NCBI RefSeq assembly: GCF_023169885.1
Contig: NZ_AP025516.1
Span: 434,001 to 498,000, forward strand
DNA length: 64,000 nucleotides
Direction: 5' to 3'
Source: Desulfofustis limnaeus
GTDB taxonomy: Bacteria; Desulfobacterota; Desulfobulbia; Desulfobulbales; Desulfocapsaceae
Positions within the stretch are counted from its first letter, which is position 1, and every line of letters begins with the position of its first letter. Below, piece after piece: positions 1-64,000 of this stretch. Under the pieces are notes generated by a model, which was not told the origin of the DNA, did not search any database, and saw only the letters and a list, made by a program, of their open reading frames with translations. Made by a program: the position numbers and the translations under genes.

Positions 1-822
1 CTTGAGCGAGATTTGACGCTCGTAGTCGCGGGCCTCGGCGGCGGCCTCGGTGAGGATCTTCTGCTGCTCCGGGCTCAGGGTCTTCCAGGCGATGTCGCTG
101 ATTAGCAGTACCGCCGGAGAATAGAAATGACCGGTCATGGCCAGGTGTTTCTGAACCTCGAAAAAACGCGAGGAGTGGATGACGGCCAACGGGTTTTCCT
201 GGGCATCGACGGTTTTCTGTTCGAGCGCCGTATACAGTTCCCCGAAGGCCATCGGGAGCGGGCTGGCGCCCAGGGCCTTCATGGTCAGGATGAACACGTC
301 GTCTTCCATGACCCGGATCTTCAGACCGGCCATGTCTTCCGGCGTATTGATCGGCCGTTTGGAATTGGTGATATTGCGGAAACCGTTCTCAAACCAGCCG
401 AGTGATCGGATACCCACCGCGGGGAAGCGGTCGGCGATTTGGGTGCCGATCTCACCGTCCAGAACCCGGTAACACGACTCACGATCCTTGAACAGAAACG
501 GGAGGTTGAAGAGCTTGACCTGGGGAACGAAGTTACCCATTGGACCGGTGGAGGTCAGGGTCATTTCCAGGGTGCCGAGCTGGAGTCCTTCCACCATGTC
601 CCGCTCGGAGCCGAGCTGAGAAGCGGGAAAGACCTGCACTTCAATATCACCGCCGGTACGATCGGCCACCAGTTTGCCGAAGTATTCGGCCGCCTGGTTA
701 TAGATGTGGGTCGGCTGGGTTGATGTCCCCAGTTTCAGAACCGTCTTGGCAAAAACCGGTGATGCTCCCATGACCATCATCAGTAACAATGCCGCTGCCA
801 GTATGAACCATTTTCTCCTCAT
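1..822 (-). CDS. dctP: TRAP transporter substrate-binding protein, DctP family (3' end cut by window)
   Basis: Periplasmic receptor of a tripartite ATP-independent transporter, which captures an organic acid and delivers it to membrane QM subunits. The first 274 residues are visible; the C-terminus lies outside the window. Residues 1-25 are a signal peptide (MRRKWF, a Leu/Met-rich core, then SPVFA before the mature end). DctP-type blocks follow: a TSTQPTHIYNQAAEYF N-terminus, FPASQLGSERDMVEGLQ, and the late PMAFGELYTALEQKTVDAQE block. The ATG is preceded by GGAGGAAACT. It lies 59 bp after the LarA-like gene on the same strand, so it is probably cotranscribed. That context hints at a 2-hydroxy acid as substrate, which is inference only. 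Confidence 0.9.
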   Translation of the reverse strand, partial: MRRKWFILAAALLLMMVMGASPVFAKTVLKLGTSTQPTHIYNQAAEYFGKLVADRTGGDIEVQVFPASQLGSERDMVEGLQLGTLEMTLTSTGPMGNFVPQVKLFNLPFLFKDRESCYRVLDGEIGTQIADRFPAVGIRSLGWFENGFRNITNSKRPINTPEDMAGLKIRVMEDDVFILTMKALGASPLPMAFGELYTALEQKTVDAQENPLAVIHSSRFFEVQKHLAMTGHFYSPAVLLISDIAWKTLSPEQQKILTEAAAEARDYERQISLK

Positions 823-881
823 AGTTTCCTCCGCGTTGAAGATTACCTGCCTATCCGGTTGTAGCCCGTCCCGTGCACGTG

Positions 882-2180
882 TCAAGGAGTGAGGATCGGA
901 AAGGTGTTGGCTCCTTGCGGCATGACCGTGAACAGTGGTCTGTCGGAGCCGCATTTTTCATAAGCCAGCTGCAGCGCCTCGTCCATGGTGGTGACGCCAT
1001 GGACGCCGGCCCGCTTGGCCAACTCGATGTTCTCCTGGCGGGTGACCATGATGATCGAGCCGCGCTGGGTGTATTCCAACTGGCGCACCGCCACCCAGCC
1101 GGAGATCATGAAATTGGCCCGTACCGCCTTTTCCAGTTCCAGCAGGTTCGGATGCTCAAACCAATCGAAAAACTCTTTTGGTTCCATGATATCCGGACAT
1201 TCGGCCAGCAGGATGACTGCTCCCCCCGGCTTCATGGCGTATACGGCGTTGTCGATGGTCTTTTGCGCCTGGTAGAGGTTGATGTCCTTGGGATGGCCGC
1301 CGGTGGAGGCGATGACGATATCGGCCTGCGCTGCGATCGGTACCCCGAAGATCTCGTCCACCAGCCGGGTGGCGGCCAGCCAAGCCGAGACCCAGTTGCC
1401 GGTAAAAATACCGGTCAGCTCGCCGTCCAGATTGGGCACCACGTTGACGATGAAGTCCGGCTTGACAAAAGCGGCGACTTCCATCATGTCTTCATGGCCC
1501 GGATTGCCCACGGTCTTCATATTGGCGGCCAGTGGGTTGGAGCCCTCGCCGACGGCGTCGGCCATGGCCCAGAGGTGGCTCTGCCGGATAGTCTGCAGGG
1601 AGGCGACGCCGGGCATGATCGATTTCCGGCCGCCGCCGTAACCCACCATGTAATGATAAATGACCCCGCCGGTGAGAAGGACCCGGTCGGCTTCGGCAAC
1701 CAGTCGATTGATGGAGACCTCGGTGCCGCGACTGGTCTTGCCGTAATAGACCATGTTGTCGCTATCCCAGGCGTTGTGGTTGACGATACGGATGCGGCGG
1801 CACACTTCGGGGCTGCAGAGTTGGACGAACTCGTCGGCGCTGTTGGGTCGATGGGCGCCGACGGCGATGATGACGGTGATGTCCTCGTCCCTGATCCCTG
1901 CTTCATTGAGGTAATCGATGAGCAGCGGCAGGGTTGTTTCATTGCGCTGCCAGCTTCTGGTGATGTCGCTGACGGTGATGACCACCGTCTCACCCGGTTT
2001 GACGACCTCGCGCAGTGGTGGACTGTCGATCGGGTGATCGAGGGCGTGGCGGTAGGCAGCCTGCAAATCGGCCGGCGGCGGCCGGTTGTTACCCACCAGT
2101 TGACAGAGGATTTGTGATTCGGGCAGGGAAAAGTGGAGTTTACCGGTGCCGATCTTGAGCTGAAAGTCTAGTTTTTTCAC
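882..2180 (-). CDS. LarA-like nickel-dependent 2-hydroxyacid racemase homologue (DUF2088 family)
   Basis: 432 aa. LarA enzymes interconvert lactate enantiomers with a nickel-pincer nucleotide; relatives act on other 2-hydroxy acids. Visible family features are the GAHRP motif (metal/cofactor His) near residue 120, then GGVIYHYMVGYGGGRKSIMPG, which carries the second conserved His and the Lys that anchors the pincer cofactor. A GTG start is chosen (VKKLDFQLKIGTG) because AGGATAG lies just upstream and the gene begins 7 bp after panB ends; reading further upstream only runs antiparallel-free into panB codons. No larB, larC or larE cofactor genes are in view. The substrate is unknown. The neighbouring TRAP receptor suggests it processes an imported hydroxy acid. 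Confidence 0.8.
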   Translation of the reverse strand: MKKLDFQLKIGTGKLHFSLPESQILCQLVGNNRPPPADLQAAYRHALDHPIDSPPLREVVKPGETVVITVSDITRSWQRNETTLPLLIDYLNEAGIRDEDITVIIAVGAHRPNSADEFVQLCSPEVCRRIRIVNHNAWDSDNMVYYGKTSRGTEVSINRLVAEADRVLLTGGVIYHYMVGYGGGRKSIMPGVASLQTIRQSHLWAMADAVGEGSNPLAANMKTVGNPGHEDMMEVAAFVKPDFIVNVVPNLDGELTGIFTGNWVSAWLAATRLVDEIFGVPIAAQADIVIASTGGHPKDINLYQAQKTIDNAVYAMKPGGAVILLAECPDIMEPKEFFDWFEHPNLLELEKAVRANFMISGWVAVRQLEYTQRGSIIMVTRQENIELAKRAGVHGVTTMDEALQLAYEKCGSDRPLFTVMPQGANTFPILTP

Positions 2181-2187
2181 AGGTATT

Positions 2188-3039
2188 CTATCCTTTATTC
2201 CGATGGCCGGCGGTGAGTTTGGCGGCTTCTCCCTCAACCATCCGGTAGACGTGCTCGTCACTTGGAAACACCCCCCGTCGCACCTCGTCGATATAGGCGG
2301 CGAAGACTTTCCGGTATTCACCGGCAACATCGCCGTAGCGTTTGACGAATTTCGGTGTGAAGGCTTGAAACAGGCCGAGGATGTCGGAACAGATCATCAC
2401 CTGGCCGTCGCAGTCGCCGGCGCCGATACCATAGACCGGGATCGGCAGTTCGTCGCGGATGATCTTGGTGACCTCAGGCGGAACGCCTTCGACGAGCAAC
2501 GAGAAGGCGCCCGAATTATAGACGGCCCGGGCGTCGTCGATAATGGCCCGGGCGCTGTCGGCGGTGCGGCCCTGGGCCCGGAAACCGCCAAGGGCGCCGG
2601 AGCTCTGCGGGGTCAAACCGACATGACCCATGACCAGCATGCCGCCGTCGCAGATGGCCCGGATGACCGAGGCGACACGAACGCCTCCTTCGAGCTTGAT
2701 ACAGTCGACACCGGCTTCTTTGTGAAAGCGGATGGCGTTGCGGCAGGCCTCTTCGGTGCCGGCCTGGTAGGAGCCGAACGGCATATCGCCGATGACGAAC
2801 GTGTTGGGAGCGGCCCGGCGGACGGCCTCGCAATGGTAAAGGCACTGGTCCATGGTCACCGGCACGGTACCCGAATAGCCATACACGGCCATGCCCAGAC
2901 TGTCCCCGACCAGCAGCATGTCCATGCCGGCTTCTTCGGCGAGTTGTGCGGTCACATAATCATAGGCAGTCATCCAGACGGCGCGTTTGCCCTCGTCCTT
3001 CATGGCTTGCAGATCGAATCTGGTCAGCTTCTTCTTCAC
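2188..3039 (-). CDS. panB: 3-methyl-2-oxobutanoate hydroxymethyltransferase
   Basis: 283 aa, cytoplasmic. It transfers a hydroxymethyl group from 5,10-methylene-THF to 2-oxoisovalerate to give ketopantoate, the first committed step of pantothenate and CoA synthesis. Family blocks seen are MLLVGDSLGMAVYGY, VIGDMPFGSYQ, IKLEGG, MGHVGLTPQS, and the catalytic Glu region LLVEGVPPEV followed by IGIGAGDCDGQVMI. The GTG start (VKKKLTRFDLQAMK) is preferred over an ATG 55 codons upstream: GGAGGA lies 8 nt before it and the extra N-terminus resembles nothing in the family. It heads an operon with the LarA-like gene. No panC or panD is in view. Confidence 0.93.
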   Translation of the reverse strand: MKKKLTRFDLQAMKDEGKRAVWMTAYDYVTAQLAEEAGMDMLLVGDSLGMAVYGYSGTVPVTMDQCLYHCEAVRRAAPNTFVIGDMPFGSYQAGTEEACRNAIRFHKEAGVDCIKLEGGVRVASVIRAICDGGMLVMGHVGLTPQSSGALGGFRAQGRTADSARAIIDDARAVYNSGAFSLLVEGVPPEVTKIIRDELPIPVYGIGAGDCDGQVMICSDILGLFQAFTPKFVKRYGDVAGEYRKVFAAYIDEVRRGVFPSDEHVYRMVEGEAAKLTAGHRNKG

Positions 3040-3475
3040 GATCGTGTCCTCCGGCAGTGGTTCAGAGATGGGGTGTGTCCCGACGTTTGCGGGTAACGGC
3101 CGGCTTATAGTCCGAGCGGCGGCTATGGCCGATGGTCGCCTTTGCAAAATCGGACCGGTCAGGCACGGTTGCGGCGAATGGAGAGCAATACAGAATTCTG
3201 GCAAACCTCATGGGCCTGGTCGGATAAAAAGAGATACATCATTAGAGTGATCACAAACGATCATAAAAAGTCAATGAAAAATGAACTCGTCCTGGACCGG
3301 GAGGGGCTCGAACGGTCTGAGGGGCGGCGATGACGGCCGCCGATAGTGATGCACGAGCCTGCAAGGCGACCGGGCTTTTTTACCTGTGCCAAGAAAAGCA
3401 ATTTTCTCGATGGTGATGGTCATGGTACATAGAGAAGGGACAGAGCACCGTGACTCTTTGTTCGGAAGAATGACC
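3040..3475. other. Intergenic region between panB and the TolC-like gene (divergent)
   Basis: About 435 bp with no convincing gene; the small open frames lack ribosome sites. It should hold the promoters of panB (leftward) and the efflux operon (rightward), but I see no clear -35/-10 pair. A short inverted repeat, TGATC-N6-GATCA at 3248-3263, could be an operator. This is weak evidence. Confidence 0.4.
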
Positions 3476-4915
3476 ATGATCAGAAAAAACCCGACAGGGG
3501 TGAACCGACGATGGCGGGCAGTGGGAGTATTGCTGCTGGCGCTGATGATGCTGCCGCCGGCACTGCCGGCGGCTGAGCCGACGGTAACGCCGCGGCCCCC
3601 ATCCGAGCTGTCTCTGGAAAGGGCCATCGAGCTGGCCTTGCGCAACAACCGCACGATCAGGGATGCCACCTACGGCATAGCCAGCACCGAACAGGGGCTG
3701 ACGGCGGCACAAGAGGTGTTTGCCATAAAGGTCCAGCCGCTGTCGAGCATCAACTATTCGCGCAGCGATGATCAGGAATTGTCGGTCTGGGAAGTGGGCG
3801 GCTCGGTCGCCAAGACCTTTCATAGCGGCGTCCGCGTGGCCGTGGAGCCGAGTATCGCCAAAGGTGATGATCGTTATGATGCCGACCTCGGCTGTGCCAT
3901 TACGGTGCCGCTGCTGCGGGGATTCGGGAAGGAAGCAGTGTTAGATGAGGTCTACGATAACCGCTTCACCGTGGCCTCCGCCCGTCGGCAGTTACTGCGG
4001 CAACAGGCCGATGTGGTCGTGGAAACGGTCGCCGCCGTCTATGATCTGATCAAGGAGGAGCAGCTGATTGCCTTGTATCAACAGCAGCTCGAGGAACTGG
4101 AGCGGCAGCGCAGGATGACCCGCAGCAAGGAGCGGGCCGGCCTGGCCCGGGCCATGGATGTCTATCGGTTGGAAATCAGGATTAAGGAGATTGAAGACGG
4201 TCTCAGCCTGGCTCGGGAACGGCAGCAAAACGGCGGTGATCAGCTGAAGGCCGTGCTGGCCCTGCCCTTGGAACAGTCGTTGGCGGTACGGGCACCGCTG
4301 CACTATGCGCTGATCGATATCGATCTCGACCAGGCGGTGCAAGCGGCGCTCGCCAACCGCGTGGAACTTCGTCAGGCCCGTGCCGATATCGACGAAGCAC
4401 AACGGCGGGCCCGGTTGGCCGCCCATAATATCCTGCCCGATCTCCAGTTGGAAGCCGCCTACCGCCGCGGCGGCAGGTTCGGGGACGAAGCGTATCTGCC
4501 CGATTACGATGAGAACTTGCTCAGCGTCAGTCTCTCCAGTTCCTCCGACCTGTCCCGCTCGGCGGAGAAGGCGCGCTGGCAGCAGAGTCGGATTACCGTC
4601 AACCGCCGTCAGCTGCAACTCGCCACGGTGGAGGAGAATATCGTTCGCGAAGTGCGGCGGGTGCTCAACACCTTGGACAAGTCGGCCCAGCGCATAGCCC
4701 TGCGGCGTCAGCAGATCACTCAGGCCAACGGTAAATTTCGTCTGGCGCAGGCGAAGTTTCGGCACGGCGAAGCCGACAACTTTGATCTGGTCGAATCGCA
4801 GGGGCAGCTCCAACAGGCCCGGGCCGACCTGGTCAACGATGAGGTGCAGTACATCGTTAACGGGTATCGGTTACGGGCGGCCATGGGGACCCTGCTCGAT
4901 TCGACAGGGGGCTGA
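3476..4915 (+). CDS. TolC-family outer-membrane efflux protein
   Basis: 479 aa. Outer-membrane factor that forms the exit duct of a tripartite pump. The N-terminus MIRKN then a hydrophobic stretch ending LPAAEP is a signal peptide. The rest is the alpha-helical OEP repeat pattern: SLERAIELALRNN near the mature start, a second half with DLDQAVQAALANRVELRQARADIDEAQ, and a late RLAQAKFRHGEADNFDLVESQGQLQQARADLV block. The ATG at 3476 has GGAAG 7 nt upstream; an in-frame ATG lies 6 bp earlier. It ends 3 bp before the adaptor gene, so all four genes to 8281 form an operon. The exported substrate is not indicated. Confidence 0.88.
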   Translation: MIRKNPTGVNRRWRAVGVLLLALMMLPPALPAAEPTVTPRPPSELSLERAIELALRNNRTIRDATYGIASTEQGLTAAQEVFAIKVQPLSSINYSRSDDQELSVWEVGGSVAKTFHSGVRVAVEPSIAKGDDRYDADLGCAITVPLLRGFGKEAVLDEVYDNRFTVASARRQLLRQQADVVVETVAAVYDLIKEEQLIALYQQQLEELERQRRMTRSKERAGLARAMDVYRLEIRIKEIEDGLSLARERQQNGGDQLKAVLALPLEQSLAVRAPLHYALIDIDLDQAVQAALANRVELRQARADIDEAQRRARLAAHNILPDLQLEAAYRRGGRFGDEAYLPDYDENLLSVSLSSSSDLSRSAEKARWQQSRITVNRRQLQLATVEENIVREVRRVLNTLDKSAQRIALRRQQITQANGKFRLAQAKFRHGEADNFDLVESQGQLQQARADLVNDEVQYIVNGYRLRAAMGTLLDSTGG

Positions 4916-4918
4916 GCC

Positions 4919-6391
4919 ATGCAGGCTGGACGATTGCTCTTCTTCTGCCTCTTGCTGGCGGCGCTGCCGGTGGCCGGCTACTATTTGCTGGCCGGTCCGT
5001 ACCAGCACCAGCCCGCCCCGCCACCTTCCCTCTTGGCCCGGGTGGAGGAGCGTGATCTGGTGGTGACCATCAGAACGCTCGGTACGCTGGAGGCGGCCAC
5101 CGCGCATATGATCTCTTCCCAAATCAGGGGGCCGGGGGCCAAGATCATCTACCTGGCGCCCAATGGGCGTTTCGTCGCCAAGGACGAGACCCTTGTTCGC
5201 TTCGATGCTCAGCCGTTCGAGGAAGCGGTCAACGAACTGGAGGCCCAGGTGGACAATCTCCAGGCTGCCCTGGAGGCTGCTCACCAGCTAGTTGAATGGG
5301 AGAAGAACGAGGCGAATCAGCGGATCGTCACCGCCGAGTACCAGCACAAGGTGGCTCAACTGGATTTGAGACGGCTGAAGGAGGGGGAAGGACCGCTGCA
5401 GCTTGCCCAGCTCCAGGATGACTTGGACGATGCGGAGTTGGCTATGCAGCGGCATCGCGCCTATCTGCAGGAGCTGGAGAGCCTGGCCGGCGAGGGAATC
5501 GCCAATCCGGCCGAGTTGGACCGGGTGCGGGAGGACGTGGAAACCCTCGAGGAGAGCTATCGGTCGGCAAAACGGCAGTACGACAGCTACGAAAAGTATG
5601 TCTTTCCGGTATTGATCGAGACGGCTCGGGCCAAGGAACAAAATACCCGACTGGCCATCGACCAGATCAAACAGGCCGGGGTGCATAAGATCGCCAATAG
5701 CGAGGCAGCCCTGACCCAGGCCCGCGGCAAGCTGGCAGCCGCCGAAGCGGCGCTGAACAAGGCTCGGCAGGAGTTGGTCAAGACCGTGCTGCGGGCGCCT
5801 TTCGACGGCATGATCGTGCATTATGAGACGTTTCGCGACGGAGAGATGCGCCCGCCGCGGGAGGGAGACACCGTTATCGTCAACCAGCCGATCCTGTATT
5901 TCCCGGATATCTCCAGCCTCACGGTGCGGAGCCGGGTGCGGGAGTCGGACCTGCATCGCATCCGGGTCGGCCAGCCGGCGGTTGTCATGATCGACGCCTA
6001 TCCGGAGGAGTCGTTTGCCGGCACCCTGGTGGTGATCGGCGCACTGGCAAAAAAGGGCGGCCAGACGGAGGAAAAGTTTTTTCAGGTGGATTTTGACCTG
6101 GACGCCTCCGATGAGCGGCTCCGGCCCGGCATGTCGGCCCGGGTGGTGGTGGAGATCGCCCGGCGTGCGCAGGTGGCGGTTCTGCCGATTCAGGCGGTGT
6201 TTCGCGATGACGGCGGTGATTATTGTTATCGGTACCGGCAGGGCACCTACGAACGGCTACCGATTACGCTTGGCCACCGCACTGAGGATTATGTGGAAGT
6301 CGTTGCCGGGCTGGACCGCGGTGATCTGGTATCCCAGGTGGAGCCGGAAACGGTCCACCCTTCTACCGCCGGCGATTCGAGGGGCTCGTGA
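4919..6391 (+). CDS. HlyD/MacA-like periplasmic adaptor (membrane fusion protein)
   Basis: 490 aa. It links the inner-membrane ABC exporter to the TolC-like duct. Residues 1-26 form one membrane anchor (LLFFCLLLAALPVAGYYLLAG). Then come a first lipoyl half (VRFDAQPFEEAVNELEAQVDNL), a long coiled-coil hairpin from about residue 95 to 285 (Glu/Ala/Arg-rich heptads), the second lipoyl half (TVLRAPFDGMIVHYE), and beta-barrel and membrane-proximal domains (VGQPAVVMIDAYPEESFAGTL; LRPGMSARVVVE). The coiled coil is longer than in typical MacA, nearer to HlyD-like adaptors. The stop overlaps the GTG of the ATPase gene (GTGA), which implies translational coupling. Confidence 0.88.
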   Translation: MQAGRLLFFCLLLAALPVAGYYLLAGPYQHQPAPPPSLLARVEERDLVVTIRTLGTLEAATAHMISSQIRGPGAKIIYLAPNGRFVAKDETLVRFDAQPFEEAVNELEAQVDNLQAALEAAHQLVEWEKNEANQRIVTAEYQHKVAQLDLRRLKEGEGPLQLAQLQDDLDDAELAMQRHRAYLQELESLAGEGIANPAELDRVREDVETLEESYRSAKRQYDSYEKYVFPVLIETARAKEQNTRLAIDQIKQAGVHKIANSEAALTQARGKLAAAEAALNKARQELVKTVLRAPFDGMIVHYETFRDGEMRPPREGDTVIVNQPILYFPDISSLTVRSRVRESDLHRIRVGQPAVVMIDAYPEESFAGTLVVIGALAKKGGQTEEKFFQVDFDLDASDERLRPGMSARVVVEIARRAQVAVLPIQAVFRDDGGDYCYRYRQGTYERLPITLGHRTEDYVEVVAGLDRGDLVSQVEPETVHPSTAGDSRGS

Positions 6392-7059
6392 TCGTTCAGC
6401 TGCGCCGCCTGGTCCATCACTACCGGCGTGGTGCCGGTACGGTCCCGGTGCTCGAAGAACTTGAGCTCGACCTGGAGCGTGGCGATTATCTGGCCGTGAT
6501 GGGCACCTCCGGATGCGGCAAATCAACGCTGCTGCATATCCTCGGCTGTCTGCTGCGTCCCAGCGGCGGCAGCTACCGGTTTGACGGCGAGGAGGTGGGC
6601 GGGCTCCCGGAAAGGGAGCTGGCCCGTTTGCGGTCGCGGCGTATCGCCCATATATTTCAGATGTTTTATCTGTTACCGCAACTCGATGTCGTGCATAATG
6701 TCGCTCTGCCGTTTCTCTACCGGGACGATCTCGACGAGGAGCAGGCTCGAAGCCGCGTCGATCAGGCGATCGATCGGGTCGGCCTGGGCCATCGCCGGTC
6801 GCATCGGCCGGCCGAATTGTCCGGCGGCGAGATGCAGCGGACGGCCATTGCCCGAGCGTTGGCCGCCGGGCCTGACTTGATTCTGGCCGATGAACCGACC
6901 GGCAACCTGGACGAACGCAGCAGCGGCGAGATCCTTGCTCTGCTCGGTGAGATGAACGACGACGGCCACACCATCGTCATGGTCACCCATGATCGCCATG
7001 TGGCCGCCTGCGCCGGGCGCCGGGTGTCATTGCGCCACGGCAAGCTCTGCCATGACTGA
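6388..7059 (+). CDS. ABC transporter ATP-binding protein (MacB/LolD type)
   Basis: 223 aa cytoplasmic ATPase that powers the permease encoded next. Walker A is GTSGCGKST at about residue 37, the Q-loop is in IFQMFYLLPQ, the signature is LSGGEMQR, Walker B is LILADEPTGNLDE, and the switch His is in MVTHD. This set, with the LDVVHNVALPF block, is typical of the MacB/LolD/FtsE exporter branch. The GTG start overlaps the adaptor stop by 3 nt. The gene's end overlaps the permease ATG by 8 nt. In MacB of E. coli the ATPase and permease are one chain; here they are separate. Confidence 0.93.
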   Translation: MIVQLRRLVHHYRRGAGTVPVLEELELDLERGDYLAVMGTSGCGKSTLLHILGCLLRPSGGSYRFDGEEVGGLPERELARLRSRRIAHIFQMFYLLPQLDVVHNVALPFLYRDDLDEEQARSRVDQAIDRVGLGHRRSHRPAELSGGEMQRTAIARALAAGPDLILADEPTGNLDERSSGEILALLGEMNDDGHTIVMVTHDRHVAACAGRRVSLRHGKLCHD

Positions 7060-8281
7060 ACACTTCTCTGCCAGTATCCGCACCGCCTTCCACTCTCTGC
7101 GGTTGCACAAATTACGCTCCATCCTCAGCATCGTCGGCGTGGTGTGCGGGGTCTCCACCGTGCTGGCGATTCTGGCCATCGGGGCCGGAGCGGAGGCCGA
7201 GACGATGCGACGGATCGGCCGGCTTGGCTTGGCCAACATCTATCTTCGTGCCGACAACCTCAGCGATGAACAGTTGAGCCGGGCTCGCCGCTTTCATTCT
7301 CGCGGCCTCCAGGCCTCCGATCTGGAGCGCTTGCAGACCACCGGCCTGCCAATCCGCCGGACGGCAGCGGTCCGGGAGCAGCGAGCCGATCCAGTCGGTT
7401 TTCCGGATGGCTTGGCACCGCGGGTGGTTGAGGCGACCAGGGACTATCTGGCGATCCTCGGCCTGCGTCTGGCGATCGGCCGATTTCTCGCCGATCGGGA
7501 CCTGGCCGATGCCAATCGTGTCTGTGTTCTCGGTTGGTCGGTGGCTCGATCTTTAGGAGCCGACGGGAGGCCGGGGGCGACTCTGCGCCTGGGCGCGGAG
7601 CTATGGACGGTGGTCGGTGTCATCGCCCGCCAGGGTGACGACCCGCTGGAGGCTGGCCGGATCTCGCTGCAGAACATCGACAACATGATTATCGTGCCGC
7701 TGGGGACCATGGCGCGGGCCGACTGGGTCGAACCGGTCAGTGAGTTGGTCATCGAACTGCGGTCTGCCGAGCGGATCGAGGACTCGTTGGCGGTTCTGGT
7801 CAACACCGTGCGTGCCGCCCACAACGGCGTTGACGACTTCAGTGCCATCGTGCCCCACCAATTGCTGGCTCAAGCCCGCACCATGCAGCGCTTGTTTGGC
7901 GTCGTCTTCGGGGCGATTGGCGGGTTGTCCCTGGTGATCGGCGGCATCGGCATCATGAATATCATGCTGGCCGGAGTCTCCGAACGGGTGCGGGAAATTG
8001 GTTTGCGCCGGGCCGTCGGGGCCCGGCCCGGCCATCTCGTCGTTCAGTTTCTCAGTGAAGCGATGCTTCTCACCGCCTGTGGCGGCGTTCTCGGGCTGGC
8101 CGGCGGAGCAGCATTGGCCTCTGCCGTTTCCTGGTATGCCGGCTGGCCGGTGCTTTTCTCGCCGCTAACCGTGGTCCTGCCCCTGGCCATGGCTTTGATC
8201 ACCGGCTGCCTGTTCGGCTTGTATCCGGCCGTCAAGGCGGCGCGCATGGACCCGCTGCAGGCTCTCGGCTACGGGGCTTGA
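7052..8281 (+). CDS. FtsX-like ABC transporter permease (MacB permease type)
   Basis: 409 aa inner-membrane subunit. One N-terminal membrane helix (RSILSIVGVVCGVSTVLAILAIG) is followed by a periplasmic MacB_PCD-type domain of about 220 residues, then three C-terminal helices: VFGAIGGLSLVIGGIGIMNIML, ACGGVLGLAGGAALASAVSW and VVLPLAMALITGCLFGLYPA. The cytoplasmic coupling motif VREIGLRRAVGAR and the ending AARMDPLQALGYG are classic for MacB-type exporters. The ATG at 7052 overlaps the ATPase stop (ATGACTGA); an upstream in-frame ATG would lie inside the ATPase gene and is rejected. Last gene of the efflux operon. Confidence 0.92.
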   Translation: MTEHFSASIRTAFHSLRLHKLRSILSIVGVVCGVSTVLAILAIGAGAEAETMRRIGRLGLANIYLRADNLSDEQLSRARRFHSRGLQASDLERLQTTGLPIRRTAAVREQRADPVGFPDGLAPRVVEATRDYLAILGLRLAIGRFLADRDLADANRVCVLGWSVARSLGADGRPGATLRLGAELWTVVGVIARQGDDPLEAGRISLQNIDNMIIVPLGTMARADWVEPVSELVIELRSAERIEDSLAVLVNTVRAAHNGVDDFSAIVPHQLLAQARTMQRLFGVVFGAIGGLSLVIGGIGIMNIMLAGVSERVREIGLRRAVGARPGHLVVQFLSEAMLLTACGGVLGLAGGAALASAVSWYAGWPVLFSPLTVVLPLAMALITGCLFGLYPAVKAARMDPLQALGYGA

Positions 8282-8308
8282 CGACCTCCTCAACCGCAGA
8301 CCGCCTCC

Positions 8309-9589
8309 TTACAGCGTCATGTCCTCGAACTCCAGCGTAAAGCTGGTCTGCCCGCTCAGCGGTGCGCCATCCTCAGCCTGGAAATTGGTCAGGGTGAGCC
8401 GCACCGATTCGGGGGCATCGGTGTCGCTGCAGAACGTATCCAAGCCGCTCCAACTGGCCCGATAGTGCTGCACGTCGAGCCATGAGCCGTTGACGGTGAA
8501 GGACGAATCGCTGCTCTCCGCATAGCCGAAGCGCGTATCCATCGGTTCCGAGAAGGTGAAGACGACGGCATCCTCGCCACAGGTCACGTTGGTCTGATCA
8601 ATGGCGACGGTCGGATTATCATTGGCCGGCGGCGGGGGCGTGTCGTCGCCGCCACCGCTGCCGCCACCGCCGGCGGCAGCCAGCAGGGCAACGCCGCCGG
8701 CAACGGCGGCGACGGCCAGGCCGGTTTTCATCCCGGTGCTCATTTCGCTTTTTTCCTGGGGCGCTGGAATCGGTTCCGGTTCTTCTGTGACCGGAGCCTC
8801 TACCGCCACGGCAAGCAGGTTCAAGTCTTCAAGTTCTTGGAGCGCCTCGCGGGCCAGATCGAGAGTCGGGTCTTCGGCCAATGCCCGGGTGTACATCTCG
8901 GCAGCTTGCCGGTACTCACCGTGGTCGGAATGGTCTACGCCGAGGAAAAAGGCAAGCAGAGCGGTGGTGCTGGCTGATGAGGGCACTTCCAGGCTACGGC
9001 GCAGTTGCGGTGGCAGGTAGATGTTGAGCGCGTCGATCACATGGAACGTCACGTCTTTCTGGATGCGGTAAAATTCCTGCTCCGGGCCGGCCGAGGTCGG
9101 CAGATCGATCCGGTTGCCGAACGGGACGTCGATCAGCGCAGCGGACGCCTCCAGTTGTTCCAATGCCCCTTCAGTGACGGCTCCGTTCACCATGTAATAT
9201 GCCTGCAGCGCCTTGCCGGCAGTCAGGGCGGCACTGTCATCGAGCAGGCCCGAACCTCCGGTGCCGGTTTGCATCGCATCAATGACCGCTTGCATTTTGG
9301 TGCGCTCGATCACGGTGACCGAATCGATCTTTGCCAGATCGTTGATCACCAGCAGGGCCAGCCCTTTCTGCAGGGCATCCAACCGCTTCTGGCCGGTCCG
9401 GTTGTGAAAGTTGAGAATGGCAATGCTCTTCGAGCTCTCGGCGGCGGCCGGCTGCGTTTGTCGGCTCAACGCCTCTTTGGCCCAGGTCCGGTCGTCCGGT
9501 GTAATGACCTGCCCGGCCTGGGCTGTCGATGAGACATACAGAAAGAGAACGGAGCTGCAGAGGAATCGGAACAACGAGCGGTGTTTCAT
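8309..9589 (-). CDS. CsgG/FlgO-like secreted protein with TPR-like and Gly-rich regions
   Basis: 426 aa. Residues 1-25 are a signal peptide (FLCSSVLFLYVSSTAQA). From about residue 50 to 150 the sequence SIAILNFHNRTGQKRLDALQKGLA...DLAKIDSVTVIERTKMQAVIDAM resembles the CsgG/FlgO/GNA1162 fold, which binds or builds outer-membrane assemblies. One TPR-like repeat follows (GEYRQAAEMYTRALAEDPTLDLAREALQEL). Next are a Pro/Glu-rich linker, a possible membrane helix (GLAVAAVAGGVALLAAAGGGGSGGG) and a C-terminal beta-rich domain of about 100 residues with two Cys. The gene has a strong site (GGGAGGGAGACC before ATG) and converges on the efflux operon. The role is unknown; the domain mix is unusual. Confidence 0.65.
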   Translation of the reverse strand: MKHRSLFRFLCSSVLFLYVSSTAQAGQVITPDDRTWAKEALSRQTQPAAAESSKSIAILNFHNRTGQKRLDALQKGLALLVINDLAKIDSVTVIERTKMQAVIDAMQTGTGGSGLLDDSAALTAGKALQAYYMVNGAVTEGALEQLEASAALIDVPFGNRIDLPTSAGPEQEFYRIQKDVTFHVIDALNIYLPPQLRRSLEVPSSASTTALLAFFLGVDHSDHGEYRQAAEMYTRALAEDPTLDLAREALQELEDLNLLAVAVEAPVTEEPEPIPAPQEKSEMSTGMKTGLAVAAVAGGVALLAAAGGGGSGGGDDTPPPPANDNPTVAIDQTNVTCGEDAVVFTFSEPMDTRFGYAESSDSSFTVNGSWLDVQHYRASWSGLDTFCSDTDAPESVRLTLTNFQAEDGAPLSGQTSFTLEFEDMTL

Positions 9590-9725
9590 GGTCTCCCTCC
9601 CAGAAACTGGCCGACAGTACGGGGCCGGCGTATTATTGCATGGTTAAGTATCACCAGAGCCGGCTCATAATAGCCAAATCAGGCGGGAAAGGCCACTGCG
9701 AAAAAGGGTGGTAACGGCAGGGGAT

Positions 9726-9760
9726 GGCGGCAGCCGGGAACGTCTCTTCCGGCTGCCGCC
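9726..9760 (-). terminator. Perfect 12-bp hairpin after the 73-aa Cys-rich gene
   Basis: GGCGGCAGCCGG (9726-9737) pairs perfectly with CCGGCTGCCGCC (9749-9760) around an 11-nt loop. It begins 6 nt past the stop of the 9767-9988 gene. There is no strong U-tract, so it is a stabilising or partial terminator rather than a textbook intrinsic one. Confidence 0.55.
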
Positions 9761-9766
9761 GGTCTT

Positions 9767-9988
9767 TCAGGTGATTTCGCTGGGGTTGCAGAGCTGATCC
9801 TTTTGCTCGGCGACCCTGCCGCAGGTGGAACAGGAAAAGTTCATCGCTGCGAGTTTTCCTTTGCAGACATGATTGACCGAGACGTCGTGCGCCCCACAGT
9901 ATTCGCAGTGTAGATGGACATCGGCGGGGTTGCACAGATGACCGGGGTCATCGGCAACGGCGCCGCAATTCTGACAGGTGTGAGCCAT
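9767..9988 (-). CDS. Small Cys-rich (zinc-ribbon-like) protein
   Basis: 73 aa, family not named with certainty. Three Cys pairs are regularly spaced: CQNCG near residue 5, CEYCG near 30 and CSTCG near 55. Each is followed by a further Cys in a repeated (H/Q)LCNP or HVCKG context. The protein therefore looks like three degenerate copies of a 25-residue knuckle, probably binding zinc or another metal. The ATG is preceded by AGGAGG. Standing alone between convergent and unrelated genes, it gives no pathway clue. Confidence 0.7.
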   Translation of the reverse strand: MAHTCQNCGAVADDPGHLCNPADVHLHCEYCGAHDVSVNHVCKGKLAAMNFSCSTCGRVAEQKDQLCNPSEIT

Positions 9989-10280
9989 ATCCGAACCTCC
10001 TGATGGGAGCCTTGAACAAACCCGGTAGTGCGCTGGCCGTTGGGACCGTGCTAACCCTGCCCCGACTGGTCCAAGCCAGCGGCAGAACCGGAAAAACAGC
10101 ACGCAATAAACGGGGCGAGGGCTAGGGAAAACCTAAGCTTCCTGCGGTATCCTGTCAACGGCGGCATCTTGTTAGTAGAAACGGCGGAGAGATCGAAAAA
10201 AGATTGCCCGCCGGGGGCTGCAGTCCCGGCCAAAGGTCACGCGGACAGCGCCGCAACCTATTGAAAGCGAACCCAGCGGG
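9989..10280. other. Intergenic region upstream of the Cys-rich gene
   Basis: 292 bp between the Cys-rich gene and the end of the hybrid kinase, both leftward. It must hold the promoter of the Cys-rich gene. I see no clear promoter, RNA or repeat. Confidence 0.4.
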
Positions 10281-12623
10281 TCAGTTGGGGGCGTTGTCCT
10301 GGTCAAGCATTTTCTTGACGTGTGCTATCAGGGCGCCACTGGTGAACGGTTTCTGAATGAAGTGCAGTCCCTCTTCGAGGACCCCGTGGCGGGCAATGAT
10401 GTCATCGGTATATCCTGACATATAGAGGACTTTGATGCCAGGATGGCGGTTGAGCAGCCGGATGGCCAGGTCCCGACCATTCATCTCCGGCATCACCACG
10501 TCGGTCAGAAGCAATCGGATATCGCCCTCATGCTCATTGGCCCGTATGATCGCCTCGTTCGGCGTGAGGGCGGTGATGACCCGAAAACCCTGGCGTTCGA
10601 GGATGAGTTTCACCATGGTCAGGTTCATTTGTTCATCTTCCACCAGAAGGATGGTATCAGGCGTGCGGTCCGACTCCCGATCCGGTGTGTTGGGAGACGA
10701 TTCGGGCTCGACGTGGTGTCGCGGCAGGTAGATGGTGAACGTGGCCCCCTGCCGCACCTCGCTTTCCACCTTGATGAAGCCGTTATTCTGGCGTACGATC
10801 CCGTAGACGGTGGCCAGGCCGAGACCGGTTCCCTTGCCGATGTCCTTCGTCGTGAAAAACGGTTCGAACAAGTTGGTCATGGTGTCTTGGTCCATGCCGC
10901 AGCCGTTGTCTCTGACCCGCAGGATTGCGTAGTCTCCGGGTAGACACTCGTTGATGGTGCAGGTGGAGATGTCATCGACCGATGTGTTGCCCGTCTCAAT
11001 GATGATCTGCCCCATGTTATCGATTGCATCTCGGGCGTTGATGCAGAGATTGACCAGGATCTGTTCGAGTTGGGTGGGGTCCAGCTTGACCGGGTGCACG
11101 TATGCACCTGGTCGCCAGACCAGCTTGATACTTTCGCCAATGAGGCGTTGCAACAGACTGGCGGTGGCACTGACAATGTCGTTGAGATCGATGACCCGGG
11201 GAGAGGCCATCTGCTTCCGGGCAAAGGCCAGTAATTGCCTGGTCAGTTTGGCTGAGCGTTCGGCGGCCCGGTTTATTTCCTGCAGGCTGTTATGCAGCGG
11301 ATCGCCGGTGGGCAGGTCTTCCATGGCCATGTCCACATGGCCGAGGATCACGCCTAACATGTTATTGAAATCATGCGCCACTCCGCCCGCAAGCCGTCCA
11401 ATCGCTTCCAGCTACTGCGATTGCCTTAGTTGTTCGCGGATGCGGTTACGCTCTTGTTCCATATCTTTGAGCGGGGTTATGTCGGTGGCAACCTGGAGTC
11501 GTACCGGACGGCCGTCCAACCAGGTGATGAGCCGATCATGGTAGATAAGGTGCTTGCCGGTCACCGGGTTTTTGCCCTCCCGGATCCGGACAGTTGTCGA
11601 ATCTCCGGTGCCCTGCAGCAACGCCTGGGCGGGACACGCCTCGCACGGTTTCTTTTCGCCGCGCAGGGCGGCAAAGCAGGTGCGGCCGGTGGGGTCGAAC
11701 CCGTAGGTGTCGATCAAATGGCGATTGGCGAAAAGAATTTCGTTGGTCGTCAGGTCGGCTACGTAGATGACCGCTTCCATACCGTTGAGGACGGTGAGAA
11801 AGGTCTGGAGAGCATGTCGCAGATCCTCTTCCGCTTGCTTGCGCTCGGTTATATCGAGAGCGGTGAAGGTGACTCCCTTGTGCAGATCTTCGGGGTCGAT
11901 CGGTGTTGAGGCCATCAGGACGTTAATAATGGTCCCGTTTTTGCGCTGCCACCGCGTTTCGACCATGCCGGTTCCCCGGCTGGCTATCTGACGATACTTT
12001 TCGGAGCCCACATAATCATATTCCTCCTGCGTCGGATAGAGCATCCGTGCGTTGCGGCCGAGCAGTTCTTCGGCATCATATCCGGTCATCTCACAGATCC
12101 GTTCATTGACCTCTGAGAACTGCCGGTTGCAGACAACCCCGATACCGGTGGGAGCCACCCGGAAAATGCTCTGCAGTCGTTCCTGGCTTGCCTTCAACTG
12201 CAGTTCGGCCTCCTTGCGGGATGAGATATCAGAGGTAAAGCCCTGGTAGAAGAGGATGACGCCGTTACTGTCCCTGACTGCCCGGGCGTTGCGCGAAGCC
12301 CAGAAGCAGGAGCCGTCTTTGCGCCGCAGCAGACATTCGTGGTCGAAGATCTCTTCTTGCTCCTGGATAAGACGAACAAAGAGATCACGGTCGGCGGGGT
12401 TGGCGTAGGTCTGCACGGCTAGGTCAGTTACCGATTCAATCAGCTCCTCCGGCGAGAGATAACCGTACATCCGTGCCAGCGCAGGGTTGACGGAGATGAA
12501 ACGGCCGTCGGGGGTGGAGGTGAAAATGCCGATCGGAGCATTATGGACGATATCGCGAAAGTCGTTGAGTTCCAGCGGAAAATCAGACTGGGAAACGGGT
12601 TGGGCGGGAGAATCCTGCTGCAT
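10281..12623 (-). pseudogene. PAS-PAS-PAS hybrid sensor histidine kinase interrupted by one in-frame TAG
   Basis: One 780-codon frame broken only at codon 404 (TAG, 11412-11414). Upstream part (403 aa): three PAS domains, at about residues 20-140, 145-270 and 275-390, joined by typical SRKEAELQLKASQERL and TERKQAEEDLRHAL linkers. Downstream part: HisKA with the phospho-acceptor His in GGVAHDFNNMLG, HATPase (NLCINARDAIDN; VRDNGCGMD; GTGLGLATVYGIV), then a receiver domain with acceptor Asp in LLTDVVMPEMNG and Lys in IQKPF. The codon falls in LRQSQ-*-LEAIGRLAGG, where relatives have Lys or Gln, so one base change from AAG or CAG explains it. It could be a pseudogene, a sequencing error or a suppressed stop. 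The downstream part alone could start at the ATG in HDFNNM, but that removes the phosphorylated His. GGAG precedes the start at 12623. It is divergent from the symporter gene and may once have controlled it. Confidence 0.85.
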
Positions 12624-13155
12624 GGCTGGCTCCGAGGGAAGAGGAAAGAAAAGCCGTTCGCTACCCGGACCGATACGTGTAACGTTTCTTTCCTACATGA
12701 TAGTGCAAACGAAAACGGCGCACAAGGAGCGACGTTCGCCCCCCTCTCTTTGCCGTTCAGCTACAAAGTTTTAAGGGGTACACCGGGAAACGGCACAAAG
12801 CGGCACGATCGCTTGTTTTGGTGCCCAGATGAAGGGCATATTTTTACGGATTCTCAAGTATTTGCGACTGAGCGGTCGGTCGCAAATAAGTATAATTGAT
12901 GCTTGCCATCATCAATTCTATAAAGTAATAAACAAAATGCAGGGAAGTATCATTTATTTCGAAATGTAGAGCGCGTTTTTCCCACGCCTGAAATACGTGC
13001 TGTCCGCACAGGGGGACGGGCAGTGAACCGGTTAACCTCGAGCACCACAACCGGGATAAGGAGGTGATGCAATCACCCGGGGTTCTGCCATCAATGGGTA
13101 ACCATGCTTGTATTCAACTACCTCAATCAGCAGCTGATCAGGGAGGCGAATCACG
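12624..13155. promoter_or_regulatory. Divergent control region between the kinase and symporter genes
   Basis: 532 bp without a gene. A perfect inverted repeat, TATTTGCGAC (12859-12868) and GTCGCAAATA (12879-12888), is followed 2 bp later by TATAAT (12891-12896). No good -35 box sits at the proper distance because the repeat occupies that place, so an activator- or repressor-controlled rightward promoter is likely, with a leader of about 250 nt. At 13058-13068 there is a near-perfect Shine-Dalgarno-like AAGGAGGTGAT whose GGTGAT can pair with ATCACC (13072-13077). It precedes no sensible gene; the symporter has its own site further on. Confidence 0.55.
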
Positions 13156-14934
13156 ATGGAACCAAGAACATGGGTATATACTTTTCTGGCACTCTACATA
13201 ATCTACTGCTTCTGGTGGGGGTTGAGGGGATACTTCACCGAGAAGACCGCATCCGGATATGCCATCGGTGGCCGGTCAATCCCCTTTATCGCTTTTCTCA
13301 TGGCGGCGACGGCGGCATCGTTTTCCGGCTGGACCACGGTCGGGCACCCCGGGTTGATCTGGCGTGACGGAATGGCCTATGCGTTCGCCTCCTTTTATGT
13401 CCTGACCATCCCTATCACCGGGGCCTTTTTCGCCAAGCGAAACTGGTTGTTGGGGAAACGCTACGGCTTCGTCACCCCCGGAGACATGTTTTCCTACTAT
13501 TACAACAACGAAGCCATCCGTTGGCTGGTCGTGCTCTCAGCGATTCTCTATTCGATGTTCTATACCGGCCTGCAGCTGATCGCGGCGGCCAAGCTCTTTG
13601 AAATCGTGGCAGGGGTGCCGTACACAGCGGGGTTGTTCTTCATGGCTTTCATCGTCTGGTTTTACGTGGTTACCGGCGGTCTCAAGGCCTCGACCTGGGT
13701 CGGTGTCATCCAGTTCATCCTTCTCGTTGCCAGCATCATCGTTCTTGGCTGGTACACGGTGACTGCCGATGCGATCGGCGGCTGGAGCGCTTTCTCCGAG
13801 GCAGTTCGAGGCTTTGAGCAGAAATACGTAACCGTGCCGAGCATGATGAAGTTCGGCTTGGGGACCGGCGGCTGGACGGCAGTGATGATCCTAACCTATA
13901 TGTTTGCGCTGATGGGGATCCAGTCGTCACCGGCCTTCATCCTCTGGAACTACGGTATGGCCTCGCCGAAGCCGCTGGCCTGGCAGCAGGTCTTCATGTC
14001 CACCTTCGTGGTCGGGCTGGCCCTGTTCTTCTTCACTGCGTTCCAGGGCATGGGCGGCCGGATTCTCATGATGCAGGGGCTGATCGCGCCAAAGGTCGAT
14101 GGTGACCTGGTGCCGATGTTGATGAACTTGCTCCTGCCCGGTCCGATGATGGCCATCGTCTTCCTCGGCATAATCGCCGCCATCCATTCGACGGCAGCGC
14201 CCTATATCGGCACCGGTGGTACCATCATCCTGCGCGATGTCTACTGGCGTTATTTCAAAAAGCAGGAAGCAGGCCACGCCGAGCAGATCTGGGCCAACCG
14301 GGTCTTTGTCACCCTGCTCACCGTGCTCGCGGTGATCGTCAGTCTCACCGCCCCCGGTGCCATCGTCATGATCGGCGGGTTTGCCACCTCATTCGGTTTC
14401 ATCATGTACCTGATGCTCATGGGGGTGCATTACGGTTTCCGCTATCCCGCCATCGGCGTGGTCATCGGTTTGATCGGAGCGATCGCCGCCTGCTTTGTCA
14501 CCTATTTCTGGTACCAGTATCCGTTATCGATGCATACCGCTTTCTGGGGATTGTTCGCCGGCCTGGTGATTGCCTATTTGTGTCGCGGTCTTGGCATCAA
14601 GGATAACGAGGAGACGATCAAGCGTCAGCAAGAGGTCCGTCAGTGGCTCAACTCGGTCGATGCACCTTCGGAGAGCGGCCAGAAATGGCGCAATGCCATG
14701 AAGGTCTTGGTTCCCCTCTGGTACGTCTTCGCTATCGGTCCGCTGTGCATCATTGGCAACTCAGCCTTTTCTTTCGCCGGTTTTGCACCGCTCTGGTCGT
14801 GGCAGATCGCCTGGTGGATTGTCGGTATCGTCATGATGTGGGCGCTCTGCTTCAAGGCCGAGATGTCCACCACCTCGCCGGAACAGATCCAGCGAGCCGA
14901 CAGTGAACAGATGATTGTCGTCAAGGAGATCTAA
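13156..14934 (+). CDS. Sodium:solute symporter family transporter
   Basis: 592 aa inner-membrane protein with about 13 hydrophobic helices. It fits the SSS family: an early GYAIGGRSIPFIAFLMAATAASFSGWTTVGHPG block (residues 34-68; the ASFSGWT motif lies in the region that helps form the Na+ site), VTGGLKASTWVGVIQ, and LGIIAAIHSTAAPYIGTGG. It imports a small organic solute with Na+. Because acs and the DUF294 and DnaQ-type genes lie just beyond, acetate or another short monocarboxylate is the best guess, as inference. GGGAGG lies 10 nt before the ATG. It is cotranscribed with a 28-residue membrane peptide gene 36 bp downstream. Confidence 0.85.
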   Translation: MEPRTWVYTFLALYIIYCFWWGLRGYFTEKTASGYAIGGRSIPFIAFLMAATAASFSGWTTVGHPGLIWRDGMAYAFASFYVLTIPITGAFFAKRNWLLGKRYGFVTPGDMFSYYYNNEAIRWLVVLSAILYSMFYTGLQLIAAAKLFEIVAGVPYTAGLFFMAFIVWFYVVTGGLKASTWVGVIQFILLVASIIVLGWYTVTADAIGGWSAFSEAVRGFEQKYVTVPSMMKFGLGTGGWTAVMILTYMFALMGIQSSPAFILWNYGMASPKPLAWQQVFMSTFVVGLALFFFTAFQGMGGRILMMQGLIAPKVDGDLVPMLMNLLLPGPMMAIVFLGIIAAIHSTAAPYIGTGGTIILRDVYWRYFKKQEAGHAEQIWANRVFVTLLTVLAVIVSLTAPGAIVMIGGFATSFGFIMYLMLMGVHYGFRYPAIGVVIGLIGAIAACFVTYFWYQYPLSMHTAFWGLFAGLVIAYLCRGLGIKDNEETIKRQQEVRQWLNSVDAPSESGQKWRNAMKVLVPLWYVFAIGPLCIIGNSAFSFAGFAPLWSWQIAWWIVGIVMMWALCFKAEMSTTSPEQIQRADSEQMIVVKEI

Positions 14935-14970
14935 GGTTGGCAACCAGCATTTTTTCACAAGGAGATCGTC

Positions 14971-15057
14971 ATGGCTAAAGAAGATATGTGGTTGATCATC
15001 GTCGTCGCTTTTGCCGTTCTCTTCACCGCTTCGTTCGGTTGGGGGCTTTGGGGATAG
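14971..15057 (+). CDS. 28-aa membrane peptide, probable symporter accessory protein
   Basis: A tiny gene encoding MAKEDMWLIIVVAFAVLFTA followed by SFGWGLWG. It has a charged N-terminus of five residues and a single membrane helix. The site is strong (AAGGAGATCGTC before ATG). It lies between the symporter stop and the hairpin that ends the transcript. Very short one-helix proteins beside SSS symporters have been annotated as small accessory proteins; I match by position and shape, not by a search. It likely sits in the membrane with the symporter. Confidence 0.7.
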   Translation: MAKEDMWLIIVVAFAVLFTASFGWGLWG

Positions 15058-15080
15058 GCGGCAGAAATGTAGCAAAGGAT

Positions 15081-15126
15081 AACAAGACGGGGCCGGCTGC
15101 TGGGCGCGGTCCGATCCCGTCTTGTT
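15081..15126 (+). terminator. Hairpin terminator after the symporter operon
   Basis: AACAAGACGGG (15081-15091) pairs perfectly with CCCGTCTTGTT (15116-15126), with extra pairing possible inside the 24-nt loop. It lies 24 bp after the 28-aa gene and 20 bp before the end of the opposing DUF2809-like gene, so it may serve both directions. The T content after the stem is modest. Confidence 0.65.
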
Positions 15127-15146
15127 CTGGGTTGGCAACCGTTCAG

Positions 15147-15584
15147 CTATGAGCGCCGACAGGCACGCAGGAGGAAAAAGGCGGTAAAAGCGCCGACGCC
15201 GTAATAGGGGATCTTGTTCAAAGAGAAGTGGCCGCCGATGATCGTTCGCTCTGCGACGGTCATGGACAATCCGGACAGCAGAGCGGGAAAACGCCAGGCG
15301 ACCAATTCGACGAGACAGAAAAAAAGAAACAGTGCAAGCAGCAGCGGCCGCTCCGACAGGCGCGGCAGTATGAACTGGATTACCAGTGCCCAGCACATCA
15401 GGTACAGGATACCGGCCAGATAGTGGTTTACTTCCGTGTCGTAGGGTCCACGGTAAAGGGCTGCGCTGAACCACAACGGCAGGCAGATGACAAGGAACTT
15501 GAGCAACTCCGTACGCTCTTTGCGGGGCTCCTTCGCCGGTACGCCTGACACTGTCGTCCTGCTGTCACCGTTCTCAGATTGCAT
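15147..15584 (-). CDS. Small four-helix membrane protein, DUF2809-like
   Basis: 145 aa. A 25-residue polar N-terminus is followed by four hydrophobic segments: FLVICLPLWFSAALY, YLAGILYLMCWALVIQFIL, PLLLALFLFFCLVELVAW and YYGVGAFTAFFLLRA. The pattern YRGP...LAGILYLMCWAL...VELVAWRFP...GGHFSLNKIPYYGVG resembles the DUF2809 family, whose function is unknown. It lies 90 bp downstream of acs on the same strand and may share its transcript. The family match is from memory. Confidence 0.6.
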   Translation of the reverse strand: MQSENGDSRTTVSGVPAKEPRKERTELLKFLVICLPLWFSAALYRGPYDTEVNHYLAGILYLMCWALVIQFILPRLSERPLLLALFLFFCLVELVAWRFPALLSGLSMTVAERTIIGGHFSLNKIPYYGVGAFTAFFLLRACRRS

Positions 15585-15674
15585 GGTGCTTCTCCGCGGC
15601 CGGGACCACGAGCCGGCGGAACCCGCAGACGGGATCCACCGGTATCGTGTCGGTTGAATCTGTTCCGATCGTGA

Positions 15675-17705
15675 TCAAGACACCATGTCCTTGATTTGAT
15701 CGACAATCTCCGGGTTGGCCAGGGTCATGACATTGCCCACATCACCGCGGTTGGAGATGGCTCCCAAGACCCGTCGCATGATCTTGCCGGAGCGGGTCTT
15801 GGGCATGTCCGGGACGATCCAGACGTTCTTGCAACGGGCAATCTTGCCGATCTGGGTGACAACGGCGTCCGCTACTTTTTTCTGTAACTCGGGAGATGGG
15901 TCGAAGCCCGGTTTCAACGAGACGTAAAGTTCCGGTTCCTTGCCTTTGATCTCGTGGGCGACGGGTACGACCGCCGCCTCGGCGATTTCCGGAACGGTGA
16001 GCGCCGCGGATTCGATTTCTTTGGTCCCCAAACGATGGCCGGAGACGTTGATGACATCATCGATCCGACCGAGGATGCGGATATATCCGTCCGCCGCCTC
16101 CATCGCCGCATCGCCGGTCAGGTATGGCCAATCGCGCCAGTCCTTGCTGCTTGGGTTTTTGTTGTACATGCCGAAATAGGTGTCGACAAAGCGCTTGCGG
16201 TTGCCCCAGATGGTCTGGAAACAGCCCGGCCAGGGATTTTGGATACAGATGTTGCCGGCTTTTCCCGAACCGCGTGGGATGATGTTACCGTTTTCGTCAA
16301 AGATGATCGTGTGGATGCCGGGTACGCCCGGGCCGGTGCTGCCCGGTTTCATCGGTTGCATACCCGGTAACGAGGCGCAGAGGAAGCCGCCGGTTTCGGT
16401 CTGCCAGTAGGTATCGACGATAACCGCTTTTCCCTTGCCAACAACTTTGTGGTACCATTTCCATACCTCCGGCTCGATCGGTTCGCCGACCGTAGTCATG
16501 TGTTTGAAATGGTAGTTGTATTTGGCCGGTTCATCCGGGCCTACCTTGCGCAGGGCGCGGATGGCGGTCGGCGCGGTATGGAAGATGTTGACATCGAGGT
16601 CCTGAGCGATTCGCCAACAGCGGCCGGCATCGGGATAGGTGGGAACCCCTTCGTAGATGACCGTTGAAGCACCGAGAGCAAGCGGTCCGTAGACGATGAA
16701 GCTATGCCCGGTGATCCAGCCGATGTCGGCCATGCACCAATATACGTCTTCGGGATGAATGTCCTGGATGTATTTGGACATGGCCGTCACGTAGGCCAGA
16801 TAGCCGCCGGTGCCGTGTTGCGCCCCTTTCGGTTTGCCGGTGGTGCCGCTGGTGTACATCAGAAACAGCGGCTCCTCGGCCAGCATCTGCACCGGTTTTA
16901 CTCGAGCGCCATAATAGTTCTTTAATTCCTCGTTTACCACGATATCGCGGCCGCCCACCAGGCTGGTCTTGGTGGACATTCTGCCAGGATAGCGCTGCCA
17001 TACCAAGAGGGTATCCACCTTTTGACCTTCCTTTTCCGCCAGGACGCAGGCTTCATCATCGACAGCCTTATGATCGAGCAATTTGCCGCTGCGATAGTAG
17101 GCGTCCATGGTGATCAGCACTCGGCTGTTGGAGTCGACGATCCGATCGGCACAGGCACTGGCCGAAAAACCGCCGAAGACGACCGAGTGGATGATGCCCA
17201 GACGGGCGCAGGCTAGCATGGTTATCGGCAGTTCGGCCGACATCGGCATGTGGATGGTAACCCGGTCGCCCCGCTTGAGCTTGGCCGTATCCCGAAGCAA
17301 GGCGGCAAATTCGTTGACCCGGACGAAGAGTTCCTGATAGGTGACGTGAAGGACCCGTTCTTCTTCCAATTCCGGCACGAAATGGATGGCGGTCTTGTTT
17401 TTGTTCTCGGTCAGGTGGCGATCGATGCAGTTAAAACTGGCGTTGAGCTTACCGCCGCGAAACCATTTCCAGCATGGCGCATCACTGGTGTCGAGCACTT
17501 CGTCCCAATATTTGTACCAGGTTAGGAGCTCGGCAAACTCTTTATAGTATTCGGGAAACTTGTCCAGGCTGAAGCGATCGCCAATGGTCTCGTCGACCAG
17601 ATTGGCTTGATGGATGAAACTCGGGGGCGGATAAAAATAATCCTCTTCTTGCCAGTGGACGGCAATTTCAGCATCAGAAGTCGCAACAATGTTCTTGTCA
17701 CTCAT
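15675..17705 (-). CDS. acs: Acetyl-CoA synthetase (AMP-forming)
   Basis: 676 aa, cytoplasmic. It activates acetate with ATP and CoA to acetyl-CoA via acetyl-AMP. Visible motifs are the nucleotide loop LMYTSGTTGKPKG, the acetate/CoA pocket HTAPTAIRALRKVGPDEPAKYN, VDTYWQTETGG, LTGDAA, the hinge GRIDDVINVSGHRLGTKEIESA, and the C-terminal PKTRSGKIMRR, whose Lys is the usual catalytic and acetylation-controlled residue. Start ATG at 17705 with AGGGAGC 6 nt upstream; the upstream extension is out of family. Length matches bacterial Acs (about 650). Neighbours (symporter, CBS/DUF294 protein, PAS-exonuclease) suggest an acetate-use cluster. Confidence 0.95.
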   Translation of the reverse strand: MSDKNIVATSDAEIAVHWQEEDYFYPPPSFIHQANLVDETIGDRFSLDKFPEYYKEFAELLTWYKYWDEVLDTSDAPCWKWFRGGKLNASFNCIDRHLTENKNKTAIHFVPELEEERVLHVTYQELFVRVNEFAALLRDTAKLKRGDRVTIHMPMSAELPITMLACARLGIIHSVVFGGFSASACADRIVDSNSRVLITMDAYYRSGKLLDHKAVDDEACVLAEKEGQKVDTLLVWQRYPGRMSTKTSLVGGRDIVVNEELKNYYGARVKPVQMLAEEPLFLMYTSGTTGKPKGAQHGTGGYLAYVTAMSKYIQDIHPEDVYWCMADIGWITGHSFIVYGPLALGASTVIYEGVPTYPDAGRCWRIAQDLDVNIFHTAPTAIRALRKVGPDEPAKYNYHFKHMTTVGEPIEPEVWKWYHKVVGKGKAVIVDTYWQTETGGFLCASLPGMQPMKPGSTGPGVPGIHTIIFDENGNIIPRGSGKAGNICIQNPWPGCFQTIWGNRKRFVDTYFGMYNKNPSSKDWRDWPYLTGDAAMEAADGYIRILGRIDDVINVSGHRLGTKEIESAALTVPEIAEAAVVPVAHEIKGKEPELYVSLKPGFDPSPELQKKVADAVVTQIGKIARCKNVWIVPDMPKTRSGKIMRRVLGAISNRGDVGNVMTLANPEIVDQIKDMVS

Positions 17706-18210
17706 GGGTTTCGCTCCCTGTAAGTTTTTTCCGCTGGACACCTTCAACCGGCTCTTGCGAGCCTCCGGTCGTCCAGACAATCCGGTTACCGTTATGCCAG
17801 CCATTGGCCGACCGTCGGTCCGGGCCGGAAATGGGGTGGCATGATTGTGGTCGTGCGCCGACGAGCGTGCGCGTCGGTGGTGGAACTTACGAGCATGAGG
17901 TCGCGGAGAGCCGGTACCGATGCTTGACTCTCCACTGGAGACTGAGCGTACTCATCCGTGGTGACCGGTTTGAGTCACGCCGACAGTTTCCTTCCTGTGA
18001 ACATGACGGCGGCAGGGAACGACAATGGCCTATCCTTGCAACGCCGCCGGGCAACCAATGCCGTGCATGACGGACGCAGGGGGATCCCGACCGAATCATG
18101 CAGGCATTGCGAAGCAGACAGAGGGTTATGTATCAGTTTTTCTTATCACGACTTTCAGTGATGCTCAAGCAAAAAAATCGTGCTGATGTGTGTCAATCCT
18201 TTGCTCTTGC
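17706..18210. other. Intergenic region upstream of acs
   Basis: 505 bp between acs and the end of the CBS/DUF294 gene, both leftward. It should carry the acs promoter and leader. I find no RNA gene, strong hairpin or clear -35/-10 pair. A TTGACA on the minus strand (18189-18194) has no good -10 partner. Confidence 0.4.
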
Positions 18211-20094
18211 TTACAATACGCCGGTGAAATCAAAATTCAGCTTTTTCTGGAATGTGGCGATCCGTCGAAAAGCTGCTTTCAGCATGACTTGGTCAAGCGA
18301 GGAGAGCCGGGTCGGATCGATGTGATTGTTCGGTTCCTGCTGCTCGTCGATAGTAATTGTGATTTGGTTGAGAAAGCGAAGGCGCATCAGATAGTTGTAG
18401 GTCTGTACCAGATCCCGGTAATCCCGGTCGGAGAAGACCCCTGCCTTATGGAGCCGGAACAGCCGTCGCAGGGTGTTGGTCTCGGAAAGCTTCTGTTTCA
18501 GTGCGTAAATCCGGGCAAAATCGATGATCGGCAGGATGGCAAGCTTGATATCAAACATCCCCTTGTGTTCGCCATGCTTTTCGACCAGTAGTTTGCCGAA
18601 GAAGTTAACCGGTGGTTTGAAGAAAAGGGTGTTTTCTGTTAGGTTGCGCAGGAAGCCGGGCCAGCGGTCGATGGATTGCAGGAGGTACTCTTTCAGTTCC
18701 CCAGCCAGCGATAATTCGCCCCAAACCCCACGGAAGTCAAAAAAAATGCTGCTGTGCAGCAGGTCCTGCGGATCGGCGGTACGGATCCAGGAGCGGAAGT
18801 AGTGTTTCCAAACCGACAAAGGTTGGCACCATTTCGGGTTCTTGGCCATGTTGTCGCCGGAGCACAACCGATAGCCGGCACGGTGCAGTTGGTCACAGAT
18901 GGAGACGGAAAGTTTCTGGAAATAGGTTTCGGCCGCCTCGGCCGGTTGTCCTCCCGGTTGATCTTGATAGACCAAAGCATTGTCCTGGTCTGAGATGAAC
19001 GTCTGCTCTTCCCGACCCTCCGAGCCCATGACCATGAACACGAAGGGGCAGGGAGGCGGTCCGAGCTGGGCGATGGCAAAGGAGACAGCCTTATCAATAA
19101 TGGCGTCGGAGAAGGCGGTGATCAGGGTGGTGATGTATTCGGTACTGGCCCCGTTCTGGATAGGCGTGAGCAGCATCCTGGTCAGCCGCTCGTGGATGTT
19201 TTCCAGTTGCCTGATGTTCTTGGCTGCCTTTACGGTCTTGATGAGCAGATAGGTTGATCGGGTCTGGGCGACGATCAAGTCCTTTTCGGTGATGATGCCA
19301 CTGATTTCACCCTGTTGGTTGAGCAGCATCAGGTGCCGTACATCCTGCTCGAGCATCTCCAGAAACGCCTGGTAAACCAGCGATTGGTCGCTAATGCCGA
19401 TGACGGGGGCAGACATGATGGTTCGTACCGGCAGACGCGGATCAAGTCCCTGGGCCAGGACCTTTTTTCGCAGGTCGGCGTCCGTGACGATACCTCTCAC
19501 CTGCTCGTTGTCACCCTGGATCAGCACGGCGCTGCTGTTGTTTTGGGCCATCATCTCGGCGGCCGTTTTGATCGGTGTCGATGCGGGGCAGGAAACAGTG
19601 GTCGGGCGGTACATGGCGGCGATGGGCTGGTTGAAAAAAGGCAGGTTCAGTTCCTTGTCCTTGACCTGGCGGGAGATGATACCGGCATAGGTCCGATTGA
19701 TCATACTTTTGCCAAAGGCGTTGGTGAAGAATTCAGTGAAGGGTTCGCTTTGTTCGCACAGGGAAAGAAAATGAGCCGCATCAAGAGCGATCATTTCGGC
19801 GTCTTCCTGAATGCGCAGGGTTTTGGTGGCGATTCCCTCGTTGAGCAGGATGGAGATGCCGCCGAAACTGTCGCCCTCGCGAAGGTCCCGTTTCAACGTC
19901 TCGCTGAAATTGAATTCGAAGTAGAAGCGGGCGGCGCCGGCTGTCAGAATACGGAAACGATCGACGTTGGTGAGTTCCTGGGTAAGCAGCACGGTCCCTT
20001 GTTTCGCGCTCTCACGATAGAGGTGGGCGGCGACGGCAGTGAATTGGTCCTTGGTCAACAGCGAGAAGGGTTTGTAGCGATAGGCTTCTTCCAT
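18211..20094 (-). CDS. cNMP-binding / CBS-pair / DUF294 nucleotidyltransferase-like protein
   Basis: 627 aa, cytoplasmic. Domain order: cNMP-binding-like beta-roll at about residues 5-125 (EGDSFGGISILLNE), a CBS pair at about 150-270 (ITDADL-type strands GIVTDADLRKKV and GIITEKDLIV), and a GlnD-type nucleotidyltransferase with intact active site GSEGREEQTFISDQDNALV. A DUF294 C-terminal helical domain with RLFRLHKAGVFSDRDYRDLVQTYNYLMRLR follows. Such proteins are thought to sense nucleotides and modify or bind a partner. ATG at 20094 (MEEAYRYKPF) is preferred over an ATG 29 codons upstream; GAGG lies 7 nt before it. It follows the PAS-exonuclease gene by 37 bp, so the two form an operon. Confidence 0.85.
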   Translation of the reverse strand: MEEAYRYKPFSLLTKDQFTAVAAHLYRESAKQGTVLLTQELTNVDRFRILTAGAARFYFEFNFSETLKRDLREGDSFGGISILLNEGIATKTLRIQEDAEMIALDAAHFLSLCEQSEPFTEFFTNAFGKSMINRTYAGIISRQVKDKELNLPFFNQPIAAMYRPTTVSCPASTPIKTAAEMMAQNNSSAVLIQGDNEQVRGIVTDADLRKKVLAQGLDPRLPVRTIMSAPVIGISDQSLVYQAFLEMLEQDVRHLMLLNQQGEISGIITEKDLIVAQTRSTYLLIKTVKAAKNIRQLENIHERLTRMLLTPIQNGASTEYITTLITAFSDAIIDKAVSFAIAQLGPPPCPFVFMVMGSEGREEQTFISDQDNALVYQDQPGGQPAEAAETYFQKLSVSICDQLHRAGYRLCSGDNMAKNPKWCQPLSVWKHYFRSWIRTADPQDLLHSSIFFDFRGVWGELSLAGELKEYLLQSIDRWPGFLRNLTENTLFFKPPVNFFGKLLVEKHGEHKGMFDIKLAILPIIDFARIYALKQKLSETNTLRRLFRLHKAGVFSDRDYRDLVQTYNYLMRLRFLNQITITIDEQQEPNNHIDPTRLSSLDQVMLKAAFRRIATFQKKLNFDFTGVL

Positions 20095-20131
20095 GGATGA
20101 CCTCGTGTGTGTGCCGGTTTGACTCCGTGAG

Positions 20132-22240
20132 TCAAGAGCGGATCCTGCGGAAATAGATCCGTTTGGAGGCCTTAACGGCATCCTCCAGGGTAACGATCCC
20201 CTTGCTGTGCAGGATCGGGATCAGTCTGAGAAAGATTTCCGCAGTGGCGATGGCGTCTCCCATGGCGGTATGGCGCCCGACAATGGTGACGCCGTAGCGC
20301 TTGGCGACGCTTTGCAGATCGTGCTGGGTGTGAATCGGATGCAGCGCGGCGGAGAGCAGCAGCGTGTCCAACGCCAGGTTGGAGAAACAGAGGTTGCACT
20401 GTTGTTCCTTGCGCCGCAGCATTTTCAGGTCGAAACTGATATCGTGACCGATCAAGACCGTATCCGAGAGGTAGCGGTGGAGAGTTGGCAGTACGTGCTC
20501 AATGGTCGGTTGAGCGGCCACCATGGTGTGGTCGATGCCATGGATTTTATACGATTCGAAGGGGATGTCACGGGACGGGTTGACCAATTGGTCAAAGCGG
20601 TCTTGATAGATGATTCGGTTCTTGACGATCCGTACCGCCCCGATTGATACAATCTCGTCGCTACCCGGGTCAAGCCCGGTGGTTTCGGTATCGATCACGG
20701 AGAAGGTCAACGAACTCAGAGCGGCATTGAGCAGGTCTTGGTTTTCATCCTCGATTTCGAAGAGGTTGAAATCGTAATATTCGGGTCGGGAACCGGTAAC
20801 TACCGGTGATTGGTATTCGGCCGTCGGGGTGATAACCGGTGCCGCCCGGGCGCTGATCCGTATCTGCCGACAGGTTGAGTCGGGGTCCGGCAGCGGCTGC
20901 AAAGCAGCTCTGTTCTGCTTCAATACGTAACCGAGTCGTGGCAGACTAGTGCTCTTTGCCTCAAGCAGCTGCCCGATCCGTTCGCTGCCGACCGGCCGCT
21001 TCTGCCAGGAGAGGAGAAAAACGATGTCGGTTGCCGAAGATTTCACCTGCAGGTCGAATTCATCCGTGTCACACATGGACGAGAGGTGTTCCAGGAGTAA
21101 GGCAAAGGCGGCGACGAATGAATAGGTGTCGCCGAGCATTCGCGCCTGCCGATCAAACGGCAGGACATTGAGCCGGATGTTATGTTCCCGGCCGGTGGTC
21201 TGCTGGATCAAAAACAGAAGCCGTTCGATCTCGATACGACCAAGCGGCATGGTTTCAAAGGCAGCTTCCAGGATGGCGGCGGCGGCGTTCTCGAACTCGG
21301 CGCTGATGGTGGCAAGCCGGCTGCGGATCCGGTTCGGCAAGGCGTTTTCATCGGCAGTTGCCGGAAACTCGAGTTCGATGCGGCCCAATTCGGTATGCAG
21401 TAGCTGTCTCAAGGCGATCAGCTGATCGCTGATGGTGTCATATCGCTGTAGGGTGGTCGAAAGCTGCTGCAAGCTCAGCACGAAGCCGGTGATCGACTGC
21501 TGCTCGTTGAGTACCGGGATGGTTTCCACCAGGCACAGCGCTTGATCGTCCATCTGGTTGATGAAATAAGAAGCGATTCGTGTCTTGCCTTCGGCCAGTC
21601 GTTCCTGGATTTCTTCGAGGGCATGGTTGATGAGCTCCTGGTCCACCAAATGAAAGATGGATCGGCCCAGGCCGAGAAAATATTCCGACGTCCTCCGGGC
21701 GTGGGCGTGGGCAAACAGTTTTTTGGCCTGGGAATTAAACAGCAGGATGCGACCGTTACTGTTGCAGATGATGATACCGAGCGGTAATTCAGCCATGATA
21801 GCGGCCAGTAGATTGCGGTCCTTCTCCGTTTCCTCCCGTGCCTTGCCGATCTCCAGGGCAATATGGTCGTTCAGATACTCATAGCGCTTGGCAAAGTCGT
21901 TGATCGCTTCGATCAGTTCACGAAGGTCGCGATTACCTTGAATATCCAAGCGATGGGCCGGATTGGTACGGTAGATGACGGAAATCTCGGAGGGGATTTT
22001 TTGCAGGGGCAAATAGAATTTTGTGTAGCAGATCTCAAAGATGACCCAGAGCGCAACCGGTACCAGCGTGATCAGGGCAAGCAGGTGATAGGCGCTACTG
22101 TGGGCGATATCCTTAAGCGTGCCGATCTGAGAGCTGTCAAGCCGTTGCCAGATGAAGGCCAGGACGCCGATAATGAAAATAACCGTTAGGGCCAGAGAAA
22201 GAAAGACCAGTTGCCAGAAGGAGGGGTGTTTCCGCTGCAT
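20132..22240 (-). CDS. Membrane PAS-domain protein fused to DnaQ-like DEDDh 3'-5' exonuclease
   Basis: 702 aa. Two N-terminal membrane helices (VFLSLALTVIFIIGVLAFIW; LLALITLVPVALWVIFEICY), a HAMP-like/coiled segment, and a PAS domain at about residues 145-260 (LPLGIIICNSNGRILLFNSQAKKLF). A weakly kinase-like region (about 265-440) lacks a recognisable phospho-acceptor His and ATP-lid motifs. A complete DEDDh exonuclease follows from about residue 515: FSVIDTETTGLDP, LIGHDISFDLKML, and GRHTAMGDAIAT. The architecture couples a signalling front end to an epsilon-like exonuclease. Genes of this type occur beside DUF294 and acs genes in other proteobacteria (from memory). GGAG precedes the ATG. 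The nucleic-acid or nucleotide substrate is unknown. Confidence 0.85.
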   Translation of the reverse strand: MQRKHPSFWQLVFLSLALTVIFIIGVLAFIWQRLDSSQIGTLKDIAHSSAYHLLALITLVPVALWVIFEICYTKFYLPLQKIPSEISVIYRTNPAHRLDIQGNRDLRELIEAINDFAKRYEYLNDHIALEIGKAREETEKDRNLLAAIMAELPLGIIICNSNGRILLFNSQAKKLFAHAHARRTSEYFLGLGRSIFHLVDQELINHALEEIQERLAEGKTRIASYFINQMDDQALCLVETIPVLNEQQSITGFVLSLQQLSTTLQRYDTISDQLIALRQLLHTELGRIELEFPATADENALPNRIRSRLATISAEFENAAAAILEAAFETMPLGRIEIERLLFLIQQTTGREHNIRLNVLPFDRQARMLGDTYSFVAAFALLLEHLSSMCDTDEFDLQVKSSATDIVFLLSWQKRPVGSERIGQLLEAKSTSLPRLGYVLKQNRAALQPLPDPDSTCRQIRISARAAPVITPTAEYQSPVVTGSRPEYYDFNLFEIEDENQDLLNAALSSLTFSVIDTETTGLDPGSDEIVSIGAVRIVKNRIIYQDRFDQLVNPSRDIPFESYKIHGIDHTMVAAQPTIEHVLPTLHRYLSDTVLIGHDISFDLKMLRRKEQQCNLCFSNLALDTLLLSAALHPIHTQHDLQSVAKRYGVTIVGRHTAMGDAIATAEIFLRLIPILHSKGIVTLEDAVKASKRIYFRRIRS

Positions 22241-22507
22241 CAGACGGGCTCCAGCGAAAGGGGCAACAGCTTGAGGTTACGTCGTTATCATAGTTGAAAC
22301 AAGGCCGGCAGGCAAGCCGGAAATGGGGCTGAACCTGGGGGGAGGAGGCCAGTCCCCTTGGTCTCCTTGCCAGATAACGCCTCCCCGGGGTCCTGAAAAA
22401 GAGAGCGGTTGGAGCACCGATCAAGGTCCGGCACTACCGGTTTGCTGTTTCCGGCGCCGGCTGAGGATGATGAGGATGGGGGAAAAACTTCGGCGAAAAA
22501 CCAAACA

Positions 22508-22539
22508 AAAAAGCCTGCAGGATCAGCTGCAGGCTTTTT
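22508..22539 (-). terminator. Bidirectional intrinsic terminator at the left edge of the island
   Basis: AAAAAGCCTGCAG (22508-22520) and CTGCAGGCTTTTT (22527-22539) form a perfect 13-bp stem with a 6-nt loop and U-runs on both strands. It lies only 8 bp left of the 13-bp att repeat. On the minus strand it stands where a tRNA terminator would stand if the island were absent, so it may be the original terminator of the tRNA-Ala gene. Confidence 0.85.
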
Positions 22540-22547
22540 ATCTTTGG

Positions 22548-22560
22548 GCTAGACGGGATC
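22548..22560 (+). repeat. attL: left copy of the island's 13-bp direct repeat
   Basis: GCTAGACGGGATC, identical to 42071-42083 inside the tRNA-Ala gene. On the minus strand it reads GATCCCGTCTAGC, the T-arm/acceptor part of the tRNA. What follows leftward is CCAAAG, which does not rebuild a proper acceptor end plus CCA, so the left copy is only a remnant. Confidence 0.75.
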
Positions 22561-22617
22561 ACAAAGTACTTCTATATATTTAGCATAATGCAAACAAAAA
22601 AACTTACAAAATCTGAA

Positions 22618-22639
22618 TACCCCCAAAAATACCCCCAAA
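22618..22639 (+). repeat. Two direct TACCCCCAAA motifs at the island's left end
   Basis: TACCCCCAAA at 22618-22627 and again at 22630-22639 (12-bp period), about 60-80 bp inside attL. The same 10-mer recurs at the right end. This layout fits arm-type binding sites of a tyrosine integrase or an excisionase; the assignment is inference. Confidence 0.6.
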
Positions 22640-22714
22640 GTTCATTTTGTCAACCCTACTGTACACCCCACCACGTACCATGAAAGCAAATTGCAGAACT
22701 TGACACACACAACT

Positions 22715-23443
22715 TCATACACCCCAATCCTGATACGATAACAACCCTTCCTGCAGTTCCGCCCTGGTCAACCGCCACCCGGGAAGATGTTGATCCATTA
22801 GAGCGACAAATCGTTCGCTATGGGTTCTTTCCAGCAAATGCATCAGTTCGTGGACAACGACGTACTCAAGGCAGTGGATTGGCTTTTTCACCAACTCTAA
22901 ATTTAACCAAACCCTTCGGGCTTCACGGTTGCAACTACCCCATTTAGTTTTCATCCGCTTGATTCCCCACCCGGCAACACGCACGCCTAAAAGTGGCTGC
23001 CATTTTTCCAGCTGGCTCGGTATCAACTTTTTGAGTTGTTCTCTATACCACCTCATCAATACCGCTTCTCGTTGTTCCTTGGTAGACTCCGGCTCGATGA
23101 AGAGATCCATGTAGGTGATCCCGTGCAGCGCAAACTTTCTCTTGCCTCTCTGCTCGTGTATCCTCAGTCGATAGCGTCTACCAAGGTAATAGTGGCTTTC
23201 CCCACTGACCATCTCACGGGGTGACTGGCGTGGTTGTTCGTCAAATTTGCTCTTCTGCCGCTTGATCCAGGCCAGTTTGTCCAGCACAGCCAAGCGCACC
23301 GCTTCATTGCTGATCACCATGGGCGCGGCCACTCGTACCCGGCCGTGAGGCGGATAGACCCCCAGGTGCAGGTTCTTGATGTTCTTGCGCACTACCTCGA
23401 CCTCTATTCCTGCCACCGTAATGATGTTCTTTTCAATATTCAT
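22715..23443 (-). CDS. YgjP-like zinc metallopeptidase (M48/SprT-like, HELMH)
   Basis: 242 aa. The zinc site HELMHLLERTHSERF is near residue 200, preceded by KTKWGSC and NLELVKKPIHCLEYVVVHE, the standard YgjP/DUF45 signature. The N-terminus VEVVRKNIKNLHLGVYPPHGRVRVAAP is also typical. The ATG at 23443 (MNIEKNIITVAGIEVEVV) lies inside the end of hsdR (11-bp overlap), so it is translated with the restriction operon. YgjP-like genes are often found as the last gene of type I R-M operons; their role there is not settled. It is the gene nearest attL. Confidence 0.88.
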   Translation of the reverse strand: MNIEKNIITVAGIEVEVVRKNIKNLHLGVYPPHGRVRVAAPMVISNEAVRLAVLDKLAWIKRQKSKFDEQPRQSPREMVSGESHYYLGRRYRLRIHEQRGKRKFALHGITYMDLFIEPESTKEQREAVLMRWYREQLKKLIPSQLEKWQPLLGVRVAGWGIKRMKTKWGSCNREARRVWLNLELVKKPIHCLEYVVVHELMHLLERTHSERFVALMDQHLPGWRLTRAELQEGLLSYQDWGV

Positions 23444-26400
23444 GCTGGTGCTTGGCAAGTTCAAGAATCCGGTCGATAAGCGCATCATCATTGAGCAGCG
23501 CCTTAATCGCCAACCGAACCTTTTTCCGTTTCATCGTATTGTCCCGCCAGCCATCCATGCGGCTGGTCTGAATTGCTGCATCCACTGCCAAAGCAAGATC
23601 CTTATCTTTGCCCAGATTGTTATAGAGCGCCCGTTGCGCACCGGTTTTCACCTCCGGCGGGTATCCTCCAGGGCCGCCGCCGGGCATGGTCGCCTGCTTG
23701 GTCAGTACTGCAATTTTTTCAAGATACTCCTTGTAGGTGATTGCCCCTTTGCGCCGTTGCTCGATCAGCGCGTCCAGCAGCTTCGACATCTTGTTGTAAT
23801 AGGCCGGGTCAATCGGTGACTCATTGATGATCAGTTTGCGGACATTGTTGTCGATGGTCTCGGCGACCGCCTCCTCGCTTTTCTTGATATTCTTGGGGAG
23901 GCTATTCACCGCTTCCGGCCCCCGCTCGACAATCAGCTGGATCAAACTCATATCATCGAAGGCTGATATCTTGTCGCTTTCCTTAGCACGTATGTAGGTG
24001 TCAATCAGGTGTCGCATCGCCGGCTCATAGGCCTTGAGATCGATGTAGTCGCCGCTATTATGTTTCACCGCATCGCTCGCTTTGGTGAAGTGATCGACCT
24101 CCTTTTGTAATTTCGCTATCTCTTCGGCGGAGAACCCCACTTCTGCAAGCTCGCCGGCAATACCGGCATAGGCTCGTATCAGCGCACCGACGAATTTGTA
24201 GAGCTTCAGCCGTTTGGGCTCGTTCTCCTTCAACTGATCGGCTTTGCCGGACTCTACCGCACAAAAATAATGAAAGTAATCTATCTCGTCCCTGGGCAGG
24301 GCTACCGGTTCGCACAATGCCCGCACCGTATCCAGGGCCTCTTCCAGATCTTTTCTGGCCTCTTCCAAGCGATCCTTAAGTAACCCGGCCACATCTTCCT
24401 TGTCGTAGGCATCGAAGGCGCCGCTGGTATAGTCATCCACTGCCTGCTCAAGACTCTTGAACAGGTCCTTGTAATCGACGATGTAACCGTAATCTTTGCT
24501 CTCGCCATCCAAGCGGTTGACCCGGCAAATCGCCTGGAATAGGCCATGGTCTCGCATCTCTTTGTCGATGTAGAGATAGGTCGCCGAAGGTGCATCAAAG
24601 CCGGTGAGCAGTTTATCCACCACGATCATGAGTTTCATCTGGCCGGGGTCGTCAATGAACATTTTTTTCACTGCCAACTCGAACTTGTCGACCTTGGTGA
24701 TGGCCTTATCGACCGGTTCATTAAACCAATCGGCCAGCATCTGGCTGTAGACATGATACTTGAGCAGGTTGTCGGTTTCACCCTCACCAACAGTCTCTCC
24801 TTTGGCGTCAGCGATATGAGGGGCATAGCTGGTCACGATCGCACATTTTCCCTTGAGTTCGCTCTTGGCAAATAACTCATAGAACTTGCACGCCTCGTAG
24901 ATGCTACCTGCCACCAGTATGGCGTTGCCATGACCGTCCATGAGGCGGGGCTTGGTATTCATATCGAGCAAGATGTCGGCCACGATCTGCTCCAGCCGGG
25001 AATGACTGGAAAGTACCCGCTGCATGGTTCCCCATTTCTGCTTCAGTTGTGCTTTGGCCAAGTCGTTCAACCCTTTGGTCTTGGCCTCGAACCATTGGTC
25101 GATCTTGGCCTTGTTGGTCAGTTCCTGATCAATATCTCGCGCCTCATAGCGCAGGTCGAGCACCACGCCCTCGCGCACCGCCTGGTCGAATTTGTATGTG
25201 TGGACATAGCGGCCAAACACCTCGATGCTTTTAGCCTTGTCAGACTTGAGCAGCGGTGTACCGGTGAAGCCGACGAACAGGGCATTGGGCAGCAGTTCCT
25301 TCATCGCCTTATGCAAGTCGCCCGACTGGGTACGATGGCACTCGTCAACAAACACATGGATGTTGCCCTTGGCCTTGAAGTCCGGCGGCAGTTTTTTGAT
25401 GGCTTGAATGAATTCCTTGGCACCTTCCTCGCTGTTCTCTTCCGAGGTTTTCCCACCAAATTTGTGAACCAAGGAACAAAGCAGTGATTCCTCGGTGCTG
25501 TTCAGCTTGTCGATCAGATCCGCGCCGCTCTTGGTGCGGTAGATCGCCTCGCTGACTCCTTTAAAGACCTTCACGATCTGTTCGTCGAGTTCGGTGCGGT
25601 CGGTAATGATCAGCACCCGCCCGCTCTCACGGTTCTCGCGAATCCATTTGGCCAACCACACCATGGTCAGTGATTTGCCGCTGCCCTGGGTGTGCCAGAT
25701 GATCCCGCCCTCGCGCCGGCGGATAAACTCCTGCGCCGCTTTGACACCGAAATATTGATTCTGGCGGGACACCTTCTTGATTCCTGCATCGAACACCACA
25801 AAATCGTGGATCAGCTCCAATAACCGCTTTTTCTCGCAGACCTGCAACAGGTGCCGATCCAGCAGGTTTGGCTCGGCCGCGTGCATGCCGCTATCCTCAA
25901 CCCACCTGAGGAAGTATTTTTCCGGGGTCTCGATGGTGGCGTAGCGCAACCCTTCGCTGTTGTTGCCGGCCATCACCCACTGGATAGTGCTGAAGAATGG
26001 CTGGATGAACTCCTTCTTCTGGTTATCGAGATTCTGGCGAATACCCTCCGAGACCGATACCGTCGAGCGTTTCAGTTCCAATACCCCTACAGCGATGCCG
26101 TTGATGTACAGCACCACATCCGGTCGTTTAGTGTTGGCCTTGGCCGCATTGGCAAGATTTGCCCCCTTGATCGTTACCTCCTCAGCTATGGCAAAATGAT
26201 TATTTTCGGGGCTTTTCCAGTCAATCAACCAGACGGTGAGGTTATTCTCGCCCGCGGCCGGAGACACCTTCACCCCATAGCGGAGCAGGGCGTACACCTC
26301 TTTGTTCTTGTCGTAGAGGCTTTTGCTGCTGTCCCCGGCCACCTTGTTCAGATGGTGCAGGGCGCGACTGATAAGGGTGGAACTGACCTTCTGCCCCTTG

Positions 26401-26546
26401 AGCCAGGCGGTCAGCAAATCGATTTCGATGTTGGCATTCCCCGGTCGGTCGATCCAGTTGCCGAGGTAGTCGTACCCCAATCGATCCCGGAACAGCGTAA
26501 CAACCCGCTTCTGGGTCTTCTTCTCGATTTCCCCGACAGTCGCCAT
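23433..26546 (-). CDS. hsdR: Type I restriction enzyme R subunit
   Basis: 1037 aa motor and nuclease subunit. The N-terminal nuclease motif is PDVVLYINGIAVGVLELKRS (Asp...ELK) near residue 145. The SF2 translocase follows: Walker A HTQGSGKSLTMVWLAKWI, DECHRTQ box, VGFTGTPLL, and later the AICRVNRLD motif VI region. The C-terminal half is helical with a conserved hsdR-type end. ATG at 26546 with AAGG 7 nt upstream; it starts 1 bp after the NucS-like stop. Length is in the usual range. Restriction needs HsdS, and hsdS here is disrupted, so the intact R subunit may be inactive unless the truncated HsdS works. Confidence 0.95.
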   Translation of the reverse strand: MATVGEIEKKTQKRVVTLFRDRLGYDYLGNWIDRPGNANIEIDLLTAWLKGQKVSSTLISRALHHLNKVAGDSSKSLYDKNKEVYALLRYGVKVSPAAGENNLTVWLIDWKSPENNHFAIAEEVTIKGANLANAAKANTKRPDVVLYINGIAVGVLELKRSTVSVSEGIRQNLDNQKKEFIQPFFSTIQWVMAGNNSEGLRYATIETPEKYFLRWVEDSGMHAAEPNLLDRHLLQVCEKKRLLELIHDFVVFDAGIKKVSRQNQYFGVKAAQEFIRRREGGIIWHTQGSGKSLTMVWLAKWIRENRESGRVLIITDRTELDEQIVKVFKGVSEAIYRTKSGADLIDKLNSTEESLLCSLVHKFGGKTSEENSEEGAKEFIQAIKKLPPDFKAKGNIHVFVDECHRTQSGDLHKAMKELLPNALFVGFTGTPLLKSDKAKSIEVFGRYVHTYKFDQAVREGVVLDLRYEARDIDQELTNKAKIDQWFEAKTKGLNDLAKAQLKQKWGTMQRVLSSHSRLEQIVADILLDMNTKPRLMDGHGNAILVAGSIYEACKFYELFAKSELKGKCAIVTSYAPHIADAKGETVGEGETDNLLKYHVYSQMLADWFNEPVDKAITKVDKFELAVKKMFIDDPGQMKLMIVVDKLLTGFDAPSATYLYIDKEMRDHGLFQAICRVNRLDGESKDYGYIVDYKDLFKSLEQAVDDYTSGAFDAYDKEDVAGLLKDRLEEARKDLEEALDTVRALCEPVALPRDEIDYFHYFCAVESGKADQLKENEPKRLKLYKFVGALIRAYAGIAGELAEVGFSAEEIAKLQKEVDHFTKASDAVKHNSGDYIDLKAYEPAMRHLIDTYIRAKESDKISAFDDMSLIQLIVERGPEAVNSLPKNIKKSEEAVAETIDNNVRKLIINESPIDPAYYNKMSKLLDALIEQRRKGAITYKEYLEKIAVLTKQATMPGGGPGGYPPEVKTGAQRALYNNLGKDKDLALAVDAAIQTSRMDGWRDNTMKRKKVRLAIKALLNDDALIDRILELAKHQHEY

Positions 26547-26547
26547 G

Positions 26548-27474
26548 TCACACCTTGAGGAGTTTAAAGCTGATCTGGTAGCGGTAAAAGACAATAAGCG
26601 GCGTCATTGCCAAGGCCCGGCGAATCCGGTTGTCTTCTTCCAGGGCGATAATGACCCCACGCACCGACTGGCCTGCTTCCGCGAGCTCCTCTTTGACAAA
26701 TCCCATATAGCGAAGGGTTTGCCCTACGACAACGTCACTCGCCCGGCCTTTCTTGAGTTCAACCACCAACAGCTCTGTTTTGTCCTTCTTGATTGCTAGA
26801 ATATCGAGCGGGCCAGTATCGGTAAGGTATTGCTGTCCCACCTTCACCCCTTCCTCCTCGAAGATGTCGTATTCTTTACCCAGTTCGGTCTGTGCCCAGT
26901 TCTGCACCAGAAAATCTTCGAGATGTTGTTCGAGGGCGAAGGACGACGCGTCTTCCACGGTCTCATCGGTGGAAATCAGTATCGGTTTGGTGCTAGGGCC
27001 AAGCAGCTCTTCGATTTCCGCATCGTGCCCGGATATGTTGGAGACCGTGCCAATCGATCCGGTGGAGTTTTTCAAGGCCGGGCTCATGGCAGCGCGGTTG
27101 ACCAAGGTTTCCCGCCAGATCACCGGGCGCCGATGCGGCAGGATCTCCCCCGGGGCATAAAAATAATCGCCGTTGACCTCACCGACCCGGTACTGGCCAA
27201 GACCGTCGGGACACAAAACGATATCGCCCTTCTTGATTCCCTTGGAGACGGTCCAGAGACCACCGCAGGCCAGGCCCGCACCTATTTTGGTTTTGTCCGG
27301 ATGGCTACCAAGATAGATCGGGATGAACTGCTTGTTGAAGGTCCGCCAGTCCTCGGGAAGGTCATTTTTCAAGTCCTGCGGGATCTCAAAGTCGGCACCG
27401 ATGAAATTCCCGGTAAAACACTCCGGGGCGTGGATACTCTTCTGGCCAAGCATGACTCGGTAATAGCTTCTCAC
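26548..27474 (-). CDS. PDDEXK nuclease-domain protein, NucS-like C-terminus
   Basis: 308 aa. The C-terminal 130 residues carry a PD-(D/E)XK-type core: LEQHLEDFLVQNW (Glu helix), then TGPLDILAIKKDKTELLVVELKKGRASDVVVGQTLRYMGF, with Asp, Glu and Lys in the catalytic order, like the NucS or restriction-endonuclease-like fold. The N-terminal 120 residues (YYRVMLGQKSIHAPECFTGNFIGADF; WTVSKGIKKGDIVLCPDG) look like a beta-rich PUA/EVE-like substrate-reading domain. GTG start overlaps the DUF429 stop (GTGA) with GGGGAG upstream. Its tight coupling to hsdR and DUF429 suggests a role in the same defence system, which is inference. Confidence 0.75.
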   Translation of the reverse strand: MRSYYRVMLGQKSIHAPECFTGNFIGADFEIPQDLKNDLPEDWRTFNKQFIPIYLGSHPDKTKIGAGLACGGLWTVSKGIKKGDIVLCPDGLGQYRVGEVNGDYFYAPGEILPHRRPVIWRETLVNRAAMSPALKNSTGSIGTVSNISGHDAEIEELLGPSTKPILISTDETVEDASSFALEQHLEDFLVQNWAQTELGKEYDIFEEEGVKVGQQYLTDTGPLDILAIKKDKTELLVVELKKGRASDVVVGQTLRYMGFVKEELAEAGQSVRGVIIALEEDNRIRRALAMTPLIVFYRYQISFKLLKV

Positions 27475-28229
27475 GCGGAATCTCCCCTATTGTCTTCGTG
27501 GCGTGGCAGCACATCTTTAGGCAGCCAAATCCAGCCTTCGCTGTGCGGAATATCGGCGGATGGCGGGACCAGTTCCTCGTATTCCCTGGTAAACAGGAAG
27601 GCAATCAAGGCACAGGTCAAGGCATCATCCTTGTCCTCGTGATCAAGCGACGGGTAGGAAGTACGCAGGTTGTTGATGGTCAAGGAAGACGTGCAGGGCG
27701 AAGGGTTTGCCTCGATAACGGTCAAGAGGCTGCCGTCCGACCACACCCCGCAACGCGGATTGTGTCGGGCAAATTTGGCGAGCACATGCATCCCCTTGGT
27801 AGCCTGGCTGCCGATCATGTCCTTGATGGATGACAGTGGCCTCAGACCATTCTCGAACAAGAATCGCTCGGTTTGCCGAAACAGATAGGGGTTGGTGTCT
27901 GATCGACCGATCTCGCCCGCATGATGTCGCTGCGTCACCAGACGGACAAAGGCATCAGAGAGGCCCAGCGGGGTGTCGATGGCCAAGGTGATCATGGCCT
28001 GGCTTGGCGGGATGGTATTGCACAGGGCAAACAGGCGTCTGATCCAGTCGGCGCTATCGCCGGCTTCGTTGATGGCGGAACGCAAGTTACCCCGCCACGG
28101 CTTGCCGACGATGTTCAGCCCAGCATCGAGAATCACCAGCGCATCACGGCTCTTGCCGTTCTTGTCGCAGTTCCAGCCGCCGACATCCCAGCCTATGAAG
28201 TACGAGGATGCCTGCGCCGTGCCACTCAT
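27471..28229 (-). CDS. DUF429-like protein (predicted RNase H-fold nuclease)
   Basis: 252 aa. The first strand FIGWDVGGWN supplies a conserved Asp. Later motifs are TLAIDTPLGLSDAF (second Asp), VIEANPSP (Glu) and HEDKDDALTCALIAFLF (Asp), the order of DUF429 proteins, which have an RNase H-like fold and are predicted nucleases. The ATG overlaps the hsdS stop (ATGA) and the gene's own stop overlaps the next start, so it is translationally locked between hsdS and the NucS-like gene. Its function in a type I operon is not known to me. Confidence 0.7.
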   Translation of the reverse strand: MSGTAQASSYFIGWDVGGWNCDKNGKSRDALVILDAGLNIVGKPWRGNLRSAINEAGDSADWIRRLFALCNTIPPSQAMITLAIDTPLGLSDAFVRLVTQRHHAGEIGRSDTNPYLFRQTERFLFENGLRPLSSIKDMIGSQATKGMHVLAKFARHNPRCGVWSDGSLLTVIEANPSPCTSSLTINNLRTSYPSLDHEDKDDALTCALIAFLFTREYEELVPPSADIPHSEGWIWLPKDVLPRHEDNRGDSA

Positions 28230-29153
28230 ACCAGTCGAATCCTCCCGGTCAGCAGTTCCTGCATCATTCCCTGCTTGAGGGCGCGGGTCTTGTCGCGGCG
28301 GGCTTCGAGGGCGGCGAGTTCGGCGTCCATGTCGGAGAGGATCGTGGCGATGGCGGTTTGTTCGTCCAGTAAGAGTGGATAGAGAAGCTCAATTTTGGCG
28401 ATGCTGGTCTTGCTGATTCCACTGACTTTTGTTCCCACGGCAAAGAACCGAAACTGCTCCTTGATGTTGCGAGTCTGGAAGCAGTAGCGTTTGAACAGAT
28501 TTGCAAGGCCGTTACCCTTGCTCTTGGCAACAATGGTGTGCAGTCCAGATATATACCGGCGCCCTTCGGGATTCACGACGACAAGATGCTTGCTAGTACC
28601 TTCGTCGTCCTCAGAAGCATCAACGAAAACGATGTCTCCATCCTGTAGAAGCGCTGACGAACTGACTTCGGCCAAAGGAACATCAAGTTTCGGAATGTCG
28701 AGAATCTCGGCTTCGACATCGATATAGGTTTTTCTGGAGAGATGGATGTCGCCGTAATGGAGATAACAGTGGCCAGTATCCGAAAGCTGATCGCGCGAGG
28801 CTGACAACCCACCACTAAAAGCGAACACATCTCCCAACCGTTTCACCTCCCACGCTCCATCAAACCCTGGCAGGCGGATCTGGCCGGTGAGGAGTTGCTG
28901 CATGGCGGCCTGTTTGAGGTCGCGCTTCTTGGCGATGAGCTGGTCGAGCTTGGCGAGCAGGGCATCTACATCCGACAGCGCAGTGGCGATAGCTTCTTGT
29001 TCCTTGCGCGGAGGCAAAGTCACTTTCAATTTCTGGAACACGGGCATGTACACAGTATTGTGAATACTACCTGCCATCAACCTTTTCCACTCGGGTGCCA
29101 TGAAGCGAAACAAGTAGACGAGATAATGATTGAAGACGAGCGGACCACAGATA

Positions 29154-29160
29154 TAGTTAG
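29154..29160 (+). repeat. Target-site duplication, left copy (7 bp)
   Basis: TAGTTAG, repeated at 30858-30864 on the other side of the insertion sequence. Joining through a single copy gives uninterrupted hsdS codons. Confidence 0.85.
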
Positions 29161-30857
29161 TTTCTGTCCGGAAACCCTAACGGTTTGAAAATGTTTCACA
29201 ATCCTGACAAAACAGGCTGCATTTTTTCTGCCGATCTGTTACACTGAGCGAGACAACCAACCGATATGTTTCGATATTTACCATCTGATCGGTGAGTCCA
29301 TGCGCAGAAAACGCAATCCACAAACCACGATCTTCGAGGTTCTTGGCAAACATCCCGGACCTCGTGAGCTGGAACAGATGGACGCCATCCTGGCAACCGA
29401 CCACCATCTGCTTGACCAGGCCTATGCCGATCTGCTCAAGAAAAGCCGCTCCGATACCGGCCGCCAGGGCATGACTGCCGAACAGGTAGTCCGCTGCACG
29501 CTCCTCAAACAGTTCCGCGAACTCAGCTACGATGATCTGGCCTATTATCTGGCCGACTCCCATTCGTTTCGCAGCTTCGTCCGCCTTGAACCGGGACACT
29601 TTCCGGCCAAATCGACCCTGCAGGAAAATATCAAGGCCCTGAGCGAAGAGGCCTGGCTGGCGATTCACCAGTTTCTGCTCGCCTACGCCCAGCAGGCTAA
29701 GATCGAGAACGGCCGGAAGATCCGACTCGACTCCACCGCCGTCCAAACGGATATCCACCGGCCGACCGATGCGACGTTGCTCTGGGACGGGATCCGGGTC
29801 ATCACCCGCTGGCTGTTTGAGGGCAAGGAACTCAGCCCCTGTCCCGGCTATGGGTGCAGCGATCATCGGCGGGTGGTGAAGAAGCGGTTGCTGTCCATCC
29901 AGAACGCTACCAAGCAGGAGACACGCCAGACGGCCTACCGGGATATGCTGCACTATGCCGGTCGCGTGATCGCTTATGCGGAGCAGGCGATCCCCGAGCT
30001 TGCCGACTTCGGCGGAGACTCGATTGAAGACTACACTCACGCCCGGGCGCTGGCCGAGAAACTGTCCCGTGCCATTGACCTGCTGCGGCGGGTGATGGAC
30101 CAGACCGAGCGACGGGTGTTCAAAGGTGAACAGGTACCGGCGTCGGAGAAGATCGTGTCGCTGTTTGAGACGCACACCGACATCCTGGTCAAAGGACGGC
30201 GTGAGACGGAGTTTGGGCACAAGGTGTTCCTGACCGGCGGTGCGTCGAACCTGATTCTTGACTGCCTGGTGGAACGAGGCAACCCGGCCGATGCCGAGCG
30301 GTTTCTGCCGTTGTTGAAGCGGCATATCGAGCGGTATGGACGCCCGCCCCGGCAGAGCACGGCGGATGGCGGCTTTGCTTCGCAGGCGAACCTGGCGGGA
30401 GCCAAGGCAGCAGACGTCAAGGATGTGGTCTTTGCCAAGAAGCGCGGTCTGTCGATCGTGGACATGGCCAAGAGCACGTGGGTTTATCGGCGGTTGCGCA
30501 ATTTTCGAGCCGGGATCGAGGCGAACATTTCGACGTTGAAACGAAGCTATGGGCTGAAGCGTTGCAACTGGTCGGGTTGGGAAGGCTTCAAGGCATATAT
30601 CTGGAGTGCGATTGTTGCCTACAACCTCACGGTGCTGGCCCGTATTCAGCTGGCCACGGCCTGAGAGAGCAGCGAGAAAAAAGAAGGTACCGGGACGAAA
30701 CAGCCGAGGTGCGTCTGCAGATCGAAAAATCGGCGGCTTGATGGTGTTAGGAATGGGTGTCATGCCCGCCTGCGCGTTGAAAATCGCCGTCTCTTTCAAG
30801 GCAGCGCCGTTTTGTCCCTTGATGTTTAACAAAATATCGCCCTTTCCGGACGGACAC
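29161..30857 (+). mobile_element. Insertion sequence in hsdS (ISNCY/ISDol1-like), 1697 bp
   Basis: Ends defined by the 7-bp duplication TAGTTAG. The terminal inverted repeats are imperfect: the left end begins TTTCTGTCCGGAAA, and the right end read inward begins GTGTCCGTCCGGAAA, sharing TCCGGAAA and neighbours. It holds one transposase gene. No degeneration is visible, so the insertion may be recent. Confidence 0.88.
29300..30664 (+). CDS. DDE transposase, ISNCY-like
   Basis: 454 aa. The N-terminal domain has an HTH-like segment (MTAEQVVRCTLLKQFRELSYDDLAYYLADS, then FPAKSTLQENIKALS). Candidate catalytic residues are Asp in KIRLDSTAVQTDIH, Asp in STADGGFAS and Glu in FRAGIEANISTLKRSYGLKRC. 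This pattern matches transposases I know as the ISNCY (ISDol1/IS1202-type) group; the family name is from memory. It is full length with no frameshift. The ATG at 29300 is preceded by GGTGAG. Expression runs opposite to the hsd operon, and polar effects on DUF429 through the YgjP-like gene are likely. Confidence 0.88.
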   Translation: MRRKRNPQTTIFEVLGKHPGPRELEQMDAILATDHHLLDQAYADLLKKSRSDTGRQGMTAEQVVRCTLLKQFRELSYDDLAYYLADSHSFRSFVRLEPGHFPAKSTLQENIKALSEEAWLAIHQFLLAYAQQAKIENGRKIRLDSTAVQTDIHRPTDATLLWDGIRVITRWLFEGKELSPCPGYGCSDHRRVVKKRLLSIQNATKQETRQTAYRDMLHYAGRVIAYAEQAIPELADFGGDSIEDYTHARALAEKLSRAIDLLRRVMDQTERRVFKGEQVPASEKIVSLFETHTDILVKGRRETEFGHKVFLTGGASNLILDCLVERGNPADAERFLPLLKRHIERYGRPPRQSTADGGFASQANLAGAKAADVKDVVFAKKRGLSIVDMAKSTWVYRRLRNFRAGIEANISTLKRSYGLKRCNWSGWEGFKAYIWSAIVAYNLTVLARIQLATA

Positions 30858-30864
30858 TAGTTAG
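30858..30864 (+). repeat. Target-site duplication, right copy (7 bp)
   Basis: TAGTTAG, matching 29154-29160. Read leftward, its CTAAC gives the last sense codon of the hsdS N-terminal fragment before the IS-derived stop. Confidence 0.85.
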
Positions 30865-31259
30865 CAAAGTCCTGACTGGTAGCCATATTGCAGCCAAGCA
30901 CTGTCGTCTTTCCGACCGTTGCGGTTCGCGAAAAAACTACAGTACCTCTTGGTAGAATTCGCGCAGAAGAGTTGTCAATGCCTTCCTGCGTGACACTTTG
31001 CTGGGTTGAATGAATTTCGCGATCATCCAGTGCATCCGTATCGTGTAACGAAACCCACGGAATCGACCCGTTCCAATACTTCGGATTGCGACGACTCGGT
31101 GTGTGACCGCTCTCTAACTGCGCCACCGTTGTTAGCTGTACCCTTTTCCAATCCACTGGAATCAGTCCAACCTCAGTCTGCTTGAACCCCACTGGAACCG
31201 CGCTCATGGCAGAAAACTCCGGCAGAAAGGCGACGTTAGCGGGACAGTGTTTGAGTGTA

Positions 31260-40648: not shown

Positions 40649-41878
40649 TTACCCGTTTTTCAGTTCATCCAGGTAATCCGCCCAGGACTGCATCATTTTC
40701 CGCCGTTCGAGAAGATGGGTGGTGCGGTTATAGGCTCGCCCCAAAGGATCACGAACAGCATGTGCCAGCTGGTGTTCAATTATCTCGGGGCGGATATGCA
40801 GCACCTCATCGAGGATCGTTCGGGCCATGGCACGGAAACCATGGCCGGTCATCTCGGTTTTGGTATCGTACCCCAAGCGTCGCAACGCGGCATTGATCGT
40901 GTTATTGCTCATTGGCCTCGTCAATGTTCTTGTGGAGGGGAAGACGTATTGGCTCTCTCCGGTCAATGCTTTTAGGTCTTGGAGGATCGCGATCGCCTGA
41001 GTGGCAAGAGGCACCAGGTGGAATTCTCCCTTGCGGCGAGCTTTTTCGATTTTTGTGAGCTTAAGTTTTTCCGCCGGAATGTTCCATTCCCTTTTTTCCA
41101 AATCGAATTCCTTCCATTCCGCCTGTCTGAGTTCACCGGGGCGGATAAAAAAGTGGGGGGCCAATCTCAGAGCACACAGCGTGACGAATCCACCCCTGTA
41201 CCCATCTATTGCTCGCAGAAGCGATCCGACTTCCGCGGGATCGGTGATAGCCGCGTAATGTTGTTTTTGATAAGAAGGCAGAGCGCCTCGGAGGTCTGGG
41301 GTCAAATCGCGGTCGGCGCGGCCAGTGGCAATGGCATATCGGAAAATCTGGCCGCAGTTCTGTTTGGCTCTGTGCGCGGTATCGAGCGTGCCTTTAGCCT
41401 CAAGCCTGCGCAGGCAGGCTAGCAACTCCGGGACAGTTATGGATCGGATGGACTTGTTGCCGATCCATGGAAAAATGTATAGTTCGAGGCGGCGAATGAC
41501 CTTATCCGAATGGCTGGACGCCCAGTTCAAGGAATATTTCTTGTGCCATTCTCGGGCGATTACCTCGAAGGTCTCCGCCTGCTCATTCTCTTCAGCTTTT
41601 TGGGCTTTGGCGACGGTCCCGGGGTTGATGCCCTTTTCGAGAAGAGAGCGGGCGTGTGCACGCTTCTGCCGGGCTTCCGTAAGGCTGGTTTGGGGGTAGG
41701 AACCAAGGCTAAGGAGTTTTTCTGTACCCCCAAAGCGATATTTCAGTCGCCAGAGTTTCCCGCCGGTGGGGGTAATCAGGAGGAAAAGACCACCGCCATC
41801 GAACAGCTTGGAATTTTTCCCTTTGGCTTTTGCGGCTCTAATTTTGACGTCTGTCAGAGGTACGATTTGCCTTGGCAT
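40649..41878 (-). CDS. P4-type tyrosine integrase of the island
   Basis: 409 aa. It starts with the DUF4102 arm-binding domain: PLTDVKIRAAKAKGKNSKLFDGGGLFLLITPTGGKLWRLKYRFGGTEKLLSLGSYPQTSLTEAR. A core-binding domain and a catalytic domain follow, with Arg in RPGELRQAEWKEFDL, HGFRAMART (His-x-x-Arg) and a late Tyr in GRAYNRTTHLLERRK. GGAGG precedes the ATG. The gene lies about 185 bp from the tRNA-Ala gene, into whose 3' part this integrase family inserts DNA. Two TACCCCCAAA motifs lie inside its N-terminal codons and two just upstream, so the gene's promoter probably overlaps its own binding sites. Confidence 0.93.
   Translation of the reverse strand: MPRQIVPLTDVKIRAAKAKGKNSKLFDGGGLFLLITPTGGKLWRLKYRFGGTEKLLSLGSYPQTSLTEARQKRAHARSLLEKGINPGTVAKAQKAEENEQAETFEVIAREWHKKYSLNWASSHSDKVIRRLELYIFPWIGNKSIRSITVPELLACLRRLEAKGTLDTAHRAKQNCGQIFRYAIATGRADRDLTPDLRGALPSYQKQHYAAITDPAEVGSLLRAIDGYRGGFVTLCALRLAPHFFIRPGELRQAEWKEFDLEKREWNIPAEKLKLTKIEKARRKGEFHLVPLATQAIAILQDLKALTGESQYVFPSTRTLTRPMSNNTINAALRRLGYDTKTEMTGHGFRAMARTILDEVLHIRPEIIEHQLAHAVRDPLGRAYNRTTHLLERRKMMQSWADYLDELKNG
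41689..41734 (+). repeat. Two TACCCCCAAA motifs inside the integrase gene (inverted pair)
   Basis: TTTGGGGGTA at 41689-41698 and TACCCCCAAA at 41725-41734. They encode parts of SYPQT and FGGT, which are conserved protein blocks, so these two copies may be partly coincidental. Confidence 0.4.
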
Positions 41879-41896
41879 TACGGTGGCCTCCAGGTT

Positions 41897-41952
41897 TTTG
41901 GGGGTACTCCGGGTAGGGGGTGCATCCGCATACCCCTATAAGTACCCCCAAA
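41897..41952 (+). repeat. Two TACCCCCAAA motifs between the integrase and the tRNA
   Basis: TTTGGGGGTA at 41897-41906 and TACCCCCAAA at 41943-41952, in opposite orientation, non-coding. Together with the left-end pair they flank the island symmetrically (60-80 bp from attL; 120-185 bp from attR). Confidence 0.6.
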
Positions 41953-41998
41953 TGTCATGGATTTAACCGTATATCATTGGACGTTATAAGACAATAAA

Positions 41999-42029
41999 AA
42001 ACCCGCTATCCCTTGTGGGGCGCGGGTTT
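41999..42029 (-). terminator. Intrinsic terminator downstream of tRNA-Ala, supplied by the island
   Basis: AAACCCGC (41999-42006) pairs with GCGGGTTT (42022-42029); on the minus strand the stem is followed by TTTTTT. It lies 35 bp past the tRNA 3' end, inside the island, so the element brings its own tRNA terminator. Confidence 0.8.
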
Positions 42030-42063
42030 AATAAACGGTTTTGGACACTGTTGGATCAAGAAT

Positions 42064-42139
<76 letters not shown>

Positions 42140-42164
42140 ACTCCGGCGTCTCTTGAGAGATGAC

Positions 42165-42194
42165 CGTATACCAAGGTTGGCCGGGGTCTGTCAA
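42165..42194 (-). promoter_or_regulatory. Sigma-70-type promoter of tRNA-Ala
   Basis: On the minus strand: -35 TTGACA (42189-42194), 18-nt spacer, -10 TATACG (42165-42170), 25 nt before the tRNA 5' end. A perfect -35 and the position support it. Confidence 0.8.
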
Positions 42195-42336
42195 TAAAAA
42201 ATCGGACGAGGAGCCGCTTTCCATTAATCTTGCGAAGATAGTAGCGAACTGGTATCTTTCTTTGTTTCCATAGCCAATCTGTCCTTTATCGCTCCGAACG
42301 GGGCAGGCGCCTGGCGCGCAGGGTTGACAAACGTAG

Positions 42337-43407
<1,071 letters not shown>

Positions 43408-43460
43408 GTAATGCGAGAGGCACCTTCCCCCCGCTCCGAATCTGAAGGGGCTCTTGTGCC

Positions 43461-44339
43461 GTGAACACCCAAGCCAAGGACAGGAAGAGCAGGGCCAAGC
43501 CGCTGCGTTTCCGGACGCTGCTTCTGATTCTGTTGCTGGTCTCGGTCTGCCTGTTGCTCTTTGCCTCGACCCTGGGCGGGCGTTTCGGTTTCCTGCACCA
43601 GACCACCCTGGAGGCCCTGGGGCCGCTTCAGTCAGTGATGGCCAAGGGAACGGCACAGGTGCAACGACTCTATGAAGGATATGTCGACCTGCTCCATGTG
43701 CGTCAGGAGAACGCTCGCCTGAAAAACCTGCTGCTCTCCTATGAGGAAGAGCTGGCCAAATATCGGGAGGCCTATGCCACCTACCTCCGGCTGCAGGAGG
43801 AGTTGAGTTTTCGGCAGGCGGCAGACTTTCCGCCGCTAACGGCCCGGGTGATCGGGCGGGACCCGGCCTTCTGGTTCCATACCATCATTGTCGATCGGGG
43901 TGAGCAGGATGGGGTGACCGAGGGCATGGTGGCGCTTACCGCCCGCGGTATCGTCGGCCAGGTTATCCAGGTGTCACGCAACTACAGCAAGATCCTGCTG
44001 GCCATCGCACCAAGTAGCGCCATTGACGTGCTGGTGCAGAAAAACCGGGTGCGGGGCATCCTCAAGGGGGTCGGTGAGTCGGGGTTCGTCTTGCATTATG
44101 TTTTGAAAAACGCCGATGTCGCCCGGGGTGACCAGGTGGTTACCGCCGGGATCGGTGGGCTCTTTCCGTCCGGCATACCGGTGGGTGTCGTTGCCGACGT
44201 GCAGCGGCAGAAACGGGGAATGTTCCTGGAGATCACGGTGGACCCGGCAGTGGATTTCCAGCGTCTTGAGTTTGTGCAGCTCAATTTGTCGCTGCAGCAG
44301 TCGCTGGCTCAGGAGCGCATCGGTCCGGCCGTCAGGTGA
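43461..44339 (+). CDS. mreC: Rod shape-determining protein MreC
   Basis: 292 aa. One membrane helix (LLLILLLVSVCLLLFASTLGG), a periplasmic coiled coil (QENARLKNLLLSYEEELAKYREAYATYLRLQEEL), then two beta-barrel domains (ARVIGRDPAFWFHTIIVDRGEQDGVTEGMVALTARGIVGQVIQV; GIGGLFPSGIPVGVV). It binds PBP2 and activates the elongasome. GTG start; the site is weak (GAAGGGG, about 12 nt before), so translation may depend on mreB. It ends 4 bp before mreD. Confidence 0.94.
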   Translation: MNTQAKDRKSRAKPLRFRTLLLILLLVSVCLLLFASTLGGRFGFLHQTTLEALGPLQSVMAKGTAQVQRLYEGYVDLLHVRQENARLKNLLLSYEEELAKYREAYATYLRLQEELSFRQAADFPPLTARVIGRDPAFWFHTIIVDRGEQDGVTEGMVALTARGIVGQVIQVSRNYSKILLAIAPSSAIDVLVQKNRVRGILKGVGESGFVLHYVLKNADVARGDQVVTAGIGGLFPSGIPVGVVADVQRQKRGMFLEITVDPAVDFQRLEFVQLNLSLQQSLAQERIGPAVR

Positions 44340-44343
44340 TCGT

Positions 44344-44877
44344 ATGCGAACCGTCGCCTTTTTTCTTCTCTCCGTAGGCCTTCTCGTTCTGCAGACCACC
44401 GTCCTGCAGGCGGGGCCGTCCTGGTTTAGTGTTCCCGACCTGGTGCTGGTGCTGGTGGCCTTCATCGCCTATCGCTTTCCGTGGTTGTCCGGTTTGTTTC
44501 TCTGCTTCGCCGCCGGCTGGATGATGGATGTGCTGGCCGGCAGCTTCCCCGGATTGTTTCTTTTTCAGTATCTCTTTGTTTTCCTGGTATTGTTGCTGGT
44601 TACCCAGCGGAGTCCAATCCGGGAGTCGGCCTATCAGGTGCCGCTGGTCGGTATCGTTTACTTCACCGTGCAGTGTGTGTCATACTTCGCCATGAGTGCC
44701 ATCGATGCCGAGTTCCTGTTGCCTTGGTCCTGGGGGCGATTGATCCGTGACACGGTGGTGGTCATGGTGGCCACGATCCCCTGTTTCATCCTGTTCAACA
44801 GCCTTTATGAGTACCTGATGCAACGCCGGACCGTTGCCCGCGTCCTGCAACGGAAATCAGGCAATCGATTTCGTTGA
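44344..44877 (+). CDS. mreD: Rod shape-determining protein MreD
   Basis: 177 aa integral membrane protein with about five helices (VAFFLLSVGLLVLQTTVLQ; DLVLVLVAFIAYRFPWLSGLFLCFAAGWMMDVLAG; LFLFQYLFVFLVLLLVTQR). The GWMMDVLAG block is typical of MreD. The ATG lies 4 bp after mreC ends. Its end precedes the mrdA start by 4 bp. Confidence 0.9.
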   Translation: MRTVAFFLLSVGLLVLQTTVLQAGPSWFSVPDLVLVLVAFIAYRFPWLSGLFLCFAAGWMMDVLAGSFPGLFLFQYLFVFLVLLLVTQRSPIRESAYQVPLVGIVYFTVQCVSYFAMSAIDAEFLLPWSWGRLIRDTVVVMVATIPCFILFNSLYEYLMQRRTVARVLQRKSGNRFR

Positions 44878-44881
44878 AGCC

Positions 44882-46789
44882 ATGAACGACAAGTTTTTTG
44901 AACAGGTGGAAGAGATCAGCGAGCGGGATGATCGGGCGCTGATCATGTTGAAACGAAGGGCCTTGTTCGCGCCGTTCGTGGTCTTGGCCTTTTTCTTTCC
45001 GATCGCTGCTCGGTTCTGGTATCTGCAGATCAACAAAGGCGATCAGTATCGTCAAAAAGCCGATTCGAATCGGGTGCGGATCACCTCGTTGCCGCCGCCG
45101 CGCGGTCATATTCTCGATCACTACGGCCGGGAGATCGTCACCAACCGACCTTCCTTCAACGTGGTCATGATTCGGGAAGATTCCTTTGAAATCGACGACG
45201 TGCTGAAGCGCCTGGCGGTCGTTCTTAAAGAGGATATCGAGGTGTTATGGGAGCGGATCAGGGATGCCTCGGGAACCCCGCGTCATGTCCCGATCGTGCT
45301 CAAGGAGGATATCCCGTGGGACACCTTGGCGTACCTGGAGAACAACAAATACAAGTTTTCCGGCATCCGTATCGAGGTTCGTCCGGTACGTACCTATCAT
45401 TACGGGAATTTAGCCGCCAATGCCATTGGCTATATCGGTTCGATCAATCGGCAACAACTGGAGCAGGACCAGGAAGGCTTCTACGAAGGGGGTGACCTGA
45501 TCGGCAAACGTGGATTGGAACTGCTCCGGGAGAAAGACCTGCGCGGTGAGAAGGGGGAACGTTCCGCGGAAGTGGATGCCCGCGGGTTCGAACAGCAACA
45601 GCTGAAAAACATGGAGCCGCTACCGGGCAACGATGTTCACCTGACCATTGACGCCGAGTTGCAGAAGGCCGCCGAAGAGTACATGGCGATTGGCGAAAAG
45701 GCCGGTGCGGTGGTGGTCATGGAGGTGGACACCGGACGGCTGCTGGCCGCAGCCAGCACGCCGACCATCCATTTGGAGGATTTCATTGGCGGGATATCAA
45801 AGAAGAACTGGGACGCACTGCTGAACAACTCCCGCCATCCGCTGATCAATAAGGTCGTCCAGGCTGCCTATCCGCCTGGTTCCACGTATAAGATCGTTAC
45901 CGCTCTGGGCGGATTGGTGGAAGGTGTCATTGATGAAAATACCATGATCTATTGTCCCGGCCAGTACCGTTTTGGCAATCGTACGTATCGCTGCTGGAAA
46001 CGCGGGGGGCATGGCGCGGTTGAGATCAGACGGGCACTGGCCGAATCCTGCGATGTCTACTTCTACCAGGTCGGACAACGGCTCGGGGTCGATAAACTGG
46101 CCGAATACGCTCGTAAGCTAGGACTCGGCAGCGAGACCGGCGTTGATATGGAATATGAAAAAGCCGGTTTGATCCCGACCAAGGATTGGAAGCGCCAGCG
46201 GCATAACGAACAATGGCACGACGGGGAGACCCTGTCAGTGGCCATCGGCCAGGGCTTCAACCTGACGACACCGCTGCAGGTCTGCCTGATGACGGCGGCC
46301 GTGGCCAACGGCGGCCGAATCTATCGACCACGATTGGTGGAGTCGGTAACGACCCCGGATGGCAGAGTTGTGGATCGATTCTCCCCGGAGTTGATGAGTG
46401 AATTGTCGGAACGGGAAAAACACTTCCTACCAATCATCCGGGACGGGTTGTTCGAGGTGGTTCAGGGTAAGCGGGGCACCGCCCGTCAGGTGCGCATCGA
46501 AGGGATGACGGTGGCCGGCAAGACCGGTACCGCGCAGGTGGTTCGTCTGGCAGTCTACAAGGGCATGAAAGAAGAAGACATCCCCTACGAATACCGGGAC
46601 CATGCCTGGTTTACCTGTTATGCACCGGCCGACAAGCCGGAGATAGCCGTGACCGTTCTGGTTGAGCACGGGTTGCACGGCGGTTCCGGGGCCGGGCCGG
46701 TGGCGCGGGTAATGCTGAAGAAATATTTCGAGCATCGGCTGCAGCAGATGGAAGACAGCGTGGCCGACGCTTCGGGAAGGAATGGTTGA
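44882..46789 (+). CDS. mrdA: Penicillin-binding protein 2 (elongasome transpeptidase)
   Basis: 635 aa. A single N-terminal helix (FAPFVVLAFFFPIAARFWYLQI), the dimerisation/pedestal domain (RITSLPPPRGHILDHYGREIVTNRPSF), and the transpeptidase: active Ser in YPPGSTYKIVTAL (SxxK), SCD in LAESCDVYF, and AGKTGTAQV (KTG). It cross-links peptidoglycan during side-wall growth, working with RodA. ATG at 44882; an earlier in-frame ATG lies inside mreD. Normal length for the family. Confidence 0.96.
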   Translation: MNDKFFEQVEEISERDDRALIMLKRRALFAPFVVLAFFFPIAARFWYLQINKGDQYRQKADSNRVRITSLPPPRGHILDHYGREIVTNRPSFNVVMIREDSFEIDDVLKRLAVVLKEDIEVLWERIRDASGTPRHVPIVLKEDIPWDTLAYLENNKYKFSGIRIEVRPVRTYHYGNLAANAIGYIGSINRQQLEQDQEGFYEGGDLIGKRGLELLREKDLRGEKGERSAEVDARGFEQQQLKNMEPLPGNDVHLTIDAELQKAAEEYMAIGEKAGAVVVMEVDTGRLLAAASTPTIHLEDFIGGISKKNWDALLNNSRHPLINKVVQAAYPPGSTYKIVTALGGLVEGVIDENTMIYCPGQYRFGNRTYRCWKRGGHGAVEIRRALAESCDVYFYQVGQRLGVDKLAEYARKLGLGSETGVDMEYEKAGLIPTKDWKRQRHNEQWHDGETLSVAIGQGFNLTTPLQVCLMTAAVANGGRIYRPRLVESVTTPDGRVVDRFSPELMSELSEREKHFLPIIRDGLFEVVQGKRGTARQVRIEGMTVAGKTGTAQVVRLAVYKGMKEEDIPYEYRDHAWFTCYAPADKPEIAVTVLVEHGLHGGSGAGPVARVMLKKYFEHRLQQMEDSVADASGRNG

Positions 46790-46837
46790 TGGCCGGTTGG
46801 CGGCGCGGCTCCGGCAACCGGAGGTGAGGCAGAGAGA

Positions 46838-47962
46838 ATGTTTCGTTTCGACAGAAGACTCTTGATTCATTTTGACTGGGGCCTGCTGATCATGCTCCTG
46901 CTGATCTGCGGCATGGCGCTATTCAATCTCTACAGTGCTTCCTATCCGCCGCAACCGTGGGGGACGCCGCCCTACCTGAAGCAGTTGTACTTTTTTCTGA
47001 TGGGCTTTGCGGCGATCGTCTTTCTGCTCGGTTTCGATTATCAGGAACTTCACTTCTGGAACTATTTTTTCTACGGTGTTGTCGTCTTGCTCCTGCTGAC
47101 CATCCTCTTTATCGGAAAAAGTGCCGGTGGAGCACAGCGCTGGATATCGCTGGGTTTTTTCAATCTGCAACCGTCCGAGCTGGCCAAACTGATGCTGGTG
47201 ATCACTCTAGCCAGTTATTATTCCCGCAAAGACGTCACCGACGGTTATACCATCAGGCAACTGGTAGTGCCGATCGTACTGACGGCCGTTCCCTTCCTGC
47301 TGATCCTGTTGCAGCCCGATCTCGGTACGGCGTTGATGCTCGGTTTCATCTTCGCTTCGATGACCATTTTCGTCAAATTGCGGTTGTCGGTCTACCTGAT
47401 CCTTGGCGGAAGCGCTGTGGGGTGTGCCTTTCTCGCCTGGGAACATCTGCTTCTTCCCTATCAGAAACAGCGTGTCCAAACGTTTCTCAATCCCGAGGCC
47501 GATCCCATGGGGCATGGCTATCAGATCATGCAGTCGAAGATCGCGGTAGGCAGCGGCGGACAGTTCGGCAGGGGGTACCTGGAAGGAACCCAGGGGCACC
47601 TTCATTTTCTGCCGGAGCGGCATACTGACTTCGCCTTTGCCGTCTGGAGTGAGGAGTGGGGTTTTGCCGGCAGCATGTTCTTTCTCGGCGTCTATTTCCT
47701 GATGCTGGTCTGGGGGCTTTATTCGAGCATGTTCGCCCGGGACCGGTTCGGGGTACTGTTGTCGTTCGGTATCGTCATGCTCATTTTCTGGCAGGCGGTC
47801 ATTAACCTGCTGATGATCCTCGGCTTGTTACCGGTCGTGGGTATCCCCTTGCCGCTCGTGTCCTATGGCGGTTCCTCTCTGCTGACGACCATGCTTGGCA
47901 TCGGCATCCTGCTCAATGTCAGGATGAGACGGTTTCAGAGCCCTCGAGGGCAGATCGATTGA
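46838..47962 (+). CDS. rodA: Peptidoglycan glycosyltransferase RodA
   Basis: 374 aa SEDS-family membrane protein with about ten helices. Family blocks: SAGGAQRWISLGFFNLQPSELAKLMLVI, LLQPDLGTALML, the catalytic-Asp loop GYLEGTQGHLHFLPERHTDFAFAVWSEEWGFAG, and PLPLVSYGGSSLLTTMLGIGILLNV. It polymerises lipid II into glycan strands together with PBP2. It starts 48 bp after mrdA with GAGG upstream, and ends 9 bp from convergent hemH. Confidence 0.96.
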   Translation: MFRFDRRLLIHFDWGLLIMLLLICGMALFNLYSASYPPQPWGTPPYLKQLYFFLMGFAAIVFLLGFDYQELHFWNYFFYGVVVLLLLTILFIGKSAGGAQRWISLGFFNLQPSELAKLMLVITLASYYSRKDVTDGYTIRQLVVPIVLTAVPFLLILLQPDLGTALMLGFIFASMTIFVKLRLSVYLILGGSAVGCAFLAWEHLLLPYQKQRVQTFLNPEADPMGHGYQIMQSKIAVGSGGQFGRGYLEGTQGHLHFLPERHTDFAFAVWSEEWGFAGSMFFLGVYFLMLVWGLYSSMFARDRFGVLLSFGIVMLIFWQAVINLLMILGLLPVVGIPLPLVSYGGSSLLTTMLGIGILLNVRMRRFQSPRGQID

Positions 47963-47971
47963 GGGGCTGTT

Positions 47972-48964
47972 CTACGCGGCTTGTACGTGCTCCAAAACCA
48001 GTTGTTTCAAGCCGTGGATAAAACGCGGATGGGTGTTGAGCCCGCGGGTGGATTCCAGACGGATACCCTTGTCGGCGGCGAGACTGCGATAGGCAATGTC
48101 GATTTCGTACAAGGTTTCCACATGGTCCGAGACAAAACTGATCGGCACCATGAGGATGGCTCGGCACCCTTGGCCGGCGAGGTCTTCGATCATCTCCGGG
48201 GTGGATGGTGCCAACCATTGCACCGGGCCGCTCCGGCTCTGATAACAGATCTTGCCCGGTTTGCCGGTCAGCCGTTCCAGGGCGTTGATGGTGCGCTGGA
48301 GGTGCTCAACGTAGGGGTCGCCTTCTTCGATAAACGAGACCGGCAGGCTGTGGGCACTGTACACGATGTCCACGGCCTGACCGGAAAATCGCTGCAGCCC
48401 TTGCTCGACGAGATCGGCGAGGGCAGCGATATAGTCCGGCTGGTCCGGCCAAAAAAGTATCTCGGTCAGCGGCAGCGATGGCTTGGCTACGGCTAGCTGG
48501 CGCCGCAGCTCGTTGATCGATGATCCGGTGGTGGCTTTTGAGTAATGCGGGTAGAGGGTGAGAGCCACGACCCGGTCCACCCCGGCGTCGAGCAACTGCC
48601 CAACCGCCTCGTCGGTGAACGGATACCAGTAGCGCATGGCGGTAGTCACCGTAAACCTGCCGTTCATCGACAGAGCCTCCTGCAGTGCCTGCTGCTGCTG
48701 CCTGGTGATCGCGGTAATCGGTGAGCCGCCGCCGATCTTGGCGTAAGTGGCGCTACTTTTCGGTGCTCGTTTCCTGGCGATCAACCAAGCCAGCGGTTTT
48801 TGCAGCAAGCGCGGGCCAAGACGGATGATCTGCCGATCGGAGAAGAGGTTGAAGAGGAACGGGCGGACGTCGTCACGTTTCTCCGGGCCGCCCATATTCA
48901 TCAGCACGACGCCGGTGTGTTGCTGCCCACATGTTGCTGGGGCAGTGTGTTTCATAGTCTCCAT
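47972..48964 (-). CDS. hemH: Ferrochelatase
   Basis: 330 aa. It inserts Fe2+ into protoporphyrin IX (or coproporphyrin in some lineages), ending heme synthesis. Seen: GVVLMNMGGPEKRDDVRPFLFNLFSD at the N-terminus, active-site His in VYSAHSLPVSFIEEGDPY, YQSRSGPVQWLAPST, and the Glu loop PISFVSDHVETLYEIDI. Two starts are possible, at 48964 (MET-MKH) or 48955 (MKHTAPATCG). GGAG lies very near the second. It is convergent with rodA. Confidence 0.95.
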   Translation of the reverse strand: METMKHTAPATCGQQHTGVVLMNMGGPEKRDDVRPFLFNLFSDRQIIRLGPRLLQKPLAWLIARKRAPKSSATYAKIGGGSPITAITRQQQQALQEALSMNGRFTVTTAMRYWYPFTDEAVGQLLDAGVDRVVALTLYPHYSKATTGSSINELRRQLAVAKPSLPLTEILFWPDQPDYIAALADLVEQGLQRFSGQAVDIVYSAHSLPVSFIEEGDPYVEHLQRTINALERLTGKPGKICYQSRSGPVQWLAPSTPEMIEDLAGQGCRAILMVPISFVSDHVETLYEIDIAYRSLAADKGIRLESTRGLNTHPRFIHGLKQLVLEHVQAA

Positions 48965-49367
48965 CCGTTTTACATACCACAGGAAAAAACGACAGAGAAG
49001 AATCTTTTCGATGAGGCGCCGGGAAATCCGGAGAAGGAGTTAGGGAGCGTGAAAATAATCGTAGTGCTCTTGATTCTACCTGGACACCGCATATAATAGA
49101 GGTAAATGGAACGCGTTTTTTATTGGTCAGCTCGCGTTCACAAGAGTTTGGTGAATGATGTCGAAACCGCTCTCCGCTCACCCCCAACCCGCTGCTTTTC
49201 CCACCCCTCTTTATTGTTGTACCCTCCCGGTCGAATGGTTGCTTTGTTCGTGGTCTATTCCGATCAGGACCCTTATCGACGGGGAGGTTGTTGCTTGTGG
49301 AGCACCCTGGCGGGTGCATGTGTTTAGCGACGCTTACCGTTGCTGAAACGCTTTATGGAGGAATTCT
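48965..49367. promoter_or_regulatory. Intergenic region with promoter and long leader before the HPF/CSD gene
   Basis: 403 bp without a supported gene. A rightward sigma-70-type promoter is visible: TTGATT (49070-49075), 16-nt spacer, TATAAT (49092-49097). This gives a leader of about 260 nt. A 73-codon open frame at 49106-49327 has poor, low-similarity-looking composition and I do not call it. The leader may carry regulation; no defined riboswitch is recognised. Confidence 0.6.
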
Positions 49368-49901
49368 ATGGAACTGAAAGTCGAAGCCCGAAATGTTGAG
49401 TTGAAAAAAGGCTGGCAGATGAAAATCGACGAGGAGAAGGAGAAATTGCTGCGCAACTATGCGAGCTTTGTCCTGCACCTGCGGGTAGTGATCGAGGCCA
49501 CGACTCACCATAAAGAGGGCGGTTACGAAGTCAAGATCGTGGCTTCGGTGCCCAACGATACGGTCGTGGTCAGCAAAAAAGGGGAGGTAGTTCGACCACT
49601 GCTTATCGAGGCCTTCGATGTACTTACCCTCCAACTCAAAGAGAGGCTGCGAAAAATTCGGAAGGTAAAAAAAGGTGCAGATGCAGCGCCGGATTTGGAC
49701 AAGGCCGGGGTGATCAACATGGTATCACCGCACGAGTCCTATGGATTCATCCGTTCAGTCGATCAACGGGAGATCTATTTCCACGAAAACGCCTTGAAAA
49801 ATATCGGTATCGAAGAGTTGGCCGAGGGAGACAGTGTCCTGTATGGTGAGACGTTCGGCGACAAAGGCCCGCAGGCATCGTGGGTTCGCCTGGCGAAATA
49901 A
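49368..49901 (+). CDS. HPF/RaiA-like ribosome-associated protein fused to a cold-shock domain
   Basis: 177 aa. Residues 1-105 resemble the HPF/RaiA fold (VEARNVELKKGWQMKIDEEKEKLLRNYASFVLHLRVVIEA), which sits on idle ribosomes at the A/P sites. Residues 112-177 form a cold-shock domain: GVINMVSPHESYGFIRSVDQREIYFHENAL, with the YGFI and IYFH aromatic RNA-binding motifs in place. The two halves together suggest ribosome hibernation or RNA binding under stress. GGAGG lies 6 nt before the ATG. It is a single-gene transcript ended by a strong hairpin. Confidence 0.85.
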   Translation: MELKVEARNVELKKGWQMKIDEEKEKLLRNYASFVLHLRVVIEATTHHKEGGYEVKIVASVPNDTVVVSKKGEVVRPLLIEAFDVLTLQLKERLRKIRKVKKGADAAPDLDKAGVINMVSPHESYGFIRSVDQREIYFHENALKNIGIEELAEGDSVLYGETFGDKGPQASWVRLAK

Positions 49902-49921
49902 CAGCTGAAAAGAATAGCGGA

Positions 49922-49964
49922 AAACCAAAGCGGCCCCGGACTGGTTCCGGGGCCGCTTTGGTTT
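49922..49964 (+). terminator. Strong bidirectional terminator between HPF/CSD and the radical SAM gene
   Basis: An 18-bp perfect stem: AAACCAAAGCGGCCCCGG (49922-49939) and CCGGGGCCGCTTTGGTTT (49947-49964), with a 7-nt loop. U-rich ends lie on both strands, serving the two convergent genes. Confidence 0.9.
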
Positions 49965-49972
49965 CATGACAG

Positions 49973-51562
49973 TCAGTCCTGGTAGCCAGCGAAGGCGAAG
50001 TCTTCGTTGGCGTAGAGGTGTGGATCGGCGTCTGGATAGGTGACTTCCTGGCCGCTCCATGGTTTTCTCAGGGTGTAGGAGGCGTCACTGACCGCCATCA
50101 CGTTGTCGCGATGCAGCGGGATTTTGCCTCCGGCGGTGGCGATATAGCGGGGGATGGCATCGCCGGAGATGTTGCCGTACATGGACTCGACGATGTCGCG
50201 ACCGACTTCCAGTGGTACCCGGAAGTGGGTGAATTGCGGGTTCCGGTAACTGCAGTTGAAGATGTAGTAGGGCCGAACATAGGCCTCCTGAATCGTCTCA
50301 CAAAGCTTCCACATCTTGACCCGGCTGTCATTAATGCCTTTCAGCAGCACCGCCTGGTTGAGCACGGTGAAACAGCGCTTGGAGATGCGCCGGAAGGTAT
50401 TGCGTGAGATCGGCGTGATTTCCTGGGCGGTGTTGATCTGGGTGACGACCCTGATCGGTTTGATGTCGTTGCTGGCTTCGATGATATCAAGCAGCTCCTC
50501 ATCAACCCGCATCGGTACGGTGACCGGTACCCGGGTGCCGAGCCGTTTCAGTTTTACGTGATCGATGGCGTCCAGTTCCTCAAGCAGCCATTTGAGCATG
50601 GAGTTGGGCAGTACAAAGGCGTCGCCGCCGGTGATGAGAACGTCGCGAATCCTGGGGTTGGCCCGGATGTAGTCGAGGGCTTCCCGGTAGGCCTCGCGGG
50701 AATAGATCTGATCCTTGCGCCCGATGTGGGCGATGCGCAGACAATGGGTGCAGTACATGGCGCACATGTTGGTGGCCTTGATGGTAACCACCCGCGGATA
50801 GAACTGATCGATCAGCCGGGCCGGCGAATGATCGGCGGCGACCGGCGGAATCTCGATCCCGGCGTTATCGATCATTTCGCCGGTGGGAACCGATTGCAGC
50901 ATGACCGGATCGTTGACCGTTCCGGGCATGATCAGGCTGGTGTAGTAGGGCGTCAAACGCATTCGGTACTGTTTCGTCACCCGGGCGATGGAGGCGACCG
51001 CCTTCTCGGGCAGGTCCACGAGGTCGGCCAGGGTCTCGATGGAGTCGACGGCATGGCGGATCTGGCCGGGAAACGAGTTCCAGTCGTCGTCGCTCATCTG
51101 CAGCGCCTGTTTGATCCGTTGCTGGTTTTCCAGAATCTTGTCCCACAGTTCGATGCCGCTTGGGGCGAGGACGTCCTTTTCAGCCAGATAGGCATCCACC
51201 CGCGCGTTGGCCTCGGCGGCGATCGGTCGGGCCTGGGTCAAGCGTCCGCCGACACTAACCATATGCTCGTCGATCCGCTGGTGTTTGGCGGCCAGTTCTT
51301 CCAGTGTGGCACGCTCGATACCAAAGGCTTCCGGACGGCGCTGCTGCTCGTTGGCTTGGTGTGACAAGAACGTGAACAGATCGAGGATCGGCGCGGTCAA
51401 ATTCGCTTCCCGGGCCTGGTTCAGCAGTGCCGCGGCCTGGGCGCGCTCCGTCTCTGCGGCCGGTTCCGCTATGCCGGCACCAAACAGCGCGTCGAACAGG
51501 GTAGCGGTGTAGCGGTCCCAGGCTGGGGGCGTTTGTTCGGTCATACTGCTTGCTTGTTCCAT
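49973..51562 (-). CDS. KamA-like radical SAM protein
   Basis: 529 aa. The iron-sulfur motif is CAMYCTHCLR at about residue 262, like the CxMYCxHC of lysine 2,3-aminomutase. ITGGDAFVLPNSMLKWLLEEL and RLGTRVPVTVPMRV follow the KamA core. A Lys in ATAGGKIPL aligns with the PLP-binding Lys of aminomutases. The Asp that binds the lysine substrate in KamA (in the DAPGGGGK segment) is not evident, so the substrate may differ. About 200 N-terminal residues (helical) are additional. ATG at 51562 with GAGG upstream; it begins 1 bp after the ATP-grasp gene. A 2,3-aminomutase-type reaction is likely; the product is unknown. Confidence 0.85.
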   Translation of the reverse strand: MEQASSMTEQTPPAWDRYTATLFDALFGAGIAEPAAETERAQAAALLNQAREANLTAPILDLFTFLSHQANEQQRRPEAFGIERATLEELAAKHQRIDEHMVSVGGRLTQARPIAAEANARVDAYLAEKDVLAPSGIELWDKILENQQRIKQALQMSDDDWNSFPGQIRHAVDSIETLADLVDLPEKAVASIARVTKQYRMRLTPYYTSLIMPGTVNDPVMLQSVPTGEMIDNAGIEIPPVAADHSPARLIDQFYPRVVTIKATNMCAMYCTHCLRIAHIGRKDQIYSREAYREALDYIRANPRIRDVLITGGDAFVLPNSMLKWLLEELDAIDHVKLKRLGTRVPVTVPMRVDEELLDIIEASNDIKPIRVVTQINTAQEITPISRNTFRRISKRCFTVLNQAVLLKGINDSRVKMWKLCETIQEAYVRPYYIFNCSYRNPQFTHFRVPLEVGRDIVESMYGNISGDAIPRYIATAGGKIPLHRDNVMAVSDASYTLRKPWSGQEVTYPDADPHLYANEDFAFAGYQD

Positions 51563-51563
51563 G

Positions 51564-52985
51564 TTACTCTGCCTCTGTGATGGTTTGCTGAATAAAGCCA
51601 ACACCCTGACACAGGCCTTCGTCGACATCGTCGCGGTTGCGGGCGACGGAGACGACACGGGCCAGGAACGTGCCCGGCATGACAATGAAGTTGGTTCCCG
51701 GATGTTCGAGAATGACAAAATCCTTGAGTAATTCGCCGTTGGCCACCTTGCGGAACGTTTCCCGTTCATACGGGTTTTGCGGGATATAACCGGTGGTCAG
51801 TTTTTTCGTCTGGATCTTATAGTTGTACGTCCCCCAGTGGATGTTGCGGTGGTTGTCCTTCATCTCTGCGGTGCTGCGGGGAAAACGCCCCTCGGTCACG
51901 GCATAGTACTCCAGTTCGGGCAGCATCGGCGCTCCTTCCGGCAGGGTCTGCTCCAGGGTATAGCAGAATTCCAGGGTTGTTCCCTGCTTACGGGCATTTA
52001 TCTCGAGAAAGAAGACTTCCCCGGTGTTGTCGATCAGATAGTCACAGCCGAAGATGCCGCGGTACCCTTTCTCGCCGAGCATACGACCGACCCGTACCGT
52101 GTACTCATGCATTTTTTCCTGTTGTTGCCGGGTCGCAGTTGAGGGAAATTTGGAGCCGATAAAACGGTTGCCGTCGACGATGACCTGATCGGCGATACCG
52201 GCGATGTAGACGTCTTGCTCATTGGCGACCACGGCAAGCACCGTTGGGTCGAGCTGGTGGGGTATGAAGCGTGAGATCAGGTAGACATCGTTAGTGGCGC
52301 CGAATTTTTTTTCCACCTGCTCCTGGTTGAAGGTGACTGCCGAGTTGATACCGGCTGCGGAGTAGGCGCCACTGACAAAAATGCCGTCGGTCCAGCGGTT
52401 GCGCAGTTCAGCGGTGGTGCGCAGCAGGCAGTCGCGATCTTCGCAGACTTTATGGTCAGCCAGCGGTACGATACCTTCGAGAGCCTTGTATTGTATGATC
52501 TTATTGTTGAAATGACGGGCGATATATTTATCCGGACCGAGGATGGACACCCGATCGATCTGATCAAGCGTCATTTCCAGGACGCTCTCATAGAGGTTGA
52601 TGTAGAGTTGGTTTTGATGCTCGAGGATGCGATCAATCAAGGTGCGTATCGCCGGATTGTTCGAGACCGCGCTCATGAAGCGGGCTGATTCGATACGCCA
52701 GCAGCGTCGTGGTTTTTTACCCGGCTGAACGAACGCGTGATCGGAGATGAATTCTTCCTCGCCGCGCGGATTGATGACGATGATGTTGGCGTAATTATAC
52801 TGGATGCAGATATCGGGGATGATGGCGATAAAGCGGATCGGGCGATTGGGTATCCGATGCGCCAGTGCTTCCTGCACGAAGTAGTTGAGGCTGTAGGTCT
52901 TGAGTTCCCCGACATAGAGAAAATAATAGTAATCAGGGTTGTAGGTGAAGTTGGTGAAGAGTATTTCATCGTCTTCAGGGACCAT
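51564..52985 (-). CDS. ATP-grasp family protein
   Basis: 473 aa. The ATP-grasp core is seen in the second half: QVIVDGNRFIGSKFPS, then GYRGIFGCDYLIDNTGEVFFLEINARKQGTT, whose Asp, Glu and Asn bind Mg-ATP. This is the fold of carboxylate-amine ligases. The first 200 residues are divergent and lack a classic biotin-carboxylase front. It forms a two-gene operon with the KamA-like gene, so it may ligate the amino acid that the radical SAM enzyme makes (inference). AAGGA lies 9 nt before the ATG. The substrate is unknown. Confidence 0.8.
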   Translation of the reverse strand: MVPEDDEILFTNFTYNPDYYYFLYVGELKTYSLNYFVQEALAHRIPNRPIRFIAIIPDICIQYNYANIIVINPRGEEEFISDHAFVQPGKKPRRCWRIESARFMSAVSNNPAIRTLIDRILEHQNQLYINLYESVLEMTLDQIDRVSILGPDKYIARHFNNKIIQYKALEGIVPLADHKVCEDRDCLLRTTAELRNRWTDGIFVSGAYSAAGINSAVTFNQEQVEKKFGATNDVYLISRFIPHQLDPTVLAVVANEQDVYIAGIADQVIVDGNRFIGSKFPSTATRQQQEKMHEYTVRVGRMLGEKGYRGIFGCDYLIDNTGEVFFLEINARKQGTTLEFCYTLEQTLPEGAPMLPELEYYAVTEGRFPRSTAEMKDNHRNIHWGTYNYKIQTKKLTTGYIPQNPYERETFRKVANGELLKDFVILEHPGTNFIVMPGTFLARVVSVARNRDDVDEGLCQGVGFIQQTITEAE

Positions 52986-53177
52986 GAACGTATTCCTTGT
53001 GAGTGGTTGCAGTAACGATCAGTACCCGGGGGACCGGGCGACCAGGGGGGCAGTGCGGCTTGGGTCGCTGGTGCGGCCGCTGCGGCAGACGGCGTACGGC
53101 GGTCAAGGCCTCCGTGCGGCCAGAACGGTTGAAGCTTCGCGCTCGGTTTCGCGGCAGCGGTGCAGTCCATTTCTTTT

Positions 53178-53197
53178 CTGGAAGCGATCGCTTCCAG
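53178..53197. promoter_or_regulatory. Perfect 20-bp palindrome, probable operator
   Basis: CTGGAAGCGATCGCTTCCAG reads the same on both strands; one further T/A pair extends it. With no loop it suits a dimeric DNA-binding protein rather than a terminator. The centre GCGATCGC is the HIP1-type octamer known from cyanobacteria, which may be chance. Confidence 0.5.
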
Positions 53198-53377
53198 ACA
53201 ATGAACAAAAGCCGACCCGGTTGATTTGCTCCCGGTTTCGGCTCGATTCGTGGTTTCTGCATGAATTGTGACTTCAATACCCCCCATCGCTCACTTTGTC
53301 AAGCGATGGAGCCCACTTTTATCGAGCCTCGGTGTCATCCACGGGATAGAGGGACTCATTCCGGGAAATGGCTTGAC

Positions 53378-53405
53378 TTGTCAAACAAATTTTGTGATTT
53401 ATAAT
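53378..53405 (+). promoter_or_regulatory. Probable promoter of the TAXI-TRAP operon
   Basis: -35 TTGTCA (53378-53383), 16-nt spacer, -10 TATAAT (53400-53405), in an AT-rich stretch unlike its surroundings. It reads toward the TAXI receptor gene. Confidence 0.65.
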
Positions 53406-53609
53406 AAGCGGCATCGGAGCAGCACGGGTGATGGGCATGGACAAGACGTGCCTGATCTTGCCGGCTCCGCATGCTCCGACCGACCCAACTTCCGTTCAAA
53501 CTTTGGTTTCAAGTGGCGTTCCGCCGTCCGGCGGGGCCGTGACGTGTCTCACTGGTATTCTTTTTAAGCCTTTGAGATTACTAATAAAGAGAACAAGGAG
53601 GGATATCGT

Positions 53610-54584
53610 ATGAAGAAGAAAGCAGGATTGCTCGCCGCCCTGACTCTGGGTTTTGCCATGGCCGTCAGCTCCGCGGCTGTAGCCGAGACCACCTTCGTGA
53701 CCATCGGTACCGGCGGCGTTACCGGCGTCTACTATCCGGCCGGCGGAGCGATTGCTCAGCTGGTCAACAAAGGTAAGGACGAGCATGGGATCCGTGCCTC
53801 GGTAGAGGCCACCGGTGGCTCGATTTACAACCTCAATGCACTGGCCTCCGGTGAGTTGGATCTGGGTGTCGTTCAGTCGGATTGGCAGTATCATGCCTAT
53901 AACGGCACCAGCAGCTTCGCCGATAAGGGCGCCAACAAGGACCTGCGCGCTGTTTTCTCACTGCATCCGGAACCGTTCACCGTGGTTGCTCGGGCAGATT
54001 CGGGGATCAAAAATTTCGAGGACCTCAAAGGCAAGCGCGTCAATATCGGTAATCCCGGTTCCGGACAGCGGGGCACCATGGAAGTGGTGATGGGAAAATA
54101 CGGCTGGACCAAGGACGACTTCAAGCTGGCCGCCGAACTGAAGCCGGCCGAACAGTCCCAGGCCCTCTGCGACAACAAGGTGGATGCCATCATCTATACC
54201 GTCGGTCACCCCAACGGTTCCATTCAGGAAGCAACCACCGCCTGTGACGCCGTACTGGTCAACGTGGATGGCCCGATCATCGAGCAACTAGTGGCCGAGA
54301 ACGATTACTACCGTACCGCCGTGATCCCCGGGGGCATGTATCGGGGCAACGATCAGGATGCCAAGACCTTCGGTGTTGGCGCAACCATCGTCAGCTCCGC
54401 CAAGGTCCCGGAAGATGTCGTTTATCACGTGGTGAAAGCGGTATTCGAGAACTTCGACGATTTCAAACAGCTCCATCCGGCCTTCATGGTTCTGAAGAAG
54501 GAAGAGATGGTTAAAGATGGGCTCTCCGCGCCGTTGCATGACGGTGCCGCCAAGTATTACAAGGAAGCCGGCCTGATCCAGTAA
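53610..54584 (+). CDS. TAXI-family TRAP transporter solute receptor
   Basis: 324 aa periplasmic binding protein. Signal peptide residues 1-25 ([25 protein letters not shown]). The TAXI signature follows: [53 protein letters not shown], and [21 protein letters not shown]. It feeds the fused permease downstream. AAGGAGG lies about 9 nt before the ATG. The carried solute is unknown; glutamate-like or other organic acids are usual guesses. Confidence 0.93.
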
Positions 54585-54608
54585 GAAAACGGCATTTCCG
54601 TGTTGAAC

Positions 54609-54644
54609 CAATGCGCGACCCCGTCTTCTCGGCGTCGCGCATTG
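54609..54644 (+). terminator. Hairpin between the TAXI receptor and permease genes
   Basis: CAATGCGCGAC (54609-54619) pairs perfectly with GTCGCGCATTG (54634-54644), followed by TTGTCTTGT. It lies in the 183-bp gap and may lower permease expression relative to the receptor, which is normally needed in excess. Confidence 0.6.
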
Positions 54645-54767
54645 TTGTCTTGTCAGGAAAGTGACCTCCCTGCACACGCTGAGCAGGTGCGCAGCGGGTG
54701 CGGTGCGGTACGACGGGAGGTCGACTTTTTGCCATCGAGTAATATCGGCTAGGGAGGGAAACGGGGT

Positions 54768-57353
54768 ATGACCAAACCGAGCGAACGGCCTTCTTCCGGC
54801 AGGAACGTCCATGAGCTGGTGGCCGAGGTGGACACCGGCGGTCGCAACCCAAAGGGCGCCATCTCCAAAAACATATTGTTCTTTGTGCCGTTGGCCTGGA
54901 CGTTGTTCCAGTTATGGCAGGCGTCGCCGCTCCCCTACCTGGTTAATTTTCTGGTGCTCAATTCCTCCGAGGCCCGCGCCATCCACCTGGCATTCGCCAT
55001 GTTCCTGGCCTTTGCCGCCTTTCCCACTTTCAAGTCGTCTCCCCGAAGCTATATCCCGTTCCAGGATTGGGGGCTGGCCCTGATTGCGGCCGCCAGTTCG
55101 GCTTACATGTATCTGTTTTACGAACAGCTGTCGACTCGGCCCGGCGACCCGACTCAGCTTGATCTGGTGGTGGCGGTGGTTGGCTTGGTGCTGCTGCTGG
55201 AGGCGACCCGTCGGGCCCTTGGCCCGCCTTTGATGGTGGTAGCCGCCGTCTTTATCTTGTACACCTTCGGCGGGCCTTTCATGCCCGATGTCATCGCCCA
55301 TAAGGGCGCGAGCCTCACCAAGGGTATGACCCACTACTGGTTGACCACCGAAGGGGTGTTCGGGGTCGCTCTTGGTGTCTCCACCGACATGGTGTTCATG
55401 TTCGTGCTGTTCGGTTCGTTGCTCGAGTCGGCCGGGGCCGGCAACTATTTCATCCGTACCGCCTTCGCCGGACTTGGGCATATGCGGGGCGGGCCGGCCA
55501 AGGCGGCGGTGGTGTCCTCGGCGATGACCGGCCTTGTCTCCGGTTCGTCCATCGCAAACGTGGTCACCACCGGTACCTTCACCATCCCGCTGATGAAAAA
55601 AGTCGGCTTCACCCCGGAAAAAGCCGGCGCCGTGGAGGTGGCCTCGTCCACCAACGGCCAGCTCACCCCGCCGGTTATGGGAGCGGCCGCCTTTCTGATG
55701 GTCGAGTACGTGGGTATTTCCTACATCGAGGTGATCAAACACGCCTTCCTGCCGGCCATCGTCTCCTACATCGCCCTGGTCTACATCGTCCATCTCGAGG
55801 CTTGTAAGCTCGGCTTGCAGGGTATGGAACGGCGTGTCAAACGGACCATCCTGCAGAGCCTGTTCACTTTCGTCTCCACCATTTTACTGCTGATCATCAT
55901 CGGCGGAGCGACCTATTATGGTCTCGGCTGGATCAAGACTGTTTTCGGCGAGGCGACCTTCTGGATTGCCATCGGGCTGTTGCTGGTGGCTTATCTGCTG
56001 CTGATCAAGATCGCCTGCCTGGTCCCCGAACTGGAAGTAGTCAAAGAGATTACCGAACTGCCGCCGCTTCGCGAGACTGCTCAGGCCGGATTCTATTTTC
56101 TGTTGCCGATAGTGGTGCTCATGTGGTGTCTGACCGTTGAACGGTTGTCGCCGTCCCTGTCCGCCTTCTGGGCCACGGTCCTGCTGATGTTCATCGTGCT
56201 TACCCAGCGGCCGCTCAAGCGTTGGCTGCGTCGGAGCAACGACGAGTCGTTCACCTTCCAGCGTGGCTGGCTGGATCTGGTCAGCGGCATGGTAGCCGGT
56301 GCGCGCAACATGATCGGTATCGGTGTGGCCACCGCAACCGCCGGCATCGTCGTCGGGACCGTTACCCTGACCGGTATCGGCCTGGTGATGACGGCCTTCG
56401 TGCAATTCATCTCCGGCGGAAATCTGCTGCTGATCCTACTCTTTACCGCGGTGATCAGCCTGCTGCTCGGCATGGGGTTGCCGACCACGGCCAACTACAT
56501 CGTCGTCTCGACCCTGATGGCCCCGGTCATTGTCAACCTGGCCGCCCAGAACGGCCTGATTCTGCCGCTCATTGCGGTGCATCTGTTCGTCTTCTACTTC
56601 GGTATCCTGGCCGACGATACCCCGCCGGTCGGTCTGGCCGCCTTCGCCGCGGCCGGAATCTCCGGCGGCGATCCGATCCGTACCGGTATTCAGGGATTCA
56701 TGTATGACATCAGGACCGCCATCCTGCCCTTCATCTTTATCTATAATACCGAAATCCTGATGATCAGCATCGGCACGCCGCTTCATTTCACTGTCGTGGT
56801 GCTGGGCACCGTGGTGGCGATGTTGAGCTTTGCTGCGGCGACGCAAGGTTATTTCTTGACCAGAAACCGTGTGTGGGAGACGGTCTGTTTGCTGCTGGTC
56901 GCTTTTACCCTGTTACGGCCCGGGTTTTTCTGGGATCGTTGGTTTCCGGAGTTGGACTATAAGCCGGCCTCAGAGTTGCTCTCCGTGGTCGAGGAGATGC
57001 CGCCAGGAAAGCACTTACGGCTGGTGGTCAAAGGCACCAAGATGGACGGGACCGAGGTCACGAGAGCGGTGATGGTGGCTATCGGCAACGAGCCGACTGC
57101 CCAGGACCGTCTGCGCGCCATCGGGTTGAACGTCATGGCCAGCGGCGATAAGGTTCGCATCGGCATGGTTTCCTTTGGCAGTGCCGCGGAAAAGGCATTG
57201 ATCAAATACGGTGACGAGATCGTCAGCGTCCCGGTGGAAAACAAACGCCCGGACAAGCAGTGGATGTTCGTTCCCGCCTTTGTCCTGCTGGCCCTGATCT
57301 GGTATGCTCAGCGGCGGCGGGTGCGAAGGCAGATACAACCGGTCGTTGCCTAG
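54768..57353 (+). CDS. TRAP transporter fused permease subunit (4TM-12TM)
   Basis: 861 aa inner-membrane protein joining the DctQ-like small subunit (about residues 25-150) to the DctM-like channel (about 160-690). DctM blocks include VSSAMTGLVSGSSIANVVTTGTFTIPLMKKVGF and ASSTNGQLTPPVMGAAAFLMVEYVGISYIEV. The second half has GMGLPTTANYIVVSTLMAPVIVNLAAQ and DDTPPVGLAAFAAAGISGGDPIRTG. The C-terminal 170 residues carry a DUF3394-like domain with a PDZ-like end (KVRIGMVSFGSAAEKALIKYGDEIVSV). It uses a Na+ or H+ gradient for import. GGGAGGG lies upstream of the ATG. Confidence 0.93.
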   Translation: MTKPSERPSSGRNVHELVAEVDTGGRNPKGAISKNILFFVPLAWTLFQLWQASPLPYLVNFLVLNSSEARAIHLAFAMFLAFAAFPTFKSSPRSYIPFQDWGLALIAAASSAYMYLFYEQLSTRPGDPTQLDLVVAVVGLVLLLEATRRALGPPLMVVAAVFILYTFGGPFMPDVIAHKGASLTKGMTHYWLTTEGVFGVALGVSTDMVFMFVLFGSLLESAGAGNYFIRTAFAGLGHMRGGPAKAAVVSSAMTGLVSGSSIANVVTTGTFTIPLMKKVGFTPEKAGAVEVASSTNGQLTPPVMGAAAFLMVEYVGISYIEVIKHAFLPAIVSYIALVYIVHLEACKLGLQGMERRVKRTILQSLFTFVSTILLLIIIGGATYYGLGWIKTVFGEATFWIAIGLLLVAYLLLIKIACLVPELEVVKEITELPPLRETAQAGFYFLLPIVVLMWCLTVERLSPSLSAFWATVLLMFIVLTQRPLKRWLRRSNDESFTFQRGWLDLVSGMVAGARNMIGIGVATATAGIVVGTVTLTGIGLVMTAFVQFISGGNLLLILLFTAVISLLLGMGLPTTANYIVVSTLMAPVIVNLAAQNGLILPLIAVHLFVFYFGILADDTPPVGLAAFAAAGISGGDPIRTGIQGFMYDIRTAILPFIFIYNTEILMISIGTPLHFTVVVLGTVVAMLSFAAATQGYFLTRNRVWETVCLLLVAFTLLRPGFFWDRWFPELDYKPASELLSVVEEMPPGKHLRLVVKGTKMDGTEVTRAVMVAIGNEPTAQDRLRAIGLNVMASGDKVRIGMVSFGSAAEKALIKYGDEIVSVPVENKRPDKQWMFVPAFVLLALIWYAQRRRVRRQIQPVVA

Positions 57354-57412
57354 AATCGGAATGGCCGCACCGAGGAAAATGGAAGCAAAGTTCTGAGAAT
57401 CGGGAGGGGAAT

Positions 57413-57913
57413 ATGGCGATCAAAAAGATCATGGTGCCGCTGACGTTTACTCAATATTCACAAGGGATCCTCGAGTACGCGTCAATCTTCGCCGAGGCGC
57501 TCGGCGCCGAACTGATTCTGGTCAATGTCATCAATCAACGTGATCTGGAAGCGGTGGATAAAATCACCTCCTTTGGTTTCAAGGTCGATACCGAGCATTA
57601 TCTGGAGACCATCAAAAAAGAGCGCCGGGAAGTGATTTCGCAATTGGCCGAAAAGCTGTCTCTGCCTGATGATCGCGTCAGCTTCACCTTTCTCGTGGGC
57701 GAGCCGTCCACCGAGTTGCTGCGCTATGTGGTGGAAGCCGACATCGACCTGGTGGTGATGGGTATCAAAGCCCGGGATCTGCAGCACCTGTTTGCCGGCT
57801 CCGTAGCCGAGCGGTTGTTTCGTCGCTGTCCGGTACCGATTATTTCTTACCGGGGCGGCAAGACGTCCGCAGAGATGTCCCAGTGGATCAAAAAACATAT
57901 CATCCAGTCCTGA
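57413..57913 (+). CDS. Universal stress protein family
   Basis: 166 aa. IKKIMVPLTFTQYSQGILEYASIFAEALGAELILVNV is the UspA start. The ATP-loop region VVMGIKARDLQHLFAGSVAERLFRRCPVPII is recognisable, but the usual G-x-x-G becomes GIKA, so nucleotide binding may be altered. GGGAGGGG lies before the ATG. It follows the TRAP permease by 59 bp. Usp proteins fused to or beside TRAP genes are known to regulate transport, which is plausible here. Confidence 0.88.
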   Translation: MAIKKIMVPLTFTQYSQGILEYASIFAEALGAELILVNVINQRDLEAVDKITSFGFKVDTEHYLETIKKERREVISQLAEKLSLPDDRVSFTFLVGEPSTELLRYVVEADIDLVVMGIKARDLQHLFAGSVAERLFRRCPVPIISYRGGKTSAEMSQWIKKHIIQS

Positions 57914-58030
57914 GCGAGCTTTGTCCCCCAGTCGCCGGTCTTTACTCTCGTGGGTGATCGGCCGGCCGGCCGACGTCCGGTTGACAGGGAGCGCAGCGAA
58001 TCAATCCAATCTCTTCTGGCAGGTTTTCCG

Positions 58031-60700
58031 GTGAGTGACGAACTATACCTGGTGGATGGTAGCGCTTTCATCTACCGTGCTTTTCATGCCGTTGGCCCGC
58101 TCAGTAATCGAGACGGTCTGCCGACCAACGCCGTGTTCGGTTTCGCCAGTATGCTGCGCCGCCTGCTCAAGGAACGGCAGCCGACCTACCTGGCGGTGGC
58201 CTTTGACAGTAGGGGCCCGGGGTTTCGTCACGAGCTCTACCGTGCCTATAAGGCCAACCGGCCGGCCATGCCGGACGAACTGGCCTGTCAGATCCCCTAC
58301 ATCAAGGAGCTGGTGCAGGCACTTGGCCTGGTTAGCTTCGAACAGCCCGGCGTTGAGGCCGACGACCTGATCGCATCGGCGGTTTCTCGTCTTGACGCGG
58401 CGGAGCACCCCATCGTCATCGTGTCCGGAGACAAGGATCTGTTGCAGCTGGTCAACGATCGGGTCACGCTCTGGGACCCGATGAGCGACAAGGTCATGGA
58501 TCGGGCCGCGGTGGCTGCCAAATACCAGGTCGAACCGGAGCTGCTGCTGCAGAGCTTCGCGCTGATCGGCGACAGTTCCGACAATGTTCCCGGAGTCCCC
58601 GGCGTCGGCCCGAAAACCGCCGGCACCTTGATTCGCCAGTATGGGAGTCTGGAAGCATTGTACGATCAGGTTGACGGATTGAAGCAATCGAAAATGAAAC
58701 AAAACCTGCTCGAACATCGCGAGCAGGCCTTCCTGTCTCGGGACCTGATCCGTCTCAAACATGATTGCGCCGTACCGCCCACCATTGACGGCTATCGACT
58801 CGGCTCATCGGACCAGGAGCGGCTGAAGGGGTTGTATGCGGATCTCGGTTTTGCCAGTCTGCTCAAGGAGCTTGACACGGCCCGTCCGTTGGCTGGAGAT
58901 GATTTTCACTTGGTGACCAGCGAACATCAGTTGGCTGAGCTGGCTTCGATCTTACACCAGGCGGAGGTGCTGGCCATTGACACGGAGACCACTTCCCTGG
59001 ACAGTCGTACTGCCGGATTGGTGGGTATCTCGTTGTGCTGCGGACTTCCCTCCTGCTGGTATATCCCCGTCGGCCACCGAGACCGTGACGGGCAACCGCT
59101 GTCCGGGCAGGTGAGCCTCGAGGCGTTGCGGACGATGTTGCAGCCCGTACTGCAGTCGAAGAAGCTGCCGAAGATCGGGCATAATCTCAAATACGACTAC
59201 ACCGTTCTCGCCTGTGCCCTGGGTGTGGAATTAAAGGGTCCGTTGATCGACACCATGATTGCCGCCTATCTCACCGAGCCGGCGAGACGATCGCTGAAAC
59301 TGGACGACCTGTGTCGGGAGATCGATCTGAAATTGACCAGCTATGGCGAAGTTACCGGGGGGGACAAGCGCCAGGACGCGTTCGCTTATGTGGAGCCAGC
59401 CTCCGCCTGTCACTATTCCTGCGAGGATGTCTATGGGACGCTGGCCTTGTGGGAGCATCTGCAGCCGCGGCTCGAAGAAAAAGACATGGGTGGACTGTTT
59501 CACGAGATCGAAATGCCGCTGATGCCGATCCTGGCGAAGATGGAGATGACCGGCATCAAGGTCGATCCGGCACGGTTGGAGGCGCTTGCCGAGGAGTTTC
59601 GGGAAAAATTGGCAAGCCTGGAACAGCAGATCTATCAGGCGGCCGGTCATCCGTTCAACATCAACTCACCGCAGCAGTTGGGGACGGTGTTGTTCGAAGA
59701 GTTGGGTCTACCGCACGGCAAGAAGACCAAGACCGGTTATTCCACCGATGGCGCCGTCCTGGAAAAATTGGCGGTCGGTCACGAACTGCCGGCCCTGATT
59801 ATCGAATATCGTAATCTGGCCAAACTGCTTTCCACCTATGTGGACAAGCTGAAGCACCTGATCCACGGGGATACCGGCCGGGTTCATACCTCGTTCAACC
59901 AGACGGTGACGGCGACCGGCCGGCTCTCCAGCAGTAATCCGAACCTGCAAAACATCCCGGTCCGTGGCGAAGAGGGGGGACGGATCCGCGAGGCCTTCGT
60001 CGCCGAGGCGGGCAAGGTCTTTCTCTTTGCCGACTATTCACAGATCGATCTGCGGGTGCTGGCCCATTACTCGCAGGATACTGCTCTTCTTAAAGCGTTT
60101 CGCCAGGGCGAGGATATCCACACCCGCACGGCGGCGGAGATCTTCGGCGTTTCGCCGTTGTTGATAACACCGGAGATGCGGCGGGTGGCCAAGAGTATCA
60201 ATTTTGGCATTGTCTACGGCATGAGCAGCTTTGGCCTGTCCAATCAGCTGCAGATCAGCAGGGCAGAGGCGAAGAAATTCATCGACCGTTATTTCCAGCT
60301 GTACGCCGGCGTGCAGCGGTTTATGCAGGAAATCGTCGAGCAGGCCCGCCGGGACGGTTATGTCTCCACCCTGCTCAATCGACGGCGTTATTTGCCGGAG
60401 ATCAAGGCGGCCGACAAGGTTCGCCGAGAATTTGCCGAACGGGCCGCGATCAATACACCGATCCAGGGGACCGCGGCGGATATCATCAAACTGGCCATGC
60501 TCCGGGTCAACGAGCTGTTACGCGATCGGGATTCCCAGTGCCGAATGCTGCTGCAGATTCATGACGAACTGGTTTTCGAAGTGGATGAATCGTTCTGCGC
60601 CGCCATCAAAGGCGATATCCGCACCTGCATGGAACAGGCCCTGAGCCTGGACGTGCCGTTGGTGGTCAACATGGGCGAGGGGCGAAGCCTCGCCAAGTAG
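58031..60700 (+). CDS. polA: DNA polymerase I
   Basis: 889 aa. 5'-3' exonuclease domain (residues 1-290: LYLVDGSAFIYRAFHAVGPLSNRDGLPTNAVFGF; PGVEADDLIAS; GDSSDNVPGVPGVGPKTA). 3'-5' proofreading domain with intact acidic residues (AIDTETTSLD; IGHNLKYDYTVL; SCEDVYGTL). Polymerase domain motifs A (FADYSQIDLRVLAHYS), B (RRVAKSINFGIVYG) and C (LLQIHDELVFEV). It fills gaps and removes RNA primers. GTG start (VSDELYLVDGSAF) is preferred to a GTG 27 codons upstream because family members begin here; the ribosome site is weak (GGCAGG). Confidence 0.96.
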   Translation: MSDELYLVDGSAFIYRAFHAVGPLSNRDGLPTNAVFGFASMLRRLLKERQPTYLAVAFDSRGPGFRHELYRAYKANRPAMPDELACQIPYIKELVQALGLVSFEQPGVEADDLIASAVSRLDAAEHPIVIVSGDKDLLQLVNDRVTLWDPMSDKVMDRAAVAAKYQVEPELLLQSFALIGDSSDNVPGVPGVGPKTAGTLIRQYGSLEALYDQVDGLKQSKMKQNLLEHREQAFLSRDLIRLKHDCAVPPTIDGYRLGSSDQERLKGLYADLGFASLLKELDTARPLAGDDFHLVTSEHQLAELASILHQAEVLAIDTETTSLDSRTAGLVGISLCCGLPSCWYIPVGHRDRDGQPLSGQVSLEALRTMLQPVLQSKKLPKIGHNLKYDYTVLACALGVELKGPLIDTMIAAYLTEPARRSLKLDDLCREIDLKLTSYGEVTGGDKRQDAFAYVEPASACHYSCEDVYGTLALWEHLQPRLEEKDMGGLFHEIEMPLMPILAKMEMTGIKVDPARLEALAEEFREKLASLEQQIYQAAGHPFNINSPQQLGTVLFEELGLPHGKKTKTGYSTDGAVLEKLAVGHELPALIIEYRNLAKLLSTYVDKLKHLIHGDTGRVHTSFNQTVTATGRLSSSNPNLQNIPVRGEEGGRIREAFVAEAGKVFLFADYSQIDLRVLAHYSQDTALLKAFRQGEDIHTRTAAEIFGVSPLLITPEMRRVAKSINFGIVYGMSSFGLSNQLQISRAEAKKFIDRYFQLYAGVQRFMQEIVEQARRDGYVSTLLNRRRYLPEIKAADKVRREFAERAAINTPIQGTAADIIKLAMLRVNELLRDRDSQCRMLLQIHDELVFEVDESFCAAIKGDIRTCMEQALSLDVPLVVNMGEGRSLAK

Positions 60701-60745
60701 CCGCCGCGAGGAGGCGGTTCAAGCGCCGTTGGTCGATCTTATCCT

Positions 60746-62044
60746 TCAGCTGCGGGCCTCGAGCGGCACGAACGGGCGATGGACGATACCCTGATAGACC
60801 TGGCGTGGTCGTCCTATCCTGCTGCTCTCCTTGTCCGAATTCATCTCCTGCCAGTGGGCGATCCAGCCGGGTAGCCGGCCCAGTGCGAACATGACGGTGA
60901 ACATATTGGTGGGGATGCCCATGGCCCGGTAGATGATACCGGAGTAGAAGTCGACGTTGGGGTAGAGGTTACGGGATTGGAAATATTCGTCGTTGGCCAC
61001 CCGTTCCTCCAGTTCCATGGCCACCTCCAGCAACGGATCCGTGATATCCAGGGAGGCGAGAACGTCGTGGCAGACCTGCTTGATGATGGCGGCTCGCGGA
61101 TCGTAGGTCCGATAGACCCGATGACCGAAGCCGGACAGACGAAACGGGCTGTCCGGGTCTTTGGCCAAGGCGATATATTTGTCATAGCTTCGGTTGTCGG
61201 CGAGAATTCGCTCCAGCATGCGGATGACCGCCACGTTGGCGCCGCCGTGCAGCGGTCCCCAGAGGGCGCTGATGCCGGCCGAGATGGAGGGGTAGAGACG
61301 GACCCCGGCGCTGCCTACCAGCCGCACCGTTGACGTGGAACAATTCTGTTCGTGGTCGGCGTGGAGAATGAGCAGCTTGTTGAGCGCCGCAACGAGTACC
61401 GGCTCGATCTTGTACGGCATGTTCGGTCGATCGAACATCATGTTGAGGAAATTGGCGCAATAGCTCAGGTTGGCGCGGGGGTAGACGAGCGGGTGACCCA
61501 TGTTTTTCTTGTAGGAGAAGGCGGCAATGGTCCTGATCTTTGAGAGCAGGCGGGCCGTGGTGGTGGTGATGCCGCCGTAGGGGTCTTCATCCAGATCCAT
61601 TTCCGGGTAAAAATCGTGTAAACTGCCGACCATGGTGGAGAGGATCGACATGGGCGAGGCGTGGGGCGGAAAATGATCGAAAAAATGAATCATATCCTCA
61701 TGGATCAAGGCATACTTGCCCATGTCAAACTTGAATTTCTCCAGTTCATCGTAGGTGGGCAACTCCCCGGTCAGCAACAGGTAGGCCACTTCAACAAACA
61801 GGCAGTTTTCGGCAAGATCGACAATATCATAGCCGCGATAGCGTAAGATCCCCTGCTCACCGTCCAGATAGGTAATGGTCGATTCGCAGGAACCGGTATT
61901 CATGTAGCCGCTGTCCAGGGTGATATAACCGGTGTCGCGCAGCAACCCCCTGATGTCGATGGCCTTCTCACCGGTGGTGCTTTCGATGATTGGCAATTCG
62001 TAGGTGATGCCGTCAATGGTCAAACGGGCTTTTGGGTCAGACAT
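60746..62044 (-). CDS. gltA: Citrate synthase
   Basis: 432 aa. It condenses oxaloacetate and acetyl-CoA. Catalytic residues: His in LLILHADHEQNCSTSTVRLVGS, His in GPLHGGANVAVIRML, and Asp in YPNVDFYSGIIY. The N-terminal GDGQ-like block is SCESTITYLDGEQGILRYRGYDI, typical of the Gram-negative hexameric type. Start ATG at 62044 (MSDPKARLTIDG) with AAGGAGA 6 nt before; the upstream extension is not family-like. Citrate synthase links naturally to the acetate-activation genes in the window, though they are 43 kb away. Confidence 0.96.
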   Translation of the reverse strand: MSDPKARLTIDGITYELPIIESTTGEKAIDIRGLLRDTGYITLDSGYMNTGSCESTITYLDGEQGILRYRGYDIVDLAENCLFVEVAYLLLTGELPTYDELEKFKFDMGKYALIHEDMIHFFDHFPPHASPMSILSTMVGSLHDFYPEMDLDEDPYGGITTTTARLLSKIRTIAAFSYKKNMGHPLVYPRANLSYCANFLNMMFDRPNMPYKIEPVLVAALNKLLILHADHEQNCSTSTVRLVGSAGVRLYPSISAGISALWGPLHGGANVAVIRMLERILADNRSYDKYIALAKDPDSPFRLSGFGHRVYRTYDPRAAIIKQVCHDVLASLDITDPLLEVAMELEERVANDEYFQSRNLYPNVDFYSGIIYRAMGIPTNMFTVMFALGRLPGWIAHWQEMNSDKESSRIGRPRQVYQGIVHRPFVPLEARS

Positions 62045-62431
62045 GGCAGTCTCCTTGATAGATCGTGATGGATGACTATCGGCTGGTCGGGCCTGGTCGG
62101 GTCCGATATTCGTCGTCGTGCGGAAGAATAACGAAGCGTACAACCTGAAACGGGATGATCAGCCAGGTCGTCCAAGAACTGCAGCAGGCGCTGTCGTTGT
62201 CTTGGTCCGGAGCCGAGGCGGCCGGCTGGCCACCTCATCGGGAAAAACAGTATTGAAAGAAGCGAAGTATACCTACTATAGTCGGAACAGGCGGAATTAT
62301 CAATTTTCTTTTGCCGAGGCGGGAGTGCTCAGGTGTCCTCTGTATCGGCAGAAAACAGACAACGTCAGAGCGACCGCAACTGGTCGTCGGGAAGAGTTCG
62401 TATGGTTGGGTTACAGGAAGGACTTGATCAA
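62045..62431. promoter_or_regulatory. Divergent region between gltA and the Cys-rich hypothetical gene
   Basis: 387 bp. A plausible rightward promoter: TTGAAA (62253-62258), 18-nt spacer, TATAGT (62277-62282). No RNA gene or strong hairpin was seen. Confidence 0.45.
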
Positions 62432-63133
62432 ATGAGTATGCAGGAACTGGTCCGTTTCACGGTACCGGCAGAGGAATTGACTCTGGCGCTGGCGGTGATC
62501 GAGCGGTTTTCCAGAGATCGGCTGGCAAACGGCGTGTTGCGTCATTATTACACCTTCTTGCCGGAAGGGCGGGAAGAGATGGCCACCGACGTGCGGCTGG
62601 TGGCCCGTCAAGCTCAGCTGGCGCTGGTTGCCTTGGCCACCACCCAACACCGTTACCTGTATCTCTGTTCAGCCGGCGAGGTCGTGTTGCTGGGCGATTT
62701 CGACCGAGGCATCGACGATGAGGAGGTACTTGCATCGTTTGGCTGGGGCAGCGATGCCGAGTTTCGCTCGCGGTTTCCCTCCTTCGCCGATCTTGAAGAA
62801 TTGGCGGATGATGGGCCAGGCAACGATGCCGGGCCCGCCAGCTGCGTCGCCTGTGGGGTGGCTCCCGGAGAACTCCATGTGTTCGGCTGTCCGGTGGAAT
62901 TGTGCCCGTGGTGCGAAGGCCAGCTCAGTCGGTGCAACTGTCGATTCGATCAGCTGGACACCGATCAGATCGACAGCGACGAGCAGCTGGATCGCTTTGC
63001 CGATGTGTTGGCCGAAAAAGGGCGAGTGCCTTTTTCTGTTGACCAGAATCCGGCTTATCCCAGTGCCGGAACAGATGAGCCTCCGGCCGCCAGCGATGCT
63101 GATGGGCGGCCGGAGGGTGATTCGCAGGATTAA
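62432..63133 (+). CDS. Hypothetical protein with C-terminal Cys-rich motif
   Basis: 233 aa, not recognised. The N-terminal 130 residues are mixed alpha/beta (VRFTVPAEELTLALAVIERFSRDRLANGVLRHYY; RLVARQAQLALVALATTQHRYLYL). A compact Cys cluster follows at residues 135-175: CVACG, then GCPVELCPWCEGQLSRCNC, a probable zinc ribbon with eight Cys. The last 50 residues are acidic and Pro-rich. GGAAGGA lies about 9 nt before the chosen ATG; another in-frame ATG is at 62402. It overlaps the end of hflC by 4 bp, tail to tail. Confidence 0.65.
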   Translation: MSMQELVRFTVPAEELTLALAVIERFSRDRLANGVLRHYYTFLPEGREEMATDVRLVARQAQLALVALATTQHRYLYLCSAGEVVLLGDFDRGIDDEEVLASFGWGSDAEFRSRFPSFADLEELADDGPGNDAGPASCVACGVAPGELHVFGCPVELCPWCEGQLSRCNCRFDQLDTDQIDSDEQLDRFADVLAEKGRVPFSVDQNPAYPSAGTDEPPAASDADGRPEGDSQD

Positions 63134-64000
63134 TCCACCGTGTTTCGTTTGAGGTACCGGTAGAGATCGGAATCGGATGACAAGACCATTGAGGTGTTGC
63201 TGCCGATGACCTTAGAGTAGCTCTCCAGCGTCTTCAGATAGGCAAAGAATTCGGAATCCTGGTTGTATGCCTCGCCATAGATCCGGGTCGCCTCGGCGTC
63301 GGCTTTACCCCGTATCTGCACGGCTTCCCGGTTGGCGCCGGAGGTGATCTCGCGCAGTTCGCGATCGACGGTACCGAGGATCCGGGCCTTCTGACCTTCA
63401 CCGATGGAGCGTTTCTCGGCGGCGATCCGCTTACGTTCGGAGATCATCCGGTCGTAGACCCGTTCCCGGACGGTATCGATGTAATTGACCCGTTTGAAGA
63501 CCACGTCGAGAAGCTGGATGCCGTACTGAGGAGTTGCCCGCGAGGCGATATCCAAGACTTGGTCGGAGATGACGTCCCGTCCCCGTTCGGGTTTGGAGCC
63601 CGGCTCCTGGTTGGATGGGGTCATGTAATCCAAGGACCAGTCGGAACTGCGGATAATTTCGATCAGATTGTTCTTGTTGACCATATCGCGTACGGTACCG
63701 CCGATGATGTCGTTGAGCAGCGACTGGGCCCGATCGACGGTCCGTACCGCCTGCATGAAAGTCAGCGCGTCGACGATGCGCCAACGGGCGGTCACGTCCA
63801 GATAGACGAAGGTCTTATCGTTGGTCGGGATCTGGTTCGGCTCGCCGTTCCAGATGAAGATCCGCTTGTCGAACTCGTTGACCTTCTGGACAAAAGGCAT
63901 CTTGAAATAGATGCCGGCCTCTGTTTTCGGGGTACCGATCGGTTTGCCGAACTGGGTGATCATCACCTGGCGTCCTTCTTCAACGATGAAAAAGCCGTCG
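63130..64000 (-). CDS. hflC: HflC, SPFH-domain modulator of FtsH (5' end cut by window)
   Basis: The visible 290 residues run to the C-terminus. The SPFH/band-7 domain shows in GFFIVEEGRQVMITQFGKPIGTPKTEAGIYFKMPFVQKVNEFDKRI, then TARWRIVDALTFMQAV. A long coiled coil (VRERVYDRMISERKRIAAEKRSIGEGQKARILG) and GKADAEATRIYGEAYNQDSEFFAYLKTLESY complete the HflC pattern. It forms a membrane cage with HflK around FtsH. The N-terminal helix and hflK lie beyond the window. It converges on the Cys-rich gene. Confidence 0.93.
   Translation of the reverse strand, partial: DGFFIVEEGRQVMITQFGKPIGTPKTEAGIYFKMPFVQKVNEFDKRIFIWNGEPNQIPTNDKTFVYLDVTARWRIVDALTFMQAVRTVDRAQSLLNDIIGGTVRDMVNKNNLIEIIRSSDWSLDYMTPSNQEPGSKPERGRDVISDQVLDIASRATPQYGIQLLDVVFKRVNYIDTVRERVYDRMISERKRIAAEKRSIGEGQKARILGTVDRELREITSGANREAVQIRGKADAEATRIYGEAYNQDSEFFAYLKTLESYSKVIGSNTSMVLSSDSDLYRYLKRNTVD

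Follow-up and report, generated by a model that had tools for sequence, protein, structure and literature searches.

Several described systems share part of their logic with the gene pair analyzed here. Beta-amino acids are solutes in methanogens, and the radical SAM/PLP mutase AblA/KamA together with AblB provides a two-gene route to such a solute (PMC1224877). In the pyrrolysine pathway, the radical SAM mutase PylB makes an unusual amino acid that the ATP-grasp enzyme PylC ligates (PMC8318568), and in the NAGGN operon (asnO, ngg, and a peptidase) a ligase is combined with a peptidase for a glutamine-derived dipeptide solute (PMC8070244). The pair described below has the radical SAM/PLP core of AblA/KamA, but its mutase lacks the lysine-binding Asp and its partner is a ligase rather than AblB. 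It follows the mutase-plus-ligase logic of PylB/PylC, and PylC (4ffr) is in the fold list of the ligase; however, pyrrolysine is built from lysines and enters protein, and PylB belongs to another radical SAM family, one without PLP. The combination of a ligase with a peptidase recalls the NAGGN operon, which in turn contains no aminomutase; Ngg is a GNAT/ATP-grasp fusion, and the genome studied here carries its own separate NAGGN copy. The closest named model for the mutase is glutamate 2,3-aminomutase (Eam, TIGR04368), whereas the nearest named ligase, and only weakly so, is the propargylglycine-glutamate ligase BesA (8yi6), whose match spans only about one-fifth of the protein. Known kinds of enzyme are found here in an apparently new combination.

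The window, by which we mean the whole 64,000-nucleotide stretch analyzed, belongs to a Desulfofustis limnaeus genome that consists of one contig of 4.23 Mb. It contains the following features.

51564..52985, minus strand: ATP-grasp ligase (P0002), 473 aa, first gene of the pair
49973..51562, minus strand: KamA-type radical SAM/PLP mutase (P0001), 529 aa, second gene of the pair
51221..51562, minus strand: N-terminal extension of the mutase, residues 1-114, with H94, D98-E99-H100, and G105-G106-R107
50741..50764, minus strand: Fe-S/SAM motif of the mutase, C267-x3-C271-x2-C274
50240..50251, minus strand: loop S438-Y439-R440-N441 of the mutase, placed by alignment with 2a5h and the glutamate-type partners
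50123..50125, minus strand: PLP lysine K480 of the mutase, aligned with K337 of 2a5h
53610..54584, plus strand: TAXI-family TRAP solute-binding protein, divergent from the pair (TIGR02122, 374.5 bits, cut-off 84.35)
54768..57353, plus strand: TRAP fused permease (TIGR02123, 653 bits, cut-off 320.65)

A single base separates the two genes, as an earlier note on this DNA had stated: the TAA that ends the ligase gene lies at 51564-51566, and the ATG that begins the mutase gene at 51560-51562. The longest open reading frame for the mutase (598 aa) extends to 51769 and runs into the ligase gene; because of this overlap we rejected its start and prefer the ATG at 51562 (529 aa), which is also the start in the nearest relative. 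Among the best 80 of 82 relatives, the nearest named one is Desulfofustis glycolicus, with a ligase identity of 90%.

The earlier note had proposed conservation of the gene pair as a check. Scanning named genomes, we found 79 loci with a relative of the ligase (from the best 80 of 82 relatives), five of which were left out of the partner count as having too little DNA downstream; a partner mutase was counted only if it scored above 140 bits. The mutase is the next gene on the same strand in 72 of the 74 testable loci (best 80 of 82 relatives), and on this count we rejected chance adjacency. At L101 the mutase lies downstream on the opposite strand; at L070 there is no mutase in reach and none in its genome at E 1e-60, nor was one found in the genome of L107, a locus at which the contig stops inside the ligase gene, with the reservation that MAGs may be incomplete. 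Across 58 related genomes, the ligase is strong in 14, the long mutase is present in 14, and both are present in 13, so that 13 of the 15 genomes with either gene have both; the two exceptions are at contig ends. The partner is of the long type (over 50% identical) in 69 loci, while four loci (L099, L100, L104, and L105) have a glutamate-type enzyme of 396 residues, with those of L100 and L105 scoring 624 and 575 bits against the TIGR04368 cut-off of 650. Furthermore, in L099 and L104, both from MAGs, the ligase and the glutamate-type mutase run on as a single open frame, about 900 codons long; since these two loci are sisters in the ligase tree, the fusion may have been one event. The hosts, within the best 80 of 82 relatives, are Desulfobulbales, other Desulfobacterota-type names, soda-lake Desulfonatrono- genera, Campylobacterota (Sulfurospirillum and Arcobacteraceae), Hippea, and one Brocadiaceae MAG, and the gene set is mainly common to sulfate-reducing bacteria. 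In Campylobacterota at large, the one positive genome among 121 is the centre genome itself. Judged by their names, the hosts are not all from saline places.

Both the linkage and the fusion are explained if the mutase makes a beta-amino acid that the ligase consumes. The reading that we favor, and that we judge to fall just short of probable, is that the pair forms a beta-amino dipeptide pathway, in which the mutase makes the beta-amino acid, the ligase builds a dipeptide, and a hydrolase recycles it. Conservation, linkage, fusion, enzyme families, and changed pocket residues are observed, and the substrate, product, bond type, direction, and use of this pathway are inferred. The two genes would be the core of a small-molecule route. 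The mutase would draw on SAM, an Fe-S cluster, and PLP to shift the amino group from the alpha to the beta carbon of a free amino acid, likely glutamate or a close relative. The suggestion of the earlier note that the pair makes and ligates a beta-amino acid is partly supported and is still the best reading.

The mutase exceeds the cut-off of the KamA family model TIGR00238 (228 bits vs 199.2). The best named model is that of glutamate 2,3-aminomutase (TIGR04368, 347 bits, under its cut-off of 650), ahead of lysine 2,3-aminomutase (TIGR03820, 290 bits, under 525.4), the arginine-type aminomutase model (236 bits, also under its cut-off), and EpmB, last among the named models of the KamA family (180.9 bits against a cut-off of 369.3). 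The match to the lysine 2,3-aminomutase structure 2a5h has an E of 1.9e-65, and an identity of about 30-35% to lysine-type enzymes, together with the catalytic motifs held in common, would agree with a plain lysine 2,3-aminomutase beside a chance neighbor. Relative to 2a5h, the cluster cysteines (C267, C271, and C274), the PLP lysine, and Arg134 (R276 here, which binds the alpha-carboxylate) are kept, and the earlier note was correct both on the CxxxCxxC motif and lysine and on the missing lysine-binding Asp: Asp293 and Asp330 of 2a5h, its lysine-binding residues, are replaced by S438 and T476. With both Asp positions changed, we rejected lysine 2,3-aminomutase identity; by its sequence, the mutase is not an ordinary member of that class. 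The ablB acetyltransferase was not found in the window's genome by a search that was positive in four of 14 control genomes, which also speaks against a plain lysine enzyme. Given the substitutions, the fusion, and a pairing seen in nearly every testable locus among the best 80 of 82 relatives, we regard a lysine 2,3-aminomutase with a chance partner as extremely improbable. Linkage, fusion, pocket residues, and tree instead argue for the functional pair that the earlier note had envisaged.

In a tree of 44 chosen mutase sequences, drawn without an EpmB or arginine-type reference, the long type and the glutamate-type mutases are sister groups that together form one group (SH-aLRT 94.1/UFBoot 95), whereas the glutamate-type clade alone is poorly supported (63.5/55). 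The window mutase shares R134, K337, YxFNC, and mostly Thr at position 330 with the glutamate-type partners. However, compared with Eam its N-terminus extends about 114 residues further, its score is far under the 650-bit cut-off, and where Eam has Lys it carries Ser-x-Arg-Asn, which includes one inserted residue. A Lys at the Asp293 position is a trait of the Clostridioides glutamate 2,3-aminomutase; it is present in the four glutamate-type partners and also in L132, the only sequence to score above the TIGR04368 cut-off. Because the window mutase has Ser there, its substrate may differ from glutamate. One branch of the family is marked by glutamate-type partners, and on that ground beta-glutamate comes first as a candidate; the simplest product would be gamma-glutamyl-beta-glutamate. 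Two observations count against the favored reading at this point, namely the weakly supported glutamate-type clade and the one genome of 247 with a glutamate 2,3-aminomutase above the model cut-off, where no ligase lies beside that gene.

The changed residues are conserved within the long type. C267 is kept in all 69 partners and C271 and C274 in 68 of 69; of the 65 that cover the loop, all have S, R, and N of the S-x-R-N stretch, 63 have Thr at the 330 position, and 64 have the PLP lysine, the remaining one having Arg. The extra N-terminus that the earlier note had described is present, at about 145 residues relative to lysine 2,3-aminomutase or about 114 relative to the glutamate type rather than the 200 it gave. 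H94, D98, E99, H100, G105, and R107 are invariant in the 68 relatives covering this extension, and G106 is kept in 67 of these; Pfam gave no match for residues 1-148, and no PDB sequence match was found for residues 1-152. The loop and the extension may reflect another substrate, or a mutase that acts on the dipeptide. In the latter case, the ligase would come first and make an ordinary gamma-glutamyl (or similar) dipeptide, on which the long mutase would then shift the amino group, its extension and Ser-x-Arg-Asn loop serving to hold the amide portion. Such an order would accommodate the strict conservation of the extension and the retention of R276 in the long type while the Lys of the glutamate type was lost. 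It would also accommodate one complete genome whose second long mutase occurs without a ligase after a peptide-type ABC transporter operon (the ATPase exceeds the dipeptide-transporter cut-off, 428 vs 408; the best match of the binding protein is glutathione GsiB at 118.7, far under the cut-off of 594). We nonetheless consider this order unlikely, given that the glutamate-type partners of the same ligase family retain the Lys, which fits free glutamate, and that a gamma-glutamylcyclotransferase (GGCT) should, from its chemistry, not free 5-oxoproline from a beta-glutamyl unit.

The ligase exceeds the cut-off for Pfam ATP-grasp_3 (PF02655; 32.6 bits vs 23.2). Its AlphaFold2 model (mean pLDDT 86.5) matches full-length ATP-grasp enzymes, with a best Z of 25.5 over 356 residues and, for PylC 4ffr, a Z of 23.9 over 314 residues, and the ATP-grasp residues E328, N330, and R332 are present in all 76 ligase relatives that cover them. 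The best PDB sequence match is BesA 8yi6 (E 2.6e-05, residues 237-337 only), and the BesA model NCBIfam NF042917 gives 28.8 bits, far under its cut-off of 750. Because many ATP-grasp families tie, the fold does not name the substrate. In the favored pathway, the ligase would use ATP to couple the beta-amino acid with another amino acid, probably via the gamma-carboxyl of glutamate, as in gamma-glutamyl-beta-glutamate.

Evidence on the bond comes from a third gene that is absent at the window's locus. Enough DNA follows the mutase to show a third gene in 64 loci (best 80 of 82 relatives); it is an M20 peptidase in 45 and a GGCT-fold protein in five, all of them Campylobacterota, and 14, including close relatives of the window, have neither hydrolase. 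The M20 gene also occurs at three of the four glutamate-type loci; the closest M20 protein in the window's genome is only 26% identical, so no close copy is present there. The M20 proteins exceed the cut-offs for Pfam Peptidase_M20 (86.7 bits) and its dimer domain (51.4 bits), and their best models, under cut-off, are PRK07338 'hydrolase' and 'glutamate carboxypeptidase'. The assignment of the five GGCT-fold proteins is by predicted fold only: a model with a pLDDT of 85.8 best matches human gamma-glutamyl cyclotransferase 3cry (Z 14.2, rmsd 2.6, 139 aligned), sequence search with the five found no PDB chain, and two of five touch Pfam AIG2_2 (best E 0.0011). A candidate for the catalytic Glu of GGCT enzymes is E85, which all five proteins keep within an R-E-x-G-Y stretch. 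As the GGCT-fold gene also occurs apart from the pair, in six of 12 loci of one family, it was probably recruited. That two unrelated hydrolases stand in the same place, one of them of a gamma-glutamyl-cutting fold, suggests a gamma-glutamyl dipeptide as the product, which the M20 peptidase or GGCT-like enzyme would split again in those genomes. The 14 loci without a hydrolase and the partly unlinked GGCT-fold gene weigh against the favored pathway.

TAXI/TRAP genes lie within 6 kb of the pair, as in the window, in 29 of 59 testable loci, and a GntR-FCD regulator is directly upstream in 23 of 69 (both among the best 80 of 82 relatives). A Usp gene stands beside the transporter, an arrangement that resembles the Tea ectoine transporter. 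In the favored pathway, the TAXI-TRAP importer would bring in the precursor or the solute. The importers and regulators fit catabolism too, which counts against that reading: TRAP may import an amino acid or peptide that mutase, ligase, and hydrolase break down under GntR control. We think this improbable, as an ATP-spending ligase would be unusual in catabolism (gamma-glutamylation routes of breakdown do exist) and both TRAP genes are within 6 kb in only 25 of the 59 loci (best 80 of 82 relatives).

KamA-type mutases also serve in protein modification, as EpmB does with EpmA in the beta-lysylation of elongation factor P, and the pair might similarly place a beta-amino acid on a protein. This is a distant prospect, considering that, among the named KamA-family models, EpmB gives the mutase its lowest score, that the partner is an ATP-grasp enzyme and EpmA is tRNA-synthetase-like, and that the third genes encode small-molecule hydrolases. 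Likewise, the modified peptide that the earlier note had offered as an option found no support, as no precursor-peptide gene is evident among the conserved neighbors (ORFs of at least 70 aa).

The most likely use of the dipeptide would be as a metabolically inert solute. In other bacteria, ablA and eam are under the control of Na+ riboswitches (PMC9337991). Rfam matched no family in the window at 45000-60000 or in 16 loci, hence there is no sign of a Na+ or c-di-AMP riboswitch in these stretches, and a NAGGN synthetase is already encoded in the window's genome (832.9 bits vs a cut-off of 569). Both findings, like the names of hosts from non-saline places, argue against an osmolyte role, which, within the best reading, we hold to be possible and lean against. 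A search for ectoine synthase gave no match in any control genome.

The gene set is real and conserved, and a literature search, limited and mostly outside subscription papers, so that it proves little, found no description of the pair. If the favored reading is right, the coupling of a radical SAM aminomutase with an ATP-grasp ligase would extend beyond pyrrolysine, the long mutase, with its altered pocket residues, would define a new subclass of aminomutases, and the genes would mark a solute of sulfate-reducing and related anaerobes. A more far-reaching version, to which we give little credence, is that gamma-glutamyl-linked beta-amino acids are a new dipeptide class with dedicated genes to make, import, and recycle them, serving as a compatible solute of marine and soda-lake anaerobes, and that the long mutase represents a new class of aminomutase specificity, in which the N-terminus is a substrate domain of its own. 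Because some hosts are cultured, including Desulfofustis glycolicus, Desulfopila aestuarii, and Desulfoprunum benzoelyticum among the best 80 of 82 relatives, the solute would be directly testable by metabolite analysis.

The ATP-grasp ligase and the glutamate 2,3-aminomutase-like enzyme occur as a natural fusion in two loci (L099 and L104). A single in-frame TAG lies within the mutase reading of L164, a locus from the same genome as L101, and may reflect a pseudogene, an error of sequencing or recoding. L131, in which a ligase fragment is followed by a fragment resembling the gamma-glutamylcyclotransferase fold without a mutase, is apparently a decayed copy of the ligase-mutase locus.

Other KamA-like genes lie opposite in strand to, and upstream of, the ligase in two loci (L042:7781-8767 and L084:8589-9494), and the position equivalent to the lysine-binding Asp293 of lysine 2,3-aminomutase is occupied in these by Lys or Arg. 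In a further KamA paralog of D. limnaeus itself (L003, 3092591-3096547), the two positions equivalent to Asp293 and Asp330 are Glu and Ala, and this gene is directly followed by one for a GlnH-like glutamine-binding protein that scored above the cut-off. In another, complete genome, a second mutase with the N-terminal extension (L169:7583-9160) has no adjoining ligase and comes after a dipeptide/oligopeptide ABC transporter operon.

In the window, the pair is adjoined by the following gene, as it is in several Desulfofustis-type loci:

49368-49901, short protein with an S30AE region (ribosome hibernation type) and then a cold-shock domain, both above the Pfam cut-off

The D. limnaeus genome also encodes a synthetase of the dipeptide osmoprotectant NAGGN, with a score above the cut-off (L173, C1:4063185-4064807). 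D. limnaeus therefore probably makes a known dipeptide osmolyte, besides any product of the pair.
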